IMG/VR virus record: IMGVR_UViG_3300034063_000636
Span: 1 to 64,000 of that record
DNA: 64,000 bases
Source: a virus
Reading direction: 5' to 3' (one strand)
How positions within the stretch are numbered: the stretch's first letter is position 1; each line of letters begins with the position of its first letter. Shown here piece after piece: positions 1 through 64,000 of the stretch. A model generated the notes under the pieces. It was not told the DNA's origin. It saw only the letters and a program-made list of their open reading frames with translations, and made no database searches. Both the position numbers and the translations under genes were made by a program.

Positions 1-2
1 AA

Positions 3-32
3 ACTACCAGAAATGCCATGGAAGAAAAATAA
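3..32 (+). CDS. C-terminal end of an upstream gene (partial)
   Basis: This frame is open from the window edge and reads TTRNAMEEK before a TAA that overlaps the ATG at 32 as TAATG. That stop-start overlap is the usual gene junction in this genome, so this is probably the tail of an upstream gene. A second frame, ending in a stop at 46-48, is the alternative. Nothing can be said about function. Confidence 0.4.
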   Translation, partial: TTRNAMEEK

Positions 33-235
33 TGATGTTGCAAAGTAAAATAAAATTTATATGGACTCCATTATTTTTTATAATGTTTATCTATGAATAT
101 TTTGCTCCTGGTATGGTTCTGTGTGGTAGTATGGCTCTTACAGGTCAAATGTGGTTTATGTGGTTTATGATGAGTTTATCTGCAAGCGGAGCATATGTAG
201 AACTTTTAGAAAGAGCATTGGAGAATAGAAAATGA
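32..235 (+). CDS. Small membrane protein, 67 aa
   Basis: The protein has a hydrophobic stretch at about residues 8-27 and a second weaker one at about 36-52, with a charged C-terminus, so a small inner-membrane protein with one or two spanning segments is likely. It overlaps the next gene, a lipoprotein, by ATGA. A purine-rich GGAAGAAAAA precedes the start; ATG at 35 is an alternative. A small membrane protein beside a lipoprotein and a coiled-coil membrane protein recalls a holin/spanin lysis cassette, but no family is recognised and that role is a guess. Confidence 0.55.
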   Translation: MMLQSKIKFIWTPLFFIMFIYEYFAPGMVLCGSMALTGQMWFMWFMMSLSASGAYVELLERALENRK

Positions 236-402
236 AATATCTTGTAGCACTTTCCCTTTTGTTTCTTGTGGGATGCGCAAATCCATTGACTCGTTTGGTT
301 CCAAAGATAGAAATGCCTGAACCACCAAAAGAATTGATGGCTCCACCAAAGCCATTGAAGACAATTATTCCACCAACTACACCACAACAGAATAACAAAT
401 GA
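232..402 (+). CDS. Small proline-rich lipoprotein, possible outer spanin
   Basis: This 56-residue protein starts MKYLVALSLLFLVGC, a lipoprotein signal peptide with an LVGC lipobox and lipidated Cys15. The mature part is about 40 residues and strongly proline-rich (repeated PP pairs), ending PQQNNK. Small proline-rich outer-membrane lipoproteins are typical of phage o-spanins (Rz1-like), which join the outer membrane to an inner-membrane partner during lysis. Neighbours with membrane segments could supply that partner. The lipoprotein call is firm; the spanin call is inference from size, composition and context. Confidence 0.6.
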   Translation: MKYLVALSLLFLVGCANPLTRLVPKIEMPEPPKELMAPPKPLKTIIPPTTPQQNNK

Positions 403-521
403 AATACTACAAATTTGGCAACGTAAAATGCGCAAGTGGACAAGTTAAAAACTTTGAGTGCAATGCTGAGAGTTTTCGCGCTGCCAAAAAATTGTTATTA
501 GAATTCATTGAGAACAATTGA
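399..521 (+). CDS. Hypothetical protein, 40 aa
   Basis: A 40-residue protein starting MKYYKFGNVKCASG, with two cysteines and a helical, charged C-terminal half. Its ATG overlaps the lipoprotein stop (ATGA), and it ends four bases before the next start. The tight coupling is the main evidence that it is expressed. No family recognised. Confidence 0.5.
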   Translation: MKYYKFGNVKCASGQVKNFECNAESFRAAKKLLLEFIENN

Positions 522-524
522 TTT

Positions 525-725
525 ATGTCGCATTTAGATGACGTGAATCATACCTATTTCCAGCATCTTCGCAGAGCATGGAAGATAGCCTTTATTCTGT
601 TTATTCATGGTTTATTTCCAGAAATCTGGAAAACAAAAGCAAGTGATGAACTTTGTCAGAAGAATAAATATAATTCATCACGAGCACATTTGCTCAAAGC
701 CATGTACGGAATAGAAGAAAAATGA
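525..725 (+). CDS. DUF6356-like small protein, 66 aa
   Basis: The N-terminal half reads SHLDDVNHTYFQHLRRAWKI followed by a hydrophobic LFIHGLFPEIW segment. This resembles the DUF6356 family, short proteins with an N-terminal amphipathic region and one membrane-associated helix, found in bacteria and phages and without known function. It overlaps the next gene by ATGA. Family assignment is from memory of the pattern, so moderate. Confidence 0.55.
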   Translation: MSHLDDVNHTYFQHLRRAWKIAFILFIHGLFPEIWKTKASDELCQKNKYNSSRAHLLKAMYGIEEK

Positions 726-1066
726 TTGACTTTGAGAGCAGATTAAGTAAAATAGAGACTGAGGTCGCTGCAATGAGAGAGAAGGTTTCTTTCTTCTCAG
801 TGATCTATGAGAAGTTCGATCGTACTCTTGATAAACTTGACGAAAGAACTATCGAAGACAAACGCGAATTACAAGCAATGATGGATGATCTTCGCACTGA
901 TCTTGTGCAAGAGATGAAGTCTTTGCGTGAAGAAATGGCTGCACAACATGCGGTCGAAAAACAAAAGATCGAAGATCTCAACAAATGGCGTTGGCTCGTA
1001 ATGGGCGGTGCAGTTGTTGTTGGTTGGATTATATCCAAATTAGGGTTGCCTTTTGAAGTCAAATAG
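722..1066 (+). CDS. Coiled-coil protein with C-terminal membrane anchor
   Basis: A 114-residue protein. Residues 1 to about 88 are a highly charged heptad-type coiled coil (many Glu, Lys, Arg with spaced Leu, Ile and Met), followed by one transmembrane helix at about 91-107 (LVMGGAVVVGWIISKLG) and a short tail. This layout matches XhlA/BhlA-type holin-associated proteins and some i-spanin-like proteins, but no diagnostic motif is visible. It ends just before the primase promoter region. Lysis involvement is inferred from context. Confidence 0.6.
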   Translation: MIDFESRLSKIETEVAAMREKVSFFSVIYEKFDRTLDKLDERTIEDKRELQAMMDDLRTDLVQEMKSLREEMAAQHAVEKQKIEDLNKWRWLVMGGAVVVGWIISKLGLPFEVK

Positions 1067-1074
1067 TATATAAT
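1046..1074 (+). promoter_or_regulatory. Sigma70-type promoter for primase
   Basis: TTGCCT (1046-1051), a 17 bp spacer and a perfect TATAAT (1069-1074). It lies partly inside the end of the preceding gene and leaves a leader of about 27 bases before the primase ATG at 1108. Confidence 0.6.
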
Positions 1075-1107
1075 GTTTGATCCGTTGGTGAATTTTGTGA
1101 TGGTTTT

Positions 1108-2187
1108 ATGTCTGTTTATATCGACAGAAAATTTCTTGGTTTTGTATCATCAAAGTTAGAACAGTTCAAGCAAAAGCAAACTGATCTGTATAACTTTCGA
1201 TGCCCCTATTGCGGTGATTCGAAGAAGAACAAACTGAAGGCGAGAGGCTATGTTTATCGCAAGTCAAACGACTACTTCTTCATCTGCCACAATTGCGGCA
1301 AGTCTACGACGTTTGCGAAGTTTGTGGAGCACGTCGATGGTACAACCTATAAGCAGTATATCCTCGAGCGATATGCAGTTGGTGAAACAGGATACGGATC
1401 TAACGTCAAAAAGCCTGATTTCGAACAACTCAAGGGAAACGCCTACTCCAGATTCCAGTCTACTCTCGACGACTCCAGAGGAGATTCAGCGCCAGTTGAA
1501 AGCCTGGAGAGAACAGCAAGAACGTTTGCACATTATAGTATAGAAAATCTTCCTGAAGAGCATTATGCTCGTGACTATATAAAAAAGAGGAAGATTCCTG
1601 AGAAGTTCTGGGGCGAAATTCTATTTGTTCCCAAATTTCTAGATTTCCTAGATAAAGAGTTCCCCAATCATGGCAAAGACGAGGTCCCAAACGACGATCG
1701 TGTAGTTCTCCTTTACACTAACGAAAAGGGTGAAATTACAAACGTCGCGGGAAGGGCATTGTCTGAATCTAAGATTCGATATGTCACTGTAAAGGTGTCA
1801 GATGAGAAGAAGGTGTTTGGATTGCATCGTCTGCGCAAGCAAGAACGTATCTATGTCGTTGAGGGACAGTTTGATTCTTATTTCCTTCCGAATTGCGTTG
1901 CCAGTGGCGATAGTAATTTGGGCGGCGTGGCAGCAATTTTCCCAGAACTAGATGTAGTTTTGGTTTATGATAATGAACCACGCAATAAAGATATTGTAAA
2001 GCAAATTGAGAAATCAATTGACAGAGGTTTGACAGTTTGTCTTTTCCCAGAAAGTGTAACGGGAAAAGATATTAATGAAATGATACAAAATGGTTTGACT
2101 TCTGACGAAATAAAAGATATTATAAACAGTAACACATTCAGTGGACTAACAGCCAAACTGAAGTTTACGCATTGGAAAAGGTGCTAG
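1108..2187 (+). CDS. 61: DNA primase, T4 gp61-like
   Basis: Primase makes the RNA primers for lagging-strand replication on the gp41-type helicase. The N-terminus has a four-cysteine zinc ribbon (C32, C35, C60, C63: CPYCGDS and CHNCGKS). The central and C-terminal part holds a TOPRIM-like core with YVVEGQFDS (the catalytic glutamate) and the acidic strand VVLVYDNEPRNKD. At 359 residues it is close to T4 gp61 (about 342). It begins at ATG 1108, downstream of a TATAAT promoter. No helicase domain is fused, so helicase must be encoded elsewhere. Confidence 0.88.
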   Translation: MSVYIDRKFLGFVSSKLEQFKQKQTDLYNFRCPYCGDSKKNKLKARGYVYRKSNDYFFICHNCGKSTTFAKFVEHVDGTTYKQYILERYAVGETGYGSNVKKPDFEQLKGNAYSRFQSTLDDSRGDSAPVESLERTARTFAHYSIENLPEEHYARDYIKKRKIPEKFWGEILFVPKFLDFLDKEFPNHGKDEVPNDDRVVLLYTNEKGEITNVAGRALSESKIRYVTVKVSDEKKVFGLHRLRKQERIYVVEGQFDSYFLPNCVASGDSNLGGVAAIFPELDVVLVYDNEPRNKDIVKQIEKSIDRGLTVCLFPESVTGKDINEMIQNGLTSDEIKDIINSNTFSGLTAKLKFTHWKRC

Positions 2188-2188
2188 T

Positions 2189-2443
2189 ATGCAAACACTA
2201 GAAGATGCAGGGCTTGAAGTTTTCAAGCAACCAATTAAGAGAGTTCGTGTACAATTTCATGGCGGACTTTGGTATGTTGAATATCAAAGACCTGCTCAAT
2301 ATTATATTGATGGTTGGTGGTGGTTTGACGACAGCAAACATCCAGAATATAAAGATGCCTTTGTTCGCGCTCAAGAGTTAGCAGCCGAAGGTGGTAAAAA
2401 AGAAATTCGTCACAAGACACTAGTATTTGAGGTTGAATCGTGA
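2189..2443 (+). CDS. Hypothetical protein, 84 aa
   Basis: A small soluble protein rich in aromatic residues (WYVEYQRPAQYYIDGWWWFDD) with a helical charged end. It starts two bases after the primase stop, and its stop overlaps the GTG start of thyX, so it is translated within this replication/nucleotide operon. No family recognised. Confidence 0.6.
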   Translation: MQTLEDAGLEVFKQPIKRVRVQFHGGLWYVEYQRPAQYYIDGWWWFDDSKHPEYKDAFVRAQELAAEGGKKEIRHKTLVFEVES

Positions 2444-3102
2444 AAGTAAAATTAGTATCATACAGTAAACCAGTTCTCGAGGGATTGGATACACCAACGG
2501 ACCTTGTAGCCTATTGCGCAAGAGTGTCCAATCCCTCCAATCAAATTAACTCTGAAACAGCAGAGAAGTTGATCAAGTATTTGATCAAGCATCAACATTG
2601 GTCACCATTAGAAATGGCAACCATGTGTTTAGAAATTGAAACAACACGAGATATTGCGCGTCAGATTTTGCGTCATCGTAGTTTCTCGTTTCAAGAATTC
2701 TCACAGCGTTATGCTGACCCAACTAAAGATTTAGAATTTGTCACTCGTGAAGCACGACTTCAAGATCCGAAGAATCGTCAGAATTCCATTTCTGAAGGTG
2801 TTGATGTCATGCTTCAATACGAATGGGACAAACGTCAACAAGACTTGATCGAACAAGTCAAGATACACTATAATTGGGCAAGCAATAATGGTATTGCTAA
2901 AGAACAAGCGCGAGCCCTTCTTCCTGAAGGATTAATTATGTCTCGCATGTATATGAGCGGGTCTTTGCGTTCATGGATTCACTATATACAACTCCGAAGC
3001 GGTAACGGCACTCAGAAAGAACATATGGAAATTGCGAAAGAGTGCGCAAAGGTTATTGCTGAGGTATTCCCTCTTTCAACACAATTTATCGCAACAGAAT
3101 AA
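2440..3102 (+). CDS. thyX: Flavin-dependent thymidylate synthase ThyX
   Basis: ThyX methylates dUMP to dTMP using methylenetetrahydrofolate and FAD/NADPH. The signature RHRxxSxxxxSxRY is present intact at residues 78-91 (RHRSFSFQEFSQRY). The 220-residue length fits the family. The start is GTG 2440, overlapping the previous stop; no better ATG exists in frame. It lies directly upstream of ribonucleotide reductase, forming a dNTP supply pair that many T4-like marine phages carry. Confidence 0.93.
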   Translation: MKVKLVSYSKPVLEGLDTPTDLVAYCARVSNPSNQINSETAEKLIKYLIKHQHWSPLEMATMCLEIETTRDIARQILRHRSFSFQEFSQRYADPTKDLEFVTREARLQDPKNRQNSISEGVDVMLQYEWDKRQQDLIEQVKIHYNWASNNGIAKEQARALLPEGLIMSRMYMSGSLRSWIHYIQLRSGNGTQKEHMEIAKECAKVIAEVFPLSTQFIATE

Positions 3103-3115
3103 TAAGGAGCAAATG

Positions 3116-5002
3116 ATGGCGACAAGACTTCCGTCCATTTATCAAGATTTCATTCACATTTCACGCTATGCTCGTTTTAATGACGAACTTGGTCGCCGCG
3201 AAACATGGGATGAAACTGTAGACCGTTATATTAATTTCTTTAAAGAAAAAACAAATAACAATCAACTAGTTCCATGGGAAGAATTGCGCACAGCAATTAT
3301 TAATTTGGAAGTCATGCCATCAATGCGTTGCTTGATGACTGCTGGTCCTGCTTTGGAAAAAGATCAAGTGGCTGGATATAATTGCTCCTATGTCGCCATT
3401 GATAATACAAAAGCATTTGACGAAATCATGTACATCCTTATGTGCGGCACTGGCGTTGGTTTCTCTGTTGAATCAAAGTATACAAACAAATTGCCAGAAG
3501 TTCCAGAAGAACTTCATGAGACAGATACAACTGTTGTGATTGCTGATTCCAAGATTGGTTGGGCATCTGCTTATCGTGAAATCATTTCATTGCTATATTC
3601 TGGCAAGATCCCAAAGTGGGATGTCAGCAAGGTTCGCCCAGCAGGTGAGCGTTTGAAGACATTCGGTGGTCGTGCTTCTGGTCCAGAACCATTGGTCGAT
3701 CTAATTAAATTCACTCTTAATATTTTCCATAAGGCACGTGGTAGAAAACTATCAACGTTGGAATGCCATGACATCGTATGTAAAATTGCTGATATTGTTG
3801 TGTGTGGCGGCGTTCGTCGCTCTGCTCTCATCTCCCTCACTGACCTCAACGACGACCACTTGCGTCATGCTAAGAGCGGAGAGTGGTGGACACATAATGG
3901 TCAACGAGCACTTGCTAATATCTCGGCTGTGTATGACAAGCGAGTAGATATGGATACATTCATGAACGAATGGCATGCACTATACATGTCACGTTCAGGC
4001 GAGCGTGGCATTTTCTCACGTGCTGCTTCACAGGCTGTTGCTGAGAAGAATGGTCGTCGTGATCCAAAGCATGAGTTTGGCACAAACCCATGTTCTGAAA
4101 TTATCTTGCGTCCATTTGAGTTCTGTAATCTTTCAGAGATTGTTGTTCGCGCAAATGATGACGTAGAGTCATTGAAGCGCAAGGCTCGTCTCGCTACAAT
4201 CATTGGTACGTTGCAATCAACACTTACAGATTTTCGCTACATCAATAAGAAGTGGAAGAATAATTGTGATGAAGAGCGTTTGCTTGGTGTTTCTCTTACA
4301 GGTATCTGCGACAGCAAACTTCTAAATAAGCCGTCACAGAAACTGGCAGATGCACTTGATGAGATCAGACTTCATTGTGTTGAAACAAATAAGGAATTCG
4401 CCGACTCTCTTGGCATTCCACAGTCGGCTGCAATTACTTGCGTCAAACCTTCTGGCACTGTTTCACAATTGGTGGATTCCGCATCAGGCATTCACCCACG
4501 TTATTCTCAGTTTTATGTCCGTCGCGTAAGAGCAGACATGAAAGATCCTCTTGCTCAGTTTATGATTGACAAGGGATATAAGGCTGAAGAAGATTTTTAC
4601 AGTAAGTCAAACTGGGTATTCAGTTTCCCAATGAAGGCACCAAAGAACTCTGTCACTCGCCATGATATGACTGCGATTGAACAGTTGGAACTTTGGAAGA
4701 TTTACCAGGATCACTGGTGTGAACACAAGCCTTCGATTACAGTATATGTTGGTGATGATGAGTGGATGGAAGTTGGTGCATGGGTTTATAAGAACATTTC
4801 TGTTCTATCAGGTGTTTCTTTCCTCCCACGTGACAATGGCTCATATCGTCAAGCACCTTACGAAGAAATTGATGAAGCCAAGTATAACGAACTTCTTGCG
4901 CTCCAAAACGTTGATATCAACTGGGTGGAGTTTATGGAAGAAACGGATACAACAACTTCAGCAAAAGAACTTGCATGCTCTGCAGGTGTATGTGAAATCT
5001 AA
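3116..5002 (+). CDS. nrdJ: Class II (B12-dependent) ribonucleotide reductase
   Basis: This enzyme reduces ribonucleotides to deoxyribonucleotides using adenosylcobalamin. The single chain (about 628 aa) resembles monomeric class II reductases: N-terminal PSMRCLMTAGPALEKD and YNCSYVAID, an active-site NPCSE motif, CVKPSGTVSQLVDSASGIH, and a redox-active C-terminal cysteine pair (CSAGVCEI). The frame is open further upstream into thyX, but AAGGAG at 3104-3109 points to ATG 3116 (spacing 6) or 3113. Use of B12 means the enzyme works with or without oxygen but needs host cobalamin. It sits between thyX and a lipoprotein gene. Confidence 0.9.
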   Translation: MATRLPSIYQDFIHISRYARFNDELGRRETWDETVDRYINFFKEKTNNNQLVPWEELRTAIINLEVMPSMRCLMTAGPALEKDQVAGYNCSYVAIDNTKAFDEIMYILMCGTGVGFSVESKYTNKLPEVPEELHETDTTVVIADSKIGWASAYREIISLLYSGKIPKWDVSKVRPAGERLKTFGGRASGPEPLVDLIKFTLNIFHKARGRKLSTLECHDIVCKIADIVVCGGVRRSALISLTDLNDDHLRHAKSGEWWTHNGQRALANISAVYDKRVDMDTFMNEWHALYMSRSGERGIFSRAASQAVAEKNGRRDPKHEFGTNPCSEIILRPFEFCNLSEIVVRANDDVESLKRKARLATIIGTLQSTLTDFRYINKKWKNNCDEERLLGVSLTGICDSKLLNKPSQKLADALDEIRLHCVETNKEFADSLGIPQSAAITCVKPSGTVSQLVDSASGIHPRYSQFYVRRVRADMKDPLAQFMIDKGYKAEEDFYSKSNWVFSFPMKAPKNSVTRHDMTAIEQLELWKIYQDHWCEHKPSITVYVGDDEWMEVGAWVYKNISVLSGVSFLPRDNGSYRQAPYEEIDEAKYNELLALQNVDINWVEFMEETDTTTSAKELACSAGVCEI

Positions 5003-5018
5003 AATAAAGGAGAAAGTT

Positions 5019-5225
5019 ATGAAGAATGTAATTCTTGTTGGTCTAGTTGCTTTCGGTCTCGTTGCTTGTGGCGCAAAGGAAGAAGCAGTTGTTGTTGAAG
5101 AAACACCAGCCGTTGAAGCCGCTGCTCCTGCTGAAGCACCAGCCGCTGATGCTGCTGTTGTTGAAGCACCAGTAGAAGCCGCACCAGCCGCTGAGGTTGT
5201 TGATGCAGCACCAGTTGCTCAGTAA
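5019..5225 (+). CDS. Ala/Glu/Val/Pro-rich lipoprotein, 68 aa
   Basis: MKNVILVGLVAFGLVACG is a lipoprotein signal peptide with lipobox LVAC (Cys17). The mature peptide of about 50 residues is low complexity (alanine, glutamate, valine and proline; EAPAAEVV-type repeats), so a disordered acidic tether on the envelope is likely. The start has an AGGAGA ribosome site eight bases upstream. A strong UUCG terminator follows immediately, closing the thyX-nrdJ operon. Function unknown; a surface-exclusion or periplasmic role is possible but unproven. Confidence 0.75.
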   Translation: MKNVILVGLVAFGLVACGAKEEAVVVEETPAVEAAAPAEAPAADAAVVEAPVEAAPAAEVVDAAPVAQ

Positions 5226-5243
5226 TAAAAACTGAGGTAACAG

Positions 5244-5273
5244 AAAGGGGACTTCGGTCCCCTTTTTTATTTT
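5244..5273 (+). terminator. Rho-independent terminator with UUCG loop
   Basis: AAAGGGGAC, loop TTCG, GTCCCCTTT, then a T-rich tract. The same GGGGAC-TTCG-GTCCCC core occurs at 12311, 25730 and 36056. Confidence 0.9.
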
Positions 5274-5288
5274 AACATCTAAATTTAC

Positions 5289-5296
5289 TATATAAT
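5289..5296 (+). promoter_or_regulatory. T4-late-like promoter box
   Basis: TATATAAT sits three bases upstream of the ATG at 5300 and resembles the T4 late box TATAAATA. If used as in T4, transcription would start at or within the start codon. A sigma70 reading as TATAAT (5291-5296) is the alternative. Confidence 0.4.
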
Positions 5297-5299
5297 CTC

Positions 5300-5956
5300 A
5301 TGGCATATATTAACGCTAACATACCGCCGATCGAATGTTTCGTGCGGACTAATTTTCTTCAGAACAGAACTGAGTTCGATGAAGCGAAAGACTCATATCT
5401 TCCAGTCCTTATATTTGGCGTGGCGTCGATACCGCATCGTGCCCCACTTTTTCATTTCATCATGGAAGATGAGGGGCTTTGGTTCCGCATGCCGATACAC
5501 GCTTTCTGTCATAAAACTCCTGCGGCGCAAGAAGAACTTTACAATTTAGTTCTCTGGGATTCGTTCAGTTCATACATTAGCGTCACTCAATTCGATTTTT
5601 TAATCAATAAACGCATGAAGTATATTGATCGAAACAAAAAGTGGAATGAAGGAACTTATTTGTTCACATTAGATTGGTCACATGAAGATAAGAACATTGC
5701 TGATCTTGGATTCAGTGAGATTCCAGGACAACATAAATGTGGTCACGTGATCAAATTAGACAATGGTAATTTTGCAATTCAGCCAAACAATCGCTGCCGT
5801 GCATTTGAGCCATCATTTGTCACGAAGCCAGGACAAAATGTCATCGAGAGAAAACTCGGAACACAGATGTGGTCTGTAGAGAACACATCAAAGTGGGTGT
5901 TGTCTGACGATGACCGATACGAATATGAGGTAAAGGAAAATGGCAATCGAAAATGA
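5300..5956 (+). CDS. Conserved T4-like phage protein, 218 aa
   Basis: A soluble mixed alpha/beta protein starting MAYINANIPPIECFVRTNFL. It contains HRAPLFHFIMEDEGLWFRMP and DHVIKLDNGNF-like beta segments near QHKCGHVIKLDNGNFAIQP. This type of protein recurs in marine T4-like phages without known function; I recognise it only as such. It follows the terminator and starts a new operon; the next gene overlaps its 3' end by 17 bases. No catalytic motif seen. Confidence 0.7.
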   Translation: MAYINANIPPIECFVRTNFLQNRTEFDEAKDSYLPVLIFGVASIPHRAPLFHFIMEDEGLWFRMPIHAFCHKTPAAQEELYNLVLWDSFSSYISVTQFDFLINKRMKYIDRNKKWNEGTYLFTLDWSHEDKNIADLGFSEIPGQHKCGHVIKLDNGNFAIQPNNRCRAFEPSFVTKPGQNVIERKLGTQMWSVENTSKWVLSDDDRYEYEVKENGNRK

Positions 5957-6284
5957 TTTCGATTTTGGATTTAGTTTTGAAGATGAAGAAGCAGTAACCA
6001 AAACAACTACTGCTGCAGCACCAACTGCAAACAATGATCAACTTCTTATGTTGCAGGCAAAAATTGATTCATTGTTAGATGCTCAAGAGCAAACTTTGCA
6101 GACTGCTCTCATAACTGCATTAGAAGAAAAACATAAGGCTAAACTCAAAGAACTTGAGGGACTAATTCTCCCACTGCTATATAATCTAATGAAGAATCCT
6201 GACAAACCAATCATTAATTGGCCAAACAGAGAAGCTGTCATTAAAAAACAAATTGAAAAGATTCAGGCTGTAACAAGAGGTTGA
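5940..6284 (+). CDS. Conserved T4-like phage protein, 114 aa
   Basis: The N-terminal 35 residues are acidic and low complexity (DFDFGFSFEDEEA, then Thr/Ala). A central helical region follows, and the C-terminus carries NPDKPIINWPNREAVIKKQI, a pattern common in small proteins of T4-like marine phages. It overlaps both neighbours. Function unknown. The acidic N-terminus resembles protein-interaction tails of phage replication proteins, but that is only a resemblance. Confidence 0.65.
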   Translation: MAIENDFDFGFSFEDEEAVTKTTTAAAPTANNDQLLMLQAKIDSLLDAQEQTLQTALITALEEKHKAKLKELEGLILPLLYNLMKNPDKPIINWPNREAVIKKQIEKIQAVTRG

Positions 6285-6286
6285 TT

Positions 6287-6511
6287 ATGCCAGATTTAAA
6301 ACTAACATGCGATAATTGTGGATCGATGTTCGCATTATCATTTGATGATGACGAAGTGAGTTATGCACCAAGTCATTGCCCATTTTGTGGCGATTATTAT
6401 GATAATGAAAAAGAAGAACTAAATTTTAACGATGATGAAGAATATCTAGACGAGGAAGATGAGATTAATAATCGTTTAGATGATAGTGAAGATGATAGTC
6501 GTTGGCATTGA
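6287..6511 (+). CDS. Acidic zinc-ribbon protein, 74 aa
   Basis: Two CxxC pairs (CDNCGSMF near residue 8 and CPFCGDYY near residue 33) form a zinc ribbon; the last 35 residues are almost all Asp, Glu and Asn. ATG 6287 is preferred over the in-frame TTG 6281 because AAGAGG lies just upstream. It overlaps the RuvC-like gene. Likely a nucleic-acid or protein-binding accessory factor; the acidic tail argues for protein contact. No specific family. Confidence 0.7.
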   Translation: MPDLKLTCDNCGSMFALSFDDDEVSYAPSHCPFCGDYYDNEKEELNFNDDEEYLDEEDEINNRLDDSEDDSRWH

Positions 6512-7052
6512 TTATAGTTTAACTTCTCCATGCGTCTGTGTCAGCAGAGACAAAACATTCTCAAATTCGTTTTTCTATTTTTTAAACGATCGTAAAACAG
6601 TACAAGGAAAGTTTCACAATATTCTTGGCGAACAACACGAAGAATATCTAACCGACCAAGAGCGTTATGAGAATATTGCTTCTTGGGTTCTGGCTATTCT
6701 TGCAGACTTTGACAAGAAAGATATTGTGATCATGATTGAAGATTATTCTTTCGGATCAAAAGGAAAGGTTTTTAATCTTGCAGAAAACTGTGGCATTCTT
6801 AAGTATATGCTGTACAAGAACGGATACAGATTCTTTACAGTGCCTCCAACAGTGGTTAAGAAGTTTGCAACAGGCAAAGGCAATGCTACAAAAGATAAGA
6901 TGTATGAAGCGTTTGTAAACGATACTTTTGTTGATTTACATAGTATAATATCTCCTACGACAAAACTTGGATCACCAACAACAGATATCGTAGATGCTTG
7001 GTACATTGCTCGTTATATGATTGAACAACATTCTAAAAAGGAAGCTGTATGA
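6492..7052 (+). CDS. RuvC-like Holliday junction resolvase
   Basis: An RNase H-fold nuclease that would cleave recombination and replication junctions before packaging, a job done by gp49 endonuclease VII in T4. The start VVGIDYS puts the first catalytic Asp at residue 7, as in RuvC. The second acid is in IMIEDYSFGSKGK, and the C-terminal acids lie in TTDIVDAWYIARY. From ATG 6492 it has 186 residues; ATG 6480 would add four. It overlaps the zinc-ribbon gene upstream and the UDP-xylose synthase downstream (ATGA). Confidence 0.8.
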   Translation: MIVVGIDYSLTSPCVCVSRDKTFSNSFFYFLNDRKTVQGKFHNILGEQHEEYLTDQERYENIASWVLAILADFDKKDIVIMIEDYSFGSKGKVFNLAENCGILKYMLYKNGYRFFTVPPTVVKKFATGKGNATKDKMYEAFVNDTFVDLHSIISPTTKLGSPTTDIVDAWYIARYMIEQHSKKEAV

Positions 7053-7987
7053 AAAATATTTTAGTGACTGGTGGTGCAGGTTTTGTTGGTAGTCACTTAT
7101 GCGAAAGATTGATTGAACAAGGACATAAAGTTTATTGCGTTGACAATTTTTATACTGGCGCAGTAAAAAATGTTGCTTCAATTGTCAAGCATCCAAACTT
7201 TCGCTTTTATGAGCATGATGTGACAAGCAGCATTTTTCGTGATTACTTTTCAACTAGACCTATTGATATCATTTACAATCTTGCTTGTCCTGCTTCGCCT
7301 GTGCATTATCAGCGTGATCCAATCTTTACAACAATGACTTGTGTGCTTGGTGCTCATAATGTATTAGAAATTGCTCGCAAGACAAAGGCTCGTGTTGTTC
7401 AGGCTTCCACCTCTGAGGTGTATGGTGATCCAGATATTCACCCACAACCAGAAACATATAATGGCAATGTGAATCCAATTGGTCCACGTGCATGTTATGA
7501 TGAAGGCAAACGTGCGGCAGAGACGTTATTCTTTGATTACAGGAGAATGTATGATGTCAACACTGGTGTATTCCGTATTTTCAACACTTATGGACCACGC
7601 ATGGCAAAGAACGATGGGCGAGTTGTTTCTAACTTCATCGTCGCTGCTCTTGCTGATGCGAATCTAACAATTCACGGAGCAGGAATGCAGACAAGATCAT
7701 TCTGCTATGTTGATGATCTTGTAGAAGGTATACAAAAATTTGCGAATTCCAAAGCGATTGGTCCAATTAATCTTGGCAATCCTGGGGAGTTTACTGTTGA
7801 TGAACTTGCGACTATAATTATACAGAAGGTAAATAAAGGTTATAAGCAATATGTTGAGCGAACTATAGACGACCCTCAACAACGCAAGCCAGATATTACA
7901 TTAGCAAAATCAGTTTTAAATTGGGAACCAAAAGTTGCGTTGTCGGAGGGATTAGATAAAACAATCGATTACTTCAGGAGCGTATAA
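7049..7987 (+). CDS. uxs: UDP-glucuronate decarboxylase (UDP-xylose synthase)
   Basis: A short-chain dehydrogenase/epimerase family enzyme that converts UDP-glucuronate to UDP-xylose with NAD. The Rossmann motif GGAGFVG lies near residue 8. NLACPASPVHYQ, the STSEVYGDP strand and the catalytic YDEGKR (YxxxK) match the UXS subgroup rather than generic epimerases. At 312 residues it is full length for the bacterial enzyme. With the UDP-glucose dehydrogenase at 21005 the phage encodes the route from UDP-glucose to UDP-xylose, a donor for the glycosyltransferases at 22823-24552. It is embedded among replication and hypothetical genes, overlapping both neighbours. Confidence 0.9.
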   Translation: MKNILVTGGAGFVGSHLCERLIEQGHKVYCVDNFYTGAVKNVASIVKHPNFRFYEHDVTSSIFRDYFSTRPIDIIYNLACPASPVHYQRDPIFTTMTCVLGAHNVLEIARKTKARVVQASTSEVYGDPDIHPQPETYNGNVNPIGPRACYDEGKRAAETLFFDYRRMYDVNTGVFRIFNTYGPRMAKNDGRVVSNFIVAALADANLTIHGAGMQTRSFCYVDDLVEGIQKFANSKAIGPINLGNPGEFTVDELATIIIQKVNKGYKQYVERTIDDPQQRKPDITLAKSVLNWEPKVALSEGLDKTIDYFRSV

Positions 7988-8361
7988 TGTCAAACAACGA
8001 ATTTGATGGTTGCGATGGCGCTTTATGGTACGTTGAAGTTACTCAAGAAGATAATGAAATTCGACACGAAGTAGATTCTACAATCTACAATTATCAAGAT
8101 AAACAAATTGAGCCAGATGAATTAGGATTTAAGTACCATATTCTAACATACAAAGAAGATAGAACTGAAGCAGAAGTTATTCGAGCATATATTGGCGACG
8201 TAGCGTTCTTTATTAACAATCATGCTCGTGCTGGGTACAATGGTTTAATGGTCAAGAACAATTCTATTCCAAAGAAAACTGTGAAAGAAATGTTCAAGAA
8301 AATATTGACTAACTGGCAGTTTTCAGATAAAATGATTCGTGATGTGATCAAACAGGTGTGA
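7987..8361 (+). CDS. Hypothetical protein, 124 aa
   Basis: A soluble acidic protein starting MSNNEFDGCDGALWYVEVTQ, with alternating beta-like and helical segments and a basic C-terminal helix. Its start overlaps the stop of the UDP-xylose synthase gene (TAATG). No motif recognised. Confidence 0.6.
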   Translation: MSNNEFDGCDGALWYVEVTQEDNEIRHEVDSTIYNYQDKQIEPDELGFKYHILTYKEDRTEAEVIRAYIGDVAFFINNHARAGYNGLMVKNNSIPKKTVKEMFKKILTNWQFSDKMIRDVIKQV

Positions 8362-8362
8362 T

Positions 8363-8623
8363 ATGACAATGTTTACTCGTGATGGTTTAATTGATATGCT
8401 TCGTCACAATATTGTAACTGTGACATTTACGAAAGTGAACGGAGACGAAAGAGTTATGAAATGCACTCTTTTGCCAGAGCACGTTCCAAATGCGCCAACG
8501 ACAAATGGTGATCTTGTTCTTGAATCTAAGGGATCCAGCAATAACATCCCAGTATGGGATTTAGACGCAAGTGGGTGGCGATCCTTTAAAGTTGAAAGTG
8601 TTAAAACTATTTCAATTGGATGA
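8363..8623 (+). CDS. WYL_2/DUF2693-like SH3-barrel protein
   Basis: VTVTFTKVNGDERVMKCTLL and a C-terminal PVWDLDASGWRSFKVESVKT are the hallmarks of the small phage SH3-like barrel family (Pfam WYL_2, formerly DUF2693). These proteins are widespread in T4-like phages and thought to bind nucleic acid or ligands, with no proven role. Length 86 residues is usual. ATG 8369 is an alternative start. Confidence 0.75.
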   Translation: MTMFTRDGLIDMLRHNIVTVTFTKVNGDERVMKCTLLPEHVPNAPTTNGDLVLESKGSSNNIPVWDLDASGWRSFKVESVKTISIG

Positions 8624-8752
8624 TTAAAATGCTAAATATACCACCAGCCGCCCTACCTTTCGGTGTAAGGTTTGTCGCACAGCGATGGCTGCTTTGTAAA
8701 AGAGGAATCTAGGACGTATTGCGCAGTGCGTCACGATAGATGAACCGAGTCT
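8624..8752 (+). other. Non-coding gap with possible RNA structure
   Basis: No convincing gene. A 27-codon frame (8629-8712) begins MLNIPPAALPFG but has no ribosome site. Short inverted repeats are present (CAGC-GATG-GCTG, and GACG...CGTC around GCGCAGTGCG), so a small structured RNA or leader for the next gene is possible. Confidence 0.3.
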
Positions 8753-8953
8753 ATGATACTACAACCTAAAAGCCGTTTCGGGCAACAATTCTTAGAACTA
8801 TATGGTAACGAATGGGTTCTCATTCGTAAGATGGATTCCTGGCACTCTTCAAAACGTCCAGGACCATATGGATTTGTACAACAAGTTGAAGGTCTGAAAA
8901 CTTTTTTCATACATTTAGTCGATGACCCCCATTTTTTAATACAACGGAAATAA
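8753..8953 (+). CDS. Hypothetical protein, 66 aa
   Basis: MILQPKSRFGQQFLELYGNE followed by WVLIRKMDSWH and GPYGFVQQVEGLKTFFIH reads like a genuine folded small beta protein. There is no clear ribosome site; the start lies just after the structured gap. No family recognised. Confidence 0.5.
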   Translation: MILQPKSRFGQQFLELYGNEWVLIRKMDSWHSSKRPGPYGFVQQVEGLKTFFIHLVDDPHFLIQRK

Positions 8954-8963
8954 TTTGCATCTA

Positions 8964-8988
8964 TATAAATGCTCCACCGAAGGAGCAT
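8964..8988 (+). promoter_or_regulatory. TATAAATG box and hairpin holding the ribosome site
   Basis: TATAAATG (8964-8971) resembles a T4 late box. ATGCTCC (8969-8975) and GGAGCAT (8982-8988) form a perfect 7 bp stem with a 6-base loop. The AAGGAGC ribosome site of the gene at 8991 lies in the loop and 3' arm, so longer transcripts could mask it, while transcripts starting at the late box would lack the 5' arm. Confidence 0.45.
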
Positions 8989-8990
8989 AA

Positions 8991-9767
8991 ATGGCGAATT
9001 ATAAGTCAATTTTTATATCTGATGTGCATCTAGGTTCTAAAGGATGCAAAGCCGAACTCCTTTCTGATTTTCTGAAACATAATAGTTGCGAAAATCTATT
9101 TTTAGTTGGTGACGTCATTGACGGCTGGAGACTCAAAAGAAAATTTTTTTGGCAGCAATCACATACTGATGTGATTCGAAAGATTCTTAAAGCTGCAAAA
9201 AACGGCACAAATGTTAAGTACATCGTCGGAAATCACGACGATTCTTTTCGCGATCTTCTTCCATACGACATTCACTTTGGCAACATTGAACTTGTAAACC
9301 AATGTCGCTATAACGCAGTGAACGGTAAAAGATATATGGTAATTCATGGAGATCTTTTTGATGCAGCATTAGCAACAAAACTTTCTTGGCTTTATCACGT
9401 TGGTGATTGGTTTTATGACATTTTATTATCAATCAATAATGGTTTGAATAGACTACGCAGCCGTTTAGGTATGTCATATTGGAGTTTGAGTGCATATCTA
9501 AAGAATAAAACAAAAGAAGCAGTCGCATTTATGTCTGACTTCGAAATTTTAATTACAGATTACTGTAGAAAGTATAATGCGCATGGCGTTATCTGTGGAC
9601 ATGTTCATAAAGCAGCAATCAAAGAGATCAATGGCATTGAGTATATGAACGACGGTGACTGGGTTGAGTCCTGCACAGCATTAGTCGAGCATCATGATGG
9701 TACTTGGGAAATTGTGAATTATCTTCACAATATAAACAAGCATAATAAAATTGAAAAATTTTTGTAA
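8991..9767 (+). CDS. LpxH-like UDP-2,3-diacylglucosamine hydrolase
   Basis: A calcineurin-type metallophosphoesterase of the COG2908 group, whose bacterial members split UDP-2,3-diacylglucosamine to lipid X and UMP in lipid A synthesis. Metal-binding motifs occur in order: SDVHLGS near residue 10, GDVIDGW, GNHDD, HGDLFD and GHVHKA. Length 258 is usual. A basic, amphipathic middle (LSWLYHVGDWFYDILLSI) suits membrane contact. It lies 25 bases before the TonB-dependent receptor gene and probably shares its mRNA, so both may act on the outer membrane. Other phosphoesterase substrates cannot be excluded from sequence. Confidence 0.8.
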   Translation: MANYKSIFISDVHLGSKGCKAELLSDFLKHNSCENLFLVGDVIDGWRLKRKFFWQQSHTDVIRKILKAAKNGTNVKYIVGNHDDSFRDLLPYDIHFGNIELVNQCRYNAVNGKRYMVIHGDLFDAALATKLSWLYHVGDWFYDILLSINNGLNRLRSRLGMSYWSLSAYLKNKTKEAVAFMSDFEILITDYCRKYNAHGVICGHVHKAAIKEINGIEYMNDGDWVESCTALVEHHDGTWEIVNYLHNINKHNKIEKFL

Positions 9768-9792
9768 TATAACCTTAATAGGGAGATAATAA

Positions 9793-12297
9793 ATGAAGAA
9801 ATTTCTAGCAATATTGGGAATTGTGATGTCACAAATTTCCTATGCAGAACCATTAGAAGAAGTCACTATCACAAGCATTCGTGATTCAGCAGCAGCCGCT
9901 GTTGAGCAGCAAAAGAATGCTGATGGCGTAACTAATGTTGTCGCTGGTGATACAGTAGGCAAACTTCCAGATTCAAATATCGCCGAAGCACTACAACGTG
10001 TTTCAGGTATTTCAATTCAACGCGATCAAGGCGAAGGTCGTTATATCAATGTTCGTGGTGCTCCAAGTGAGTTCACAAACATCACAGTCAATGGCGTAAG
10101 TCTACCTGCTCCTGATCCATTTACAAGAGCAATTGACCTTGACGTTGTTCCTGCTAACATTGCTGACACACTAGAAATCAGCAAGACATTGCTTCCAAGT
10201 CAAGAAGCAGATAGCATTGCTGGCGCAGTCAATATTAAAACTAAATCAGCATTCAAGAAGCCAGGACTACAATTCAATGCTGAACTAGGTGGCTCTTATA
10301 ATCAGTTTGGTGGCACACATGATGTACGTGCATCATTCAGCCTATCAAATACAATGTTGAATGATACACTCGGTGTTTCTCTTTCAACAAGTTATGGTAA
10401 AACTGATCGCCAATTAGATAACATTGAAACAGCATGGGCACGTTATAGTGTTCCTGTTAATTTAGTTCCTGTTCCTGGCAATCCATTCAGCATACCACCT
10501 ATTTTGTTGGAATCTGTATTCGCTCCAGTCGAAACATTGTTCAAAGACTATGACACAGTTCGTGAAAGAATTGCTGTGACTGGCAATGTTGAGTATCGTC
10601 CAAACGATGATACCAGTGTTTATGTCAACTCAACATGGTCACGCTATGTTGATGACGAATGGCGCAATCGTTTGAGCATTCTTTACAGCGAAGGTAAGAT
10701 CGTTGCTGGTGCTACAGATAGCAAAGCAAGTTTCACATCACCTCGTATTGAAAAGCAAGTGCGTCATCGCATCATCGAAAATCATATCATTGCTAACGAA
10801 GTTGGTTTGAAGCAAAATTTAAGTGTTGGTAAACTTGACGCTAGTGTTTCAATGGCAACAGCAAAGCAAGATTATCCACAACGCGATGAGTTATTATTCC
10901 GCAGTTCATTGCGTCCAACAATCAGTTACGATTATAGCAAGAATCCAAACGAGCCATACATTAGTTTGTTTGATACAAAAGAACATCTAAACGTTGGTGC
11001 GTATGCTTTCCGTGAAAACACATATCGTGATGCTGATACAAATGAAGATACATTGGCAGCCAAAGTAGATTATGAAGTTGGCATGTATAAGTTTGGTGTG
11101 TTGTATGCTGATAGCGAAAGAACAACAGACGGTAGTCGTTGGAGAAATCGCAGTTCAACAGCGGCGCCAGCAACTAATCTTGCTGGATTCTTATCAACGA
11201 ATGTAAGCAAGAACTATGGTTATGATCTTGGCTTCAAGTTGAATACAGAATTAGCCGATGCTTATTATGGTGCTACAAAGGCACTATCACCACCAAGAGT
11301 AGAGCAATCATTGACAGAAGATTATAATGTTGATGAAAAGGTTGCTGCTGCTTATGGTATGATGAAGTATAAGGCAGATAAACTCAATGTGATTGCTGGC
11401 GTTCGTGTAGAAAATACAAAAGACGTTGGTAGCGCACCAGTTTATAATACTGTAACAGGTCGTATCACTAGCCAAGTTGGTGAAAAGGATTACACAAATG
11501 TATTCCCTAACCTAACAGTTCGCTATGACTATAATGACAATCTAGTTGGTCGTTTCGCATTGACTCGCTCACTCGCAAGACCAAACTTTGATGACATTGT
11601 TCCAAGAGCAATTGAAAGTCAAGAAGGAACACAACTAGTTGTTACAACTGGCAATCCTGACTTGAATCCAACACTATCAAACAATGTTGATATGTCAGTT
11701 GAATATTATTTCGGTGATATTGGTCTAGCCAGCGTAAGTGTGTTCTACAAAGACCTCAAAGACTATAACTACGTCTTGAGAACAAATGGAACATACATTG
11801 GCAGTCAAGCAATCCTAGTGCGCCCAGAAAACGCACCAAAGGGCGAAATTACTGGTGTTGAAGTAAGTTATCAACAGCAACTTGATAATGGTCTGGGTGT
11901 ATTTGCGAACTACACAATCGCTGACGCAAGCATTGATGTGGGTCGTAACTACGCTGGTCGTAGCAAGTTCCCACTTCCAGGACAAAGTGATTACACTGGT
12001 AACATTGCTGTGTTCTACGAAAGGGGTAAGATTAGCGCAAGACTTTCATACACGGATCGTGGTGAGTTCTTGAACGAAATCAATGCTGACGATGGCGCAC
12101 TTGATCTATACTGGGACGGTCGCGGTCAGTTAGACTTCACTGGTGGTTACAAAGTCAACAAGCAAACTGAACTTGTAATTGAAGCCAAGAATCTAACTAA
12201 CAGTGCTGGCGTTCGTTACTATGGATCCAAGTCTCGTGTCTATGAATATGAGAAGTTTGGATACAGCATCTATCTGGGTGCGAAATATAAAATGTGA
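9793..12297 (+). CDS. TonB-dependent outer-membrane receptor
   Basis: An outer-membrane beta-barrel transporter for scarce ligands, powered by TonB. It has a signal peptide (MKKFLAILGIVMSQISYA, cleavage before EP), a TonB box just after it (LEEVTITSIR), and a plug with KLPDSNIAEALQRVSGISIQ and the GRYINVRG motif typical of the Caulobacter/Xanthomonas-type receptor group. The barrel runs about residues 160-834 with alternating beta strands (for example RFALTRSLARPNFDDIVPRA). The frame is uninterrupted and 834 residues is full length. It ends in YKM rather than the usual terminal aromatic. GGGAGA lies before the start. It shares the phage's own terminator type, which argues that it is a resident gene. 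I know of no standard phage role; receptor replacement or superinfection control is inference. Confidence 0.93.
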   Translation: MKKFLAILGIVMSQISYAEPLEEVTITSIRDSAAAAVEQQKNADGVTNVVAGDTVGKLPDSNIAEALQRVSGISIQRDQGEGRYINVRGAPSEFTNITVNGVSLPAPDPFTRAIDLDVVPANIADTLEISKTLLPSQEADSIAGAVNIKTKSAFKKPGLQFNAELGGSYNQFGGTHDVRASFSLSNTMLNDTLGVSLSTSYGKTDRQLDNIETAWARYSVPVNLVPVPGNPFSIPPILLESVFAPVETLFKDYDTVRERIAVTGNVEYRPNDDTSVYVNSTWSRYVDDEWRNRLSILYSEGKIVAGATDSKASFTSPRIEKQVRHRIIENHIIANEVGLKQNLSVGKLDASVSMATAKQDYPQRDELLFRSSLRPTISYDYSKNPNEPYISLFDTKEHLNVGAYAFRENTYRDADTNEDTLAAKVDYEVGMYKFGVLYADSERTTDGSRWRNRSSTAAPATNLAGFLSTNVSKNYGYDLGFKLNTELADAYYGATKALSPPRVEQSLTEDYNVDEKVAAAYGMMKYKADKLNVIAGVRVENTKDVGSAPVYNTVTGRITSQVGEKDYTNVFPNLTVRYDYNDNLVGRFALTRSLARPNFDDIVPRAIESQEGTQLVVTTGNPDLNPTLSNNVDMSVEYYFGDIGLASVSVFYKDLKDYNYVLRTNGTYIGSQAILVRPENAPKGEITGVEVSYQQQLDNGLGVFANYTIADASIDVGRNYAGRSKFPLPGQSDYTGNIAVFYERGKISARLSYTDRGEFLNEINADDGALDLYWDGRGQLDFTGGYKVNKQTELVIEAKNLTNSAGVRYYGSKSRVYEYEKFGYSIYLGAKYKM

Positions 12298-12306
12298 GGT
12301 TGGGTG

Positions 12307-12334
12307 AAAAGGGGACTTCGGTCCCCTTTTTCTT
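12307..12334 (+). terminator. Rho-independent terminator with UUCG loop
   Basis: AAAAGGGGAC, loop TTCG, GTCCCCTTTT, then T-rich. It ends the LpxH-like/receptor transcript ten bases after the receptor stop. Confidence 0.92.
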
Positions 12335-12341
12335 ATCTGTC

Positions 12342-12402
12342 GTAAGTTATTGATTTTATTCAAGTTTTTTCTATTGCTAAATCCTGTGTTTTATACTACA
12401 AT
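12342..12402 (+). promoter_or_regulatory. Module promoter with upstream TTGATT box
   Basis: GTAAGTTATTGATTTTATT (upstream box TTGATT at 12350-12355), then -35 TTGCTA (12374-12379), a 17 bp spacer and -10 TACAAT (12397-12402). Only six bases separate the -10 from the ATG at 12409, so the mRNA should start at or next to the start codon. Confidence 0.7.
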
Positions 12403-12408
12403 GGTTGT

Positions 12409-12621
12409 ATGAAACAATATTACGAAGTTTACGAAAACGCCATAGTCAACCACCCGATTACAGGAGCGCGAGTCAGAGGGAATAAATTAATTCTCACGAC
12501 CAAGAGCCGTACGAAGGCACTAGACCTATACGCTAAAAACGAAAAGACGCGCTGGGTCGAAGAAATCACCGATTACGGTAGCGGCGAAAGCACCGATATT
12601 ATCACGGGAGTTTACGCATAA
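12409..12621 (+). CDS. Hypothetical protein, 70 aa
   Basis: MKQYYEVYENAIVNHPITGA begins a small basic protein with an acidic, glycine-rich C-terminus. There is no ribosome site, and the promoter -10 lies six bases upstream, so leaderless translation is predicted. It is the first gene of an accessory block with its own promoters. No family recognised. Confidence 0.65.
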   Translation: MKQYYEVYENAIVNHPITGARVRGNKLILTTKSRTKALDLYAKNEKTRWVEEITDYGSGESTDIITGVYA

Positions 12622-12634
12622 GGGTAGAAACTGC

Positions 12635-12667
12635 GCCTCTCGTCGGGCTTCTCGCTCGGCGAGAGGC
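12635..12667 (+). terminator. GC-rich hairpin, possible terminator
   Basis: GCCTCTCG and CGAGAGGC form an 8 bp stem, with a CTCGCTCGG-containing loop and no T run. Related CTCTCG/CGAGAG hairpins lie in front of the promoters at 14975 and 24654. Confidence 0.5.
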
Positions 12668-12673
12668 AATACC

Positions 12674-12734
12674 GTAAGTTGTTGATTTACCAAGAATTTT
12701 TACTATTGTGTTTTTAGCAAAAAGAGTGTATAAT
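12674..12734 (+). promoter_or_regulatory. Module promoter with upstream TTGATT box
   Basis: GTAAGTTGTTGATTTACC (TTGATT 12682-12687), -35 TTGTGT (12706-12711), a 17 bp spacer and TATAAT (12729-12734), seven bases before the ATG at 12742. The TTGATT-to-minus-35 distance is again 24 bp. Confidence 0.72.
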
Positions 12735-12741
12735 TGATTTT

Positions 12742-12975
12742 ATGAAAACTGAAAACACCGAAGCGCAGGTTAAAGCGCAACTCATTCAAGCAATTCAAGT
12801 TTACAAGGACGAAGCCATCAATCTAGGTTTCGACTACCCCATTCAGCCTATAGAGGGAGCGGACAGTGCCGACCTCATTTTACTTTATACGGATCTTGTG
12901 GATTTTATCGCGTACAACGCAGGATTCAACGCCGCAATTCACGGCGAAGAATTAGACACTATCACGACCCATTAA
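12742..12975 (+). CDS. Hypothetical protein, 77 aa
   Basis: An acidic, probably all-helical protein starting MKTENTEAQVKAQLIQAIQV. It has no ribosome site and lies seven bases after a TATAAT, so a leaderless mRNA is predicted. No family recognised. Confidence 0.65.
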   Translation: MKTENTEAQVKAQLIQAIQVYKDEAINLGFDYPIQPIEGADSADLILLYTDLVDFIAYNAGFNAAIHGEELDTITTH

Positions 12976-12985
12976 TAAGTAAGGG

Positions 12986-13014
12986 TTGATTTTTTAAATT
13001 TGCGAGAGTAAGAT
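12986..13014 (+). promoter_or_regulatory. Promoter TTGATT-17-TAAGAT
   Basis: TTGATT (12986-12991), a 17 bp spacer and TAAGAT (13009-13014), with six bases to the ATG at 13021. It lacks the second upstream box, but the distance to the ATG is the same as in the module promoters. Confidence 0.5.
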
Positions 13015-13020
13015 ATAGTT

Positions 13021-14124
13021 ATGGCAAAGTTCATACCAAAGGTTGTTCCCGAGCCGAATTGGGAAAAGCGCACTGAACCATGCAAGCAGTATGATCTGAT
13101 TCATGCGTTTCAGTGGTACAATCACAATAAAGAATCTCGTGATGCTCGCAAGTATCTGATCGAGTATCTTGTCAAGAACAACGAGATCACTCCGCTGCAA
13201 AAGCAAGCAGCCGATTATCTGAATCTCTCTTGGAACATCGTCGATGGCTGGCTGGCGCGATGCCTCGGTCGTGGTGCATGGATTCCTGATACCACTTTCA
13301 ATAACTTCAAGGAGCGCATGAATGTCTTTCGAGAACGATTGGACAAGATTATCGTCGAGAAAGGTCTTGCCGCGACAGTCGTTGCCGATACTAGCAATGT
13401 CATCTCGATTCAAGAGCGAGTCCAAGGCAAAGTCGACTATTTCATCATGGAACTGGAAGCCAAGTTCGACGACGTTTGGCATGAGCAAAGCGGAGAAGAA
13501 TTTGTTCCCTATACGTGGATGGTCGAGAATGAAGTAAAGCCAATGCATGCTTCGAAGATTGCAGAATACTTCAAGCAGCGTGCGGCTGACTGGATCGCGA
13601 TCATCGAGTCGAAAGATGAGTATGTGAAGGAATCGTATCCTCGTCCTCGTAAAGAGATGATCGAGGCTGCGAAATTCTTCGGACTTGTCGCTACGGATGC
13701 TGAGAAACTCGCCTCTAACAAGGCTGCTGCTCGTAAGCCGCGCAAGAAGAAGCCGATCTCGTTTGACAAAAAGGTCAAGAATCTCAAGTTCAAGAAAGAC
13801 GATATCGATAATAAGTTGGTCTCGATCGATCCTGTGAAGATTGTCGGAGCCGAAAAGTTATGGATCTATAACGTTAAGACTCGCAAACTGGGAGTCTATG
13901 TGGCTCTGGATGGTGCTGGTCTCGATGTTAAGGGTTCAGCGATTCAAAACTATAAATATGGTGAGTCGGTGAGTAAAACTCTCCGAAAGCCGAAGGACGT
14001 TCTATCTCGGGTTCTCGATGGTGGAAAGGTTGTATTGCGTAAGGTGATGGGCGAGATTAATTCGAAACCCCAAGAACTGAACGGTCGAATCAACAAGGAT
14101 ACTATCCTACTTCGAGTGGAGTAA
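13021..14124 (+). CDS. Conserved phage protein, 367 aa, basic
   Basis: An uncharacterised protein. Residues 1 to about 130 are helical (WYNHNKESRDARKYLIEYLV; a possible helix-turn-helix around LQKQAADYLNLSWNIVDGWL). A basic linker (ARKPRKKKPISFDKKVKNLK) leads to a beta-rich C-terminal domain from about residue 265 (AEKLWIYNVKTRKLGVYVAL). The layout suggests a DNA-binding protein with a C-terminal barrel. Large conserved proteins like this occur in T4-like marine phages; function unknown. The ATG lies six bases from a -10, without a ribosome site, and the gene is coupled to the metallopeptidase-like gene. Confidence 0.7.
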   Translation: MAKFIPKVVPEPNWEKRTEPCKQYDLIHAFQWYNHNKESRDARKYLIEYLVKNNEITPLQKQAADYLNLSWNIVDGWLARCLGRGAWIPDTTFNNFKERMNVFRERLDKIIVEKGLAATVVADTSNVISIQERVQGKVDYFIMELEAKFDDVWHEQSGEEFVPYTWMVENEVKPMHASKIAEYFKQRAADWIAIIESKDEYVKESYPRPRKEMIEAAKFFGLVATDAEKLASNKAAARKPRKKKPISFDKKVKNLKFKKDDIDNKLVSIDPVKIVGAEKLWIYNVKTRKLGVYVALDGAGLDVKGSAIQNYKYGESVSKTLRKPKDVLSRVLDGGKVVLRKVMGEINSKPQELNGRINKDTILLRVE

Positions 14125-14125
14125 C

Positions 14126-14659
14126 ATGGTTGCGGTCACTAGCAATTATCTAAAGCGTTCCGATTCAGCGATGATTCGGAAATACTCTCGGTTCGTCTTA
14201 AATCGTCTGGTGCGTCCATGCGTTCAGAAGAAAGCAAAGGTCAACATCAAGGTTCTTGGTGAGCAAGAAATTAAAGATGCTGCTGATCTTCTAGATCTGA
14301 AGAAGTACAAGGCATGGTGCACCTATGATGGTCTGGACGAAGAAGGCAACAAGAAGTTTACTGTTGTTCTCAATTACAAACGCATTAATAAATTGGGCAA
14401 AAAGCCAATCACAAGATTGAAGAATCTTCTCATTGATCTTGGACATGAACTGACTCACGTCAAGCAATATCTCAACAATGAATTGTTTGACTACAAGAGT
14501 GGTGATGTTCGATTCAAGGGATTGTTCTTTGATGCTTCACATTACATGGATGAAGAAAAGTATTTTGACTCACCATGGGAAGTTGAAGCGTATGGTCGCG
14601 AGTTGGGTCTTTATAGAATTTTTTGCAATAAATTAAAAGAGGAGCGTTTGAGTAAGTAA
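14126..14659 (+). CDS. HEXXH zinc metallopeptidase-like protein
   Basis: The motif GHELTHVKQY supplies HExxH zinc ligands, and a downstream SPWEVEAYGRELGLY offers a glutamate third ligand, a gluzincin/SprT-like arrangement. The protein has 177 residues with a basic N-terminus. It starts two bases after the previous gene. It might process a phage or host protein; the substrate is unknown. Catalytic residues look intact. Confidence 0.7.
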   Translation: MVAVTSNYLKRSDSAMIRKYSRFVLNRLVRPCVQKKAKVNIKVLGEQEIKDAADLLDLKKYKAWCTYDGLDEEGNKKFTVVLNYKRINKLGKKPITRLKNLLIDLGHELTHVKQYLNNELFDYKSGDVRFKGLFFDASHYMDEEKYFDSPWEVEAYGRELGLYRIFCNKLKEERLSK

Positions 14660-14661
14660 TC

Positions 14662-14853
14662 ATGGTCAAGAAAAAGCAGAATGAGTTCCGCGAAAAACAA
14701 TACAATCGGAACAGTGAAGGATTGAAGCAACGTCGTTTGAAGAATGAATCTCGGTGGAAGTTCAATCCGAATGAATCTTATGAGTCCGAAGAGGACGATA
14801 TCTCCGAAGAGGAAGATTGGTCGTACGATTCCGAGTACGATGATCACCGCTAA
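14662..14853 (+). CDS. Hypothetical protein, basic then acidic, 63 aa
   Basis: The first half is Lys, Arg and Asn-rich (VKKKQNEFREKQYNRN); the second half is nearly all Glu, Asp, Ser and Tyr (ESEEDDISEEEDW). It is probably disordered. It follows the metallopeptidase gene by two bases and ends before a structured intergenic region. Confidence 0.55.
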   Translation: MVKKKQNEFREKQYNRNSEGLKQRRLKNESRWKFNPNESYESEEDDISEEEDWSYDSEYDDHR

Positions 14854-14961
14854 AACACACCACCGAATCTGAGGCTATTCCAGCGGCTCTCGGCTCCGAG
14901 GAAGGGGTCGGGGAAGGGTAAAACCACGCCTCCGAGAAGGCTTCTCTCTCGGTTTTACGGG
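14854..14961 (+). other. Intergenic GC-rich structured region
   Basis: No gene. GTAAAACC and GGTTTTAC (about 14917-14957) enclose an inner CCGAGA/TCTCGG stem; further CTCTCGG and CCGAGG arms lie upstream. It precedes a module promoter and probably acts as a terminator or small structured RNA. Confidence 0.45.
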
Positions 14962-14965
14962 ATGA

Positions 14966-15027
14966 CGTAAGTTGTTGATTCTATTAGAGTTTTTTCTGTT
15001 GTGTTTTTCACTCATTTAAGCGACAAT
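14966..15027 (+). promoter_or_regulatory. Module promoter with upstream TTGATT box
   Basis: GTAAGTTGTTGATTCTATT (TTGATT 14975-14980), -35 TTGTGT (14999-15004), a 17 bp spacer and GACAAT (15022-15027), six bases before the ATG at 15034. The spacer TTTTCACTCATTTAAGC is nearly identical to that at 24742. Confidence 0.75.
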
Positions 15028-15033
15028 AAGAGT

Positions 15034-15411
15034 ATGGAAAAGCAATATACATACGACGAACGAATCGTCTCGGACCTCTACAAAGAGGCTTATGGGTCAC
15101 GTCCTCGCGCAGACTTCTGGGCGAAGTGGCAAAATGGTACTGCTGACGAAAAGCAGATGGTTTGGGACTTTCTCATCGCCGAAGCCGAGTCTGATGCTGA
15201 GCGTGAGCGACAAGAGCAACTTGCTGTTGAGAGGCATCTTGAGAGGATTGTGATTCCGAACATTCAGTCGTATTTGAATGGCTGCAGTCGCGAAGATGCG
15301 ATTCGCCATCTCCATGATACTTATGACACGCATGGTGATGTTGAATATCTCGAATTCAATCTTGGTGTTCGCTATGGTTATCTCTCTGGTTCACTGAAGG
15401 TGGGTTTCTAA
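15034..15411 (+). CDS. Conserved phage protein, 125 aa
   Basis: A helical protein starting MEKQYTYDERIVSDLYKEAY and containing GSRPRADFWAKW, a charged coiled-coil region and a C-terminal GDVEYLEFNLGVRYGYL. The start is set by the promoter six bases upstream rather than by a ribosome site. The frame is open upstream, but that would place the start inside the promoter. Function unknown. It overlaps the next gene. Confidence 0.65.
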   Translation: MEKQYTYDERIVSDLYKEAYGSRPRADFWAKWQNGTADEKQMVWDFLIAEAESDAERERQEQLAVERHLERIVIPNIQSYLNGCSREDAIRHLHDTYDTHGDVEYLEFNLGVRYGYLSGSLKVGF

Positions 15412-15833
15412 TGGACGCTCAATTGATTCAAGAAATCAAGAACGAAATTCTCGGTCTTCAAGCAAAGTTGGAAGAGATCACTGCTCGCAACACACCGAAG
15501 GTTATGCCTGAGTATGATCTCGATATTGCACTGACGATGTACGCTGATCATTTGGTCAGGGACTATTATCGTTTTGACAAGAGTGGCGTTGATCTCAGAG
15601 CAGAAAGCAAGTTTGAAATCGATTATCATCGTGGTCGCAAGTTTCTGAAGGTTGTTTCCAAGCATTATGGCTCTGTGTCTTCCCATAGTTTCATCTGTGT
15701 CAAGGCTCATGACCAGTGGAAGGTTGGTGACATTCTGAAGGCTGCTTCGTGGGCTCAACCTGCGAAGAATTTTGCTCGTGGCAATGTTTTGAATCCGAGT
15801 TCTTATATCAATCATCGATGGACGGGTGCCTAA
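15411..15833 (+). CDS. Hypothetical protein, 140 aa
   Basis: An N-terminal coiled coil (IQEIKNEILGLQAKLEEI) is followed by a beta-rich C-terminal half (KFEIDYHRGRKFLKVVSKHY). It is coupled to both neighbours by stop/start overlap. No catalytic motif; unrecognised. Confidence 0.6.
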   Translation: MDAQLIQEIKNEILGLQAKLEEITARNTPKVMPEYDLDIALTMYADHLVRDYYRFDKSGVDLRAESKFEIDYHRGRKFLKVVSKHYGSVSSHSFICVKAHDQWKVGDILKAASWAQPAKNFARGNVLNPSSYINHRWTGA

Positions 15834-16243
15834 TGTCAGTGAATGTTCCTAAAATTGGTTCACGTGTTCGTGTCACGACGATGTATCCAAACACGGTTGT
15901 GTATCGCAATAGTGACAATGGCTATGTGACATACACTCGTGAGGGTGTGGTTGTTCCGTCAATCTTTCGCGATCCATTCATGTTCGCTGTTGAGACTGGC
16001 GCACCTGATCATCCTGTGAGTGAGTTCAATGCGAAGTCACAGCACGTTGTGAAGATTGAGTACATTGTTGGTGGTGCGCAGCAAGTTGCAACTGACAACA
16101 AGGCATGGAAGGTCAAGAGCACAGATGGAAAGAAAATCTATCTTGTTCAGCGTGTGAATGGTAAGTTTAGTTGCACCTGTACTGGCTTTGAGTTCCGCAA
16201 GGACTGTAAGCATATTGGTGCTGTGGCGAAAAAGGTTGCGTGA
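15833..16243 (+). CDS. SWIM-like zinc-finger protein, 136 aa
   Basis: An N-terminal beta region (GSRVRVTTMYPNTVVYRN) precedes a C-terminal CxC...CxH cluster (FSCTCTGFEFRKDCKHIGAV) that fits the SWIM zinc-finger pattern used for DNA or protein binding. ATG 15833 overlaps the previous stop as TAATG and is preferred over an in-frame upstream start that would run through the neighbour. Target unknown. Confidence 0.65.
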   Translation: MSVNVPKIGSRVRVTTMYPNTVVYRNSDNGYVTYTREGVVVPSIFRDPFMFAVETGAPDHPVSEFNAKSQHVVKIEYIVGGAQQVATDNKAWKVKSTDGKKIYLVQRVNGKFSCTCTGFEFRKDCKHIGAVAKKVA

Positions 16244-16602
16244 TGTCATATCAATCTGCATTGATTGCTGCTGGTGCGAATGTAATTGCGTTCGAACACT
16301 TTGGAGATTGGCAAGGCTCATGGGTTGCTCTTGTTGAGTATCGTGGTGAGCGTGGTTGGGTGCAAGGTTCATTTGGCTCTTGCGATCACTGCGATGCATT
16401 TGAAGCAGAGTTTGGTTGGGATGCTGCAGAGGAAGCCGACTACCAAACACGTCTTGCTTCTTTCGGCGAATCGTATTTGGGTGGACTTCAAACAACTGAA
16501 TCGATTCTTGCAGAACATGCGCCGAATGCGCATTGGGATGAAGATGCAGACAACATTGTGTTTTGGGTTCGTGAGACCGCACAGACTTATCGGGTGGTAT
16601 GA
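16243..16602 (+). CDS. Conserved phage protein, 119 aa
   Basis: GDWQGSWVALVEYRGERGWV followed by GSFGSCDHCDAFEAEFG is a pattern seen in uncharacterised proteins of several phages; the CxxC could bind metal. ATG 16243 overlaps the previous TGA; a GTG three bases upstream is possible. Function unknown. Confidence 0.65.
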   Translation: MSYQSALIAAGANVIAFEHFGDWQGSWVALVEYRGERGWVQGSFGSCDHCDAFEAEFGWDAAEEADYQTRLASFGESYLGGLQTTESILAEHAPNAHWDEDADNIVFWVRETAQTYRVV

Positions 16603-16817
16603 TGAACGAACGAATCAAACAACTTGCTGAACAGGCTGGAATCACGACCAATTTGGATACTGATTATTTTGAAAAAGACAGTAACAAATGGGTTGACTGT
16701 TATTCAGACAAGTTTGCCGAGTTGATTGTTCGGGAATGTATTGATGTTGTATCTCAATGCAATCTCGTAGGTGTTGATCCTATAGCACATATCAAAGTTC
16801 ATTTTGGAGTAAAATAA
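16599..16817 (+). CDS. Conserved small phage protein, 72 aa
   Basis: MNERIKQLAEQAG followed by KFAELIVRECIDVV and a C-terminal HFGV matches a common small phage protein of unknown role, often encoded near other small accessory genes. ATG 16602 is an equally good start. Coupled to both neighbours. Confidence 0.65.
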   Translation: MMNERIKQLAEQAGITTNLDTDYFEKDSNKWVDCYSDKFAELIVRECIDVVSQCNLVGVDPIAHIKVHFGVK

Positions 16818-17053
16818 TGAGCGAACACGGTCATTGTCCAAACTGCAATGCTGATCTTGATGGTGGTTCTATTTGGGAACACTTCTTCAAGGAAACTGGA
16901 GATGAGCGAGAAGCAACAAGAATTGCTGATATGTATGGTGCAACTCGTGAACGTGGAAGGTTTGGTCGCGCAATTGGACTATATGATCGCGATCAAGACC
17001 GAACTGTTGCTTGGAAGTGTCCAGATTGTGAACATGTATGGGAGAGAACATGA
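16817..17053 (+). CDS. Zinc-ribbon protein, 78 aa
   Basis: CPNCNADL near the N-terminus and CPDCEHVWER at the C-terminus form two CxxC knuckles about 55 residues apart, bracketing a helical charged segment. Probably a small zinc-stabilised accessory protein. It overlaps both neighbours. Confidence 0.65.
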   Translation: MSEHGHCPNCNADLDGGSIWEHFFKETGDEREATRIADMYGATRERGRFGRAIGLYDRDQDRTVAWKCPDCEHVWERT

Positions 17054-17313
17054 CAGAAGCATATGTAGATGAGAATGGTCGAATTCAAATAAAGTTTGAT
17101 CGACTTGAAATGGAAACGCAGATCATGTCTTGCTGGAACGTTACAACTGATCTTAAAGATCTGACTGAAGGTGTTTTAGAATATGACATGAGTCCAGATC
17201 AAATAGCGAATGCATTGATGGGAATGCAAGAACTATATGAAATTCGATTTGACAAACTGTTTAGAACATTTGAACAACTGGTGAATCAACATGGCAAAAC
17301 TCTCGATCAGTAA
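17050..17313 (+). CDS. Conserved small phage protein, 87 aa
   Basis: METQIMSCWNVTTDLKDLTE is a recurring motif of a small helical phage protein of unknown function. ATG 17050 overlaps the previous stop (ATGA); an upstream in-frame start would intrude further into the zinc-ribbon gene. Its 3' end overlaps the next gene by 23 bases. Confidence 0.62.
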   Translation: MTEAYVDENGRIQIKFDRLEMETQIMSCWNVTTDLKDLTEGVLEYDMSPDQIANALMGMQELYEIRFDKLFRTFEQLVNQHGKTLDQ

Positions 17314-17494
17314 ACCGCAATGTTTCACCGACTTTCAGTGGGAGTTGTATCAGATAGAATTGCAAACAGTCAAGAACAGCAAAACACTTGACATTTGTTT
17401 TGATTGTACGGTAGAATATCAAGTCAAGATGCGCAAAGAAGGCAAGTGTGCGTTTCCGATGAAGCGTCTGAACAAGGTCACGGAGTATGTGTGA
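17291..17494 (+). CDS. Hypothetical cysteine-containing protein, 67 aa
   Basis: Starts MAKLSISKPQCFTDFQWELY and carries spaced cysteines (CFDCTVEY, KCAFPMKRLN) that could bind zinc. It overlaps the preceding gene by 23 bases and the next by a stop/start junction. Unrecognised. Confidence 0.55.
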   Translation: MAKLSISKPQCFTDFQWELYQIELQTVKNSKTLDICFDCTVEYQVKMRKEGKCAFPMKRLNKVTEYV

Positions 17495-17643
17495 TGGCAA
17501 TTCCTATAGTTGATTTGTTGTTTCTTATTGGAACTTCAGTTGCTGCTTTCCTCAATCGTGGAACATTAATCGGTTGGATGTGCACACTCTTGGTGCTTTG
17601 GCAAGTTTGGAATTTGATTCGATTTTATAAAGAACATCCTTGA
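17494..17643 (+). CDS. Small membrane protein, 49 aa
   Basis: Nearly the whole chain is hydrophobic (PIVDLLFLIGTSVAAFLN, then GWMCTLLVLWQVWNLIRF), consistent with two membrane segments. ATG 17494 overlaps the previous TGA. Last gene of the accessory block before the tRNA array; role unknown. Confidence 0.55.
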   Translation: MAIPIVDLLFLIGTSVAAFLNRGTLIGWMCTLLVLWQVWNLIRFYKEHP

Positions 17644-17786
17644 TTTTTTTGATATTGTACTATATACTATTTGAAGAATTTTCCTGCGTGATTCGCGACG
17701 CCCTCATCTTCTTGAGGTGGGACAAGAGTTCCACGGTGCCTATGAATTTCCCCTCCCGCACCGAAAACCGCGATCTTTTTAAGGTG
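17644..17786 (+). other. Intergenic structured segment
   Basis: No gene. CCTCA/TGAGG (around 17710-17725) and GTGG/CCAC hairpins are visible, followed by CCCCTCCC and an AT tract. It may terminate the upstream operon before the tRNA promoter. Confidence 0.35.
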
Positions 17787-17839
17787 TTGATTTTAAAAGG
17801 TTTTTAGTTGTTGTCTTTTGCAGCCTTGTACGTTAGAAT
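17787..17839 (+). promoter_or_regulatory. tRNA-array promoter with upstream TTGATT box
   Basis: TTGATT (17787-17792), -35 TTGTCT (17811-17816), a 17 bp spacer and TAGAAT (17834-17839). The geometry is the same as in the accessory-gene promoters. About 60 bases precede the first tRNA, including a GAGCG...GCTC hairpin. Confidence 0.68.
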
Positions 17840-17898
17840 ATATGTATAAGGTTGATGAGCGTCCTTCGCGATTGCTCTTGCTGTTTAAAAATATTATT

Positions 17899-17974
17899 GC
17901 CGCTGTAGCACAACTGGTAGTGCACCTGATTTGTAATCAGGGGGTTGTAGGTTCGAGTCCTATCGGCGGCACCA
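17899..17974 (+). tRNA. tRNA-Thr (UGU)
   Basis: Cloverleaf with acceptor GCCGCTG/CGGCGGC, anticodon loop TTTGTAA, T-loop TTCGAGT and encoded CCA. Confidence 0.93.
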
Positions 17975-17975
17975 T

Positions 17976-18050
17976 GGACCCATCGTCTAACGGTCAGGAC
18001 ACAGCCCTTTCACGGCTGGAATAGGGATTCGAATTCCCTTGGGTTCACCA
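17976..18050 (+). tRNA. tRNA-Glu (UUC)
   Basis: Acceptor GGACCCA/TGGGTTC, anticodon loop CTTTCAC, T-loop TTCGAAT, encoded CCA; one base after tRNA-Thr. Confidence 0.92.
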
Positions 18051-18071
18051 AATTTTTGTTATGAGATTTTT

Positions 18072-18145
18072 GGGACTGAAACATTAAAGTGATGTAACGG
18101 ACTTTTAATCCGTAAAAGAGGGAGCGTTACCCTCCAGTCCTACCA
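18072..18145 (+). tRNA. tRNA-Lys (UUU), non-canonical loops
   Basis: All stems pair: acceptor GGGACTG/CAGTCCT, D-stem ACAT/ATGT, anticodon stem ACGGA/TCCGT with loop CTTTTAA, T-stem GAGGG/CCCTC, encoded CCA. But the T-loop is AGCGTTA instead of TTCRANN, and the D-loop TAAAGTG lacks the GG pair, so the usual elbow contacts are missing. Confidence 0.72.
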
Positions 18146-18161
18146 AATTGTGAAACGGTTT

Positions 18162-18236
18162 TGGCGAGTAGCACAGCGGCAGTGCAAATGACTGTTAATC
18201 ATTAGGTCGTTGGTTCGATCCCAACCTCGCCAGCCA
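18162..18236 (+). tRNA. tRNA-Asn (GUU)
   Basis: Acceptor TGGCGAG/CTCGCCA with G discriminator, anticodon loop CTGTTAA, T-loop TTCGATC, encoded CCA. Confidence 0.93.
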
Positions 18237-18238
18237 TC

Positions 18239-18308
18239 TTGGTGCTTGCAGGGAATTCACTGTGAGTCATCCGTCGGTGCAAAGACTTTTCCGTTTGAAT
18301 AGCACCAA
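18239..18308 (+). ncRNA. tRNA-sized element closed by a 7 bp stem
   Basis: TTGGTGC and GCACCAA enclose 56 bases; an inner GCAG/CTGT could be a D-like stem. No anticodon arm or T-loop can be drawn. A competing helix TTCCGTTTG (18289-18297) with CGAACGGAA (18322-18330) crosses its 3' border. Possible degenerate tRNA or part of a larger structured RNA. Confidence 0.3.
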
Positions 18309-18343
18309 CGATATATGAGAGCGAACGGAATGCATTCTATGTT

Positions 18344-18388
18344 GCGTGGGGGCATAGATAAGAACGAACCTTAAATGGTAGCCCACGC
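18344..18388 (+). ncRNA. Short element closed by a 7 bp stem
   Basis: GCGTGGG and CCCACGC pair across 31 bases and are followed by ATTTTT, directly before tRNA-Ala. Could be a processing hairpin or weak terminator. Confidence 0.3.
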
Positions 18389-18395
18389 CATTTTT

Positions 18396-18470
18396 GGGGG
18401 ATTAGTGCTAATGGGAACACGCTGCGTTTGCATCGCAGAGTTGAGAGTTCGATTCTCTCATCCTCCACCA
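18396..18470 (+). tRNA. tRNA-Ala (UGC)
   Basis: Acceptor GGGGGAT/ATCCTCC places a G-U at position 3:70, the alanine identity pair. Anticodon loop TTTGCAT, T-loop TTCGATT, encoded CCA. Confidence 0.92.
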
Positions 18471-18576
18471 AAACGTTCCGTCTAATCAGCGGATAGTCTA
18501 CCCAGATGATGAGAAACGGTGTGATAGCCGTAGGGTGGTTCCAGTCTAACCGAACTGGCGCTGGCAATGCGAGAAT

Positions 18577-18645
18577 CCTCTTTGGTCGGGATGCGGATAC
18601 CACATAAGTGTTTGTGGTGGGATGACAAAAACCGCCGCAAAGAGG
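18577..18645 (+). ncRNA. tRNA-sized element closed by an 8 bp stem
   Basis: CCTCTTTG and CAAAGAGG enclose 53 bases containing a 6 bp ACCACA/TGTGGT hairpin. It is not a recognisable tRNA and has no coding potential of its own. It sits between tRNA-Ala and tRNA-Gln. Confidence 0.35.
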
Positions 18646-18664
18646 AAGCAACTAATTTAGGATC

Positions 18665-18739
18665 GCTGGATGTGGCGAGCAGTAATGTGTCGCCTTCATC
18701 GGATGCCCAGAACGAGCAAACCCAGTTGTCTCATCCAGC
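18665..18739 (+). ncRNA. 75-base element closed by an 8 bp stem
   Basis: GCTGGATG and CATCCAGC enclose a GGCGA/TCGCC hairpin and an unpaired middle; ACTTTTTA follows. The length equals a tRNA, but no anticodon arm or T-arm is found. Confidence 0.35.
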
Positions 18740-18748
18740 ACTTTTTAT

Positions 18749-18822
18749 TGAGGAGTCGTCTAACGGCAGGACAGCAGGTTTTGATCCTGCTTATCGTGGT
18801 TCGAATCCATGCTCCTCAGCCA
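18749..18822 (+). tRNA. tRNA-Gln (UUG)
   Basis: Acceptor TGAGGAG/CTCCTCA with G discriminator, anticodon loop TTTTGAT, T-loop TTCGAAT, encoded CCA. Confidence 0.93.
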
Positions 18823-18826
18823 TATT

Positions 18827-18912
18827 GGGTGAACGGCGAAGTTGGAGAGTCGCGTCGGACTGTAAATCCGCTGCCATTGGCTGAGTAGGTTCGAATCCTA
18901 CTTCACCCACCA
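18827..18912 (+). tRNA. tRNA-Tyr (GUA)
   Basis: Acceptor GGGTGAA/TTCACCC, anticodon loop CTGTAAA, long variable arm as expected for bacterial tRNA-Tyr, T-loop TTCGAAT, encoded CCA. Confidence 0.92.
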
Positions 18913-18916
18913 TTTT

Positions 18917-18991
18917 GTTGCGGTGGCAGAAAAGTTATGCAAGAGTCTGCAAAACTCTTTTATGCTGGTGCGATTCCAGTCCGCAACTCCA
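18917..18991 (+). tRNA. tRNA-Cys (GCA), variant loops
   Basis: Acceptor GTTGCGG/CCGCAAC with the U73 discriminator typical of tRNA-Cys, anticodon stem AGAGT/ACTCT with loop CTGCAAA, encoded CCA. The T-loop is TGCGATT rather than TTCGATT and the D-loop lacks a GG pair. Confidence 0.8.
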
Positions 18992-18997
18992 GTTTAT

Positions 18998-19072
18998 GCG
19001 CGATTAACTCAGTGGTAGAGTAGCGCCTTTACACGGCGAATGTCGGGAGTTCGACCCTCTCATCGCGCACCA
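18998..19072 (+). tRNA. tRNA-Val (UAC)
   Basis: Acceptor GCGCGAT/ATCGCGC, anticodon loop TTTACAC, T-loop TTCGACC, encoded CCA. Confidence 0.92.
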
Positions 19073-19085
19073 GTTTGGAGTGATT

Positions 19086-19313
19086 ATGAAAAAATATATT
19101 CATGTCAATCAACATATAATTAGATCAAATAAAAAGAACAATGAGAATAATCCTGTGCTTACCATCAAGGAAGGCAGGAAGAACACTTATTGTCATCGTG
19201 TGAAGATTCACGGACCAAGTGAAGTTGTATACTCAGGAAATGAGAAATTACTTCTTCCTTGTGGTGCAAGAGTTGCTGTAGTTACAGAAAGCGAAATTGA
19301 AATTGTAGAATAA
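19086..19313 (+). CDS. Conserved small T4-like phage protein, 75 aa
   Basis: MKKYIHVNQHIIRSNKKNNE and a C-terminal CGARVAVVTESEIEIVE match a small basic, beta-rich protein that recurs in T4-like phages with unknown function. TTGGAG lies six bases before ATG 19086, preferred over GTG 19080. It lies between tRNA genes. Confidence 0.68.
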   Translation: MKKYIHVNQHIIRSNKKNNENNPVLTIKEGRKNTYCHRVKIHGPSEVVYSGNEKLLLPCGARVAVVTESEIEIVE

Positions 19314-19323
19314 ATAAGAGAAT

Positions 19324-19581
19324 ATGAATATGTTAAATCAATTACTTGAATATCTAAGTCCAAAAGTTGTTCGCAATACAACTCCTGATAGACTTGTGGA
19401 AAATCGACCGCAAGTTCTCAAGCCTACGCATGAAATTTATAAGGACACCAAGAAAGAGTGGCGGTGGCGTATCACTGCACGCAATGGTGATATTATTGCT
19501 GCCTCTTGCGAAGGATATAAGAATAAAGTTGACGCCGAGAAGAATTTAAGGTATATTACTAATCTAAGAATCGGACAGTAG
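19324..19581 (+). CDS. YegP/DUF1508-like protein
   Basis: The C-terminal domain [20 protein letters not shown] with [13 protein letters not shown] matches the YegP (DUF1508) fold, a small domain thought to bind ligand or protein; an N-terminal helix of about 40 residues precedes it. The last ten bases of the gene, including its TAG stop, are the first bases of tRNA-Pro, so mRNA and tRNA cannot both be made intact from one transcript. Confidence 0.68.
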
Positions 19582-19648
19582 CACAGCCTGGTAGTGCATC
19601 TGCTTTGGGAGCAGAGGGTCGGAGGTTCGAATCCTCTCTGTCCGACCA
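19572..19648 (+). tRNA. tRNA-Pro (UGG)
   Basis: Acceptor CGGACAG/CTGTCCG, anticodon loop TTTGGGA, T-loop TTCGAAT, encoded CCA. The 5' end overlaps the DUF1508-like gene. Confidence 0.93.
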
Positions 19649-19664
19649 ATTTTTGGAGATTGTT

Positions 19665-20234
19665 ATGGCAAATCATGTGAATACTTCGGTTCGGTTTGAG
19701 AAACTCAACGATGCTGGTAAAGCAAAGTTGCAAGAACTTTATTCTCGCATTCAACGAGAAGATAAAGGCTATGAATGGTTCAGTGATATTTTTGGTATTG
19801 ATCGTGAAACCAGCAATCTCTATGAGTGGAACGTAGAAAACGTTGGTCCGAAGTGGTGTTACTTCGAAGATCGCGGTGAAGATTATTTCAATACAGTTTC
19901 TGCTTGGAGTTTTCCACAAACAGGATTAGAATGGCTCTTTGAGCAGATTGCTTCTGTTGATCCTGACTTCATTGCCTCTGTGATGTATGAAGACGAAATG
20001 CCAAACTTCTTTGGTGTTTATGTCTACAATAAAGATGGTATCATTGATGGATGCGAGTGGGGCGAAGATGATGAAATCACCGAGATGATGCATGAAATGG
20101 TCCCATCACTTCGTGAATTAGATCAAGAAGAACAGAGCGATGTATATTTTGGTATTTGGTCAGATCATATTTGGGATCTTGTTCATGACAAACAAGATCA
20201 GGTATACAATGACATTATGGAGTCGTTGAAATAA
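19665..20234 (+). CDS. Acidic protein resembling YubB/Api92-type ferredoxin fold
   Basis: A 189-residue acidic protein starting [40 protein letters not shown] recalls the GPKWxY motif of the YubB/DUF1281 ferredoxin-like family found on plasmids and phages. TTGGAG lies upstream of ATG 19665; a longer in-frame start would sit inside tRNA-Pro. Function unknown; assignment tentative. Confidence 0.6.
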
Positions 20235-20239
20235 TTTTC

Positions 20240-20324
20240 GCGACTGTGGTGGAATCGGTATACACATGACACTTAAAATGTCACGGCGTTAGCCATGTCG
20301 GTTCAAGTCCGACCAGTCGCACCA
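20240..20324 (+). tRNA. tRNA-Leu (UAA)
   Basis: Acceptor GCGACTG/CAGTCGC, anticodon loop CTTAAAA, long variable arm, T-loop TTCAAGT, encoded CCA. Confidence 0.93.
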
Positions 20325-20325
20325 T

Positions 20326-20399
20326 GCGGGATTAGTTTAATGGTAAAACAGCAGATTTCCAATCTTCGGTCGAGAGTTCGATTCTCTCATCCCGCTCCA
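20326..20399 (+). tRNA. tRNA-Gly (UCC)
   Basis: Acceptor GCGGGAT/ATCCCGC with U discriminator, anticodon loop TTTCCAA, T-loop TTCGATT, encoded CCA. One mismatch in the anticodon stem. Confidence 0.9.
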
Positions 20400-20403
20400 T
20401 TTT

Positions 20404-20479
20404 GCGCTCGTAGTTCAGCGGATAGAACAACAGCCTTCTAAGCTGTGGGTCGCAGGTTCGATTCCTGCCGAGCGTGCCA
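20404..20479 (+). tRNA. tRNA-Arg (UCU)
   Basis: Acceptor GCGCTCG/CGAGCGT with G discriminator, anticodon loop CTTCTAA, T-loop TTCGATT, encoded CCA. Confidence 0.93.
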
Positions 20480-20484
20480 CTATT

Positions 20485-20802
20485 ATGAGTCAAACAAAAC
20501 AATTAAAATTTGAAGATCTTCAACCGCATGTAGATATGCTGTGTGATGCTTTAGAAAACAAAGGAGCATCCTCTAGTGGAATTCCAAATCTAGAGGTGTA
20601 TCCATTTGCTGACAAATACAGATATATACTTGCTCAGGTGCGTGCAAAAGAATATACATTTGATGGATTGCTTTGTGATCTTTCTGCACTTCGAGTTCAA
20701 ACACTTGATGCAGCAATGAATAATCAGTACCATAGAGTTGGTAAAATTGTCGAAGCACTTGACATTTTCATATTAAAAGAATATAATAAGTGCATGAATT
20801 AG
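20485..20802 (+). CDS. Hypothetical protein, 105 aa
   Basis: A helical protein starting MSQTKQLKFEDLQPHVDMLC, inserted between tRNA-Arg and tRNA-Ser; the last base of its stop is the first base of tRNA-Ser. No motif recognised and no strong ribosome site, but composition looks coding. Confidence 0.5.
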   Translation: MSQTKQLKFEDLQPHVDMLCDALENKGASSSGIPNLEVYPFADKYRYILAQVRAKEYTFDGLLCDLSALRVQTLDAAMNNQYHRVGKIVEALDIFILKEYNKCMN

Positions 20803-20891
20803 GAAGGGTGGCAGAGCGGTTGAATGCATCAGTCTTGAAAACTGACGTCTCTTTACGGGGACCGTGAGTTCGAATCTCACCCCTTCCGCCA
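20802..20891 (+). tRNA. tRNA-Ser (UGA)
   Basis: Acceptor GGAAGGG/CCCTTCC with G discriminator, anticodon loop CTTGAAA, long variable arm, T-loop TTCGAAT, encoded CCA. Confidence 0.93.
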
Positions 20892-20906
20892 AAATTTGAA
20901 ATCAAT

Positions 20907-20990
20907 GCCCATATGGTGGAATTGGTAGACACGATGGTCTTAGAAGCCATTGCCGAAAGCGTGGGGGTTCGAGTCCCTCTATGGGCACCA
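20907..20990 (+). tRNA. tRNA-Leu (UAG)
   Basis: Acceptor GCCCATA/TATGGGC, anticodon loop CTTAGAA, long variable arm, T-loop TTCGAGT, encoded CCA. Confidence 0.93.
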
Positions 20991-21004
20991 GTTTGGAGAA
21001 GATT

Positions 21005-21847
21005 ATGAGTTACACAATTGGAATTATCGGCAAAGGATTTGTCGGTGGCGCAATGTATGAAAACTTTAAAGATGTTTTCAATACACTTGTTTGGGATACT
21101 GATGAGTCGAAACGTAACGTTGCAACATTTAAAGAGTTTGTTGAACAGTCTGAGATTATTTTTGTTTGTGTTCCAACACCAAGCCGACAAGATGGTTCTT
21201 GCGATACTAGTATTGTTGGATCAGTCTTAGACGATATTGCTCAAGTCGATCGTCGCAAATATGTTGTAATTAAATCCACAGTAACTCCTGGAACAACATC
21301 GCGTTACGCATCCGATTTCAACATGACAATTGGATTCAATCCTGAATTTCTCACAGAAGTCAATGCACACAATGACTTTCGAAATCAACGGTTGATTGTT
21401 ATTGGTGCAGATGATTCTGGTCTTGCTACTGTAATGACTCAATTATACTATGAGTTCAATTCAGCAGTCGACAATCATGCTCATGTGATTCAACGTACAA
21501 CGAAAGAAGCCGAGTTGTTCAAGTATCTTGCAAATAGTTTCTTGGCAACGAAAGTTATTTTCGCAAATGAGTTTAAAATTCTTTGCGATAAAGTCGACGT
21601 TGATTATGGTCGTATTGCAGAACTGGCTGTTCTTGATAAACGATTAGGACATACGCACTGGCGTGTTCCTGGTCCAGACGGACAATACGGATTCGGTGGA
21701 AGTTGCTTTCCGAAAGACACATCTGCACTATTATCATATGCTGACGAAGTGGGAACCGCACTGTGGATGCTCACTGAAGCAACTTATATCAACGAAGATC
21801 TTCGTGGTGAAAAGTTTATGAAACTCGAATTGGTCGAAGATAAATAA
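21005..21847 (+). CDS. ugd: UDP-glucose 6-dehydrogenase, short form
   Basis: Oxidises UDP-glucose to UDP-glucuronate with NAD. An N-terminal Rossmann motif (GIIGKGFVG, residues 6-14), VCVPTPSRQDGSCD, STVTPGTT, the GFNPEFLTE strand, and the catalytic GFGGSCFPKDT (Cys234) are all present. At 280 residues it stops shortly after the central dimerisation helix and lacks most of the C-terminal UDP-binding domain of usual enzymes (about 390-450). It could be a minimal active form, as in some phages, or depend on a partner. GGAGAAG precedes ATG 21005. Its product is the substrate of the UDP-xylose synthase at 7049. Confidence 0.83.
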   Translation: MSYTIGIIGKGFVGGAMYENFKDVFNTLVWDTDESKRNVATFKEFVEQSEIIFVCVPTPSRQDGSCDTSIVGSVLDDIAQVDRRKYVVIKSTVTPGTTSRYASDFNMTIGFNPEFLTEVNAHNDFRNQRLIVIGADDSGLATVMTQLYYEFNSAVDNHAHVIQRTTKEAELFKYLANSFLATKVIFANEFKILCDKVDVDYGRIAELAVLDKRLGHTHWRVPGPDGQYGFGGSCFPKDTSALLSYADEVGTALWMLTEATYINEDLRGEKFMKLELVEDK

Positions 21848-21853
21848 TACATT

Positions 21854-22426
21854 ATGAGTTTAGTATTAGTTGTAGACAAAGGTGGAATGCCCAAAGACTG
21901 GGTGAACTTTGAAATGGCAGCGTGTTACTATGCCAAGAATAAAGTTCTCTGGGAATTGGGTGAAAAGATGAAAACCATGCTCGGTGGTCACAATCAGCAT
22001 GGTGAACAGTCGCGCATCGATATCTCTTGCATCATTGGTGTGAGTGGTCCATTACTAGGCGACAAATTCTATAATCAGCAAACTGTATTCGCCGATCGTA
22101 TGACATTATATGCTCGCGATTGGCACATCTGTGCTTATTGTGGAGATGAATTTAGCACTAGTCAATTGACAATTGATCACGTTCAGCCAAAGTCTCGTGG
22201 TGGCACGAATCAGTGGACAAATTGCGTCACTGCTTGTCGTCCATGTAACCATAAAAAGGGATGGAAGACGCCAGAAGAAGCAAAGATGCATCTTCTATAC
22301 GTTCCTTATGCTCCAACTGTACATGAGAGAATCTTACTAAAGAATCGTAAAGTTCTCGCTGATCAAATGGAATTTCTGAAAGCGAGCATTCCTAAACATA
22401 GTAGAGTATGGAGAAATATGATATGA
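21854..22426 (+). CDS. HNH endonuclease
   Basis: A C-terminal HNH domain with zinc knuckles CAYCGDEF and CRPCNHKKG around the core IDHVQPKSRGG...NCVTAC; the N-terminal 85 residues are unique and may bind DNA or a partner. Length 190. It could be a homing-type nuclease, given its place in a tRNA array, or a host-DNA degrading enzyme. It starts seven bases after the ugd stop. Catalytic residues look intact. Confidence 0.82.
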   Translation: MSLVLVVDKGGMPKDWVNFEMAACYYAKNKVLWELGEKMKTMLGGHNQHGEQSRIDISCIIGVSGPLLGDKFYNQQTVFADRMTLYARDWHICAYCGDEFSTSQLTIDHVQPKSRGGTNQWTNCVTACRPCNHKKGWKTPEEAKMHLLYVPYAPTVHERILLKNRKVLADQMEFLKASIPKHSRVWRNMI

Positions 22427-22575
22427 GCACTGGCGGAAAGGGAAGCAAGCCACGCCCATTGAGTGTTCCGAGAAAAAAGTTCGATGAAAATTGGGACAGA
22501 ATCTTTAAGAAGGGGAACAATGCGAAAACTAGATCTTCACGGAGTTCGTCATCGCGAAGTGGATCTATTGGTTGA
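22423..22575 (+). CDS. Small basic phage protein, 50 aa
   Basis: Starts MSTGGKGSKPRPLSVPRKKF followed by DENWDRIFKKG, a pattern of a small conserved phage protein, then a Ser/Arg-rich tail (RSSRSSSSRSGS). The ATG overlaps the HNH stop (ATGA). It overlaps the Smr-like gene by 56 bases in another frame; the conserved N-terminal pattern supports it being real. Confidence 0.6.
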   Translation: MSTGGKGSKPRPLSVPRKKFDENWDRIFKKGNNAKTRSSRSSSSRSGSIG

Positions 22576-22732
22576 GAATTATATTTTTGAACATCAACGA
22601 GACTTTCCAGTCGAAATAATTTGCGGAAATAGTTCTAGGATGATGTCATTGGTAATGAGAGTCTTAAAGAGACTCGATTGTGAGATTGATAAAAGTTTGT
22701 ATGGAATTATAATTGTTAGAAAATTTAAATAA
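22520..22732 (+). CDS. Smr-domain-like protein, 70 aa
   Basis: KLDLHGVRHREVDLLVENYI followed by PVEIICGNSSRMMSLVMRVL fits a minimal Smr domain (DLHG motif, then a strand and the HGxG-like loop, here ICGNSS), found in MutS2 and small nucleases that nick DNA or RNA junctions. The second glycine motif is degenerate, so activity is uncertain. AAGAAGGGG precedes ATG 22520. Confidence 0.65.
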   Translation: MRKLDLHGVRHREVDLLVENYIFEHQRDFPVEIICGNSSRMMSLVMRVLKRLDCEIDKSLYGIIIVRKFK

Positions 22733-22733
22733 T

Positions 22734-22809
22734 TGCGGGGTAGACTAGCGGTCAAGTCACTGGACTCATAATCCAGTTTCCGTAGGTTCGAATCCTACCC
22801 CCGCTACCA
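22734..22809 (+). tRNA. tRNA-Met (CAU) or tRNA-Ile2
   Basis: Acceptor TGCGGGG/CCCCGCT with an unpaired U-U at 1:72, anticodon stem CTGGA/TCCAG with loop CTCATAA, T-loop TTCGAAT, encoded CCA. No GGG/CCC anticodon stem, so not an initiator. A lysidine-modified isoleucine tRNA is possible. Confidence 0.85.
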
Positions 22810-22822
22810 TTTTGGAGTGAGA

Positions 22823-23560
22823 ATGATTTCTGTAATTGTTCCAATTTGTTGGGGCTTTAAACCATTTGTCAATTTTCTCTCTAATCTAGTGGAGTTGCCT
22901 GTTGTTGGAGAAGTGATCTTAATTAACAACAACAGGCAACTAACACCTCATGATGAGGTGTTAGAACATAGCAAAGTAAAGCATCATATCATGGAGGAAA
23001 ACATATTTGTGAATCCTTCATGGAACATGGGTGCATCATTAGCAGAAAATGATTTATTGTGTATCTTGAGCGATGATGTTCTAGTTGATTTGCGAGCATT
23101 CTTTGAAGCCGATAAATTTGTGACTAAAGAAGTTGGTGCACTTGGTATTGAAATACATCATGAGTATTTCAGAGCATTAAATTCTCAATATGAATATGTC
23201 ACGAATATTCAAAACATAATGATCTCTGGTGATATACAAATTACAGAACATCCTGTGCGTAGTGTGCCAGTTGCTGCAGGATCTCTATTCTTCATACACA
23301 AAGAAAATTGGATTGACATTCCAGAATCATTTAAAATATACTTTGGTGATACATGGACGTTTGATATTCAGCGACTGCTTGGTAGAAAGAACTATGCGAT
23401 GAAAAACGTTTTCTACCATACTCCATGGAATGCAGCATCTAAAATTGGAGTTAGTTCAGAGTATCAGCAAACAGAAGAATATAAACAAAACGAATCATTT
23501 GATAACTACCATAAGTTCATTTCAAATTTTATAGAAGAGAATAACATTCAAACATTATGA
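22823..23560 (+). CDS. Glycosyltransferase, GT-A fold (GT2-like)
   Basis: Begins MISVIVPICWGFKPFVNFLS, the nucleotide-binding strand of GT2-type enzymes. ILINNN follows, and LLCILSDDVLVD gives the DXD-like metal site near residue 90. The later part (FIHKENW...YFGDTWTFDIQRLL) is typical acceptor-side GT2 sequence. TTTGGAG precedes ATG 22823. It pairs with the GT-B enzyme that overlaps its 3' end. The acceptor (surface glycan, protein or DNA) cannot be read. The coding sequence contains two adjacent perfect inverted repeats at 22893-22964. Confidence 0.8.
   Translation: MISVIVPICWGFKPFVNFLSNLVELPVVGEVILINNNRQLTPHDEVLEHSKVKHHIMEENIFVNPSWNMGASLAENDLLCILSDDVLVDLRAFFEADKFVTKEVGALGIEIHHEYFRALNSQYEYVTNIQNIMISGDIQITEHPVRSVPVAAGSLFFIHKENWIDIPESFKIYFGDTWTFDIQRLLGRKNYAMKNVFYHTPWNAASKIGVSSEYQQTEEYKQNESFDNYHKFISNFIEENNIQTL
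22893..22964 (+). repeat. Two adjacent perfect inverted repeats inside the GT gene
   Basis: A 15 bp arm pair (22893-22907 with 22927-22941, loop 19) abuts a 12 bp arm pair (22940-22951 with 22953-22964) separated by one base. Both are perfect and lie within coding sequence. Confidence 0.9.
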
Positions 23561-24552
23561 AAATACTATTTCACTGTGAGCAGTTAAACTATCGCGGCAC
23601 AACCAATTCTGTTTGTGATTATGCTTTGTACAATCAAGAAGTTCTTGGCAACGAAAGTGTAATTGTTTATAGTTCTAAGAGCCCAGAGGGATTAGACACA
23701 GGATCTGTTCCTTCTGTTGTAAACAAGTTTGCCAGTAAATTTAAACTGCTACAATATGATTCGAATGATCATCTAAACGATATTGCATCCAATTATGATT
23801 TCTGTTACAGTCAAAGAGCAGGAACCATAGTTGATATGGGTGGTATCACGCTGCCTGTTATAACATCGACAAAATTCGGAGTGCATTGCGTCTTTCAATA
23901 CTACAACCCACATGGCGATGTATATGCTTACATTTCTGAGTGGCTTGCTAAGAATGTTTCAATAACTTATAATGCTCCATTGCATCCGTTTGTTCCATAC
24001 ATTGTTGATCTGCCAAAGCCAACATACAACATTCGAGAGGCAATTGGGATTCCAAAGAACAAACTAGTTTTCGGAAGGCATGGTGGCAATAATACATTTG
24101 ACATTCCCTTTGTCAAACAAGTCATTGCGCGCATTGTGAGTGAAAGAGATGATATTGTATTCTTGTTTATGAATACTGAAAAGTTTATGGATCATCCGAA
24201 TGTTATATTCATCAATCCGATCTTTGATCGAAATATGATTTCAAATTTTGTTTCTGCCTGCGATGCCATGCTTCATGGAAGAAATCTTGGAGAATCATTT
24301 GGACTGGCAATTGCTGAATTCTTATATCACAACAAACCAGTTCTTGCATGGGAAGGTGGCTTTGATCGCAATCATGTCAACTGGTTGAGCAATTATGATT
24401 TGCTCTATAAAGATGAATCCGATTTGTATGCAAAGATCGTCAACTTCAGAGAAAGAGACAAGACGGTCGACTATTCTAAAATCGTCGAGCAGTTCACCCC
24501 AGCAAACGTCATGAGAGTCTTCCATGATGTATTCTTGTCATCGAACCGATAG
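23557..24552 (+). CDS. Glycosyltransferase, GT-B fold (GT4-like)
   Basis: A 331-residue protein. The N-terminal half (MKILFHCEQLNYRGTTNSVC) is the acceptor-side Rossmann domain. The C-terminal half has the donor-site pattern: KNKLVFGRHGGNNTFD, ILFLF-like strand VFLFMNTEKF, and ESFGLAIAEFLYHNKPVLAW with its E(x7)E-type motif. It overlaps the GT2-like gene by ATGA, so the two are made together and probably act on the same glycan. UDP-xylose or UDP-glucuronate made by phage enzymes are plausible donors. Confidence 0.8.
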   Translation: MKILFHCEQLNYRGTTNSVCDYALYNQEVLGNESVIVYSSKSPEGLDTGSVPSVVNKFASKFKLLQYDSNDHLNDIASNYDFCYSQRAGTIVDMGGITLPVITSTKFGVHCVFQYYNPHGDVYAYISEWLAKNVSITYNAPLHPFVPYIVDLPKPTYNIREAIGIPKNKLVFGRHGGNNTFDIPFVKQVIARIVSERDDIVFLFMNTEKFMDHPNVIFINPIFDRNMISNFVSACDAMLHGRNLGESFGLAIAEFLYHNKPVLAWEGGFDRNHVNWLSNYDLLYKDESDLYAKIVNFRERDKTVDYSKIVEQFTPANVMRVFHDVFLSSNR

Positions 24553-24645
24553 GCTATCTGAGCCGTTTTCTCTTCCTACCCCAACCCTATCCCTTCCCTC
24601 GGAGGTCGCCGCTCTCCGAGGCTCTCGCTCGGCGAGAGGAGAGAC
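24553..24645 (+). terminator. GC-rich double hairpin
   Basis: CCTCGGAG/CTCCGAGG (24597-24621) is followed by CTCTCGC-TCG-GCGAGAG (24622-24638). No T run. It is placed between the glycosyltransferase operon and a module promoter. Confidence 0.5.
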
Positions 24646-24764
24646 GTAAGTTATTGATTTTATTCAGGTTTTTTACACAAAACCACGTGGGTTTTTCACA
24701 CTCGTAAGTTATTGATTTTATTCGGGTTTTTAAACTTGCCTTTTTCACTCATTTCAGCGACAAT
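24646..24764 (+). promoter_or_regulatory. Duplicated module promoter
   Basis: Two copies of GTAAGTTATTGATTTTATT lie at about 24646 and 24704. Only the second is followed by a full promoter: TTGATT (24712-24717), -35 TTGCCT (24736-24741), a 17 bp spacer TTTTCACTCATTTCAGC and GACAAT (24759-24764), six bases before an ATG at 24771. The first copy has no matching -35/-10 and looks like a remnant or extra upstream element. Confidence 0.7.
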
Positions 24765-24815
24765 AGTCTTATGGGATGGGAAATTGGTCCCCCCGATATA
24801 GGAAGGAATATTATT

Positions 24816-25190
24816 ATGGGTTTCACTCTAAATCAAATGAAGGCGAATCTGGCTCGTGAGCGTCAGGTTGTGAAGGATATGATCTCTGCGATGAAAGAGA
24901 CTCGCAAGGCGATCAAGGTATCGCGACAGATGCAGAGTGCTCTCCGCGCTGAGATTCGCCGCGAGATGCAGATTAATCGCGTCGTGAAGGAAGATCATCG
25001 TCGGGCTGTGAAGGAAGCACGTGCGGCGAAGCGAGCCGAGAAGGTTGCTGCTCGTATCGCGAAAGCGGAGGCTCGTCTTCAGGCTCTGCGCGATAAGGCA
25101 AACGCGCCGAAGCAGATCCGCAAGAATTATCGCAAAGCCAGCCCTGTGAAGGTTTGGTCGGCGGAAGAAATTGCTGCGCTGAATGCGTAA
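24816..25190 (+). CDS. Basic Ala/Lys/Arg-rich helical protein, 124 aa
   Basis: Long helices rich in Arg, Lys and Ala (KEARAAKRAEKVAARIAKAE) suggest nucleic-acid binding, like histone-like or phage chromatin proteins. ATG 24816 has a strong GGAAGGA site eight bases upstream. An in-frame ATG at 24771 lies at the expected transcription start and could give a 15-residue longer leaderless form. No family recognised. Confidence 0.65.
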   Translation: MGFTLNQMKANLARERQVVKDMISAMKETRKAIKVSRQMQSALRAEIRREMQINRVVKEDHRRAVKEARAAKRAEKVAARIAKAEARLQALRDKANAPKQIRKNYRKASPVKVWSAEEIAALNA

Positions 25191-25202
25191 GTGGTTGATG
25201 GA

Positions 25203-25230
25203 GCAGGGGATTTTCCCCTGCTTTACTTTT
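25203..25230 (+). terminator. Rho-independent terminator
   Basis: GCAGGGGA, loop TTT, TCCCCTGC, then TTTACTTTT. Confidence 0.75.
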
Positions 25231-25250
25231 GCGATTGTTTATAGTATGAT
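25222..25250 (+). promoter_or_regulatory. Promoter TTTACT-17-TATGAT
   Basis: TTTACT (25222-25227), a 17 bp spacer and TATGAT (25245-25250), immediately after the terminator stem. It serves the gene at 25292 with a leader of about 35 bases. Confidence 0.5.
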
Positions 25251-25291
25251 TGTTATTGTCCGTTGTTAATTTGTTATGGAGTTTTTATATT

Positions 25292-25711
25292 ATGGCTAAT
25301 CCTACTCGTAAGATGATTGAAGTGTATGAGATGTTGAAGGACGGCAAGCCGCTGAAGTTTGACACTCTTGTTTCCCGACTCGGCTGTAAGCCTGTGACTG
25401 CGATGGTCTTGATCTGTGCATTGAAGCGTGACTGCAATGCCGATATTGAGACGATCCGCGATGGTCGTAAGGTTGACTCGTATCAGTTGCATAATGCTGC
25501 TGCTATTGCGAGCAAGATGGTCGGTAAGGCAAAGGCAACCAAGGCACCGAAGGCTGCGAAGGTTGCTGTGCTGAAAACCAAGACCACTGTGACTCGTAAG
25601 TCAAAGGTCGCCGCCGATGAGGTTCCGACTGTAGACGTTGAGGAAGTTGGTGATGATGAACTTGCCTCGTTGAAGGCTGAGTTGGGTCTGAGCGATTCTT
25701 ACTCTGAGTGA
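25292..25711 (+). CDS. Winged-helix-like DNA-binding protein with basic tail
   Basis: Residues 1-70 (RKMIEVYEMLKDGKPLKFDT then LVSRLGCKPVTAMVLICALK) look like a small winged helix. Residues 75-115 are a Lys/Ala/Thr-rich tail (GKAKATKAPKAAKVAVLKTK), and the last 25 are acidic. The layout suits a nucleoid-type or transcription-modulating protein. ATG 25292 follows ATGGAG and an AT tract; an upstream in-frame start lacks support. It ends in a strong UUCG terminator. Confidence 0.65.
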   Translation: MANPTRKMIEVYEMLKDGKPLKFDTLVSRLGCKPVTAMVLICALKRDCNADIETIRDGRKVDSYQLHNAAAIASKMVGKAKATKAPKAAKVAVLKTKTTVTRKSKVAADEVPTVDVEEVGDDELASLKAELGLSDSYSE

Positions 25712-25724
25712 GAGTCGCGCTAAC

Positions 25725-25753
25725 AAAGTGGGGACTTCGGTCCCCACTTTTTT
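25725..25753 (+). terminator. Rho-independent terminator with UUCG loop
   Basis: AAAGTGGGGAC, loop TTCG, GTCCCCACTTT, then T run: an 11 bp version of the repeated terminator. Confidence 0.92.
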
Positions 25754-25766
25754 CTACAGGTGAAAT

Positions 25767-26018
25767 ATGAGCAAAATTACGACTAGTGATGATGAGTTGC
25801 TTGCTATTGAAATGTCATATGGCGAGTTGACTCGAAGATTCGCAGAAGAAGGCATCAATCCATTTGCCTGTGCTGCTGTGATGACCAAGTTAGCATTCAT
25901 GATCTACAAGACTTCATTGAATGCTGAAGATTATGATACAATGATCAATGAAATCTCTGACAATCGAGATAAGATCAAGTCTTTTACAGAATATGGAAGT
26001 TCAGGAAGATTGAACTGA
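25767..26018 (+). CDS. Conserved small phage protein, 83 aa
   Basis: A helical protein starting MSKITTSDDELLAIEMSYGE. GINPFACAAVMTKLAFMIYK followed by a TSLNAEDYDTMINEI segment resembles an uncharacterised T4-like phage protein. It overlaps the next gene by ATGA. Confidence 0.6.
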   Translation: MSKITTSDDELLAIEMSYGELTRRFAEEGINPFACAAVMTKLAFMIYKTSLNAEDYDTMINEISDNRDKIKSFTEYGSSGRLN

Positions 26019-26545
26019 TGATCATTTTCATCATTACAATCACTCTTGCTTGGTGGTTGACTAAAATGTTCTGGGGTGACAAAGTCGGAAAGTATAGTTT
26101 GTTTCTATATGTTCCAATTGGATTGTTTGGTGCATTTTTAAGTCTTGCCGATGAGAGTGGTAGTGAATTATTCAGTCTCGGATTTGCACTATCATTAATC
26201 TTTGCGTTCTGCTTTGTTGCGATTAATGTTCTTGCATTAATCATTATTGCATTTCGTAAAATGGACTGGTCTAATCCCGAACATCAACGAGCATTTTTGC
26301 AAGGATTGTTTGGTGCCTTTTCGAAAGGTGGTGGTTCATCTTCTTACTCCAGTGATGGTTATGGTTCATATGTGATACAATATCGTCGTCATGGTAGTTG
26401 GATCGATGGTCCTGGATCAAACAACGAAAGTGTTGCTGAGTCCATGTTCGATAATTTCCTTTCCAACGACTCTCGTTCAGAAAATCGCTGCCGTCTGGTT
26501 TACAAAGTCAACGGTCGTGTTAAAAGAGTATTGAGTACAAACTAA
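26018..26545 (+). CDS. Membrane protein with Gly/Ser-rich linker, 175 aa
   Basis: Three membrane segments fit residues about 1-17, 24-41 and 50-77 (FSLGFALSLIFAFCFVAINV). A Gly/Ser/Tyr-rich linker (GGGSSSYSSDGYGSYV) and a basic C-terminal domain follow, likely cytoplasmic. It is coupled to neighbours by overlaps. Unknown role; a host-takeover membrane protein is a guess. Confidence 0.6.
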   Translation: MIIFIITITLAWWLTKMFWGDKVGKYSLFLYVPIGLFGAFLSLADESGSELFSLGFALSLIFAFCFVAINVLALIIIAFRKMDWSNPEHQRAFLQGLFGAFSKGGGSSSYSSDGYGSYVIQYRRHGSWIDGPGSNNESVAESMFDNFLSNDSRSENRCRLVYKVNGRVKRVLSTN

Positions 26546-26748
26546 TGAACATCACAAAGATCATAATGTCGTTAGAACCAAAACAACAAACCTTTATCAA
26601 TCGAAAATCTAACTTAACGTTACAAAATCATTTGAGCACGATTCGTTCTATCGCCCATCACATGACCAATAGAAAATTTAGAATCAACAAAATCTCACCA
26701 AGCATCTACACAAATAAGTGTGGTGCATTAATCACTCGAGTCAAATAA
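26545..26748 (+). CDS. Hypothetical basic protein, 67 aa
   Basis: Starts MNITKIIMSLEPKQQTFINR; rich in Asn, His, Lys and Arg. Stop/start overlaps on both sides support translation. Unrecognised. Confidence 0.5.
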   Translation: MNITKIIMSLEPKQQTFINRKSNLTLQNHLSTIRSIAHHMTNRKFRINKISPSIYTNKCGALITRVK

Positions 26749-27011
26749 TGAAACGTCAATGGCGTCTTGCCGATAAAAACAATCATTACTATCATCAATC
26801 GCATAATGGATTAATTGTAGGTCATGCGTACAATGTTGTTCATACGATTGTTTGGGGTGCCAAGATTCCAATCAATGCTGCTGAGGAATTGATCCTTGGT
26901 CAGTACGTTGAACTTGAATACGCCAAACGTGCAATTGAAGAATATTGGGAAGATAAAGATAGAACTTTAGAGGTGCCACATGAACATCTTCTACCTGGAT
27001 ACGGATCATAA
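26748..27011 (+). CDS. Hypothetical protein, 87 aa
   Basis: MKRQWRLADKNNHYYHQSHN leads to a helical IPINAAEELILGQYVELEYA region. ATG 26748 overlaps the previous TAA. The C-terminus overlaps the next gene by 32 bases. Possibly conserved among T4-like phages; function unknown. Confidence 0.58.
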   Translation: MKRQWRLADKNNHYYHQSHNGLIVGHAYNVVHTIVWGAKIPINAAEELILGQYVELEYAKRAIEEYWEDKDRTLEVPHEHLLPGYGS

Positions 27012-27528
27012 AACCTGCGCGCAACATCATTGCGACAAACATGTTGTCAAGATGATTGTTGAGTATGCGCAATTGCTTTCAACAGCACATCGTATTCTAG
27101 ATGGCAATCATTATTTCGACAAAAGCAAAAACAATCGCAAGATTCATCGCTGGAAGTTAGATCAGTATCGCGAAGATACGATGTATCATGCAGTGAGTTG
27201 GAATCATCCTTCTGCTATTTGGGTTCGTGAGTCTTTCGATCACTACCAGTGGCTCTGGAATATGGCTTCTGAACTCTGTCAGGAATATCGCCACCGCTAT
27301 GGCGGCGCGAATGATAAGCAGCACAAGTCGTCGTTGGTCATTCAGAAACTCAGTTTCGCTCCTGACAATATTCCTCGAACGGGTATATTCTCTGAGCCTC
27401 CGCAAGCCATGCCAGAGGATGTGAAGGTTCCTGGGAACTCGATCGCTGCTTATCATAACTATTATCGAGTCTACAAGAAACGTTTTGCTCGATGGACGAA
27501 TCGTGAGGTGCCTTCCTGGTATAAATAA
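26980..27528 (+). CDS. Conserved His-rich phage protein, 182 aa
   Basis: MNIFYLDTDHKTCAQHHCDK followed by HVVKMIVEYAQLLSTAHRIL is a highly conserved-looking N-terminus seen in T4-like and other phages. Many His, Cys and Trp residues (SWNHPSAIWVRES) suggest metal binding or an enzyme active site. No function that I can name with confidence. Its stop lies within a TATAAATA late-like box for the next gene. Confidence 0.68.
   Translation: MNIFYLDTDHKTCAQHHCDKHVVKMIVEYAQLLSTAHRILDGNHYFDKSKNNRKIHRWKLDQYREDTMYHAVSWNHPSAIWVRESFDHYQWLWNMASELCQEYRHRYGGANDKQHKSSLVIQKLSFAPDNIPRTGIFSEPPQAMPEDVKVPGNSIAAYHNYYRVYKKRFARWTNREVPSWYK
27520..27527 (+). promoter_or_regulatory. T4 late promoter box TATAAATA
   Basis: An exact TATAAATA overlapping the end of the preceding gene. 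With T4 spacing transcription would start at about 27533, the A of the next ATG. Confidence 0.45.
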
Positions 27529-27532
27529 AGGT

Positions 27533-28147
27533 ATGCTAGATTTTTATACCTTTTTACTGGAAGAGAAAAGTCAAGGTCGCGGACTCCATGTCTTTGACGT
27601 GGACGATACGCTGTTTCACACCACAGCAAAGATTCGCGTAATGAAGGACAATAAGGTCGTTCAGTCTCTCTCAAACTCCGAATATAACACACACAAACTT
27701 CCTCCAGGTCACCAGTACGATTACTCGGAGTTTCGTTCTGCAGAGAAGTTCGATACTGAATCGAAACCGAATCAGCGCATGCTCGAAAAGATGCGTCGCC
27801 TCCATGATCGCACGAAAGAAACTGGCGGCAAAGTGATTATTAACACCGCTCGAGCAGACTTCGATGACAAAGATCGTTTCCTAGATGCCTTTAGAAAACA
27901 AAAGGTAGACATCGATAACATTCATGTCTATCGCGCAGGCAACAAAGGCGAAGGAACAGTTGCGCAAAAGAAAACAGATATTATTCGAAATCAATTGTCA
28001 AACGGAGACTTTACTCATGTAAGCCTTCATGATGACAGCGAAGAAAATTTAAACCATTTTCTTGCTCTTAAGAATGAATTTCCAAACGTGAAGTTTGTTG
28101 CTCATCATGTCAAGCCAGATGGGAAGTCAAAAAGATATAGTGGGTGA
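27533..28147 (+). CDS. HAD-superfamily phosphatase
   Basis: LHVFDVDDTLFHTTAKIRV carries the DxDxT nucleophile motif. KVIINTARADFDDK is motif II/III-like, and HVSLHDDSEENL supplies the metal-binding acids. This arrangement matches phage HAD proteins related to the polynucleotide-kinase 3'-phosphatase domain, so nucleic-acid end repair is possible. ATG 27533 follows AAGG; the frame is open upstream into the previous gene. Length 204. Confidence 0.75.
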   Translation: MLDFYTFLLEEKSQGRGLHVFDVDDTLFHTTAKIRVMKDNKVVQSLSNSEYNTHKLPPGHQYDYSEFRSAEKFDTESKPNQRMLEKMRRLHDRTKETGGKVIINTARADFDDKDRFLDAFRKQKVDIDNIHVYRAGNKGEGTVAQKKTDIIRNQLSNGDFTHVSLHDDSEENLNHFLALKNEFPNVKFVAHHVKPDGKSKRYSG

Positions 28148-28150
28148 GTT

Positions 28151-28462
28151 ATGCCAATTTATGAGTTTTTGAATACGAAAACAAAAGCGATCGAAGAACA
28201 TACGATGTCAATTACTGCCTATGATTCATTCAAGGCAGAGAATCCGCACCTAGAAAGATATTACAGTGAAGCACCACTATTCAGTTACAGTGGCACTGGT
28301 GATATGGCTGGAAAGAAAACAGATAATACTTGGAAAGAAGTCATGCACAAAATTGCTGAACAGAATCCAATCAGCCCACTTGCAGATAAAGTTTTGAAGA
28401 AGAAAACAAAACAAATTAAGACAGAGCAGGTTCTAAAGAAACATAAAGTATTGGGGGGATAA
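28151..28462 (+). CDS. FmdB-like conserved phage protein, 103 aa
   Basis: The MPIYEFLNTKTKAIEEHTMS start resembles FmdB-type zinc-ribbon proteins, but the cysteines are absent. ENPHLERYYSEAPLF and NTWKEVMHKIAEQNPISPLA are typical of a conserved T4-like phage protein that lies next to phoH. It ends two bases before the phoH start. Function unknown. Confidence 0.68.
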   Translation: MPIYEFLNTKTKAIEEHTMSITAYDSFKAENPHLERYYSEAPLFSYSGTGDMAGKKTDNTWKEVMHKIAEQNPISPLADKVLKKKTKQIKTEQVLKKHKVLGG

Positions 28463-28464
28463 TT

Positions 28465-29220
28465 TTGTCTAAGAAGAAAAATGGAAACTCAAACAGTTAC
28501 ATAGAAATCACTTCAGAGGTTACTGAGAAGAAACCGCCGCGAATCAAAGCAGCGGAATTAAAAAAGTTCGAACCACTCACACCAAATCAAGCAAAGTTTT
28601 TCGAGGCATATGCTCGTGGAGATTACTTCACGATGCTCTGTGGTTCAGCAGGTACTGGTAAATCATTCATTGCCTGTTATAAAGCCATTGAAGAAGTCCT
28701 CGATCGTTCGTCACCATTTCATCGCATCGTGATTGTACGTTCTGCTGTTCAGTCTCGTGATCTTGGTTTTACTCCAGGATCCGTAGAAGAAAAGATGAGT
28801 CTGTATGAACAACCTTATATGCAGATCTGTCATACGTTGTTCGGTCGTCGTGATGCATATGACGCAATGAAAGAATGTGGTCGTATTGAATTCATCTCTA
28901 CTAGTTTCATTCGCGGTATGAGTTTCGATGATGCTGTCATCATCGTCGACGAATGTCAGAATATGACTTGGGAAGAATTGACGACAATTATGACTCGAGT
29001 TGGTCATCGTTCGAAGATTATCTTCTGTGGTGATTACAAACAAACAGATCTTTATCGCAATACCAAAGACAAGAGTGGACTTCGAAAGTTCCACGAAGTT
29101 GCCAAGACTATGAACTCGTTTACGAATATCGAATTCACAACAGAAGATATCGTTCGCAGTAGTCTTGTCAAAGACTTCTTGATTGCTGTTGAGAAATATG
29201 AAAAGCAAGAAAATACTTGA
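28465..29220 (+). CDS. phoH: PhoH-like ATPase
   Basis: A P-loop ATPase of the PhoH family, common in marine phages; likely an RNA/DNA helicase-like or RNA-metabolism enzyme. Walker A is GSAGTGKSF near residue 60; Walker B is VIIVDECQNMTW. RIVIVRSAVQSRDLGFTPGS and CGDYKQTDLY are family motifs. Length 251 is usual. The start is TTG 28465 after GGGGGGAT; no in-frame ATG fits. It overlaps the promoter of the nuclease gene at its 3' end. Confidence 0.9.
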   Translation: MSKKKNGNSNSYIEITSEVTEKKPPRIKAAELKKFEPLTPNQAKFFEAYARGDYFTMLCGSAGTGKSFIACYKAIEEVLDRSSPFHRIVIVRSAVQSRDLGFTPGSVEEKMSLYEQPYMQICHTLFGRRDAYDAMKECGRIEFISTSFIRGMSFDDAVIIVDECQNMTWEELTTIMTRVGHRSKIIFCGDYKQTDLYRNTKDKSGLRKFHEVAKTMNSFTNIEFTTEDIVRSSLVKDFLIAVEKYEKQENT

Positions 29221-29245
29221 CTTTTACTTGACTTTGTTATACAAT
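29217..29245 (+). promoter_or_regulatory. Strong sigma70-type promoter
   Basis: TTGACT (29217-29222), a 17 bp spacer and TACAAT (29240-29245), with a leader of about 27 bases to ATG 29279. Confidence 0.62.
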
Positions 29246-29278
29246 AGACTATGTCGGTCATGATAGAGATACTTTATA

Positions 29279-29965
29279 ATGTTTAACCATATACACCATG
29301 ATTTCCCCAAACTCTTGCAAGAGAACGTCGACGGCACTCGCTGTTACGTCACTCCGACTGGTGAGAGGTATCCGTCTGTCACCACAGTTCTTTCTGATTA
29401 TGGGAAAGAAGCAATTCTAGAATGGCGCAAGAGAGTCGGTGAAGCCAAAGCAAACGAAGTCTCTCGCAAAGCAACCACTCGAGGGACTAGCGTCCACAAA
29501 GCACTCGAGATGTATCTTAAGAATGAGGACATCTCCTCTCTCGAAATGTTACCGAACGTCAAGTCTCTTTTCGTTCGAATGAAGCAAGAAATAGACGCAA
29601 AGGTCAATAACATCCATTGCTTGGAAGATCGCCTTTTCTCTCACGAACTCAAACTTGCTGGGACTGTAGACTGTATTGCTGAGCATAACGGGATCCTTTC
29701 TGTAATCGACTTTAAGACTTCAGTTCGTCTCAAGAAGAAAGAGAACATCGGCAACTACTTTATGCAAGCCGCTGCCTATCGCCAGATGTTCTACGAGATG
29801 ACTGGTCTAGATGCCAAGCAAGTCATTATCCTCATCGGCGTTGATACCGCTAATTTTTGCCAAACTCTTGTGGTCAAAGAGGATGAGTTAGAATCACACA
29901 AGCAAGAATTGCTTAAATACATCGAGGCATATCGAACCAAGAATAACTTGCCTTTGCTTGTGTAA
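29279..29965 (+). CDS. PD-(D/E)XK (Cas4/RecB-like) nuclease
   Basis: YPSVTTVLSDYGKEAILEWR at the N-terminus is typical of MGME1/Cas4-like phage exonucleases. The nuclease core is GTVDCIAEHNG...SVIDFKTS, supplying D, then D and K, with a downstream QAAAYRQMFYEMTG (QxxxY motif). Length 228. Probably a 5' exonuclease in recombination or host-DNA breakdown. No iron-sulfur cysteines are seen, unlike true Cas4. Confidence 0.78.
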   Translation: MFNHIHHDFPKLLQENVDGTRCYVTPTGERYPSVTTVLSDYGKEAILEWRKRVGEAKANEVSRKATTRGTSVHKALEMYLKNEDISSLEMLPNVKSLFVRMKQEIDAKVNNIHCLEDRLFSHELKLAGTVDCIAEHNGILSVIDFKTSVRLKKKENIGNYFMQAAAYRQMFYEMTGLDAKQVIILIGVDTANFCQTLVVKEDELESHKQELLKYIEAYRTKNNLPLLV

Positions 29966-29999
29966 TTTAGTATAATAATCCTATCAGTTGGAGAGTTAA

Positions 30000-30401
30000 A
30001 TGAAATGTTTTCCTGCTATCACTGCCACCCTCCTGCTTGGTTGCTCAAGCATCGTAGCAAACGCTCAAAGTACGGAACAAGTGTTGGGTGCAATTGCTGG
30101 CGGCGCACTTGGCAGCACTATCGGCGACGGTGATGGTCGTAAGGCTGCGACTGTAATTGGCGCGATTCTTGGCTACAATATGGGTGATCAAGTCTTGAAT
30201 TCAAATTATCGAGACGAATTCTCGAGATTAGATCATCATGACTTTCGAAGATGGTGTCAACACCGAGTTCCTCATCGATATGATTATGATAGAAATTTGC
30301 GCAACCAGTGGATTTCTGGTTGCGTGAGTCGATTGAATCGTCAACAACGTGAACTTGAACGTGAAGCATATGAGGATGGATATTATGGACCTGCCAATTA
30401 A
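30000..30401 (+). CDS. Exported glycine-zipper envelope protein
   Basis: A signal peptide ends ANA before Gln23; a lipobox-like LLLGC at residue 15 is an alternative lipoprotein reading. Residues 27-62 are a glycine zipper (GAIAGGALGSTIGDGDGRKA then GAILGYNMGD), as in 17-kDa surface antigen/YMGG proteins that insert in or pack against membranes. A basic, His- and Arg-rich C-terminal domain follows. GTTGGAGAG precedes the start. Envelope location is likely; it may alter the host surface, as with other exported genes here. Confidence 0.75.
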   Translation: MKCFPAITATLLLGCSSIVANAQSTEQVLGAIAGGALGSTIGDGDGRKAATVIGAILGYNMGDQVLNSNYRDEFSRLDHHDFRRWCQHRVPHRYDYDRNLRNQWISGCVSRLNRQQRELEREAYEDGYYGPAN

Positions 30402-30549
30402 TGATTATGAATTGAGTGTGATCATCGAAGCACTACAGCGAGATGGTCGTTGGGAATTGCGTGATCGTCTCGCTCTTGTCGAGCAATTGATCAAAGAAGG
30501 CAAACCATACAAGAAGATTCTCCGCGAAGAGTATAATCTCGTCGCCTAA
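30385..30549 (+). CDS. Conserved small helical protein, 54 aa
   Basis: MDLPINDYELSVIIEALQRD then WELRDRLALVEQLIKEGK: a small helical protein overlapping the end of the glycine-zipper gene. ATG 30385 has GAGG nine bases upstream; 30370 and 30376 are alternatives. Unknown function. Confidence 0.55.
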   Translation: MDLPINDYELSVIIEALQRDGRWELRDRLALVEQLIKEGKPYKKILREEYNLVA

Positions 30550-30589
30550 TAGCCTCTATCAATCATTTCTATTGAATTAAATTATCGCA

Positions 30590-30614
30590 AAAAGATGCGA
30601 CAGAGGCATCTTTT
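30590..30614 (+). terminator. Rho-independent terminator
   Basis: AAAAGATGC, loop GACAGAG, GCATCTTTT: a 9 bp stem ending in four T. Confidence 0.7.
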
Positions 30615-30673
30615 GTCATATATAATTACTCGTATAGGTTTCGTATAGGTTTTCATTATACAGGAGTTTGAAC

Positions 30674-31249
30674 ATGAAGACAGTTGGAGATAAGGTAAAG
30701 AATTTCGCAGTTACTGGTGTCAAGCCTGGTGCTCTCACTCCAGATAATGCTTTTGAAACTATTACAGATCTTTCTTTTGAAGGCAAATGGAAGGTCGTTG
30801 TGTTTTATCCAAAGGACTTCACCTTTGTTTGCCCAACAGAAATTGTTGCCTATGATAAGTTGAACAAAGATTTCGCTGACCGCGATGCGGTTCTTTTGAT
30901 CGGTTCAACAGACAACGAATTCTGTAAGTTGGCATGGAAAAATGCTCACGAAGATCTCAAGAAAACCACTTGCTGGTTCTTTGCTGACACAGCACGCGAT
31001 CTTGAAGATGTATGGGATGAAGATACAAACAGCCTCGTTCAGCAACTCGGTGTGTTCTACAAGCCAGCAGGTGCTGCTCTTCGCGCAACGTTTATCGTTG
31101 ATCCAGATGGAATCATTCAGCATGTCACTGTGAATAATCTAAACGTCGGACGCAATCCTGAGGAAACACTTCGTATCCTCGATGCATTGCAGACGGGTGA
31201 ACTTTGCCAGTGCAATCGTCAGGTTGGTGAAGCAACTCTCTCAAAATAA
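30674..31249 (+). CDS. ahpC: Alkyl hydroperoxide peroxidase AhpC (2-Cys peroxiredoxin)
   Basis: Reduces hydrogen peroxide and organic peroxides. The peroxidatic Cys53 lies in DFTFVCPTE and the resolving cysteine in GELCQCNR near residue 177. FYPKDFTF, the GSTDNEFCKLAWKN helix and RATFIVDPDG strand match the AhpC/Prx1 group, and the 191-residue length is full. A CAGGAG site lies before ATG 30674. It forms an operon with an EF-hand protein and AhpD, the natural reductant of many AhpC enzymes. Peroxidase genes are rare in phages; this one looks intact. Confidence 0.93.
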   Translation: MKTVGDKVKNFAVTGVKPGALTPDNAFETITDLSFEGKWKVVVFYPKDFTFVCPTEIVAYDKLNKDFADRDAVLLIGSTDNEFCKLAWKNAHEDLKKTTCWFFADTARDLEDVWDEDTNSLVQQLGVFYKPAGAALRATFIVDPDGIIQHVTVNNLNVGRNPEETLRILDALQTGELCQCNRQVGEATLSK

Positions 31250-31264
31250 AGGAAAGAAACTTAA

Positions 31265-31513
31265 ATGAAAAAACTAATCATTGGATTGATGATGTTATCT
31301 GCGCCAGCGATGGCTCAAGATCGTGTGGCTCAGTATGACTTTGACAAGGACGGCAAAGTTTCATTTGAAGATGTAAATCGTTACTGCACAGTAACGAGTG
31401 GTTTGTTTGAAAGAGCAGACAAAAATCAAGATGGCTTTTTGAGCAACTCAGAAATGCGTCAAGCAAAAGCCTATTTGTTCTCACGCTGCGCAGAAGTACC
31501 AAAGGACGCTTAA
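31265..31513 (+). CDS. Exported EF-hand protein, 82 aa
   Basis: A signal peptide (cleavage after APAMA) is followed by two calcium-binding loops: DFDKDGKVSFED and DKNQDGFLSNSE, both with acidic residues at positions 1, 3, 5 and 12 or near equivalents. Two cysteines could form a disulfide. It is a periplasmic calcium-binding protein of unknown role, sitting between ahpC and ahpD with short gaps. Confidence 0.8.
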   Translation: MKKLIIGLMMLSAPAMAQDRVAQYDFDKDGKVSFEDVNRYCTVTSGLFERADKNQDGFLSNSEMRQAKAYLFSRCAEVPKDA

Positions 31514-31514
31514 T

Positions 31515-32027
31515 ATGAATTGGGTCAATGTAGTTAAAGAAGGTTTACCAGAATATGCAAAAGATACAAGATTGAATCTTGATGCAGTTCTGCTTCGCAG
31601 TTCACTTGACCCTTTGGTTGCGCAAGGATGCGCACTTGCAGCGGCATTCGCTGCAGGAAATTCTCGATTAGCAACAGCAATCGACGCAGAGTTTGAGGAT
31701 CGTAAGGAAGCCGACGCTGCGTTGACTGCTGCCTCTATTATGGCACAGAATAATGTTTGGTATCCATACATTGAAATGGTAGAAGATCCTGCATTGAAGG
31801 GACTTCCTGCATTACTTCGTATGAACGGAATCATCAATCATGGTGGCACTTCAAAGGTCAATTTTGAAGCATACTCTCTCGCTGCCTCAATCGTAGGCAA
31901 ATGCCAATTCTGTGTCAAGGCTCACTATGATACTCTCAAGAAAGAGGGTATGACAGTTGAGCAACTCCGCGACATTGGTCGAATTGCTGCTGTTGTCAAT
32001 TCAGTCGCAAAAGTTCTTGCTGGCTAA
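31515..32027 (+). CDS. ahpD: AhpD-like alkylhydroperoxidase
   Basis: A carboxymuconolactone-decarboxylase-fold protein with the AhpD proton-relay site: Glu118, Cys130, Cys133 and His137 (NFEAYSLAASIVGKCQFCVK). These positions coincide with those known for mycobacterial AhpD. AhpD uses its CxxC to reduce AhpC with help from a lipoyl protein. Length 170 is usual. It follows the EF-hand gene by one base, making ahpC and ahpD a functional pair. Confidence 0.9.
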   Translation: MNWVNVVKEGLPEYAKDTRLNLDAVLLRSSLDPLVAQGCALAAAFAAGNSRLATAIDAEFEDRKEADAALTAASIMAQNNVWYPYIEMVEDPALKGLPALLRMNGIINHGGTSKVNFEAYSLAASIVGKCQFCVKAHYDTLKKEGMTVEQLRDIGRIAAVVNSVAKVLAG

Positions 32028-32062
32028 ATAATACTACCTTTTTCTATTATTGGGAGTATAAT

Positions 32063-32221
32063 ATGTCTGAAGTGAAACAATATCCATGCGCATGCGGACG
32101 CAGTCCGACTGGCTATTGCATTGGTTTGCATGCAATGACATCTGAGCAATACAAGAAGTATCTTGAAGAGCAACAGAAATCATTGAATGAACAGACAAAG
32201 CCACAGTTTCTAGTTGATTAA
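32063..32221 (+). CDS. CDGSH-like miniprotein, 52 aa
   Basis: CACGRSPTGYCIGLHAMTSE carries a C-x-C-x2-S-x4-C-x-G-x-H pattern, similar to the CDGSH iron-sulfur motif but with IGLH in place of DGSH. A helical tail completes it. GGGAG lies six bases before the ATG. It could bind a 2Fe-2S cluster or zinc. Its position after the peroxide-defence genes makes a redox role attractive, but it may be unrelated. It ends just before the tmRNA acceptor piece. Confidence 0.6.
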   Translation: MSEVKQYPCACGRSPTGYCIGLHAMTSEQYKKYLEEQQKSLNEQTKPQFLVD

Positions 32222-32240
32222 TGGTTGTAAACTGACAATT

Positions 32241-32283
32241 AAAGGTGTTCTGGACTCGGGTTCGACCCCCGACATCTCCACCA
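32241..32283 (+). ncRNA. ssrA: Two-piece tmRNA, acceptor piece (5' end approximate)
   Basis: T-arm TCGGG-TTCGACC-CCCGA (32256-32272), acceptor strand CATCTCC (32273-32279), discriminator A and encoded CCA at 32281-32283. The strand pairs with GGGGATG at 32328. The acceptor half precedes the coding half, so the gene is permuted; the 45 bases between would be removed. The mature 5' end is not visible. Confidence 0.88.
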
Positions 32284-32327
32284 AATGCCCATCACCTCTG
32301 CATTAATGTACGTGGTGGCTATCTTAT

Positions 32328-32502
32328 GGGGATGAATTTGGCTTCGACAGGGCAAGTAATAACCTGACAGCAACCAGTGAGGCGACTGACTTAATCAGCG
32401 CAAACAAAGTAAACGCAAACGACGATTACTTCGAAATGGCTCTCGCTGCTTAATTGCAGTATGAGATTACCAGAGTTGACCGCTTGGTAACAGAAAGGTC
32501 TG
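32328..32502 (+). ncRNA. ssrA: Two-piece tmRNA, coding piece
   Basis: Begins GGGGATG followed by AATTTGGCTTCGACA, the conserved tmRNA 5' segment. The resume codon GCA lies at 32415, and the tag frame encodes ANDDYFEMALAA with TAA at 32451-32453, a typical ClpXP-type ALAA end. It tags and rescues stalled ribosomes. A terminator follows. Confidence 0.9.
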
Positions 32503-32534
32503 GGTTGGTGGTGCGAACCACCAACCTTTTCTTT
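32503..32534 (+). terminator. Terminator of tmRNA
   Basis: GGTTGGTGGT, loop GCGA, ACCACCAACC (10 bp perfect), then TTTTCTTT. Confidence 0.93.
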
Positions 32535-32560
32535 CCACTGCAATAATGGAGGCAACTAAC

Positions 32561-33199
32561 ATGAATGCAGTAGATATATTACATAATGTTGAAAAATATT
32601 TTGATCGCAATCACAATTTGTTCTGTATGTGGGGTGGATTATTCTCCCTAATATTTTTCGGAATCTTTATCCCATACAGAATGTTGGCAATACAAGAAGC
32701 AAATCTTAATGCTCAATTGTCAGCATACCAAACTCAAAATTCATATCTTGCCACTCAGGTCAATGATATGTCTCATGAAATGAAATTTTTGAAACTCAGT
32801 TATGACGAAAAGCAAAACGTCATGCGAGAAGTTGATTGCCTTGCAAAAAACATTTACTTCGAGGCAAAGGGTGAACCACGCGCAGGTAAAATTGCCGTGG
32901 CTGAAGTCACAATGAATCGTGTAAAGAGCAAGCAATTCCCTCGTTCTGTTTGTGCAGTAGTTTATCAAAAGACCAAAGGCACTTGCCAATTCTCTTGGGT
33001 GTGTGAGGGAAAGAAAGTAATTCGCAATCGTGCAGCATGGAAAGAGTCTTTGCAAATTGCTGAGACTATATTGATTTTAGACAGGAAGTACGGTATAATT
33101 GGATCTGCAAAGTATTTTCACGCAGACTATGTTGATCCATCTTGGGCAGAGAAAAAGAAACTGATTCGCAAGATTGGCAATCATATATTTTATCATTGA
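32561..33199 (+). CDS. SleB-type cell wall hydrolase (endolysin candidate)
   Basis: The C-terminal half is a Hydrolase_2 (SleB) domain: VDCLAKNIYFEAKGEPRAGK with the catalytic glutamate, IAVAEVTMNRVKS, TCQFSWVCEG and SAKYFHADYVDPSW. This family cuts peptidoglycan. Residues 20-40 form one membrane helix, so it may be a signal-anchor endolysin exported by the host Sec system, followed by a coiled linker. GGAGG lies before ATG 32561. It is separate from the tail lysozyme in the gp5-like gene. Confidence 0.82.
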   Translation: MNAVDILHNVEKYFDRNHNLFCMWGGLFSLIFFGIFIPYRMLAIQEANLNAQLSAYQTQNSYLATQVNDMSHEMKFLKLSYDEKQNVMREVDCLAKNIYFEAKGEPRAGKIAVAEVTMNRVKSKQFPRSVCAVVYQKTKGTCQFSWVCEGKKVIRNRAAWKESLQIAETILILDRKYGIIGSAKYFHADYVDPSWAEKKKLIRKIGNHIFYH

Positions 33200-33205
33200 G
33201 GCTTT

Positions 33206-34228
33206 ATGAGAATTATTGAAGACGTTAAGTTGGACTATAAAGATGTCCTCATCACTCCGAAACGTTCTAACCTTTCTTCAAGAAGCGAAGTAAATCTAGA
33301 AAGAATATTCACTTTCAGAAGTGGCAACAGTTGGAAAGGCGTTCCAATTATTGCTGCAAACATGGATGGTATTGGCACTCTAGAGATGGATTTAGAGTTT
33401 GCCAAACATAATTGTATGGTTGCTTTGACCAAACATTATGGTGAGTCTGAATTAAACAGTCACTTTGCGCGAAGATTAGACAGTAGCATCTATTCTCTTG
33501 GCACTTCTGGCGAAGATTTAAAGAAATTCGATGAAGTGTATAATATCGTCGGAAATCGAAACATGAGAGTTTGTATTGATGTTGCGAATGGTTATACACA
33601 AGCCTTTGTAAATTTCGTTCGTCATTTTCGCGATCGTTATCCTTATGTTGTATTGATGGCAGGTAATGTTGTCACACCAGAAATGACAGAAGAACTAATT
33701 ATCGGCGGTGTTGACATCGTGAAAGTTGGTATTGGTCCTGGCTCTGTTTGCACTACACGCAAAAAGACAGGCGTCGGCTACCCGCAGTTGAGTGCAGTGA
33801 TTGAGTGTGCGGATGCTGCTCATGGTCTCAAGGGTCATATCATAGCGGATGGAGGGTGTTCCGTTCCTGGGGACGTTGTGAAAGCATTTGCTGCGGGAGC
33901 CGATTTCGTGATGCTTGGTGGAATGTTGGCAGGTCATAAGGAAGGCGGAGCGAGTGCACTGGGCGGAAATAAATTCTACGGAATGAGTTCTGATACTGCA
34001 ATGGATCTGCATAATGGTGGTGTTGCCAATTACAGAGCATCTGAAGGCAAGACTGTAGAGATTCCATATCGCGGTGAGGTAAAACGAACTATGCAAGATA
34101 TTTTGGGTGGATTACGTTCGGCATGTACTTATGTGGGAGCAAGTGAATTGAAAGAGTTGAGTAAGCGCACAACGTTTGTTCGTGTGACTCAGCAGTTGAA
34201 CAATTCCTTGAGTGAATATGAGATCTAA
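33206..34228 (+). CDS. guaC: GMP reductase
   Basis: Reduces GMP to IMP with NADPH, linking guanine to adenine nucleotide pools. The TIM-barrel of the IMPDH/GMPR family is present, with the catalytic loop [20 protein letters not shown] and [20 protein letters not shown]; these match GuaC rather than IMP dehydrogenase, and there is no CBS domain. Length 340 is full. It probably adjusts purine supply for the phage's AT-rich DNA. It lies between the SleB hydrolase and gp33 genes. Confidence 0.88.
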
Positions 34229-34229
34229 T

Positions 34230-34451
34230 ATGGCAAGTCGCGAAGAAAAAAATAACTTTTCTATGATGATCATGAATTTGGCGATTCAAGAAAAGATTGA
34301 TCACATGGATGCAATCACTTCATACTGCGAGCGTAACAATCTTGAGATTGAAGTTGCTGCAAGTTTGATCAATGATTCTCTAAAGAGTATCATTGAAGGT
34401 GAAGCAATGGAGTTGAGATTCTTGCCGCGAGGAAGTCGATTGCCTCTATGA
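34230..34451 (+). CDS. 33: Late promoter coactivator gp33
   Basis: A 73-residue protein with the gp33 pattern: an N-terminal helix, a DAITSYCERNNLEIEVAASL helix pair and the C-terminal clamp-binding end ELRFLPRGSRLPL. In T4 gp33 bridges RNA polymerase, the gp55 sigma and the sliding clamp at late promoters. ATG 34230 lies just after the guaC stop. It is coupled by ATGA to gp59, as replication/late transcription genes are in T4 relatives. Confidence 0.82.
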   Translation: MASREEKNNFSMMIMNLAIQEKIDHMDAITSYCERNNLEIEVAASLINDSLKSIIEGEAMELRFLPRGSRLPL

Positions 34452-35056
34452 ATGGATACGATTTGTATTGCATCTATCAAGCCATCAAGTTGCATTTCAC
34501 TTCAGAGAGTTATAACTTCTTTCAATATGATGGCAAAACTCGAGTATCAGTAGATGCATTTCAAAAACGCCGTGACAAGTTTCTATTCCACCGCCTTGCG
34601 CGCAAGTATCGCGACGATGAGATGGTTCCATTTCTGGTTGCTAATTTTGTACACAGTGATGATAACTGGACCAAGTCATTGCTTGAAGACCAGGCTGAAG
34701 AAACTTATCGGTATTGGAAACGAACCACCGATTCCATGAGCAAAGTATATTTGGAAGATCTGCAGAAGATTTGTCCAGATCCAAAAGAGTTTAACAATTT
34801 ATTTAAAGTTGAAGATGGACAATTTCCAAAATTGTTAGTCGCATTCCTCCAAAAAGATGTAACGATTGAGACTCTTGTGATTCTTAATAACATCTTCAAC
34901 TTTATACAAATTTGGGACAAGAAGATTTCAGATGATATCATCTATCCCAAAGTGTCAAGAAAGGTGCGCAAGTATGGTGCTTTTCTTGCGGTGAACGTTG
35001 ACAAGTATAAGCAATTGACAAAGGAAACTTTACTTGCTGACGAAAATACTATATAA
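34448..35056 (+). CDS. 59: Helicase loader gp59
   Basis: Loads the gp41 helicase on gp32-coated forks. VSVDAFQKRRDKFLFHRLAR is close to the T4 gp59 VSDAAYQKRRDK segment, and the two-domain all-helical make-up and 202-residue length (T4: 217) agree. It lies upstream of gene 32, the usual T4-like order. Confidence 0.85.
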   Translation: MNGYDLYCIYQAIKLHFTSESYNFFQYDGKTRVSVDAFQKRRDKFLFHRLARKYRDDEMVPFLVANFVHSDDNWTKSLLEDQAEETYRYWKRTTDSMSKVYLEDLQKICPDPKEFNNLFKVEDGQFPKLLVAFLQKDVTIETLVILNNIFNFIQIWDKKISDDIIYPKVSRKVRKYGAFLAVNVDKYKQLTKETLLADENTI

Positions 35057-35057
35057 T
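35029..35057 (+). promoter_or_regulatory. Promoter for gene 32
   Basis: TTTACT (35029-35034), a 17 bp spacer and TATAAT (35052-35057). Gives a leader of about 60 bases, room for a T4-like autoregulatory site. The overlapping TATATAAT could also serve as a late box. Confidence 0.5.
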
Positions 35058-35125
35058 GATGTTGTGATGATGAAAAAAGTGGACAAGTCGATATACATTA
35101 ATACTACGCTATACGGAGAATACAA

Positions 35126-36025
35126 ATGAGTCTAGCAAATCTAAAGAACAAGAGTTCTTCTCTTGATAAGTTGAAGAAGGCAGTTGAGCAATCCTCTGCT
35201 GGTAACGGTGGTGGCAAGAACGTTGATGAGCGTTTTTGGCAACCAGAAGTTGACGCTGCTGGCAACGGATACGCAGTTATCCGTTTCCTCGATACGCCAG
35301 CCGTTGACGGTGAAGATGGTCTACCGTGGGTACAAATCTGGTCACACGGTTTCCAAGGTCCAGGTGGTTGGTACATTGAGAATTCTCTCACTACACTTGG
35401 CAAGACCGATCCTGTTTCTGAGTACAACACTGTTCTGTGGAACTCAGGTATCGAAGCAAACAAAGAAATTGCTCGCAAACAAAAGCGCAAGTTGACGTAC
35501 ATTGCAAACGTTCTTGTGATCTCTGACGCCAAGCGTCCGCAAAATGAAGGCAAGGTTTTCTTGTTCAAGTTCGGAAAGAAAATTTTCGACAAGATCAAGG
35601 AGCAACTTGAGCCGCAGTTTGCTGATGAGACTCCAATGAATCCGTTTGACTTCTGGAAGGGTGCGAACTTCAAGGTCAAGATTCGTAACGTCGAAGGCTA
35701 TCGCAACTATGACAAGTCGGAGTTTGAGGCTCCTGCTGCATTGTTGAATGGTGATGATGCGAAGATTGAGCAGGTTTGGAAGTCTGCATATTCACTCAAG
35801 GATTTCCTGAAGCCTGAAAACTTCAAGACCTATGATGAACTTAAAGCGAAGTTGGACAAGGTTCTTGGTGCTGGTGGCGTGTCTGGCGCAACCGCCAAGC
35901 GAGTTGATGATGAGGAAGCAGCCGCTCCTGTCATTCGCTCTGCTCCAGCCAAGAAAGTAACTGCTGAAGAAGTCAGCGTCGATGATGACGATATGGCATT
36001 CTTCGAGAAACTTGCTGCTGAGTAA
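35126..36025 (+). CDS. 32: Single-stranded DNA-binding protein gp32
   Basis: Coats ssDNA and organises the replisome. The basic N-terminal cooperativity domain (SLANLKNKSSSLDKLKKAVE), the OB-fold core (YANVLVISD-like LTYIANVLVISDAKRPQNEG, then KVFLFKFGKKIFDKI), and an acidic C-terminal tail ending DDDDMAFFEKLAAE match T4 gp32. The zinc site is lost: where T4 has a CPVC knuckle this protein has KTDPVSEYN. Length 299. Ends in a UUCG terminator. Confidence 0.93.
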   Translation: MSLANLKNKSSSLDKLKKAVEQSSAGNGGGKNVDERFWQPEVDAAGNGYAVIRFLDTPAVDGEDGLPWVQIWSHGFQGPGGWYIENSLTTLGKTDPVSEYNTVLWNSGIEANKEIARKQKRKLTYIANVLVISDAKRPQNEGKVFLFKFGKKIFDKIKEQLEPQFADETPMNPFDFWKGANFKVKIRNVEGYRNYDKSEFEAPAALLNGDDAKIEQVWKSAYSLKDFLKPENFKTYDELKAKLDKVLGAGGVSGATAKRVDDEEAAAPVIRSAPAKKVTAEEVSVDDDDMAFFEKLAAE

Positions 36026-36054
36026 TTTCGATTAGAAAACCGTAGATGTTTTCA

Positions 36055-36080
36055 GGGGGACTTCGGTCCCCTTTTTTTAT
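36055..36080 (+). terminator. Rho-independent terminator with UUCG loop
   Basis: GGGGAC, loop TTCG, GTCCCC, then seven T. It separates gene 32 from the converging structural genes. Confidence 0.92.
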
Positions 36081-37429
36081 CTTCCATAACCAATGTATTG
36101 TGGGTGATTAGAGTCTGCACCAGCAAGACGATTGAAAGTATTTTCGTTACTGAATACTCTTTCAGTTTTTGCGTCTGCTGCCTTTGCAGTGATTGTTCTA
36201 TTGTTATTGATTACAATTGGTGCTGACGATTTCTTTTCTTCTGTTGAACTCTTATAATCATCAAGCATTTCTGAGAAAGCATCTAAATCGTCTTTCTCTT
36301 TCTTAGCATTTAAAATTTGTTGTGTGTCAGATGTAATTGGGTTCATCGAAGATTCATCTAAATCTGCTGCAGATGATTCTTCGAGCGATGCATCATATTC
36401 ATTTTCTCGCATCTTGACTTGTTTTAAAATTTCTCCTGCATTATCTCCGCCATAAAAGTCAGCATACAATCGTTTAAATCTTTCCCATGGGTTATTACTT
36501 TCCTCTTCTTCATTTTTTTCTTTCATATCACTAACATCTTTATACACTTTTTTACAATATGATTCTTCTTCTCGTTTCCCACTTACTAAGATATCTTCTA
36601 TATCTTCTTCGTCAGTCAATCCCTCAACATCAATGCTTTCAATTTCTTCAGAAAGATCATCGATATTTTCGTCTTGGGTTTTTCCAATTACAGTAATATC
36701 CTCAATCTCATCATAGATGTCATCTAGAGTATCATCTTGCGTCTTACCAATGACTTTTATTTCTTCAATCTCATCATATATGTTATCTAACGTTTCATTG
36801 AATTTGTCATTAATGTATGATGGTGTAGGTTGCTCTGTGTCATCAGTCGGTGTTTGAACAAAATCTTGTTCTACTAATGAATCTATAATTGGTTGAACAA
36901 ATGGTTCAACTTGTGTTTGTTCTAGAACTGGTTCTTCCTGCGCACTATTTGGCTGAATGTTTTGCAGAAAGTCCCACGTACCATCATTGAAATTGAAATC
37001 TAAACCTTCCAATCCAGCTAATGTTCCAGTGTCTGTTGTTGACAATGCAGCTGCAGCATTTTGCATTGTTGGATCTTGTGCACCAGAATTAAAGGTTTTT
37101 CTCATTGCCTCTTGAATGTCCTCTAAATTAGAGAACGATTGAGGCATTTGACTCGGGTCAAATTGAATGTCTTGTTTTGAATATGTTGGTTCTTCAGCCT
37201 TCTCTGGCATCTCACCCAACCTTTCGTCGATTGCAGATGAAATCATATCGTTGATCATCTTTGTGTCTGTACCAACCGCATCTTTCATCATTTGAGATGC
37301 ATCAGGCTTAAACATGTCAACTAGATCAGCTGATGCAAACGTTCCGCCACCAAATCGTTTGGCAAATCCGTTTTTTAACTGATCACCTTTTTTTGCAAAA
37401 GGAGACATAAATTCTGATCGATCAATCAT
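36077..37429 (-). CDS. Candidate tape measure/tail protein with TonB-box-like repeats
   Basis: A 450-residue acidic, mostly helical protein without recognised family. It directly follows the gp26/gp51-like pair, the place where phage genomes put the tape measure protein, hence the tentative call. Residues 220-285 hold four copies of a short motif (EIEEIKVIGK, EIEDITVIGK, EIESIDVEGL, DIEDILVSGK) that also occurs in the gp54-like and gp48-like proteins nearby. The ATG overlaps the upstream stop by ATGA. It has few hydrophobic stretches, unusual for a tape measure, so another tail-interior or hub role is possible. Confidence 0.55.
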   Translation of the reverse strand: MIDRSEFMSPFAKKGDQLKNGFAKRFGGGTFASADLVDMFKPDASQMMKDAVGTDTKMINDMISSAIDERLGEMPEKAEEPTYSKQDIQFDPSQMPQSFSNLEDIQEAMRKTFNSGAQDPTMQNAAAALSTTDTGTLAGLEGLDFNFNDGTWDFLQNIQPNSAQEEPVLEQTQVEPFVQPIIDSLVEQDFVQTPTDDTEQPTPSYINDKFNETLDNIYDEIEEIKVIGKTQDDTLDDIYDEIEDITVIGKTQDENIDDLSEEIESIDVEGLTDEEDIEDILVSGKREEESYCKKVYKDVSDMKEKNEEEESNNPWERFKRLYADFYGGDNAGEILKQVKMRENEYDASLEESSAADLDESSMNPITSDTQQILNAKKEKDDLDAFSEMLDDYKSSTEEKKSSAPIVINNNRTITAKAADAKTERVFSNENTFNRLAGADSNHPQYIGYGR

Positions 37430-37587
37430 TTATTCTTTCTCTGTAATTGTCGTTCTCTTATCTTATCATTTTCTTCTTTCACATGTTGCGCCACTAATGC
37501 AACATATGTCGCTCTTTCCCACGGGAGCATATTTTCGAGTTCACTTAAACTATATCCATGATGCTGCATTAATGCAAAATTAGTCAT
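37426..37587 (-). CDS. Small gp51-position protein, possible frameshift extension of gp26
   Basis: A 53-residue protein (MTNFALMQHHGYSLSELENM, LPWERATYVALVAQHV) in the place of T4 gene 51, directly after gene 26. Its frame is open upstream through the gp26 stop, so it can be reached by a -1 slip at T TTT TTC (37632-37626, - strand), giving gp26 fused to a 13-residue linker plus this segment. Start from its own ATG is also possible. The ME/PWE-type helix resembles the C-terminal part of tail assembly chaperones. Confidence 0.65.
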   Translation of the reverse strand: MTNFALMQHHGYSLSELENMLPWERATYVALVAQHVKEENDKIRERQLQRKNK

Positions 37588-37619
37588 ATAATATGTTTTC
37601 AAACTCTCATTACGAAGGC

Positions 37620-38342
37620 TTATACGAAAAAATCGAGGAGACCCTCCAGTTTGATGGTATGGTTTCTATCACACTTACCACAAACTAATTCATTCTTATA
37701 TCTTAACATTGGCATCTCTAAGAAAAAGTTTTTAATTTTCTTGAATTGCTCAGTGGTTAAATTGTTTATGAATTCATCAAACTCGCCTTGTTGCATCTCA
37801 TTAATATTATACACCTGATTCTCATCGTAAAGATACTCAGTACATTGCTTGATAATTTCTGTTGGAGCATCTTTTGTGTTGAGTTTCTCAACTAATACTT
37901 TAGAGATTTCTATTGTCGGATATCTCAATTTAATTCCAACATTGCTTGTTAACGGAACCAAACTGTTTGAGGGTTTATGTTCATATGCAACTTTAAGTAA
38001 GTCAATATCAAGCTGCATCTTTCCTTTACACTTCTTATTCTTATCCACAATATTTTCACAAACGTATTCTAATGAAACAATTTCTCCAATTGATCTTGCT
38101 CGTAGATTCAAGAACAAATATTCAATCTCATATAATGGTAAAGACTCAACATCTATCTGATCAACAACACAATTGTTGACAATTTGTTTAATTGCATCAA
38201 GACTTGTCTCATAATCTCTGGACTCTAAAGCCATCAAAAGAATTTTTTCTTCTTTGACAACAAAAGGGCGAAAGGTTATGTCTTTGCCTAGAGATTCTAG
38301 TTTAAGTTTAAATGTTGGTAAATCAATTTTTGGTATAGCCAT
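37620..38342 (-). CDS. 26: Baseplate hub assembly protein gp26
   Basis: KLESLGKDITFRPFVVKEEK followed by ILLMALES and a C-terminal zinc knuckle (ELVCGKCDRNHTIKLEGLLD) fit the T4 gp26 family, which helps build the baseplate hub and may act as a tail-assembly chaperone. Length 240. The last codons, GAT TTT TTC GTA TAA, contain a slippery heptamer one codon before the stop (see the gp51-position gene). Confidence 0.82.
   Translation of the reverse strand: MAIPKIDLPTFKLKLESLGKDITFRPFVVKEEKILLMALESRDYETSLDAIKQIVNNCVVDQIDVESLPLYEIEYLFLNLRARSIGEIVSLEYVCENIVDKNKKCKGKMQLDIDLLKVAYEHKPSNSLVPLTSNVGIKLRYPTIEISKVLVEKLNTKDAPTEIIKQCTEYLYDENQVYNINEMQQGEFDEFINNLTTEQFKKIKNFFLEMPMLRYKNELVCGKCDRNHTIKLEGLLDFFV
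37626..37632 (-). promoter_or_regulatory. Candidate -1 ribosomal slippery site
   Basis: T TTT TTC in the zero frame of gp26, followed by GTA TAA. The -1 frame continues without a stop into the downstream small gene. Confidence 0.5.
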
Positions 38343-38356
38343 AAATCACTCCATAG

Positions 38357-39145
38357 TTATCGTGGGTCGACGTTTCTTCTTCCTCGACCCACCACATCAA
38401 TGCTCGTCAAGACTTCTCTGTCACTTGTTGTTCCTCTGACATCAATATCTGTCAAAACCTCATTTCCATCACCAGTTCTTCCAACAACATCGATACCAGT
38501 AAGAACTTCTCTGTCTGCTGCTCTTCCAACGACCTCAATATCTTCAAGGACTTCTGGTGCCTCGTTATCATTTCGTTCATATCGGTCTGCATTGAAACTT
38601 CTCCAGTAACGATATGAGAAGTTGACATCTATTCTTACTGCTTCTTGCTCAGCCCATGATCCCTTTACTTCACTCACAGCAATCGGAAATACTTCATATA
38701 ATCTCACTCCATATGAAATCCTATTTCCATCTTCGGAGATTTGATACACATCAATTTCTCCGATGTAATCATCTCTATATCTAAAGTCGAATTTATTTTC
38801 TTTTGGATTGATATAATTCAACCAAGCATCAAAGAAGGTTTTTTGACGCATATCATCATCAACTAAGAATGTGGTTGAGACATCTTTATACTCAGAACGA
38901 ACTGGGATGTTCATTTTTGGTCCACCCAAGTAAAGATCGTTTGTGAGTATCTCATATCCTGGAATCAAAACAGACTCAGCATAGTATGTGAGATAATTAT
39001 CTTTATTTTTATAATTCAGAATGTTGACTAGTTCTGTTGGTGGCTTGATTACAATGGCAATCTTATTGAGTCGTGAAAATCCGCTCTTTCGAACCTCTGA
39101 GAGAAAGTTGTTGATGTTTAGTGTTTTTCTTGGATTGAGCGCCAT
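38357..39145 (-). CDS. 54: Baseplate tail-tube protein, gp54-like, with C-terminal repeats
   Basis: Residues 1-195 (MALNPRKTLNINNFLSEVRK; ESVLIPGYEILTNDLYLGGP) have the tail-tube-like fold of T4 gp54/gp19 proteins that start the inner tube on the baseplate. From residue 199 the chain is four copies of a 10-residue motif joined by 5-6 residue linkers: VLEDIEVVGR, VLTGIDVVGR, VLTDIDVRGT, VLTSIDVVGR, then a basic end. This extension is absent from T4 gp54. TAATG overlap with the upstream gene. Confidence 0.7.
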   Translation of the reverse strand: MALNPRKTLNINNFLSEVRKSGFSRLNKIAIVIKPPTELVNILNYKNKDNYLTYYAESVLIPGYEILTNDLYLGGPKMNIPVRSEYKDVSTTFLVDDDMRQKTFFDAWLNYINPKENKFDFRYRDDYIGEIDVYQISEDGNRISYGVRLYEVFPIAVSEVKGSWAEQEAVRIDVNFSYRYWRSFNADRYERNDNEAPEVLEDIEVVGRAADREVLTGIDVVGRTGDGNEVLTDIDVRGTTSDREVLTSIDVVGRGRRNVDPR

Positions 39146-39696
39146 TAACCAAAACTCCTCATTCGTTCAACTGGAAGAAATACTGCAGTCTCCCAGAAGT
39201 TTGGTTCTACATATATCAGTGGTGAAACTAGTTGATCATAAAGATATCTTCTATAGCAACTTCGAACAGCACCAGAGAATTGGCTCATGTTGGATAGGAG
39301 ATCATAGGACAATAAAAATCTTGTAGAATCGTCATATTTATCGTTGTTTAAGAACATCGACAATCCATCCAGAATACTCATTCTTTCTCCTGGACCTAGA
39401 AAGTGTAGATTGATGCCAGCGAACCCATCACCATCTACAACCATTGGAAGAACTAGAGGAAATTCATCCCATTGCGAGAGTCTTTCTTTTGTGAGTGGAT
39501 CATATCGAAAGAAGAACATTCTTCCAACTGCAGCGAATGCAGTAACTCGCTTTGCATCGTTCAGAATATTAGATCTATTGGATGGAATTGAGGCTTTGGC
39601 TACCATGCCTTGTATGAACTTTTTGGCTTCTTCAGTTCTTGGCTTGATCCCTTTCTTTGCCATTCCCTTTTCAATTTTTTCGAGTAGTGCTCCCAT
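39145..39696 (-). CDS. Conserved T4-like virion protein, 183 aa
   Basis: VGRMFFFRYDPLTKERLSQW followed by DEFPLVLPMVVDGDGFAGIN and LHFLGPGERM is a conserved pattern in T4-like marine phages, encoded beside gp4. A DNA end-protector or head-completion role (T4 gp2-like) is conceivable from position; I cannot confirm it. Overlaps both neighbours. Confidence 0.6.
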   Translation of the reverse strand: MGALLEKIEKGMAKKGIKPRTEEAKKFIQGMVAKASIPSNRSNILNDAKRVTAFAAVGRMFFFRYDPLTKERLSQWDEFPLVLPMVVDGDGFAGINLHFLGPGERMSILDGLSMFLNNDKYDDSTRFLLSYDLLSNMSQFSGAVRSCYRRYLYDQLVSPLIYVEPNFWETAVFLPVERMRSFG

Positions 39697-40130
39697 CAGA
39701 TTCCTAATTCATCCTCTGTGATTAGACTAAATCTCCATTTTCTATCCATACAGTATTCATTTGCTGCCTTCCACTTTGCTTCGTTCACACCCCAAGTTGC
39801 AACTTCTTGGATGTATTGCTTTGTGATACGACTCTTTGGTTTAGGAGGAGATGCTTGACTCTTTGGCTTAACTTCTAGAATCATACTTTCTTCTAGACCA
39901 TTTCTATTCTTAACTTTCACGAAAAAGTCTGGAAAGTACCGATGCCATCTTCCATCTACTGGGGATAAATAAGGAATAACGATCTCTTCGTTCGACCATC
40001 CGATTACACTTGGATTTTCATCCAGATGCACCATGACTCGGCGTTCCCATAACGATCGATACCAAATGTTCGTATGGTCACCTAAATATTTACTGATGTT
40101 TTTCGGACTGTATTTGCCGCTGTATGCCAT
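39696..40130 (-). CDS. 4: Head completion protein gp4
   Basis: MAYSGKYSPKNISKYLGDHT and IWYRSLWERRVMVHLDENPS are typical of T4 gp4 (gp50/65), a head-completion protein with a nuclease-like fold: PDFFVKVKN...ILEVKPKSQ offers the D and ExK residues. 144 residues (T4: about 150). ATG 40130 is preferred; TTG 40133 is in frame. Confidence 0.82.
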   Translation of the reverse strand: MAYSGKYSPKNISKYLGDHTNIWYRSLWERRVMVHLDENPSVIGWSNEEIVIPYLSPVDGRWHRYFPDFFVKVKNRNGLEESMILEVKPKSQASPPKPKSRITKQYIQEVATWGVNEAKWKAANEYCMDRKWRFSLITEDELGI

Positions 40131-40134
40131 CAAT

Positions 40135-40142
40135 TATTTATA
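40135..40142 (-). promoter_or_regulatory. T4 late promoter box TATAAATA
   Basis: An exact TATAAATA on the - strand, four bases upstream of the gp4 ATG, in the divergent gap between the two structural operons. Confidence 0.6.
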
Positions 40143-40152
40143 GGAAATCTCA

Positions 40153-41352
40153 ATGACCGAAGTATTAGAGAACATCGACGTCATAGGTCGACGACCTGGA
40201 GTCGATCGAAGAGGCGATGAAGTCTTGACAGATATTAATGTCATTGGAAGAACTCCTGGTTCTGCTCCGCGAGATGCAGAACTTTTAGAAGGCATCGATG
40301 TAATTGGAAGATCTAGATCAAAATCTGAACCAAAGCATTTAAGATATCCACTTAATATGACTGATCCGAGTGGTGGTTTTAAGAATGCAGTTCGTTTCGT
40401 TGCATATGCACAGCGCAGATCGTTCCTAGATGACCCAAATGAAACACCATCTTTTAAAAATCCGCCAGATCAATTTGATCCTGGAAGACCAAGAAAGTTT
40501 CCTGTAACTCAAGGTGCGTTTAATACTTCTTTTTTGTTTAGAAGTTCACTAGTTCAATCTTCTAAATTTAATATCGGTACAGTTACAGAAGATTTGATTG
40601 GAATTGGAGCAAATGGAATCGAATTTTTTACTGGTGGTCGCGACATTTCCTATGGACAAAGAACAGTTGAATTAGACAGTTCAATCACTTTGTATATGCC
40701 TGATACAGTAATCAATCAAGACAAACATGATTATCAATCAATTTCTATTAATCAGGCTTCAGGTAGAGCAGGACTATATTCCGCAGGATTTCCTGCTGCT
40801 TTAGGTGGACTTGGATCTGCTTTAGGAAGAACAGAAGTATTTGCAGAGCTGGCTGGAAGAGCAGGAATATTTGGGACACGATCAACTGAAGCGATTCTAT
40901 CAGGACTCGGTTATGCATTAAATCCGATGCTTGAAATGACATACGGTGGAACGCAACCAAGATCCTTCTTGTTCCAATTTAGATTTGCTCCAAGAAATTT
41001 AAAAGAAGCAGAAGAAGTTAAGAAAATCATTAAGACCTTCAGATTCCATTCACACTCTGAGAATGCTGGTGGACAGGGCACAGCTGCAGAAGGTAGCGGA
41101 ACTCGATATTTGGTTCCACCAAATCATTTCGAAATTCAGTTCCTTCGTAGAGATAGCACAGGAAAATTTGTAGAAAATTTAGCGATGCCTAGAGTTACGA
41201 CATGCATGATAGCCTCGATCAACACAAACTATGCAGCGCAGTTAGATACCTTTGCAACACACCAAGACGGCACTCCAGTTTCTATAAGCCTTGATCTTGA
41301 ATTTATAGAAAGCGTCGTTCTCACTAAAAACGATATTAAGAACGGTTACTAA
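40153..41352 (+). CDS. 48: Baseplate tail-tube cap gp48 with N-terminal repeats
   Basis: From residue 60 on this is a T4 gp48-like protein: TVELDSSITLYMPDTVINQD, the Gly/Ala-rich middle, PRSFLFQFRFAPRNLKEAEE, IIKTFRFHSHSE and a C-terminal SISLDLEFIESVVLTKNDI. gp48 sits with gp54 at the top of the baseplate and starts the tube. Residues 4-53 are an extra N-terminal extension with three motif copies: VLENIDVIGR, VLTDINVIGR, LLEGIDVIGR, spaced 20 residues apart. TAATG overlap with gp53. Confidence 0.82.
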   Translation: MTEVLENIDVIGRRPGVDRRGDEVLTDINVIGRTPGSAPRDAELLEGIDVIGRSRSKSEPKHLRYPLNMTDPSGGFKNAVRFVAYAQRRSFLDDPNETPSFKNPPDQFDPGRPRKFPVTQGAFNTSFLFRSSLVQSSKFNIGTVTEDLIGIGANGIEFFTGGRDISYGQRTVELDSSITLYMPDTVINQDKHDYQSISINQASGRAGLYSAGFPAALGGLGSALGRTEVFAELAGRAGIFGTRSTEAILSGLGYALNPMLEMTYGGTQPRSFLFQFRFAPRNLKEAEEVKKIIKTFRFHSHSENAGGQGTAAEGSGTRYLVPPNHFEIQFLRRDSTGKFVENLAMPRVTTCMIASINTNYAAQLDTFATHQDGTPVSISLDLEFIESVVLTKNDIKNGY

Positions 41353-42278
41353 TGTCTTATTTCTCAAAATTTCCAAGAGTATTATACTCTATCAATAAAG
41401 AAGGAACAAATGCAAAAATTGTTCCAGATATGCTCGCTAGAGTTAAATTTATCGACTCTATTCTGTCAAATCAAAGTTTATTTTTTAAATATGAAGTAAA
41501 GGGTGAAGAAACAGCAGAGCAAATTGCGAACAGAGTTTATGGAAATCCTGAGAAACATTGGATTCTTTTTCTTGTCAATCAAATCATTGATCCTCAATTT
41601 GATTGGCCACTAGGTCCATATGACTTTGAAAAATATATCAAACAAAAGTATGGATCAATTAATGTAAGTTTGAGCACTGCGGAGTCGTATGCAACTCCAG
41701 GAACCTATTATACTGCAGGTGAGATTGTCTATCAGGGGGCATCTACTTACGATAAATCAACAGCAGATGCAACAATTGTCGCCTATGATTCAACAAATAA
41801 AGTTTTAAAATTAAAATTTCCTTCTCAGATGTTTGCAAATGGTAGCACCATTAAAGGTGTAACTGCTAACTCGGCAGCGCAAACACATACTGTTATTGCA
41901 ATCACAAACAACTTAGATGGATACCAGTGGGCTGTTAACACTGTAAGTCATTATGAAGTAACAGAGACAAAAACAAACTCAGATGATCCAACATTTTCTG
42001 AAGTCAAAAAGTATAGAATCACAGCAAATGGATTTAATTACTCAACAAATACTGTAATTGCTCTCAACACAAATACTTCTTATTCGAATACATTTAATGT
42101 TGTAAGTTCAGTGACTGGCGGAAATGCTCAAATGACAATTGCAACAACAGTTTCTCCTGTATCATATTATGATTATGAGGTTGAATTAAACGAAGAGCGA
42201 AGAAAAATTATAGTGCCACAGTCTTCAATAATCGGTGCTATTGAGAATCAATTTAGTTCATTAATGCTGGCAAAATAA
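41352..42278 (+). CDS. 53: Baseplate wedge gp53
   Basis: MSYFSKFPRVLYSINKEGTN and the LysM-like YEVKGEETAEQIANRVYGNP, then EKHWILFLVNQIIDPQFDWP and LGPYDFEKYIKQKYGS, are characteristic of T4 gp53, the wedge subunit that clamps neighbouring wedges together. Length 308 is longer than T4 (196) owing to a beta-rich insertion from about residue 100. Confidence 0.85.
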   Translation: MSYFSKFPRVLYSINKEGTNAKIVPDMLARVKFIDSILSNQSLFFKYEVKGEETAEQIANRVYGNPEKHWILFLVNQIIDPQFDWPLGPYDFEKYIKQKYGSINVSLSTAESYATPGTYYTAGEIVYQGASTYDKSTADATIVAYDSTNKVLKLKFPSQMFANGSTIKGVTANSAAQTHTVIAITNNLDGYQWAVNTVSHYEVTETKTNSDDPTFSEVKKYRITANGFNYSTNTVIALNTNTSYSNTFNVVSSVTGGNAQMTIATTVSPVSYYDYEVELNEERRKIIVPQSSIIGAIENQFSSLMLAK

Positions 42279-42279
42279 T

Positions 42280-43608
42280 ATGAAAGATGTTAATTCGAGC
42301 GGAAGATCAGCTGGTGATGGTCTGTACTCTGAGTATGATTTTTCTTTAACAGAATTAAAGTTAATCAATTGTCTTGGGGTTAACATTGACGTCGATTTCG
42401 TTTTTCAAGAAATAAATTTATACGAGGATCTGTTCAACAATGTCATCAGTGGTGATGCGACTCTTGTTGACTCAAATGATTTGCTAAACAGATTGAAGAT
42501 GCACGGAAACGAATTTATTTCTGTCGCATTTAGCACACCTGGAATGCAAAGGTATCAAAAAGTTTTTAGAATCTACAAGATAAGTGATTATACTTTGCGT
42601 GGAACATCAAATGCAACTTTTAAATTGCATTTCTGCTCTGAAGAATTCATGTTGAATCAACAATACTACATCTCCAAATCATTTAAGGAGAGTAGACTTT
42701 CAGATATTATTAAAATTATTTCTAGAAATTTTTTAAAGATTTCTCCAGAAAAACTAACCGATGATAACATCGAGCAATCAAGCCTACTAATTAATCCAGA
42801 AAAAAGTCCTCTAATTGTTCCAAACTTAAGACCATTTGAGGCTATCAATTGGATTGCATCCTTTGCAATAAATCCAAAAGATTTATCTCCTGGATACATG
42901 TTTTACGAGAACATCAATGGCTTTAATTTTGTTTCCTTGAGCAGTTTATATTCCAGACCAGCAAAGAAAACAATTTATTACTCACCAAAAAATCAAAACT
43001 TCTTAGAATCCATCGGATCAAGACATGATAAATTAGATGAGATGGAATTTAAACAAGTATTTGATGTTTTGGATAGCATGAATAATGGAGCATACGCATC
43101 TGAACTATTGAAACTTGATATTATGAATCGAACGACTGAATACGAACAGTTTGGTGTGAATCAGTCATCTCTTAAACTGTTGAATGAATATTTGCCGTAT
43201 AGTTACGCAAAAAATAGAATGGGCAATTCTTTAAATCAGGCTTCTGGTTATGTTCGCATGTTTCCTAAATTTCAAGACATGCTCACAAGTAAATGGTTAC
43301 TTTCGCGTGCTGCTCGAATAGCTCTCTTAAATAACACAAGATTGCATGTTGATCTGCCAGGGGATAGTTCGTTGTCAGTCGGCGATATTGTGAATGTCAG
43401 TTTGCCTAAAAATGATGCACAAACAGATCCAAATAATATCAAAGAAGACAATATGATGTCAGGAAGATATCTAATCACTGGAATACGTCATCAACTTATT
43501 GAAAATTATTACTATTGTCATGCAGAGCTTTGCAAAGACTCAGTGAATGTCAATATAGGATTTAACCCACAATTTAATTCTGCGTGGAATTTGGTAATTA
43601 ACTCATGA
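42280..43608 (+). CDS. 27: Baseplate hub protein, gp27-like
   Basis: A 442-residue protein with the gp27/gpD-like hub pattern: an N-terminal beta domain (VFQEINLYEDLFNNVISGDA), a middle LRPFEAINWIASFAIN and a C-terminal LHVDLPGDSSLSVGDIVNVS strand followed by MMSGRYLITGIRH. It forms the trimeric hub that holds the gp5 needle. It is directly followed, by ATGA, by the gp5-like gene. Confidence 0.78.
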   Translation: MKDVNSSGRSAGDGLYSEYDFSLTELKLINCLGVNIDVDFVFQEINLYEDLFNNVISGDATLVDSNDLLNRLKMHGNEFISVAFSTPGMQRYQKVFRIYKISDYTLRGTSNATFKLHFCSEEFMLNQQYYISKSFKESRLSDIIKIISRNFLKISPEKLTDDNIEQSSLLINPEKSPLIVPNLRPFEAINWIASFAINPKDLSPGYMFYENINGFNFVSLSSLYSRPAKKTIYYSPKNQNFLESIGSRHDKLDEMEFKQVFDVLDSMNNGAYASELLKLDIMNRTTEYEQFGVNQSSLKLLNEYLPYSYAKNRMGNSLNQASGYVRMFPKFQDMLTSKWLLSRAARIALLNNTRLHVDLPGDSSLSVGDIVNVSLPKNDAQTDPNNIKEDNMMSGRYLITGIRHQLIENYYYCHAELCKDSVNVNIGFNPQFNSAWNLVINS

Positions 43609-46568
43609 AATTAAGAAAGAATTTTATTGGACAAGACGGATTTCAATGGTGGATTGGCGTCGTTGAAGATCGCAATGATCCAGAAAAGATTGGAAGATGT
43701 CGTGTTCGCATCTTTGGAATACACACAGATGATACTGTTGCAATCCCAACAGAAGATTTACCATGGGCAATTCCAGTATATTCTGTCAATAACAACGAAT
43801 CATTCTCTGCACCAAAAGAAGGCGAGTATGTTGTTGGGTTTTTCCTTGATGGATCATTCGCTCAATCACCAGCCATTCTAGGAGTTCTTCCTGGAATTAA
43901 TAAACAAAATCCTCCAGATGGTCGCGGATTTGGTGACGTTAGAGATGCAAGTAAAATAAGAAACTCACCAAGAAAACCATCAGCCATTGATTATCCTGAG
44001 GCTAGAACTGGAACAGAAAATCCAGTGAGTGCGAATATTATTAATGATGGAATCGGATTATTGAAAATCATTGAGAATAGTATCAAATTGCATGTTCCAT
44101 TGTCTTTAAAAGCCAAACAGTCTCTTACAGAAAGTGATCAGAGTATGATCGGATATGATCATCAGTTTACACAACAAGAATTACGACAAGGTTATGTTTC
44201 AATCAGTTCTTTTGAGACAGTGCCAATTTATGGTATTAATGGAATTGACACTGTTATAACACCACAACAAGCAACAGCACTTCTTCGAATTGATATTAAC
44301 AACTCTATAAATCGCGCTCGAAGTTCAATTAGCGATGGTGTTTGGAACGGATTAAACGTTGCTCAAAAAGCAGGTTTGGCGTTTCATGCGTATCACATCG
44401 GTCTTAATGTGGATTTTGAGAGAATCGGTGTTCGTTCTGCAATCACTTCTGGCGACCTCGTTAGAGCAGCTCAGTTAATCAGTTCCGATAAACTCAAATC
44501 TTCAACTGGGAAATATCTGATCAGTGAAGATTCGCTGTCACATATTGCTGCTAATCTATTCAAATCAATTCCAAAGTCATCATTGGCTGAGCAAAGAAGA
44601 AATACTTTAACAAAAAGAAATCCAATCTCAGCTGCAGGGGCTGGACTTGGTGTTCAAATTCACGAATCAGATTTATCTGCAGATTCAGATGCAAAATCTC
44701 TAAAGTATCCGCTTCCAGAAGAGCAAGGCAAGCCTTCATTGAATGATTTTGCAACCTCATTAGAAAAGAGCGTTACACAAAAATTCCGAGAGCGATCTTC
44801 AATCATTGCAATTGGAGCAAATGATCAATCATGGTCAGAACCTGCCTCTCCATACATAGCTGAATATCCATATAACAAGGCTATGGAAACAGAATCTGGT
44901 CATGTGTTCGAACTTGATGATACTCCTGGAAGTGAGCGTGTTCATCTAGCGCATAGATCTGGAAGTTTTGTTGAATTTTATCCAAGTGGAACTAAAGTAG
45001 AAAAAGTCGTCAAGAGTAATTATAGAATTGTTCTCAACGATGATTATCTTTATGTTGCAGGAAAGGTTAATATTGTCTTAGAATCTAACGCTCATATTAA
45101 AGTCGTTGGTGATTGTTTCTTGCAAGTCGAGAATAATCTAGAGGCAAATGTGAGTGCAAATATGAATGTATCGGTTGGTGGCGCATTTAATATGCGAGCC
45201 AATACTCTGCACTTCGACATTGCAAATACATCGACAATCACTGCTAATAATCAATACATTTCAGTTGATGATAAACTTATTATAAATTCGAATACTTCTA
45301 ACATATCAACTGCGAATGATTTCACTCTTTACTCTAAATCAAATCAATACTTCAACGTTGCGAATACGATTCATTATAGATCTGGAAACGTGGCGATCCA
45401 ATCCTCTGGAAATATCTCAATCAACAGTGTAGGAAATGGATACTTCACTTCAAGTAATGTTCTTCACCTAAAAGGAAGTTCAACTCGAGTCACTGGATCC
45501 TCTGTTGAGATTAATGGATTGTTAAATGCTGGTGCGACCAATATGGAAGCGACAGGATATGATTCGAACGGGGATTCTCATGTTCTATCTGTAGCAGGCA
45601 GCGGAGGAATTGCTGCATTGATACCAGATCCTTCCTTAACTCGCATGCCTGCGATAGATGCAAATGGTATTGTTTACTTGTATCATGAAGATAAAACGAA
45701 CAAGGATAGAATGAGAAGAAATAGCAGTGAAGAGCAATTTGTTCTAATCGAAATCGCTGATCAGTTCCAAATTAATGTAAATCAAGTGCAAGAAGTTGTA
45801 AATGCGACATCTTATCTTGAGAAACCAATTAAATTAGGAACTCCAACTGATACACAAAAACATCTAGAACCAGATAGAATCTTTAGATTTAAAGACTCGA
45901 TAACAGAAGAAAACAATAAGTTATTAAGAGATTATCTTGCAAATCCTTATGCATATTCTTCACCATATTCAAACGTTAAGAGATTTATTGCACCACCATC
46001 AACTTCAGGCTCTGATGTGATCTTTAATGATGTTGTGGGAGAGAGTTTGATTGTGATTAATGATGGTGCGGATATATCTGCTTGGCTGAGAAAACAATTA
46101 GTTCTCGCAGCAAACGGTTATTGGAGAGAAACTGGTGTTGAAATTTCTGGTAGAATCGAACCGTCGAATCCAAATATCACTGATCTCTGGAGAAATCTCG
46201 GATTCTCTAGAGAATTTTGGAATTTGAGCGATCAATCGAGATGGGCAATCGCATTCGTCAACTTCGGATTGAAACAGAATGGCTATCGATATGTTCAGAC
46301 TCCAAATCCAAGAGATCTTGAAATTCGAATCGATGATTATCGTTTCACTCGTGTTAAGCCATCAGATGCTCAGCCTGGAGATGTTGTTTTGTGGAATAAT
46401 GACCATACCAACTTCGTTTATGAAAACATAAATGGATCTCTAACCTTTATCGGAGGATCTCAACCACCGTATAACGGTAATATCGGTGATGGTCGCATTG
46501 GTGACGTCTCTCTTGTCAGCAGCGGAGGTGCGCAAATTGTTGCAATTCTTCGTCCGTCTAAGACATAA
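43605..46568 (+). CDS. 5: gp5-like central spike with extra C-terminal domain
   Basis: A 987-residue spike. Domains in order: OB-fold (WWIGVVEDRNDPEKIGRCRV; residues 10-100); lysozyme-like central domain (about 140-310; IINDGIGLLKIIENSI, YDHQFTQQELRQGY); a beta-helix needle (about 430-640; HRSGSFVEFYPSGTKVEKVV and repeated valine/asparagine strands); then a long C-terminal extension ending in an NlpC/CHAP-like domain (RWAIAFVNFGLKQNGY, DAQPGDVVLWNNDH). In that last domain the catalytic cysteine position (WC in active enzymes) is WA, so it may bind rather than cut. T4 gp5 has 575 residues and no such extension. Confidence 0.82.
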   Translation: MKLRKNFIGQDGFQWWIGVVEDRNDPEKIGRCRVRIFGIHTDDTVAIPTEDLPWAIPVYSVNNNESFSAPKEGEYVVGFFLDGSFAQSPAILGVLPGINKQNPPDGRGFGDVRDASKIRNSPRKPSAIDYPEARTGTENPVSANIINDGIGLLKIIENSIKLHVPLSLKAKQSLTESDQSMIGYDHQFTQQELRQGYVSISSFETVPIYGINGIDTVITPQQATALLRIDINNSINRARSSISDGVWNGLNVAQKAGLAFHAYHIGLNVDFERIGVRSAITSGDLVRAAQLISSDKLKSSTGKYLISEDSLSHIAANLFKSIPKSSLAEQRRNTLTKRNPISAAGAGLGVQIHESDLSADSDAKSLKYPLPEEQGKPSLNDFATSLEKSVTQKFRERSSIIAIGANDQSWSEPASPYIAEYPYNKAMETESGHVFELDDTPGSERVHLAHRSGSFVEFYPSGTKVEKVVKSNYRIVLNDDYLYVAGKVNIVLESNAHIKVVGDCFLQVENNLEANVSANMNVSVGGAFNMRANTLHFDIANTSTITANNQYISVDDKLIINSNTSNISTANDFTLYSKSNQYFNVANTIHYRSGNVAIQSSGNISINSVGNGYFTSSNVLHLKGSSTRVTGSSVEINGLLNAGATNMEATGYDSNGDSHVLSVAGSGGIAALIPDPSLTRMPAIDANGIVYLYHEDKTNKDRMRRNSSEEQFVLIEIADQFQINVNQVQEVVNATSYLEKPIKLGTPTDTQKHLEPDRIFRFKDSITEENNKLLRDYLANPYAYSSPYSNVKRFIAPPSTSGSDVIFNDVVGESLIVINDGADISAWLRKQLVLAANGYWRETGVEISGRIEPSNPNITDLWRNLGFSREFWNLSDQSRWAIAFVNFGLKQNGYRYVQTPNPRDLEIRIDDYRFTRVKPSDAQPGDVVLWNNDHTNFVYENINGSLTFIGGSQPPYNGNIGDGRIGDVSLVSSGGAQIVAILRPSKT

Positions 46569-46591
46569 ATAATCATTTAGAGGACTCATAA

Positions 46592-46984
46592 ATGGCAAGA
46601 GCTGTTCGCGTTTATTCTGATCTGGATCTAAAGTTCACAAAACATCCTGTGACTGGAGATGTTGCACTCAAATTAAACGAAAACGCCATTATTGCATCGG
46701 TTAAAAACATTGTATTGACGAATAAAGGAGAACGTCGGTTTACTCCTTTATTTGGTTCCGATGTGTTTTCGCAGTTATTCGAACCTCTCGATGACATGAC
46801 TGCTATGAACATTAGAGAAGAAATCCTCACAAGTATTACAAATTTTGAGCCAAGAGTAAAAGTAGATTATGTAAGTGTATCGCCTAATTTTGATGCAGAT
46901 GGATTCGATGTTACGATTCGATTCTACTTACTAAACTCTATAAGACCAGTCACAACGGCTATATTTTTGCAAAGGTTAAGATAA
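46592..46984 (+). CDS. 25: Baseplate wedge gp25
   Basis: 130 residues (T4: 132). TKHPVTGDVALKLNENAIIA, SVKNIVLTNKGERRFTPLFG and the EPLDD...IREEILTSI helix are the gp25 pattern; this lysozyme-fold wedge protein anchors the sheath to the baseplate. GAGGACTC precedes the start. Confidence 0.93.
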   Translation: MARAVRVYSDLDLKFTKHPVTGDVALKLNENAIIASVKNIVLTNKGERRFTPLFGSDVFSQLFEPLDDMTAMNIREEILTSITNFEPRVKVDYVSVSPNFDADGFDVTIRFYLLNSIRPVTTAIFLQRLR

Positions 46985-46985
46985 C

Positions 46986-49061
46986 ATGGCAAATGTCGAA
47001 AGTAAACTCGTTATTTCAGAACCAGATTTCTTTACAATAAAGGCGAGTCTCAAGAACTTTTTGAAGTCTCAGAGTACGTTTGCAGATTACGACTTTGAGG
47101 GATCAACTTTATCTCAATTGATCGATCTATTGTCATATAATACTCATTACCTATCATTCTATATGAATATGATTGCAAATGAGTCGTTTTTAGATACCGC
47201 CGCACTGAGAGACTCTGTTGTTTCTCATGCGAAGATGTTAGGATACACTCCTTCTTCCATTCGCAGTGCTCAAGCAAAAATCGATTTAAGTTTCACATTG
47301 GCAAATAATCCTGGAGTTGGATCCATCACTTCGCTAACTCTTCCGAAGTTCACACGATTTGCATCATCAGCAATTGATGGCGTCAATTATATCTTCACAA
47401 ATTTAGATGAAGTCACTGTAACTAAATCAAATAATGCATTTACCTTTGCAGATCTAGAGATTTATGAAGGCAATCCTGTTTCTCAGGTTTTTGTATACAA
47501 TGAGCTGATCAATCCTCTTCAAGAATTTAAACTTCTAGATCAAAACATTGACACGTCAACTCTTGAAGTGATTGTGCAAAATTCAAGTTTAGATTTAACA
47601 CAAGAAACATATACTCTTGCAACAGATTCAACAATCTTATCTCAAACAAGTAAAGTTTATTTCCTAGACGAAATCACTAATGGAAATTATAAGATTTATT
47701 TTGGAGATGATATTCTTGGAAAGAAACTTTCTGATGGAAATATCGTTATTGTTTCTTATGTCGTAAGTAAAGGCGCAGAAGCAAATAAAGCAAAAGGATT
47801 TAGATTGATGGATTCTGTTGGTGGCTTAACTGAAGGCACCATCGTCGTTGATCAAATTGCTTTGGGCGGTGCCGCTGCAGAGTCAATCGAGAAGATTAAA
47901 AATATCGCACCAAAATCATATGCCTCAAATGGCAGAGCGATAACTAAGAACGATTATATTGCATTGATTCAACAAAGATACCCTGCATTCGAATCAGTAA
48001 ACGTTTGGGGTGGTGAAGAAAATATTCCTCCAGTTTATGGTAAAGTGTTTGTTTCAGCTAAACCTGCAGCTGGATACGAAATTTCTAGAACAGAAAAAGA
48101 CTATATCATTAATACAGTTATTGATCCAATTAGTATTTTGACAGTGACGCCTGAGTTCGTTGATCCAGATTATAACTTCTTAAATTTAAATGTAAAAGTT
48201 ACATATGATCCGACTGCAACGACTTTAACTCCAGGCGAACTCTCAACTCTTGTTCGTGATAAAATTAATGGATATGCAAATACCTACTTGGATCAATTCA
48301 ATTCATACTTTAAGATCTCAAGATTAATGCATGAAATTGACATGGCACATCCATCAATTGTAAGTAATGATGTTGACGTTAAGATCGAAAAACGACTAAC
48401 ACCAATACTTGGTACATCTAGAAGTTACGTCATCAAATACTACACTGAATTAAAACGTTCAACAGGTGCTGATAGAATCAGTTCAAGCCCTGCATATACT
48501 GCATATGACAACGAAGGCATCTTGCGCGAATTCTACTTTGAAGAAGTTCCATTGTCTTCTACTGGTGTCTCTTCAGTTCAAGTTGTTCTTGGTGGTTCTG
48601 GATTAACAACCACGCCAAGACTTGACGTTATTGGTGATGGTATCGGTGCTGAACTTGAGGCTATTGTAACAAACGGAAAGATTACAGCAGTCAATGTTAA
48701 AAAGCCTGGTGCGGATTATACGACTGCAGCAATTAGAGCATATGATCAAGATAATAATTTATTGACAAATATTATCTTAAAACCAATCGTGGAAAACACG
48801 ACTGGCAGATTAAGATCTTACTATTTCGATAATAATAACATCAAAGTGATTTATTCTGATTCTGCAGGTGTGATCGACTATATTACTGGAACAATTACTC
48901 TTACGCAATTTAGCCCAATCGATGTTAGAGATAATTTTAAAATCTTGAAGTTCTATGCAACCCCAAAGAACACTCTGTTTAATTCTGCTCGAAATACAAT
49001 CATTACACTAGACATTGACAATCAATCTCAAGTTTCAATTGATATTGTTAAAGTAACCTAA
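46986..49061 (+). CDS. 6: Baseplate wedge gp6
   Basis: A 691-residue protein (T4: 660). The N-terminus LKNFLKSQSTFADYDFEGST then LSQLIDLLSYNTHYLSFYMN is diagnostic of gp6, which dimerises into the wedge ring. Central SNGRAITKNDYIALIQQRYP matches the J-like core. It begins two bases after gp25. Confidence 0.93.
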   Translation: MANVESKLVISEPDFFTIKASLKNFLKSQSTFADYDFEGSTLSQLIDLLSYNTHYLSFYMNMIANESFLDTAALRDSVVSHAKMLGYTPSSIRSAQAKIDLSFTLANNPGVGSITSLTLPKFTRFASSAIDGVNYIFTNLDEVTVTKSNNAFTFADLEIYEGNPVSQVFVYNELINPLQEFKLLDQNIDTSTLEVIVQNSSLDLTQETYTLATDSTILSQTSKVYFLDEITNGNYKIYFGDDILGKKLSDGNIVIVSYVVSKGAEANKAKGFRLMDSVGGLTEGTIVVDQIALGGAAAESIEKIKNIAPKSYASNGRAITKNDYIALIQQRYPAFESVNVWGGEENIPPVYGKVFVSAKPAAGYEISRTEKDYIINTVIDPISILTVTPEFVDPDYNFLNLNVKVTYDPTATTLTPGELSTLVRDKINGYANTYLDQFNSYFKISRLMHEIDMAHPSIVSNDVDVKIEKRLTPILGTSRSYVIKYYTELKRSTGADRISSSPAYTAYDNEGILREFYFEEVPLSSTGVSSVQVVLGGSGLTTTPRLDVIGDGIGAELEAIVTNGKITAVNVKKPGADYTTAAIRAYDQDNNLLTNIILKPIVENTTGRLRSYYFDNNNIKVIYSDSAGVIDYITGTITLTQFSPIDVRDNFKILKFYATPKNTLFNSARNTIITLDIDNQSQVSIDIVKVT

Positions 49062-49062
49062 T

Positions 49063-52000
49063 ATGTCGACATTGAATAAAGTATCAACGTTAATTGAGTC
49101 TCAACTTCCTGAGTTTATTCGCTCAGAGTTTCCCACATTTGTTGAGTTTCTACAAAAATATTATGAGTTCTTAGAGCAACCTGGAAATCCTACTTATGAA
49201 ATTAAGTTATTCCAACAAAATCATGATGTTGATTTAACTCGTGAGAGTTTGCTTTCTTATTTCAGAACAAAAGTTCTTCCTTCATTTCCAGAAGAATCTC
49301 AATTAAGCACAGAAAGAATTATTAAAAGTGCAAGAGATTTCTATGCTAAAAAAGGAACTCCTGACTCTTTTAAGTTTCTATTCCATGTTTTATATGATAA
49401 AGATCTAGAAATCTTTTTCCCAAAACTTCAGATTTTTAGAGCATCTGACGGTAAGTGGGTATTACCTCAAGCATTCCGACTAACAATATCTCCTGGCAAC
49501 CAATCAGTTGATTTGAATGCATTGAAAAATAGAAAAGGTATTGGCACAATATCTCGCGCAACTTGCATCATTGAAAGAGTTTATAGATCATATGATGCTG
49601 GCACAAATACTGAAATTTATGAGGCTTATGTTTCTGGCGTTACAAGACCATTCGTAAACGGTGAGACATTAGATATTGAATATGTTGATACTAATGGAAC
49701 AAAATTAGTTTTCACTGAAACGATTATCGGCAGTTTGTCAAATGTTCGTATTAATCCTCGAAAGAGAGGCAGAAGATATGTTACTGGCGATCCTGTCGTA
49801 ATTTACGGTGGATTGGATCCTGGTCTCACATCAAGACAAAAAGCAGTTGCATATGTTAATAACGTAACGAGCGCAAGTATTGACTCAACAACCATTGTTC
49901 GAAGAGGTTATGGTTTTAGAATCGCTCCGAATAGTTACGTTGATATTATCACTAAAAATACATCGTCTGGCGTTTATGATGGTACAGGAAACGGTTCTGG
50001 TGGTAACATTGTTGTCAGCGTCATTGACACAACATCGCCAAATGCTAACATACAACTCAGCTGGGGATTAGATGCTATTCTTCTTTCTGCTAACTTGACA
50101 TTGAACGTTGCATACGATTTACCAAACACAAATCCAGATACAACGTTCTTGGTCACGCCAGCTGGAACAACGCAAACAACTGTCAACATTGCGAATGCTC
50201 CAACAGTAAGTTCCACAAACGACTATTATAATAGTACGATACTTCGAATTCTTTCTGGAACAGCATCAAATGGATTTGGAGCAAATATCAATACTGTTGT
50301 AATCTCAGACTACTATGGTTCAAACACCATGGCTATTCTGAATGCAAACACTCCAATCGAAGGCACTGTGAATATTTCTGGTGTTGAGGTTGTTGGCAAT
50401 ACAACATATCCAAATCTCACCAATTTTATTGGTGGCACACCAGGATTTTATAATTACCTGTACTCTGGAAAGACCATTGAAATTAACGGTGAAGAAAGAG
50501 TGATTGATGTTGTCACAAATGCGAATCACTTAACAGTGACTTCTGCTTTCTCGGGTAGCGCAACGAATAAGAAATTGAATGCAAATTCAATTCTCACAAC
50601 CACACCAGATGTAACAAGTCTAGTTCAAATCAATTCTCTTGGCGATACGAAACTATACAATTCACTTGCGTTTGAAACATTTAATGTCAATCCAATATTG
50701 ACTACAGCAATTATTTCTGGTGGTGCAGATTTCGATAGCGAACCACCAGCGTCATTAAATGTAGTTGCAACGTATGAAACAGACTATTCATCTGATGGAT
50801 TTATTACGATTAATCCAGGAAGTTTCAGCACGTACAATCCAGTAAATGCTTCAATCAAATTAAGTGGTTCTGGATTCTCAACAACTGATGACTGGTATAA
50901 CGGAAGAAGATTGCTTCTTGAAAGTCAATATAGAACCATCATTGATTATGATGGTGCTTCGAAAACTGCTTTCTTAGATAGACAGTTTGAGACGAATATT
51001 AATCAGATAAACATCTTGACAAAAACCATTAGAATGGATAATCGTCCAATCATTCTCGGGATGGGAATTCTTGCCAACGTTGAGGTCATCAATGGTGGAA
51101 CTGGTTATGCAGTCAACGATGTATTAAATTTCACTGGAACTGGAGTTGGTGCTGCTGGTCGCGTTTCTGCAGTGAGTGGTGGATTCATCACGGCTATTGA
51201 ATTGACAAATCGCGGTGAGGGATATCCTATTGCTCCTAATGTTACAGTAAATGGATCTGGAACTGGTGCAATTTTAAAAGCATATTTGTTAGGTGATGGT
51301 GAAGACATCACTCCAACTGCGACGACTCTCGGAGAAATTATCGACTTTAAACTTACAAGTCGCGGCGCAGGATATATCTCAACACCAAACGTTTCCCTTA
51401 AGATTTACGATCTCTATCTTGATCCATCAAGCAACACAACGAATGTTGCCGAGATTCTCGAAAATGATGTTGTGTATCAAGGAACGCCAAGCGCCAAGAC
51501 ATTCACGGGAATTGTTGACGGGCAATGGGGATCAAATAATTTCCTTCGCGTTTATAACTACTCTGGCGCACCAGCAAATGGACAGTTGGTTGTAACAAGA
51601 GCAAATATCACTGGAAACCTTGTGAATGTTCACAATACTGGAATTAATGTTACGGCTACCGTGTTTAATGGAGTAAGTTATCCAAAAACATACGGAAATG
51701 CGAAAGCGAAAGCGAATGCAGAATTCTTGCAAGGACTGATCCGATACAACGGATATTATCTAAACAGTGACGGATTTATCAGTTCTGATAAGAGACTTCA
51801 GGATAAAGAAAGGTATCACAACTTCTCATATGAACTTGTTTCTGAAGAAAGTTTTGACACATACAAGAAAACCATTCTAGATGTGGCTCACCCTGCAGGA
51901 ACTAGACTGCTTCCAACGCACGTCATCCCAGAAGATTATAATCTAGAATTTGAATCAGATATTAGTGCTCATGAAGTTGTACTAACAACGAACAATTTAA

Positions 52001-52506
52001 TCGATAATTGCTCTGTTGCATTTGAATCGAATAACGTGATCAGTGGAGACGGAACGTTTGACACTGTTGCAAATGTGAATGATATCATTGTCATTAATTC
52101 TGCAAACACCTTCCGCGCATTCTCCAAGATTATTACTGGAATCTCTAATAATTACTCACTAAATATTGAAAGTCCTTGCATTCTTGTGGGAGAAGGTAAG
52201 GCGAAAATCAACAGCGGAAATGCAGTTGTTCAAATTGCTGGAAATACGAATCCGATCGCTCGATTTATATCGACTGGCGATCGAATTATGATCAGTGTTG
52301 ATGGAAACTTACTCACGAAAACAATTAATAGCATTTCTGGTAATGCGATCACATTGAATAGCAATACTGGAATCACTAATACAACAAACCTTACGATCGA
52401 CACATCAAATCCAAGAAACTATGGAAATCCAAATGTGCCAGCCATTGTATACTATGTTGTTCCGTCATTCAGTAATGTCGCATATGAGATCGTAAGGACG
52501 ACATGA
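49063..52506 (+). CDS. 7: Baseplate wedge gp7
   Basis: A 1147-residue protein (T4: 1032). The N-terminal P2-gpI-like helix bundle (LPEFIRSEFPTFVEFLQKYY, SARDFYAKKGTPDSFKFLFH) starts the wedge. Long beta-rich repeats follow (GGTGYAVNDVLNFTGTGVGA). It lies between gp6 and gp8 in T4 order. Confidence 0.85.
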   Translation: MSTLNKVSTLIESQLPEFIRSEFPTFVEFLQKYYEFLEQPGNPTYEIKLFQQNHDVDLTRESLLSYFRTKVLPSFPEESQLSTERIIKSARDFYAKKGTPDSFKFLFHVLYDKDLEIFFPKLQIFRASDGKWVLPQAFRLTISPGNQSVDLNALKNRKGIGTISRATCIIERVYRSYDAGTNTEIYEAYVSGVTRPFVNGETLDIEYVDTNGTKLVFTETIIGSLSNVRINPRKRGRRYVTGDPVVIYGGLDPGLTSRQKAVAYVNNVTSASIDSTTIVRRGYGFRIAPNSYVDIITKNTSSGVYDGTGNGSGGNIVVSVIDTTSPNANIQLSWGLDAILLSANLTLNVAYDLPNTNPDTTFLVTPAGTTQTTVNIANAPTVSSTNDYYNSTILRILSGTASNGFGANINTVVISDYYGSNTMAILNANTPIEGTVNISGVEVVGNTTYPNLTNFIGGTPGFYNYLYSGKTIEINGEERVIDVVTNANHLTVTSAFSGSATNKKLNANSILTTTPDVTSLVQINSLGDTKLYNSLAFETFNVNPILTTAIISGGADFDSEPPASLNVVATYETDYSSDGFITINPGSFSTYNPVNASIKLSGSGFSTTDDWYNGRRLLLESQYRTIIDYDGASKTAFLDRQFETNINQINILTKTIRMDNRPIILGMGILANVEVINGGTGYAVNDVLNFTGTGVGAAGRVSAVSGGFITAIELTNRGEGYPIAPNVTVNGSGTGAILKAYLLGDGEDITPTATTLGEIIDFKLTSRGAGYISTPNVSLKIYDLYLDPSSNTTNVAEILENDVVYQGTPSAKTFTGIVDGQWGSNNFLRVYNYSGAPANGQLVVTRANITGNLVNVHNTGINVTATVFNGVSYPKTYGNAKAKANAEFLQGLIRYNGYYLNSDGFISSDKRLQDKERYHNFSYELVSEESFDTYKKTILDVAHPAGTRLLPTHVIPEDYNLEFESDISAHEVVLTTNNLIDNCSVAFESNNVISGDGTFDTVANVNDIIVINSANTFRAFSKIITGISNNYSLNIESPCILVGEGKAKINSGNAVVQIAGNTNPIARFISTGDRIMISVDGNLLTKTINSISGNAITLNSNTGITNTTNLTIDTSNPRNYGNPNVPAIVYYVVPSFSNVAYEIVRTT

Positions 52507-52515
52507 GGACCTAAT

Positions 52516-53928
52516 ATGTCATCACTATTCACTCGAAACTTTGGAACGTTTGCAGCAACTTGCTTTGAGAATTTTATTGCAAGTAACTATGCTTATTTGT
52601 ACATAACAATTGGTCGTCCACAAGAATGGGCGAACACTTCAAACTCATCTATTCTAGATGACATCACTGTTCCAAGTCCAGTTGAATCGTCAAATGCGTT
52701 CTACAATCTCTGGAACGATATGATCGGTATGAAGAGAATCACTTCAGCCGATATGAATCTAGTTGTTCCTCGTGTTGACTGGTCTAACGGAACAACATAC
52801 GTTGAGTACACACAAGATCTAAATCTATTCGCAAAAGCCAACACAGCAAACATCGCATATGATAATAAGTTCTATGCAAGAAATACGAAAGATCAGGTGT
52901 TCAAGTGTTTGTTTAATAACGGAAACATTGCCTCCACGATTATGCCAGACATTGATCTTGGTGGCCAGCTCCCTGAGAACCCATATATTGAAACTTCCGA
53001 TGGATATAAGTGGAAATATATGTACACGATTCCATATGGATTGAAGAAGAAGTTTTTTACGAACGATTATATGCCAATCTATGTTGAGAGTAACGTGGCT
53101 GGAAGTGCTGATAACGGTCGACTTGATATTCTTAAGATTATTACAAGTGGCGCTGGATTTAACGCAAATAATAACAACAACTTCCTAAACATCGTAACTG
53201 TAAATGGCGACGGAACAGACGCCAATATTCGTGTAAATGTCTTTTCAACCGCTGCAAACGGTGGAAATATCACAGGATATACCGTCATCTCTGGTGGTAA
53301 CAACTACACCAGAGCATCTATTTCTCTTATCGACCCAAACAAGACTCCTGGAACTGCAAACGCGAATCTAATCGCAATTATCGGTCCTCCAGGTGGACAT
53401 GGATCTAACGTCGCAAGCGAACTCGGAGCTTCTGCTCTCATGATCAGCGCAACAATTGAGGGAAATGAGAACGAAACTCTTCCTGCAGTTTCAGGTGGTC
53501 AGAATAGATATAGACAAATCTCTGTTCTGAAGAATCCTCAACTCACCTCAAATACTGTAGCGACAGGAACGGTTTATAGAACGACAACTAAATATTTCTT
53601 AGCAAGTCAGGTCGGAAGTTTCCAAAATAGAGAGATTGTTTACTCTGGGTCTACTTTGGCAAATGCGAATCTAACTGCTGTCGTTGATCATTTTGACGGT
53701 GCTAACTCTGCAATATTTGTGAATAATATCGTAAACACTGCAAATATCAATGTGAGCAACTCGTTCTCAATTACTGGAGCAAATTCTGGAGCAACAGCAA
53801 CTGTGACTGCACTAGAAGGAACTACGGTTAAATTGTATTCTGGACAATTGCTCTACGTTCAGAATAGTGCATATATTACTCGAGATCCAACAGAACACCA
53901 GCAATTTAAAATTGTATTAAGGTTTTAG
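52516..53928 (+). CDS. 8: Baseplate wedge gp8
   Basis: 470 residues (T4: 334). FENFIASNYAYLYITIGRPQ, WNDMIGMKRITSADMNLVVP and YIETSDGYKWKYMYTIPYGL are typical gp8 segments; the C-terminal part is extended with beta repeats. Follows gp7 by nine bases. Confidence 0.88.
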   Translation: MSSLFTRNFGTFAATCFENFIASNYAYLYITIGRPQEWANTSNSSILDDITVPSPVESSNAFYNLWNDMIGMKRITSADMNLVVPRVDWSNGTTYVEYTQDLNLFAKANTANIAYDNKFYARNTKDQVFKCLFNNGNIASTIMPDIDLGGQLPENPYIETSDGYKWKYMYTIPYGLKKKFFTNDYMPIYVESNVAGSADNGRLDILKIITSGAGFNANNNNNFLNIVTVNGDGTDANIRVNVFSTAANGGNITGYTVISGGNNYTRASISLIDPNKTPGTANANLIAIIGPPGGHGSNVASELGASALMISATIEGNENETLPAVSGGQNRYRQISVLKNPQLTSNTVATGTVYRTTTKYFLASQVGSFQNREIVYSGSTLANANLTAVVDHFDGANSAIFVNNIVNTANINVSNSFSITGANSGATATVTALEGTTVKLYSGQLLYVQNSAYITRDPTEHQQFKIVLRF

Positions 53929-53939
53929 GAATATAACTC

Positions 53940-56900
53940 ATGGCAATAGATTTTAATGTAGAACCATTTTATGACGATTTTAATGCTTCGAACGGAGCCA
54001 AGGAACAGAACTATGTTCGTATCTTGTTTCGTCCTGGGTATGCTGTACAGGCTCGCGAATTAACTCAAATTCAGAGCATTATTCAGAATCAGATTAAACA
54101 ATTCGGTGACCACATTTTTAAGAATGGATCTCCAGTTTTTGGCGGTCACATCACTTATGATCTAAATGTTCCTTACATTAAATTGCAAACTGCTTATAAC
54201 GGTGCTGACGTCGACGTGGAAGATTATGAGAACGCTGTTATTCGCAACATTGCTGGTACATCAAAGGCTAGAGCAAGAGTAATTGCCACAGACGATACTC
54301 AAACTTATCCAACACTAATGGTTAAGTATTTGAGAGGCACTCGATTTATCGACAACGAAGTTATTTCGAACGCAGAATCAGGCGGTAACGAAGCAAAACT
54401 ATTGGCTTCAAGCGCAACAGGAATTGGATCAGTTGCAACGATTCAACCTGGTGTGTTCTATGTTGACGGATACTTTGTTCAGGTTCCACAGCAATCAATC
54501 GTTTTAGATCCATATGCAAGCACTCCGTCATATAAAGTCGGACTTGAAATCGTCGAAACAATTATTGACGAAAGTGCTGATGCAAATCTCCTCGATCCTG
54601 CTCAACAATCATTCAACTACCAAGCTCCTGGTGCGCATCGATACCAATTCTCTTTGGATCTTGCAAAAAGAGCATTAGATTCAGTTGATGACACGAAGTT
54701 CTTCGAACTATTGCGCATCGAAAATGGTGTCATTACAAAACAAGTCAAGTATCCAATTTACTCTGAACTTGAAAAGACACTTGCTCGTCGCACTTACGAT
54801 GAGTCTGGCGATTATACAGTAAGCCCATTTAAAGTCGCGTTTGAAGCAAATACATCAACTGCAGCTGGCAACACCGATAGTTTCATTGCTGTTGTCGCTC
54901 CAGGAAAAGCATATGTAAAAGGATTTGAGTATGAGGCAATCGGTCCACAAAGACTTACGATTCCGAAAGCACGCACAACTCAAATCTCAACAGACTATGA
55001 TCTGTCTTTAGAATATGGCAACTATTTGTATGCAAATTCAATCTTAGCATCAAATACTAGCGGATTCTTAAATTCAGCAAATCTACCAACACTCGAGTTG
55101 CACTGCGTTCCAAAGAACAGTGTCAATTTGACAAATGCTATTACTTACAACGCAACCTTTATGGGTAGCGCAAAATTAAAGCATATCACTCGAAATTCTG
55201 GAGAAGAATTTATTGTTTACTTGAGCGATATGCAATTAACATCGAACACCGTTACTGCTGGAACGACTGGTGCAAATACTCTTGCAATCAATTTCCCAGT
55301 CAACTATGCAAACATCGCTAATGCATACCAAAATGTCTCAGTAAGAATTACTTCTGGTGCATCTTCTGGCGATGTTCGTCGTATTGTTGATTACAACTCA
55401 ACAACAAGAGTTGGTGTTGTTGATGTTCCATTTACTGGATTGATTGGATCTGGTCAAACATTCTCGCTTCTATACAGCACTCGAGATATTGATTCTCTTA
55501 TTCAAGCAAATGCAGCCAAAACAGCATTCAATGTTTCAATGAATGTTTCGAATAATAGTAAAGACGTCACTGGTCGAACTATTGTTTACGACTCAAATAG
55601 AAAAACTTTATTATTCAAATTCCCAGATGTTCAAATTGAGCGTGGTTCAATTGACAATGCTGATTATGTGACAAATCGATTCTTCGAAGCGCAATCATTT
55701 AATTCAAGTGGTGTTTCAACGCTCACTTTGACTGGTAATGAAGTGCTCGATTTTGGATCTGACGGCAGCACGATTTCTTCCACACTACTTGGTCAAAATT
55801 TCATCTTTGTAATTAAAACTCTTGGGACTGCAACGGCATATAGCGGAAACTCTACTCCAGTTGCAAATGGACAAATCTTTACACCATCAAGTGTTACAAG
55901 AACGTCATCAACAGGGTTAAGTATCACCTCTGGAATCAATGGATCTTTCACTGCTGACATCTATGTCAGAGTCAAGATGGAAAATTCTGAGAACAGCGGA
56001 AACAATGTTCGTAGTAAGACAAGAGTTGGCAACGTTGCAAATACAACACTGTTGGCAACAGATAGTTACACGCCACACACTACAGTTACTGGATGCACTT
56101 CAGTTTATATTGACTCTTCAAATGGTCGTATTTGGTTCACAGATCCAGCGAGTACAATTAATAAAACTTCTGGTGGCAACACATCACTCTATATTCCAGA
56201 CGTTTATAAACTTATTAAGGTTTATACTTCTGGAAATCCTGCATACATGCCGAACACGACAAATGCAATTGATGTGACAAATAACTTTATGCTTGATACT
56301 GGACAAACAGCAGAATACTATGATCATTCTAAGTTAGTCCTCAAGCCAGGAAGAACAGCCCCAAGTGGTCAGACAGTGGTCTTTGTTGAATACTATCAAC
56401 ACGCCACAACAACTGGATACTTCAGCGTTGATTCTTATCCAGAGACACAGTATTCGAACGGTCAAATCGGTATCTTTAAATCTGGTGATGGTGTTGAATA
56501 CGTTCTTAGAGATTGTATTGATTTCCGTCCAACGAGAACACTCGGAACAACAGCCAACACATTCTTCGGCGCAAGAATTCCATTACCATATGAGCCAATG
56601 GAATTGACTTATGAATACTATCTCCCAAGAAGAGATAAGATTGTATTGACGTCGTCAAAAGAATTGAAGGTTGTCAGCGGTATTCCGAATAAAGATCCAA
56701 AGTATCCGCCAGATCAAAGTGATGCTATGACTTTGTTTACGATGGATATTCCAGCCTACACAAGTTCACATACTCATGTCACAGCAAGAGCTCTTGATCA
56801 TAAGAGATATACAATGCGTGACATTGGTAAACTTGAACAGCGAATCAGAAACGTTGAATACTATTCTGCACTTACTTTAGCTGAAACAAAGGCTAAAGAC

Positions 56901-57848
56901 TCTGCAATTCTATATGAAGACAACGCAACGCAGAAAGAGAAGTATGGCATTATTGTAGACAACTTTACAGGGTTTAAAGTTGGTGATAGCACCAGTGGAG
57001 ACTTTGTGTGCTCTATTGATGGTGGTAAATTAAAACCATATGCTAAAACAACTAATATTAATTTAGTTCCACAATCTAAGACATACACAACGCCAGATTA
57101 TCCAACCATGCCTAAGAAAGTCATGTGGACAATTCCTGGAACAGAAAAGATTATTAATGCTCAAACAGCGGCAACAAAAAACACTGCAATCATTCCACCA
57201 GTTCTTGCTGGTAAGTTTGAGGGTGATGTGCATTTGTTCCCATCAACGGATCATTACTATTCTGTGATGCTTCCACCTGTGCTCAATTCAGATACAGAAA
57301 TTGTTCCACCACCATCAATACATTATGTTCCAGAACTTATTAAATGTGATCCTCCAGTGAAATTTGTGGAACCACCACCTGTTATTGATGTTTACTCTCC
57401 AGTTCTTGATACTCGAGTTGAACCAGTATTGCCGCCAGCAGTACCAGTTCCAGCTATCGTCTTTGAGCCTGTAGCACCTCCAGCATACTTGATTCCAACT
57501 CAAACAGTGGATCCACCAACAGCATATCCACAAATTGTGATGGATCCAGTTCCATATCCAGATCCAGCAACGATTGGTCAGGTTTTGGTACTTCCACAAC
57601 CACCAGCTCCAGTGTCTCCACCAACTCCGCCACCAATCTACATTGACGGAGTGGGAACGATTTCATTAATCGATTTTGTGCCACCTCCACTAGATCCTAT
57701 TCCAGCGGATATTACGGGCTTGGCTCCAATCGTATCAACTGTTGATACCTGGTATGCTGCACCAGTTAGTACCGATCCAGAAATCTCCATCGGCGGTGGC
57801 GGAATGTTGAGAGATCTTGTTTATGAAGATAGAATAGCATTACATTAA
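53940..57848 (+). CDS. DUF4815 baseplate/fibre protein with proline-rich tail
   Basis: A 1302-residue protein. The N-terminus (FNVEPFYDDFNASNGAKEQN; YVRILFRPGYAVQARELTQI) is the DUF4815 domain found in gp10-position virion proteins of marine T4-like phages. The middle is a series of beta domains. Residues about 1110-1270 are extremely proline-rich (for example PPAPVSPPTPPPIYIDGVG), an extended rod or protein-binding stretch, before a short glycine-rich end. Confidence 0.78.
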   Translation: MAIDFNVEPFYDDFNASNGAKEQNYVRILFRPGYAVQARELTQIQSIIQNQIKQFGDHIFKNGSPVFGGHITYDLNVPYIKLQTAYNGADVDVEDYENAVIRNIAGTSKARARVIATDDTQTYPTLMVKYLRGTRFIDNEVISNAESGGNEAKLLASSATGIGSVATIQPGVFYVDGYFVQVPQQSIVLDPYASTPSYKVGLEIVETIIDESADANLLDPAQQSFNYQAPGAHRYQFSLDLAKRALDSVDDTKFFELLRIENGVITKQVKYPIYSELEKTLARRTYDESGDYTVSPFKVAFEANTSTAAGNTDSFIAVVAPGKAYVKGFEYEAIGPQRLTIPKARTTQISTDYDLSLEYGNYLYANSILASNTSGFLNSANLPTLELHCVPKNSVNLTNAITYNATFMGSAKLKHITRNSGEEFIVYLSDMQLTSNTVTAGTTGANTLAINFPVNYANIANAYQNVSVRITSGASSGDVRRIVDYNSTTRVGVVDVPFTGLIGSGQTFSLLYSTRDIDSLIQANAAKTAFNVSMNVSNNSKDVTGRTIVYDSNRKTLLFKFPDVQIERGSIDNADYVTNRFFEAQSFNSSGVSTLTLTGNEVLDFGSDGSTISSTLLGQNFIFVIKTLGTATAYSGNSTPVANGQIFTPSSVTRTSSTGLSITSGINGSFTADIYVRVKMENSENSGNNVRSKTRVGNVANTTLLATDSYTPHTTVTGCTSVYIDSSNGRIWFTDPASTINKTSGGNTSLYIPDVYKLIKVYTSGNPAYMPNTTNAIDVTNNFMLDTGQTAEYYDHSKLVLKPGRTAPSGQTVVFVEYYQHATTTGYFSVDSYPETQYSNGQIGIFKSGDGVEYVLRDCIDFRPTRTLGTTANTFFGARIPLPYEPMELTYEYYLPRRDKIVLTSSKELKVVSGIPNKDPKYPPDQSDAMTLFTMDIPAYTSSHTHVTARALDHKRYTMRDIGKLEQRIRNVEYYSALTLAETKAKDSAILYEDNATQKEKYGIIVDNFTGFKVGDSTSGDFVCSIDGGKLKPYAKTTNINLVPQSKTYTTPDYPTMPKKVMWTIPGTEKIINAQTAATKNTAIIPPVLAGKFEGDVHLFPSTDHYYSVMLPPVLNSDTEIVPPPSIHYVPELIKCDPPVKFVEPPPVIDVYSPVLDTRVEPVLPPAVPVPAIVFEPVAPPAYLIPTQTVDPPTAYPQIVMDPVPYPDPATIGQVLVLPQPPAPVSPPTPPPIYIDGVGTISLIDFVPPPLDPIPADITGLAPIVSTVDTWYAAPVSTDPEISIGGGGMLRDLVYEDRIALH

Positions 57849-57863
57849 TTAGGGATACCAATT

Positions 57864-60713
57864 ATGGGATATATACCAAGAACAATTTTTGAGCCTTCTA
57901 TTCGACGCCAGTACGAGGACGTTGGGCTACAAAGAACACTCGGGTTCGTTAACGATGACATGCAAACGTCATTTCAAGACAATGAGTCGCAAAGAGCCCA
58001 GTATACTCGCTTCATGCGAAATCAAGAAATCACATTTGTTTCAAATGGTTTATGTCCAGACGCTAATGCAAATATTTTCTTCGATAAGGTCAACGTAAAT
58101 CGCTTTACGCAAAAGGCGAACAAACTGACTGTGACGAATATGTCAGTGCCGTTCTTTCAAGATGAAGAAATTATCAATTCAACAACTAATGCGTACGCAA
58201 AAGTTCTAACATCTTCGAATAACTTCGTTTATGTTAATGAAAACTTTATTAATGTGAATATTGCTCCATATGGATCTAACTCATTGAGTACAACCACAGG
58301 AGTTAATTTAACTGTGGTTTATGAAGATGACGTCATCTATCAAACATCATCTAACAATTATTCTGGTCCAATTACTTTTGCTGGAACTGTTGAGCGTTAC
58401 GAAAGAACAACCAATCAACATGCCTATCTTGTAATCAAGCCTATTGCTGGATCATTTAGAAAATTCTCAGCCAATTCAGTAATTTTCTTTAGAGACGATA
58501 ACTCAAAGAGAGTGAATGTTGCTGCAGTTCAAACAGCAGGCAACAATTTCCCAGCAGGATCAACAATCTATAGTAAGCGAGATATTACAAAAACAGCAAA
58601 CGTTGCTTCGCATAATCATTACTCTGGTGTAGTGTCGTATGCAAGCAGCAATAGCACAACTGAGATTCATCTATCTGGAAATGTTGCTCCTGCTGTTGGT
58701 GAGACACTTAGAATTGCCTCAGGAGCTGGTATTGCTTCTGAAAGAACAATCAATAGCGTTTCTTCAAATGGATTTATGGTCACATTGAATGCTGCAGTGT
58801 CAGTAACATCCAACTCCAAATATTCTTATGGAAAGCATGAAGTTGATGATTTTGGTGTTCTTGCTGGTTTGTTCCATATTCCAGAAGTTTCTGATGCGTA
58901 TTTCTCAGCTGGCAAGAGACTTCTTACGATCACTGACGCTGCATCTAGCGACAGTACAGATTATAAGATGAGAGCATTTAACTATTACTCTGTAGTGGGT
59001 AATATGGGTCTCATGTCTGATTATGCAAGAGTCGCATATGACACAATTGCGCCTTCGAAAGAAGTTGCACTTAATGCTAATGACATTTTAAAGAATAATA
59101 GAAAGTTCTTCCCACTTTCTCAAACATTCTTTACTCCATCATCATCAAATACTCACTCAGATGGCATCACATCAGAATTTAACGTACTGCAAATTAGTGG
59201 TATTGATTTGTTCTTTGCTGAGAAACCAACCAGTGGTGATTTACAGCTTCCTGTAAAAGTTACGATCAATGAAGTGGAAAACGATCTTCCATCTACGAAG
59301 GTTCTTGGTCAAAGCATCGTCGAAGCAAAAGATATTAATACCTCATTGATTCCAGACTCATCTCAGATTACAACAGTGACAACATTTAGATTCTCTCCAC
59401 CAGTCATCGTGAAGCCATCTAAAGAGTATGCGATCACAGTGTCAACTTCTTCACCAGACTACGCATTGTTTGTTGCAGAAGTTGGTGGAGAAATTCTAGG
59501 AACAACTCCTGCAAGAAGAGTCTCAGAGCAACCATATATTGGAGATCTCTTCAAGGCGCAAAATGCATCAAATTGGTCACCAATCCCGAACGAGGATTTG
59601 ATGTTCCGTGTTCGTTATGCAAATTGGAGTGGTGCAACATCAAATACGATCACCTTTGTTCCAGAGAATATTCTATCTAATGTTAATGTTGACTCTATTT
59701 TGATTCACAGCACAGATTATAATTTCAAGCCAACAAGCATCAATTATGCGTTTAAGACAACGAACATCGATGGATCGTTTGATGATGGTTGGAAAAATGT
59801 TAGACCAGGAAAGATCTTTGACTTCAGCGAAGATTTTGAGACATCTACAAAATCATCTAATCGCAGAAGAAGAATCATTGCAGGTAATAATGAATCGCTA
59901 CTTGTGAAGGCAGATTTGTCAACTACTGATGAAAACATTGCACCATTGGTTGACATGGAAAGAATCAGTGCGGTTGCCTTTGAATATATTATCAATGATG
60001 CTGGTATTTCTGCATCTGATATTACCTTTACAAATCTTGGTAGACATTCAAATGTGTCCAATATCACCATCACTTTCTCTGCACCTGATCGTTCAGACGG
60101 CGTGACTGCAAATGCTTATGTTGCTGCTCTTGTAAATGCAACTTCGTATGTGTCAAATACATTCCCTTCATATTCTGCCAATATTGCGATGATTGTAGTT
60201 GACGAACCAGGCTCTGGGTATTATACTGCTCCTACGATCACAATTTCTGAGGTCGGAAGTACAGATAATGCGACAGCTGTCGTTGCTGGTGAAAATGGAG
60301 CATCAGGTGGTAACTGTAAGGCGAAGTATGTAACAAAAACAATTACTCTTGCTGACGGATTCGATGCTGGCGATATTCGAGTTTACTTGGATTGCAATCG
60401 CCCTGTTGGCACAGATGTGAATGTTTATTATAAGGTCAAGTCTGGAGACGATACAGATCCATTCGAAAATAAAAAATGGCAACGTATGTCAAAAGTCAAT
60501 GATAATTTCTCGAAGGATCAAAATCAGGTCATCGAGTTAGAATATCGTGCAAGTCTTGATGTAAATAGAGTTTCTTATGTTGAGAATGGCGTGACTTATC
60601 CGCTTGGTGGGAAGTTTAAATACTATGCAATCAAGATCGTGATGACTGCTGCCAGTTCATCTGTCATCCCTTATATCGCAAACTTTAGAGCAATTGCAAC
60701 TCCTGCAGGTTGA
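57864..60713 (+). CDS. Large virion protein, probable fibre/wedge component
   Basis: A 949-residue, beta-rich protein starting MGYIPRTIFEPSIRRQYEDV. Residues 550-650 resemble jelly-roll-like segments with many Asn and Ser. The position after the DUF4815 gene and length suggest a fibre-attachment or adhesion protein of the baseplate periphery. No exact T4 counterpart recognised. Confidence 0.65.
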   Translation: MGYIPRTIFEPSIRRQYEDVGLQRTLGFVNDDMQTSFQDNESQRAQYTRFMRNQEITFVSNGLCPDANANIFFDKVNVNRFTQKANKLTVTNMSVPFFQDEEIINSTTNAYAKVLTSSNNFVYVNENFINVNIAPYGSNSLSTTTGVNLTVVYEDDVIYQTSSNNYSGPITFAGTVERYERTTNQHAYLVIKPIAGSFRKFSANSVIFFRDDNSKRVNVAAVQTAGNNFPAGSTIYSKRDITKTANVASHNHYSGVVSYASSNSTTEIHLSGNVAPAVGETLRIASGAGIASERTINSVSSNGFMVTLNAAVSVTSNSKYSYGKHEVDDFGVLAGLFHIPEVSDAYFSAGKRLLTITDAASSDSTDYKMRAFNYYSVVGNMGLMSDYARVAYDTIAPSKEVALNANDILKNNRKFFPLSQTFFTPSSSNTHSDGITSEFNVLQISGIDLFFAEKPTSGDLQLPVKVTINEVENDLPSTKVLGQSIVEAKDINTSLIPDSSQITTVTTFRFSPPVIVKPSKEYAITVSTSSPDYALFVAEVGGEILGTTPARRVSEQPYIGDLFKAQNASNWSPIPNEDLMFRVRYANWSGATSNTITFVPENILSNVNVDSILIHSTDYNFKPTSINYAFKTTNIDGSFDDGWKNVRPGKIFDFSEDFETSTKSSNRRRRIIAGNNESLLVKADLSTTDENIAPLVDMERISAVAFEYIINDAGISASDITFTNLGRHSNVSNITITFSAPDRSDGVTANAYVAALVNATSYVSNTFPSYSANIAMIVVDEPGSGYYTAPTITISEVGSTDNATAVVAGENGASGGNCKAKYVTKTITLADGFDAGDIRVYLDCNRPVGTDVNVYYKVKSGDDTDPFENKKWQRMSKVNDNFSKDQNQVIELEYRASLDVNRVSYVENGVTYPLGGKFKYYAIKIVMTAASSSVIPYIANFRAIATPAG

Positions 60714-60715
60714 TC

Positions 60716-60940
60716 ATGTTAGTTAAGATAAAAGACAATGATGATCTTGCAAGAGATGTGAAGTCAAGAGCAATCTTGAATGTTAATAAAAACGTTTTGC
60801 TTAAAGATCAGATGTATCAAGAGAAACTAAAGAAACAACAAGAGGTAGAGTCCTCAATAAATACTCTCAGAGAAGAAGTATCTTCGATTAAAGGCGACAT
60901 TTCTAAGATTCTAGAAATGTTGAGTTCCAGAGGTAAATAA
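60716..60940 (+). CDS. Small coiled-coil protein, 74 aa
   Basis: A charged coiled coil (QMYQEKLKKQQEVESSINTL, REEVSSIKGDISKILEML). ATG 60716 overlaps the upstream stop region; a TTG at 60710 is in frame. Placed among fibre genes, it may be a fibre-assembly chaperone. Overlaps the next gene. Confidence 0.6.
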   Translation: MLVKIKDNDDLARDVKSRAILNVNKNVLLKDQMYQEKLKKQQEVESSINTLREEVSSIKGDISKILEMLSSRGK

Positions 60941-61983
60941 TGGCGAACACAAATATTTCACATGTCCAATTAGTGAACACCTTTAATGAGTGGCGTGCAG
61001 CAACTAATGACTTAATTGAAGATAGAAATATTCTTCGAAATGCTCATTATGTCAAAGATAATTCTTCTTTTGACATTGCAAACGGAACCATGACGATCAG
61101 CCGTTCAAGCAACGGCACAGTTCTAACAGTCGCAAACTCTGGTAACGTTGCTGTCGGTGGTTGGGTCAATGCAAATACTCTTGCAACAAACTCAGAACTC
61201 TGGTTTGGATTAAGAACTAGCGACATTGCTTCTGTCATTAAGATGACACAAGAGCCAGCAAATACTGTAGAGGCTGGAAACGCAACTTGGTATACTGCAA
61301 ATCAGAAATCAAATAATCCATATTACGGATTCACCTTCCACTCCAATGGCACAATGGTCATTGCGAATGAAGAGGAGAATGCAACTCAAGTGGTTGTCAT
61401 CGGTGACTCTGCTTACAATGTTTCTCCGACCAAAAATGGTACGATTTTTGGTGTCAGTACAATCGTTGGAACATCAGCACCAACAACAGGATATGAATCT
61501 GGTTGGCAACCCGTTCTAGACCTTCGAAGCAATTCTCTATTCATCATGCCAGTTGCTTCTGCAAATGCAGGCAATTGTTTGTATTACAACGTAACAACTG
61601 GCGAAATCACATACTCAACTGCGCCAAGCGGTAATGTTCTTGCTGGTGATCCAATTCTAATCAACACTGCAGTTGATTCTGCAAACACTGTAAGACTAAA
61701 TGTGTCAAACTGGTTCAAGTATACATTGACAGGATCATCTGGCAATCGTAATTTGACATTCACAAATCCTCCTGCTTCTGGCAATGCATATACGTTCACA
61801 ATGATTGTGATTCAAGATGGAACAGGCGGTAAAACTCCAAATTGGACAAATACAGTGTATTGGGCTGGTGGACAAATTCCTCCGCCAACAACTGACGCAA
61901 GCGCACAGGATATCTGGACATTTACCACATATGATGGTGGAACAACATATATTGGCACACTTGCTGTTAAAGACGCGAGATAA
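60940..61983 (+). CDS. Tail fibre-like protein
   Basis: The N-terminus ANTNISHVQLVNTFNEWRAA followed by TNDLIEDRN is a common attachment sequence of fibre-like proteins in T4-like marine phages. The rest (347 residues) is beta-rich with low-complexity Asn/Thr/Gly stretches and an adhesin-like C-terminal half. Likely a short fibre or its proximal part. Confidence 0.7.
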   Translation: MANTNISHVQLVNTFNEWRAATNDLIEDRNILRNAHYVKDNSSFDIANGTMTISRSSNGTVLTVANSGNVAVGGWVNANTLATNSELWFGLRTSDIASVIKMTQEPANTVEAGNATWYTANQKSNNPYYGFTFHSNGTMVIANEEENATQVVVIGDSAYNVSPTKNGTIFGVSTIVGTSAPTTGYESGWQPVLDLRSNSLFIMPVASANAGNCLYYNVTTGEITYSTAPSGNVLAGDPILINTAVDSANTVRLNVSNWFKYTLTGSSGNRNLTFTNPPASGNAYTFTMIVIQDGTGGKTPNWTNTVYWAGGQIPPPTTDASAQDIWTFTTYDGGTTYIGTLAVKDAR

Positions 61984-61985
61984 TC

Positions 61986-63935
61986 ATGCCGAATAGTTTT
62001 GGCTTAAACAAAACTTGGATTCCTGGTCCTTCCAGAGGAACAACGACATTCAATACTACTGGCAATATTAATATTGCTTATGGTAGAAATAAAACCACAG
62101 TTTCAGGTCGTGGTGGTTCTGGTTCAGGTGCTTCATACAACACTGTTCCAGGAACAACTAATCCCACTACATTTCCATACACACCAGCATCGTATAATAC
62201 GGTTCCTGGAAATTTAAATCCAACAACTTATCCGTTTACTCCAGCATCATATAATACAGTGCCTGGAACGACAAATCCTACAACGTTTCCCTTTGTTCCT
62301 GCTAGTTATAATACTGTGCCTGGAAATACAAATCCACCAAACTATCCTTACACACCAGATAGTTACAACACTGTTCCTGGAACAACCAATCCAACAGTGT
62401 ATCCATATACTCCAGAAAGTTATAACACTGTTCCAGGAAATAGTAATCCGCCAAATTATCCATTTACTCCTGAATCATACAATACAGTGCCAGGAAACTT
62501 AAATCCAACCAATTATCCATACACACCAGCTTCGTACAATACAGTTCCTGGAAACACTAATCCAACTAACTACCCATTCGTTCCTGCATCATATAATACT
62601 GTTCCTGGTAATTTGAATCCAACAGTGTATCCATATACACCAGAGAGTTACAACACTGTTCCTGGAAATACAAATCCAACAAACTATCCATATACACCAG
62701 CTTCCTATAATACTGTTCCTGGAAATACTAATCCAACTAACTATCCATATACCCCAGAAAGTTATAACACAGTTCCTGGAAATACAAATCCAACGAATTA
62801 TCCGTACACTCCAGAGAGTTATAACACTGTAACAAACTATCCATATACTCCAGGCTCATATAACGCACCAACAGGTGTTAGTTGGAATTTGACTGCAATC
62901 GGACCAAGTTACGGTGGTGTTGCAACAATAATTGGTGACGGATTTGATACAAATTGCCCATCACCATATAGCACACCAACTCCGTTTGGTCCAGACGAAT
63001 TCACATATGAATGTTTCCCAGCTGGAAATACTGAAAATCCTGCGAGTTATAACACAGTTACCAATTATCCATATACACCTGCGTCGTATAATACAGTTCC
63101 AGGAAATGTAAATCCAACCAATTATCCGTTTACCCCTGCATCGTACAATACAGTCCCAGGAAATTTAAATCCAACGAACTATCCTTATGTTCCTGCAAGT
63201 TATAACACTGTTCCTGGCAATTTAAATCCAACCAATTATCCATACACACCAGCATCGTATAATACAGTTCCTGGAAACTTAAATCCAACGAACTATCCTT
63301 ATGTTCCTGCAAGTTATAACACTGTTCCAGGAAATGTAAATCCGACAGTGTATCCATATACTCCAGAAAGTTATAATACAGTTCCTGGTAACTTGAATCC
63401 GACTAATTATCCGTTTACTCCTGCATCGTATAATACGGTTCCTGGTAACAGCAATCCACCAACTTATCCATACACACCAGCGTCTTACAATACTGTTCCT
63501 GGGACAACAAATCCAACCAATTATCCGTATACACCAGCATCGTATAACACAGTATCAGGAAACTTAAATCCAACCAATTATCCATTCGTTCCTGCAAGTT
63601 ATAACACGGTTCCAGGAACGACAAATCCACCGTCGTATCCATTCGTGCCTGCAAGTTATAATACTGTGCCAGGAACAACAAATCCAACAGTGTATCCATT
63701 CGTCCCTGCAAGTTATAATACTGTGCCAGGAACAACAAATCCAACAGTGTATCCATTTACTCCAGGAGTTCCTGGAACACCAACAACTGTTCTTGGTGTA
63801 TACTTCCCAGGCGGTGTTGCTGGCGTTGCTCCATATGTTCCAGAAACTGTAGTGAATTATTGGGACTATCCAGATAATGCGACCTATCCAGTCACTGTTC
63901 CAACAGGTGCATACATAGTAGTGAAGATTGAATAA
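61986..63935 (+). CDS. 19-residue-repeat surface or fibre protein
   Basis: A 649-residue protein built mainly from a 19-residue unit, ASYNTVPGNLNPTNYPYTP and variants. There are 24 full units and two shortened 13-residue units. A unique 65-residue insert (about 298-362) with two cysteines divides the array into 12 and 12 full units. A 45-residue N-terminal segment (NSFGLNKTWIPGPSRGTTTF) and a C-terminal VNYWDYPDNATYPVTV domain cap it. Pro, Tyr, Asn and Thr-rich repeats suggest an extended fibre. Likely a host-range or decoration protein. Confidence 0.75.
   Translation: MPNSFGLNKTWIPGPSRGTTTFNTTGNINIAYGRNKTTVSGRGGSGSGASYNTVPGTTNPTTFPYTPASYNTVPGNLNPTTYPFTPASYNTVPGTTNPTTFPFVPASYNTVPGNTNPPNYPYTPDSYNTVPGTTNPTVYPYTPESYNTVPGNSNPPNYPFTPESYNTVPGNLNPTNYPYTPASYNTVPGNTNPTNYPFVPASYNTVPGNLNPTVYPYTPESYNTVPGNTNPTNYPYTPASYNTVPGNTNPTNYPYTPESYNTVPGNTNPTNYPYTPESYNTVTNYPYTPGSYNAPTGVSWNLTAIGPSYGGVATIIGDGFDTNCPSPYSTPTPFGPDEFTYECFPAGNTENPASYNTVTNYPYTPASYNTVPGNVNPTNYPFTPASYNTVPGNLNPTNYPYVPASYNTVPGNLNPTNYPYTPASYNTVPGNLNPTNYPYVPASYNTVPGNVNPTVYPYTPESYNTVPGNLNPTNYPFTPASYNTVPGNSNPPTYPYTPASYNTVPGTTNPTNYPYTPASYNTVSGNLNPTNYPFVPASYNTVPGTTNPPSYPFVPASYNTVPGTTNPTVYPFVPASYNTVPGTTNPTVYPFTPGVPGTPTTVLGVYFPGGVAGVAPYVPETVVNYWDYPDNATYPVTVPTGAYIVVKIE
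62134..63768 (+). repeat. 57-base tandem repeat array
   Basis: Coding units of 57 bases for SYNTVPGxxNPxxYPxxP. Synonymous sites vary strongly between units while the protein is conserved, so the array is old and under selection. Two units lack 18 bases. Confidence 0.9.
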
Positions 63936-63937
63936 AC

Positions 63938-63966
63938 TTGAAATTTTTTATAGATTGTAGTATAAT
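63938..63966 (+). promoter_or_regulatory. Sigma70-type promoter
   Basis: TTGAAA (63938-63943), a 17 bp spacer and TATAAT (63961-63966), just after the repeat-protein gene. Confidence 0.68.
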
Positions 63967-63989
63967 GATTTAAATCTTGGAGTTATATT

Positions 63990-64000
63990 ATGCCATCATT
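63990..64000 (+). CDS. Start of the next gene (partial)
   Basis: ATG CCA TCA with TTGGAG about 8 bases upstream, behind a consensus promoter. Only the first three codons are inside the window. Confidence 0.5.

Follow-up and report, generated by a model that had tools for sequence, protein, structure and literature searches.

We found that a T4-like phage encodes a full-length TonB-dependent receptor (TBDR), and the genes that surround it and its relatives indicate that this is probably an auxiliary gene for phosphorus acquisition that came from a host and has long been resident in phages; its expression, export, substrate, transport and benefit to the phage are what we infer from sequence. 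What narrows down the function is the set of genes beside the receptor gene and not the receptor protein. The stretch of DNA analysed here (the window) comprises bases 1-64000 of a 108,214-base IMG/VR record, which may be incomplete. T4-like genes in the record include those for head closure, tail tube, baseplate hub/lysozyme, gp25- and gp6-type wedge proteins, gp32 and a gp61-type primase. No named phage relatives were found at the DNA level; among named phages, those with the closest gp6-type wedge protein (about 41% identity) are Methylophilales phage Melnitz and Pelagibacter phage Mosig.

An intact receptor gene resident in phage genomes

The receptor is encoded by an unbroken frame of 834 codons that starts with ATG and has its stop inside the coordinates listed in Table 1. 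The Pfam models for the plug (PF07715; residues 41-131; 50.5 bits against a cut-off of 23.9) and for the barrel (TonB_dep_Rec_b-barrel, PF00593; residues 372-801; 126.7 bits against a cut-off of 27) both match the product, and the NCBIfam family TIGR01782 matches it from residue 21 to residue 834 (572.7 bits against a cut-off of 310). Reading of the sequence predicts the signal peptide MKKFLAILGIVMSQISYA, with cleavage before EP, and the segment LEEVTITS aligns with LEEVVITA of bacterial homologues at what appears, from sequence and alignment, to be the position of the TonB box. Moreover, an AlphaFold model of the protein (pLDDT 81, pTM 0.79) has the TBDR fold, the nearest folds in the PDB being those of the siderophore, haem and PQQ transporters PfeA, PhuR, YncD/PqqU and FepA. 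All of the features by which we assigned the protein to the TBDRs (signal peptide, TonB box, plug, barrel and family score) were thus found together; PHROGs holds no family for it. The intact frame, the TIGR01782 score and the T4-like genes of the record bear out the proposal of an earlier note on this DNA that a T4-like phage carries a full-length TBDR, and the Pfam and NCBIfam matches and the alignment with bacterial homologues agree with its description of the signal peptide, TonB-box-like motif and plug as intact. (Note that the 834 residues given there as the length of the barrel are those of the entire protein; a barrel is nevertheless present.) As had also been proposed, the gene ends in a UUCG terminator that is used elsewhere in the genome, exact copies of GGGGACTTCGGTCCCC being present at positions 5247, 25730 and 36056 of the window, where the chance expectation is 0.

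Table 1 Features of the window that bear on the receptor locus
Feature	Position	Strand	Basis or remark
NAD-dependent nucleotide-sugar epimerase/decarboxylase-like enzyme	7049..7987	+	family and domain matches
CTATATAA element and hairpin (TGCTCC...GGAGCA)	8961..8988	+	upstream of PlcP-like gene
PlcP-like metallophosphoesterase, 258 aa	8991..9767	+	intact calcineurin-type metal motifs; LpxH-related, far below LpxH cut-offs
Junction where L002, L004 and L005 carry an Agt-like glycosyltransferase gene (347 aa), absent from the window	9720..9843	+	contig comparison
TonB-dependent receptor/transporter, 834 aa	9793..12297	+	frame, family and domain scores, alignment, AlphaFold model
Signal peptide, residues 1-18 (predicted)	9793..9846	+	read from sequence and alignment
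Phage-specific fast-changing stretch, residues 223-247	10459..10533	+	comparison of window and L002
UUCG-type hairpin and T run, terminator	12311..12326	+	three further exact copies in the window
Small gene, right side of variable slot, conserved in sister phages	12409..12621	+	83% identical in L134
PhoH-domain gene	28570..29181	+	domain match

The receptor gene was found at the same place in four further IMG/VR contigs (L002, L003, L004 and L005), with 95-98% amino-acid identity over the mature part; both flanking junctions are seen in L002, the left junction in L004 and L005, and the right junction in L003. We entertained the idea that the gene was placed in a phage contig by faulty assembly, or stems from contaminating bacterial DNA that became joined to one, as the record is of metagenomic origin and the 92-98% DNA identity between contigs is patchy around the gene. 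The identical gene order in these separate contigs, a GC3 of 29.7% (compared to 26-54% in other genes of the window and 70-90% in the nearest bacterial relatives) and the terminator shared with other phage genes of the window make such an origin exceedingly improbable, and a chimeric assembly was rejected on the synteny in the four contigs. In addition, comparison of the mature receptor between the window and L002 gave a dN of 0.0193 and a dS of 0.1315 (dN/dS about 0.15), which argues that the mature protein is preserved by purifying selection. Thus the common junctions in independent contigs, the phage-like GC3 and the signs of purifying selection uphold the earlier view of the gene as an intact resident free of contamination.

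The DNA encoding the signal peptide could not be aligned between phage copies that are otherwise 92-98% identical, and this region is probably a recombination boundary. Because, in addition, dS between the window and L002 is far lower for the receptor gene than for the adjacent plcP-like gene, where it is saturated, the mature part of the receptor has probably been transferred between phage lineages recently. Residues 223-247, a phage-specific insertion relative to the bacterial homologues, have changed at 12 of 25 positions when compared to L002 (dN 0.34, dS 0.29, dN/dS about 1.2), the rest of the protein being at least 96% identical. Homology places this insertion probably in extracellular loop 2. 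(Note that two copies are too few for calling positive selection, and that recombination is a possible alternative.)

The PlcP-like neighbour and exchange of the receptor slot

Directly upstream of the receptor gene, and in the same orientation, lies a gene whose product has calcineurin-like metal motifs and is PlcP-like, with a predicted phospholipase C activity on PE and PG. (LpxH, an enzyme of lipid A synthesis, was rejected as an identity for this product, the two LpxH models giving 43 and 35 bits where 134 and 190 are required; the gene is tied to GT4 and PstS genes instead.) Bacterial relatives of PlcP strip phosphate head groups from the membrane phospholipids of phosphorus-starved cells, and plcP paired with a GT4 glycosyltransferase gene (agt) serves lipid remodelling under phosphorus limitation (PMC4796936, PMC9239053). 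Since the receptor gene directly follows the plcP-like gene and is co-oriented with it, the two probably form a small phosphorus-scavenging cassette. The ribosome-binding GGAG that serves the plcP-like gene, just ahead of the start codon, lies within the hairpin after the CTATATAA element, and the hairpin would be expected to sequester it; a similar element with a GGAG-holding hairpin is present upstream of plcP in L002, L129, L134 and L157, and in L002 upstream of the TBDR gene too. The epimerase/decarboxylase-like enzyme listed in Table 1 could supply a sugar nucleotide, although this link to the locus is weak.

In contigs L002, L004 and L005, the 347-residue GT4 gene overlaps the 3' end of plcP and separates plcP from the receptor gene. 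The encoded protein keeps the GTcp/Agt signatures GRVSKEKN and FPSKVDT(F/Y)G (the latter with Asp where Glu is usual) together with the active-site His and the Trp, the signature residues being those described in PMC8231724. When compared to GTcp, the phage enzyme retains the His-Asp dyad, the two UDP-sugar motifs and the His and Trp of the DAG site, and has Lys in place of Arg163; over the viral pairs, the motifs are GRVxxEKN, FPSxxDT(F/Y)G, HIATEGxLG, TS(Y)HTxFPE and Trp. A homologous bacterial pair is present in the Sphingomonadales genome L089 (plcP 46% and GT4 about 40% identical), and a GT4 gene beside the receptor gene of L007 encodes a protein 37% identical to the phage GT4.

A scan of IMG/VR for plcP-like genes gave 112 encoding places, 80 of which were fetched and are covered by the counts that follow. 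The genes adjoining plcP in these 80 viral loci encode an Agt-like GT4 (48 loci), PstS (18), a Porin_5 protein (12) or a TBDR (3). An operon of plcP with a putative lipid glycosyltransferase gene occurs in 48 viral loci and in the bacterial genome L089, and is absent in the window. (Pairs of plcP and agt that overlap occur often in T4-like viral contigs, for example L134, L146, L157, L165 and L182, and in certain viruses a GT2-type glycosyltransferase gene takes the place of the GT4 gene behind plcP, as at L193:6746-7471 and L158:6268-6987.) The open-licence PMC papers searched did not include one on phage plcP.

In L129, L134, L135 and L143, the plcP genes of which are 88-92% identical to that of the window, genes for PstS (PF12849, 173 bits in L134) and a Porin_5 protein occupy the receptor slot, and next to them in L134 and L143 comes the small gene that the window has after its receptor gene. 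The order of the cassette is plcP-TBDT (for TonB-dependent transporter) in the window, plcP-agt-TBDT in its relatives and either plcP-pstS-porin or pstS-porin-plcP-agt in sister phages; pstS, porin, plcP and agt are found all together in L165. Moreover, the cultured pelagiphage Mosig has a plcP homologue (51% identity) that is divergent from pstS and 150 bases away from it. Three of these arrangements argue that the receptor contributes to phosphorus acquisition: a plcP-like gene precedes the receptor gene, viral plcP genes adjoining those for an Agt-like GT4, PstS or a porin; PstS and Porin_5 genes fill the receptor slot of syntenic sisters; and plcP lies next to pstS in Mosig. (An Hsp20-like gene and a gene for a DNA-polymerase-like protein of 848-850 residues lie near phosphorus or receptor genes in L135, L146, L165 and L080; such neighbours suggest a hot spot for host-derived genes.)

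Phytase-linked bacterial relatives and a second phage lineage

The best bacterial relatives of the receptor (56-59% identity) come from proteobacterial MAGs, several of which are lake or reservoir MAGs by name. A gene for a PF02333 (beta-propeller) phytase lies directly downstream in all four of the nearest bacterial receptors that have downstream sequence, and within 2.5 kb in 38 of the 58 bacterial loci with enough flank, being downstream in Sphingomonas and divergent in Brevundimonas. (The high-GC contigs L071 and L072, with an alphaproteobacterial-type receptor beside phytase, were counted as bacterial-like.) In the tree, the phage receptor groups with six freshwater-type proteobacterial rows (support 98/98), that is, with phytase-adjacent bacterial receptors. 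A TBDT beside phytase in Citromicrobium has been assigned to phytate (PMC3400609), and a phytase-TBDT pair of Flavobacterium is induced by phosphate depletion (PMC8115612). Both the phytase linkage of the nearest bacterial receptors and these published roles, like those of plcP-agt cited above, argue for phosphorus as what the receptor helps to acquire.

Should the place of the receptor gene beside plcP be accidental, the protein might instead import an oligosaccharide or a similar source of carbon or another nutrient for the infected cell. TIGR01782 is a broad family that is related to characterised sugar TBDTs (PMC3400609), its members outside the clade of the receptor are often sugar transporters, and about a third of the bacterial loci (20 of 58) have no phytase nearby, all of which runs counter to phosphorus acquisition. 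The nearest relatives of both phage lineages (the second is described below) are nevertheless phytase-linked, and phosphate genes replace the receptor gene in the slot of other phages, so that we hold uptake of such a nutrient to be quite unlikely. A nutrient that had been put forward in the earlier note is cobalamin, for use by the phage's class II ribonucleotide reductase, and a gene resembling such a B12-dependent enzyme is indeed present at 3032-5002. The receptor, however, groups with phytase-linked TIGR01782 receptors and has no match to the BtuB family, BtuB being a distant match in fold as are dozens of other TBDTs; a cobalamin receptor was accordingly dismissed, and this use is highly improbable. 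Thus, of the three options offered in that note, feeding of the infected cell fits best, with cobalamin giving way to phosphorus as the nutrient indicated by the phytase-linked relatives and by the plcP/agt/pstS locus.

An alignment-based scan revealed further viral TBDRs with about 25-29% identity to the receptor of the window. In ten contigs the gene of this second lineage sits closely behind gp23, the gene for the major capsid protein (PF07068), and in most of the second-lineage receptors a ParB-like segment (PF08857; 24.5-25.5 bits, just above the cut-off of 23.6) separates the signal peptide from the TonB box. In the tree, where some branches are long and the deep joins uncertain, each of the two phage lineages is a clade of its own with full support. 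Among the bacterial receptors found, the one closest to the second lineage (45-46% identity) is encoded by L117, a 1.2 Mb gammaproteobacterial genome in which a phytase gene and then a gene for a PHO4 phosphate transporter follow directly downstream. That a second, separate phage lineage is also nearest to a phytase-linked bacterial receptor further supports a role in phosphorus acquisition. (Receptors with the ParB-like segment, an unusual domain arrangement, were seen in the IMG/VR contigs L073-L078, L080-L082 and L084-L087, most of them directly after gp23. In gp23-adjacent phages, a gene for a reprolysin-like metallopeptidase lipoprotein is convergent with the TBDR gene, as at L075:12373-14022 and in L073 and L077. 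The 20-kb TBDR-bearing viral contig L079, which is not T4-like in look, also encodes a CHASE2-adenylate/guanylate cyclase.) Unannotated matches to the receptor, 24-28% identical, are present in "Bacteriophage sp." faecal records.

Phages often use TBDRs as their receptors, and a receptor made by the phage might flood the outer membrane, compete for BAM or TonB, or displace the receptor of the host, and so keep out TBDR-using phages and colicin-like toxins. Such superinfection exclusion would be consistent with the position of the second-lineage gene after gp23, which suggests late high expression, and with residues 223-247, the rapid change of which between two phage copies that are otherwise conserved could point to evasion or exclusion instead of phosphorus. 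The FhuA-Llp and FhuA-T5 complexes are also among the PDB matches of a model of the ParB-TBDR fusion (a low-confidence model, pLDDT 67, with which the fold search gave TBDRs only). A mere blocker, however, would need neither the TonB-box-like motif nor the plug nor the many other receptor residues that are conserved, and exclusion predicts neither that both phage lineages group with phytase-linked receptors nor that pstS and porin genes turn up in the same slot; we therefore regard it as unlikely. Two options of the earlier note, a block of superinfection by occupation of TonB and replacement of the host's own receptor, are of this kind; they gained no support from the analysis but may apply.

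Proposed role during infection and comparison with known systems

If the receptor serves phosphorus acquisition, then the Sec and BAM machinery of the host would export it and insert it in the outer membrane during infection, and host TonB would energise it for the import of phytate (inositol phosphates), or of an organic phosphate like it, as far as the periplasm. In that compartment, phosphate would be freed by phosphatases or phytase of the host and then taken up by host inner-membrane transporters for use in phage DNA synthesis. Counter to a role in phosphorus acquisition, no gene for phytase (PF02333), PstS or TonB was found in the phage record, which may be incomplete; all of the downstream uptake steps would therefore depend on the host, and the receptor, lacking PF02333 beside it, is a relative of the phytase-TBDT unit rather than a complete one. 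Likewise, Pho-box-like sites did not occur above chance, although phage promoters may be used instead of Pho-box regulation. (The T4 consensus late promoter TATAAATA showed no enrichment.) A further point against the proposal is that the PlcP, Agt and TBDT activities in phages are predicted ones. In its favour are the low dN/dS of the mature receptor and the presence in the same genome of a gene for PhoH, which is common in T4-like phages of phosphorus-poor waters (PMC9004378). We consider it an evenly balanced question whether an exchangeable programme for phosphorus starvation, acting at the level of the cell envelope, is present in many T4-like phages; in it, PlcP and Agt would swap host phospholipids for phosphorus-free glycolipids and so liberate phosphate, and either PstS with a porin or a phytate-type TBDT would import phosphorus from outside. 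Were this so, the host membrane would be a phosphorus store for phage DNA.

The phage receptor has the same architecture as the phytase-linked TBDTs of bacteria (Citromicrobium JL354, Fjoh_1368 beside the phytase Fjoh_1367, and the Sphingomonas and Brevundimonas loci); it is 43-59% identical to those of the proteobacterial loci fetched and groups with them in the tree. It differs in being phage-borne, with no phytase gene adjacent or elsewhere in the record, in having the insertion at residues 223-247 and in lacking bacterial insertions near residues 428 and 697. Similarly, the phage plcP-GT4 pair resembles the PlcP-Agt operon of phosphorus-limited bacteria in being co-oriented, usually overlapping and intact in its metal motifs, and is set apart by being phage-borne, with predicted activities, by the Lys for Arg163 substitution and, in the window, by the missing agt. 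The phage PstS and PhoH genes of T4-like cyanophages and pelagiphages share the purpose proposed here; PstS, which fills the receptor slot in sisters and adjoins plcP in Mosig, acts on phosphate in the periplasm, whereas the compounds handled by the receptor would be larger organic phosphates, and its place of action the outer membrane.

TBDRs have been assigned to viruses before, namely TBDR domains in gut viruses of Bacteroides and Alistipes, which are largely temperate (PMC8857322), a TBDR annotation in pelagiphage Skadi (PMC10504331) and a "TonB-dependent receptor SusC" of an uncultured marine phage (BFVD). These belong to different families and viruses and, as far as excerpts of the two papers go, the gut-virus and Skadi receptors have no phosphorus context. 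The open-licence PMC papers searched yielded no precedent for an outer-membrane TonB-dependent transporter as a phage phosphorus gene, or for its link to plcP-agt. Another phage protein that acts at a TonB-dependent receptor is Llp of T5, a superinfection-exclusion lipoprotein; Llp is small and blocks the receptor of the host, whereas an entire receptor is encoded here.

Phage phosphorus auxiliary genes are, as a kind, already known; to our knowledge, the products of those described so far (pstS, phoA and phoH) work in the periplasm or in the cytoplasm. With a TonB-dependent transporter of its own, a phage would also control what the host actively imports through the outer membrane, and organic phosphorus may be among the compounds imported. 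The alternation with pstS-porin and the link to plcP-agt lead to the testable claim that phages draw phosphorus from host membrane lipids and from dissolved organic phosphorus, and Mosig, with plcP beside pstS, is a cultured isolate in which part of this claim could be tested. The window also holds a tmRNA gene at 32191-32544 (ARAGORN), with the tag ANDDYFEMALAA, and 15 tRNA genes.
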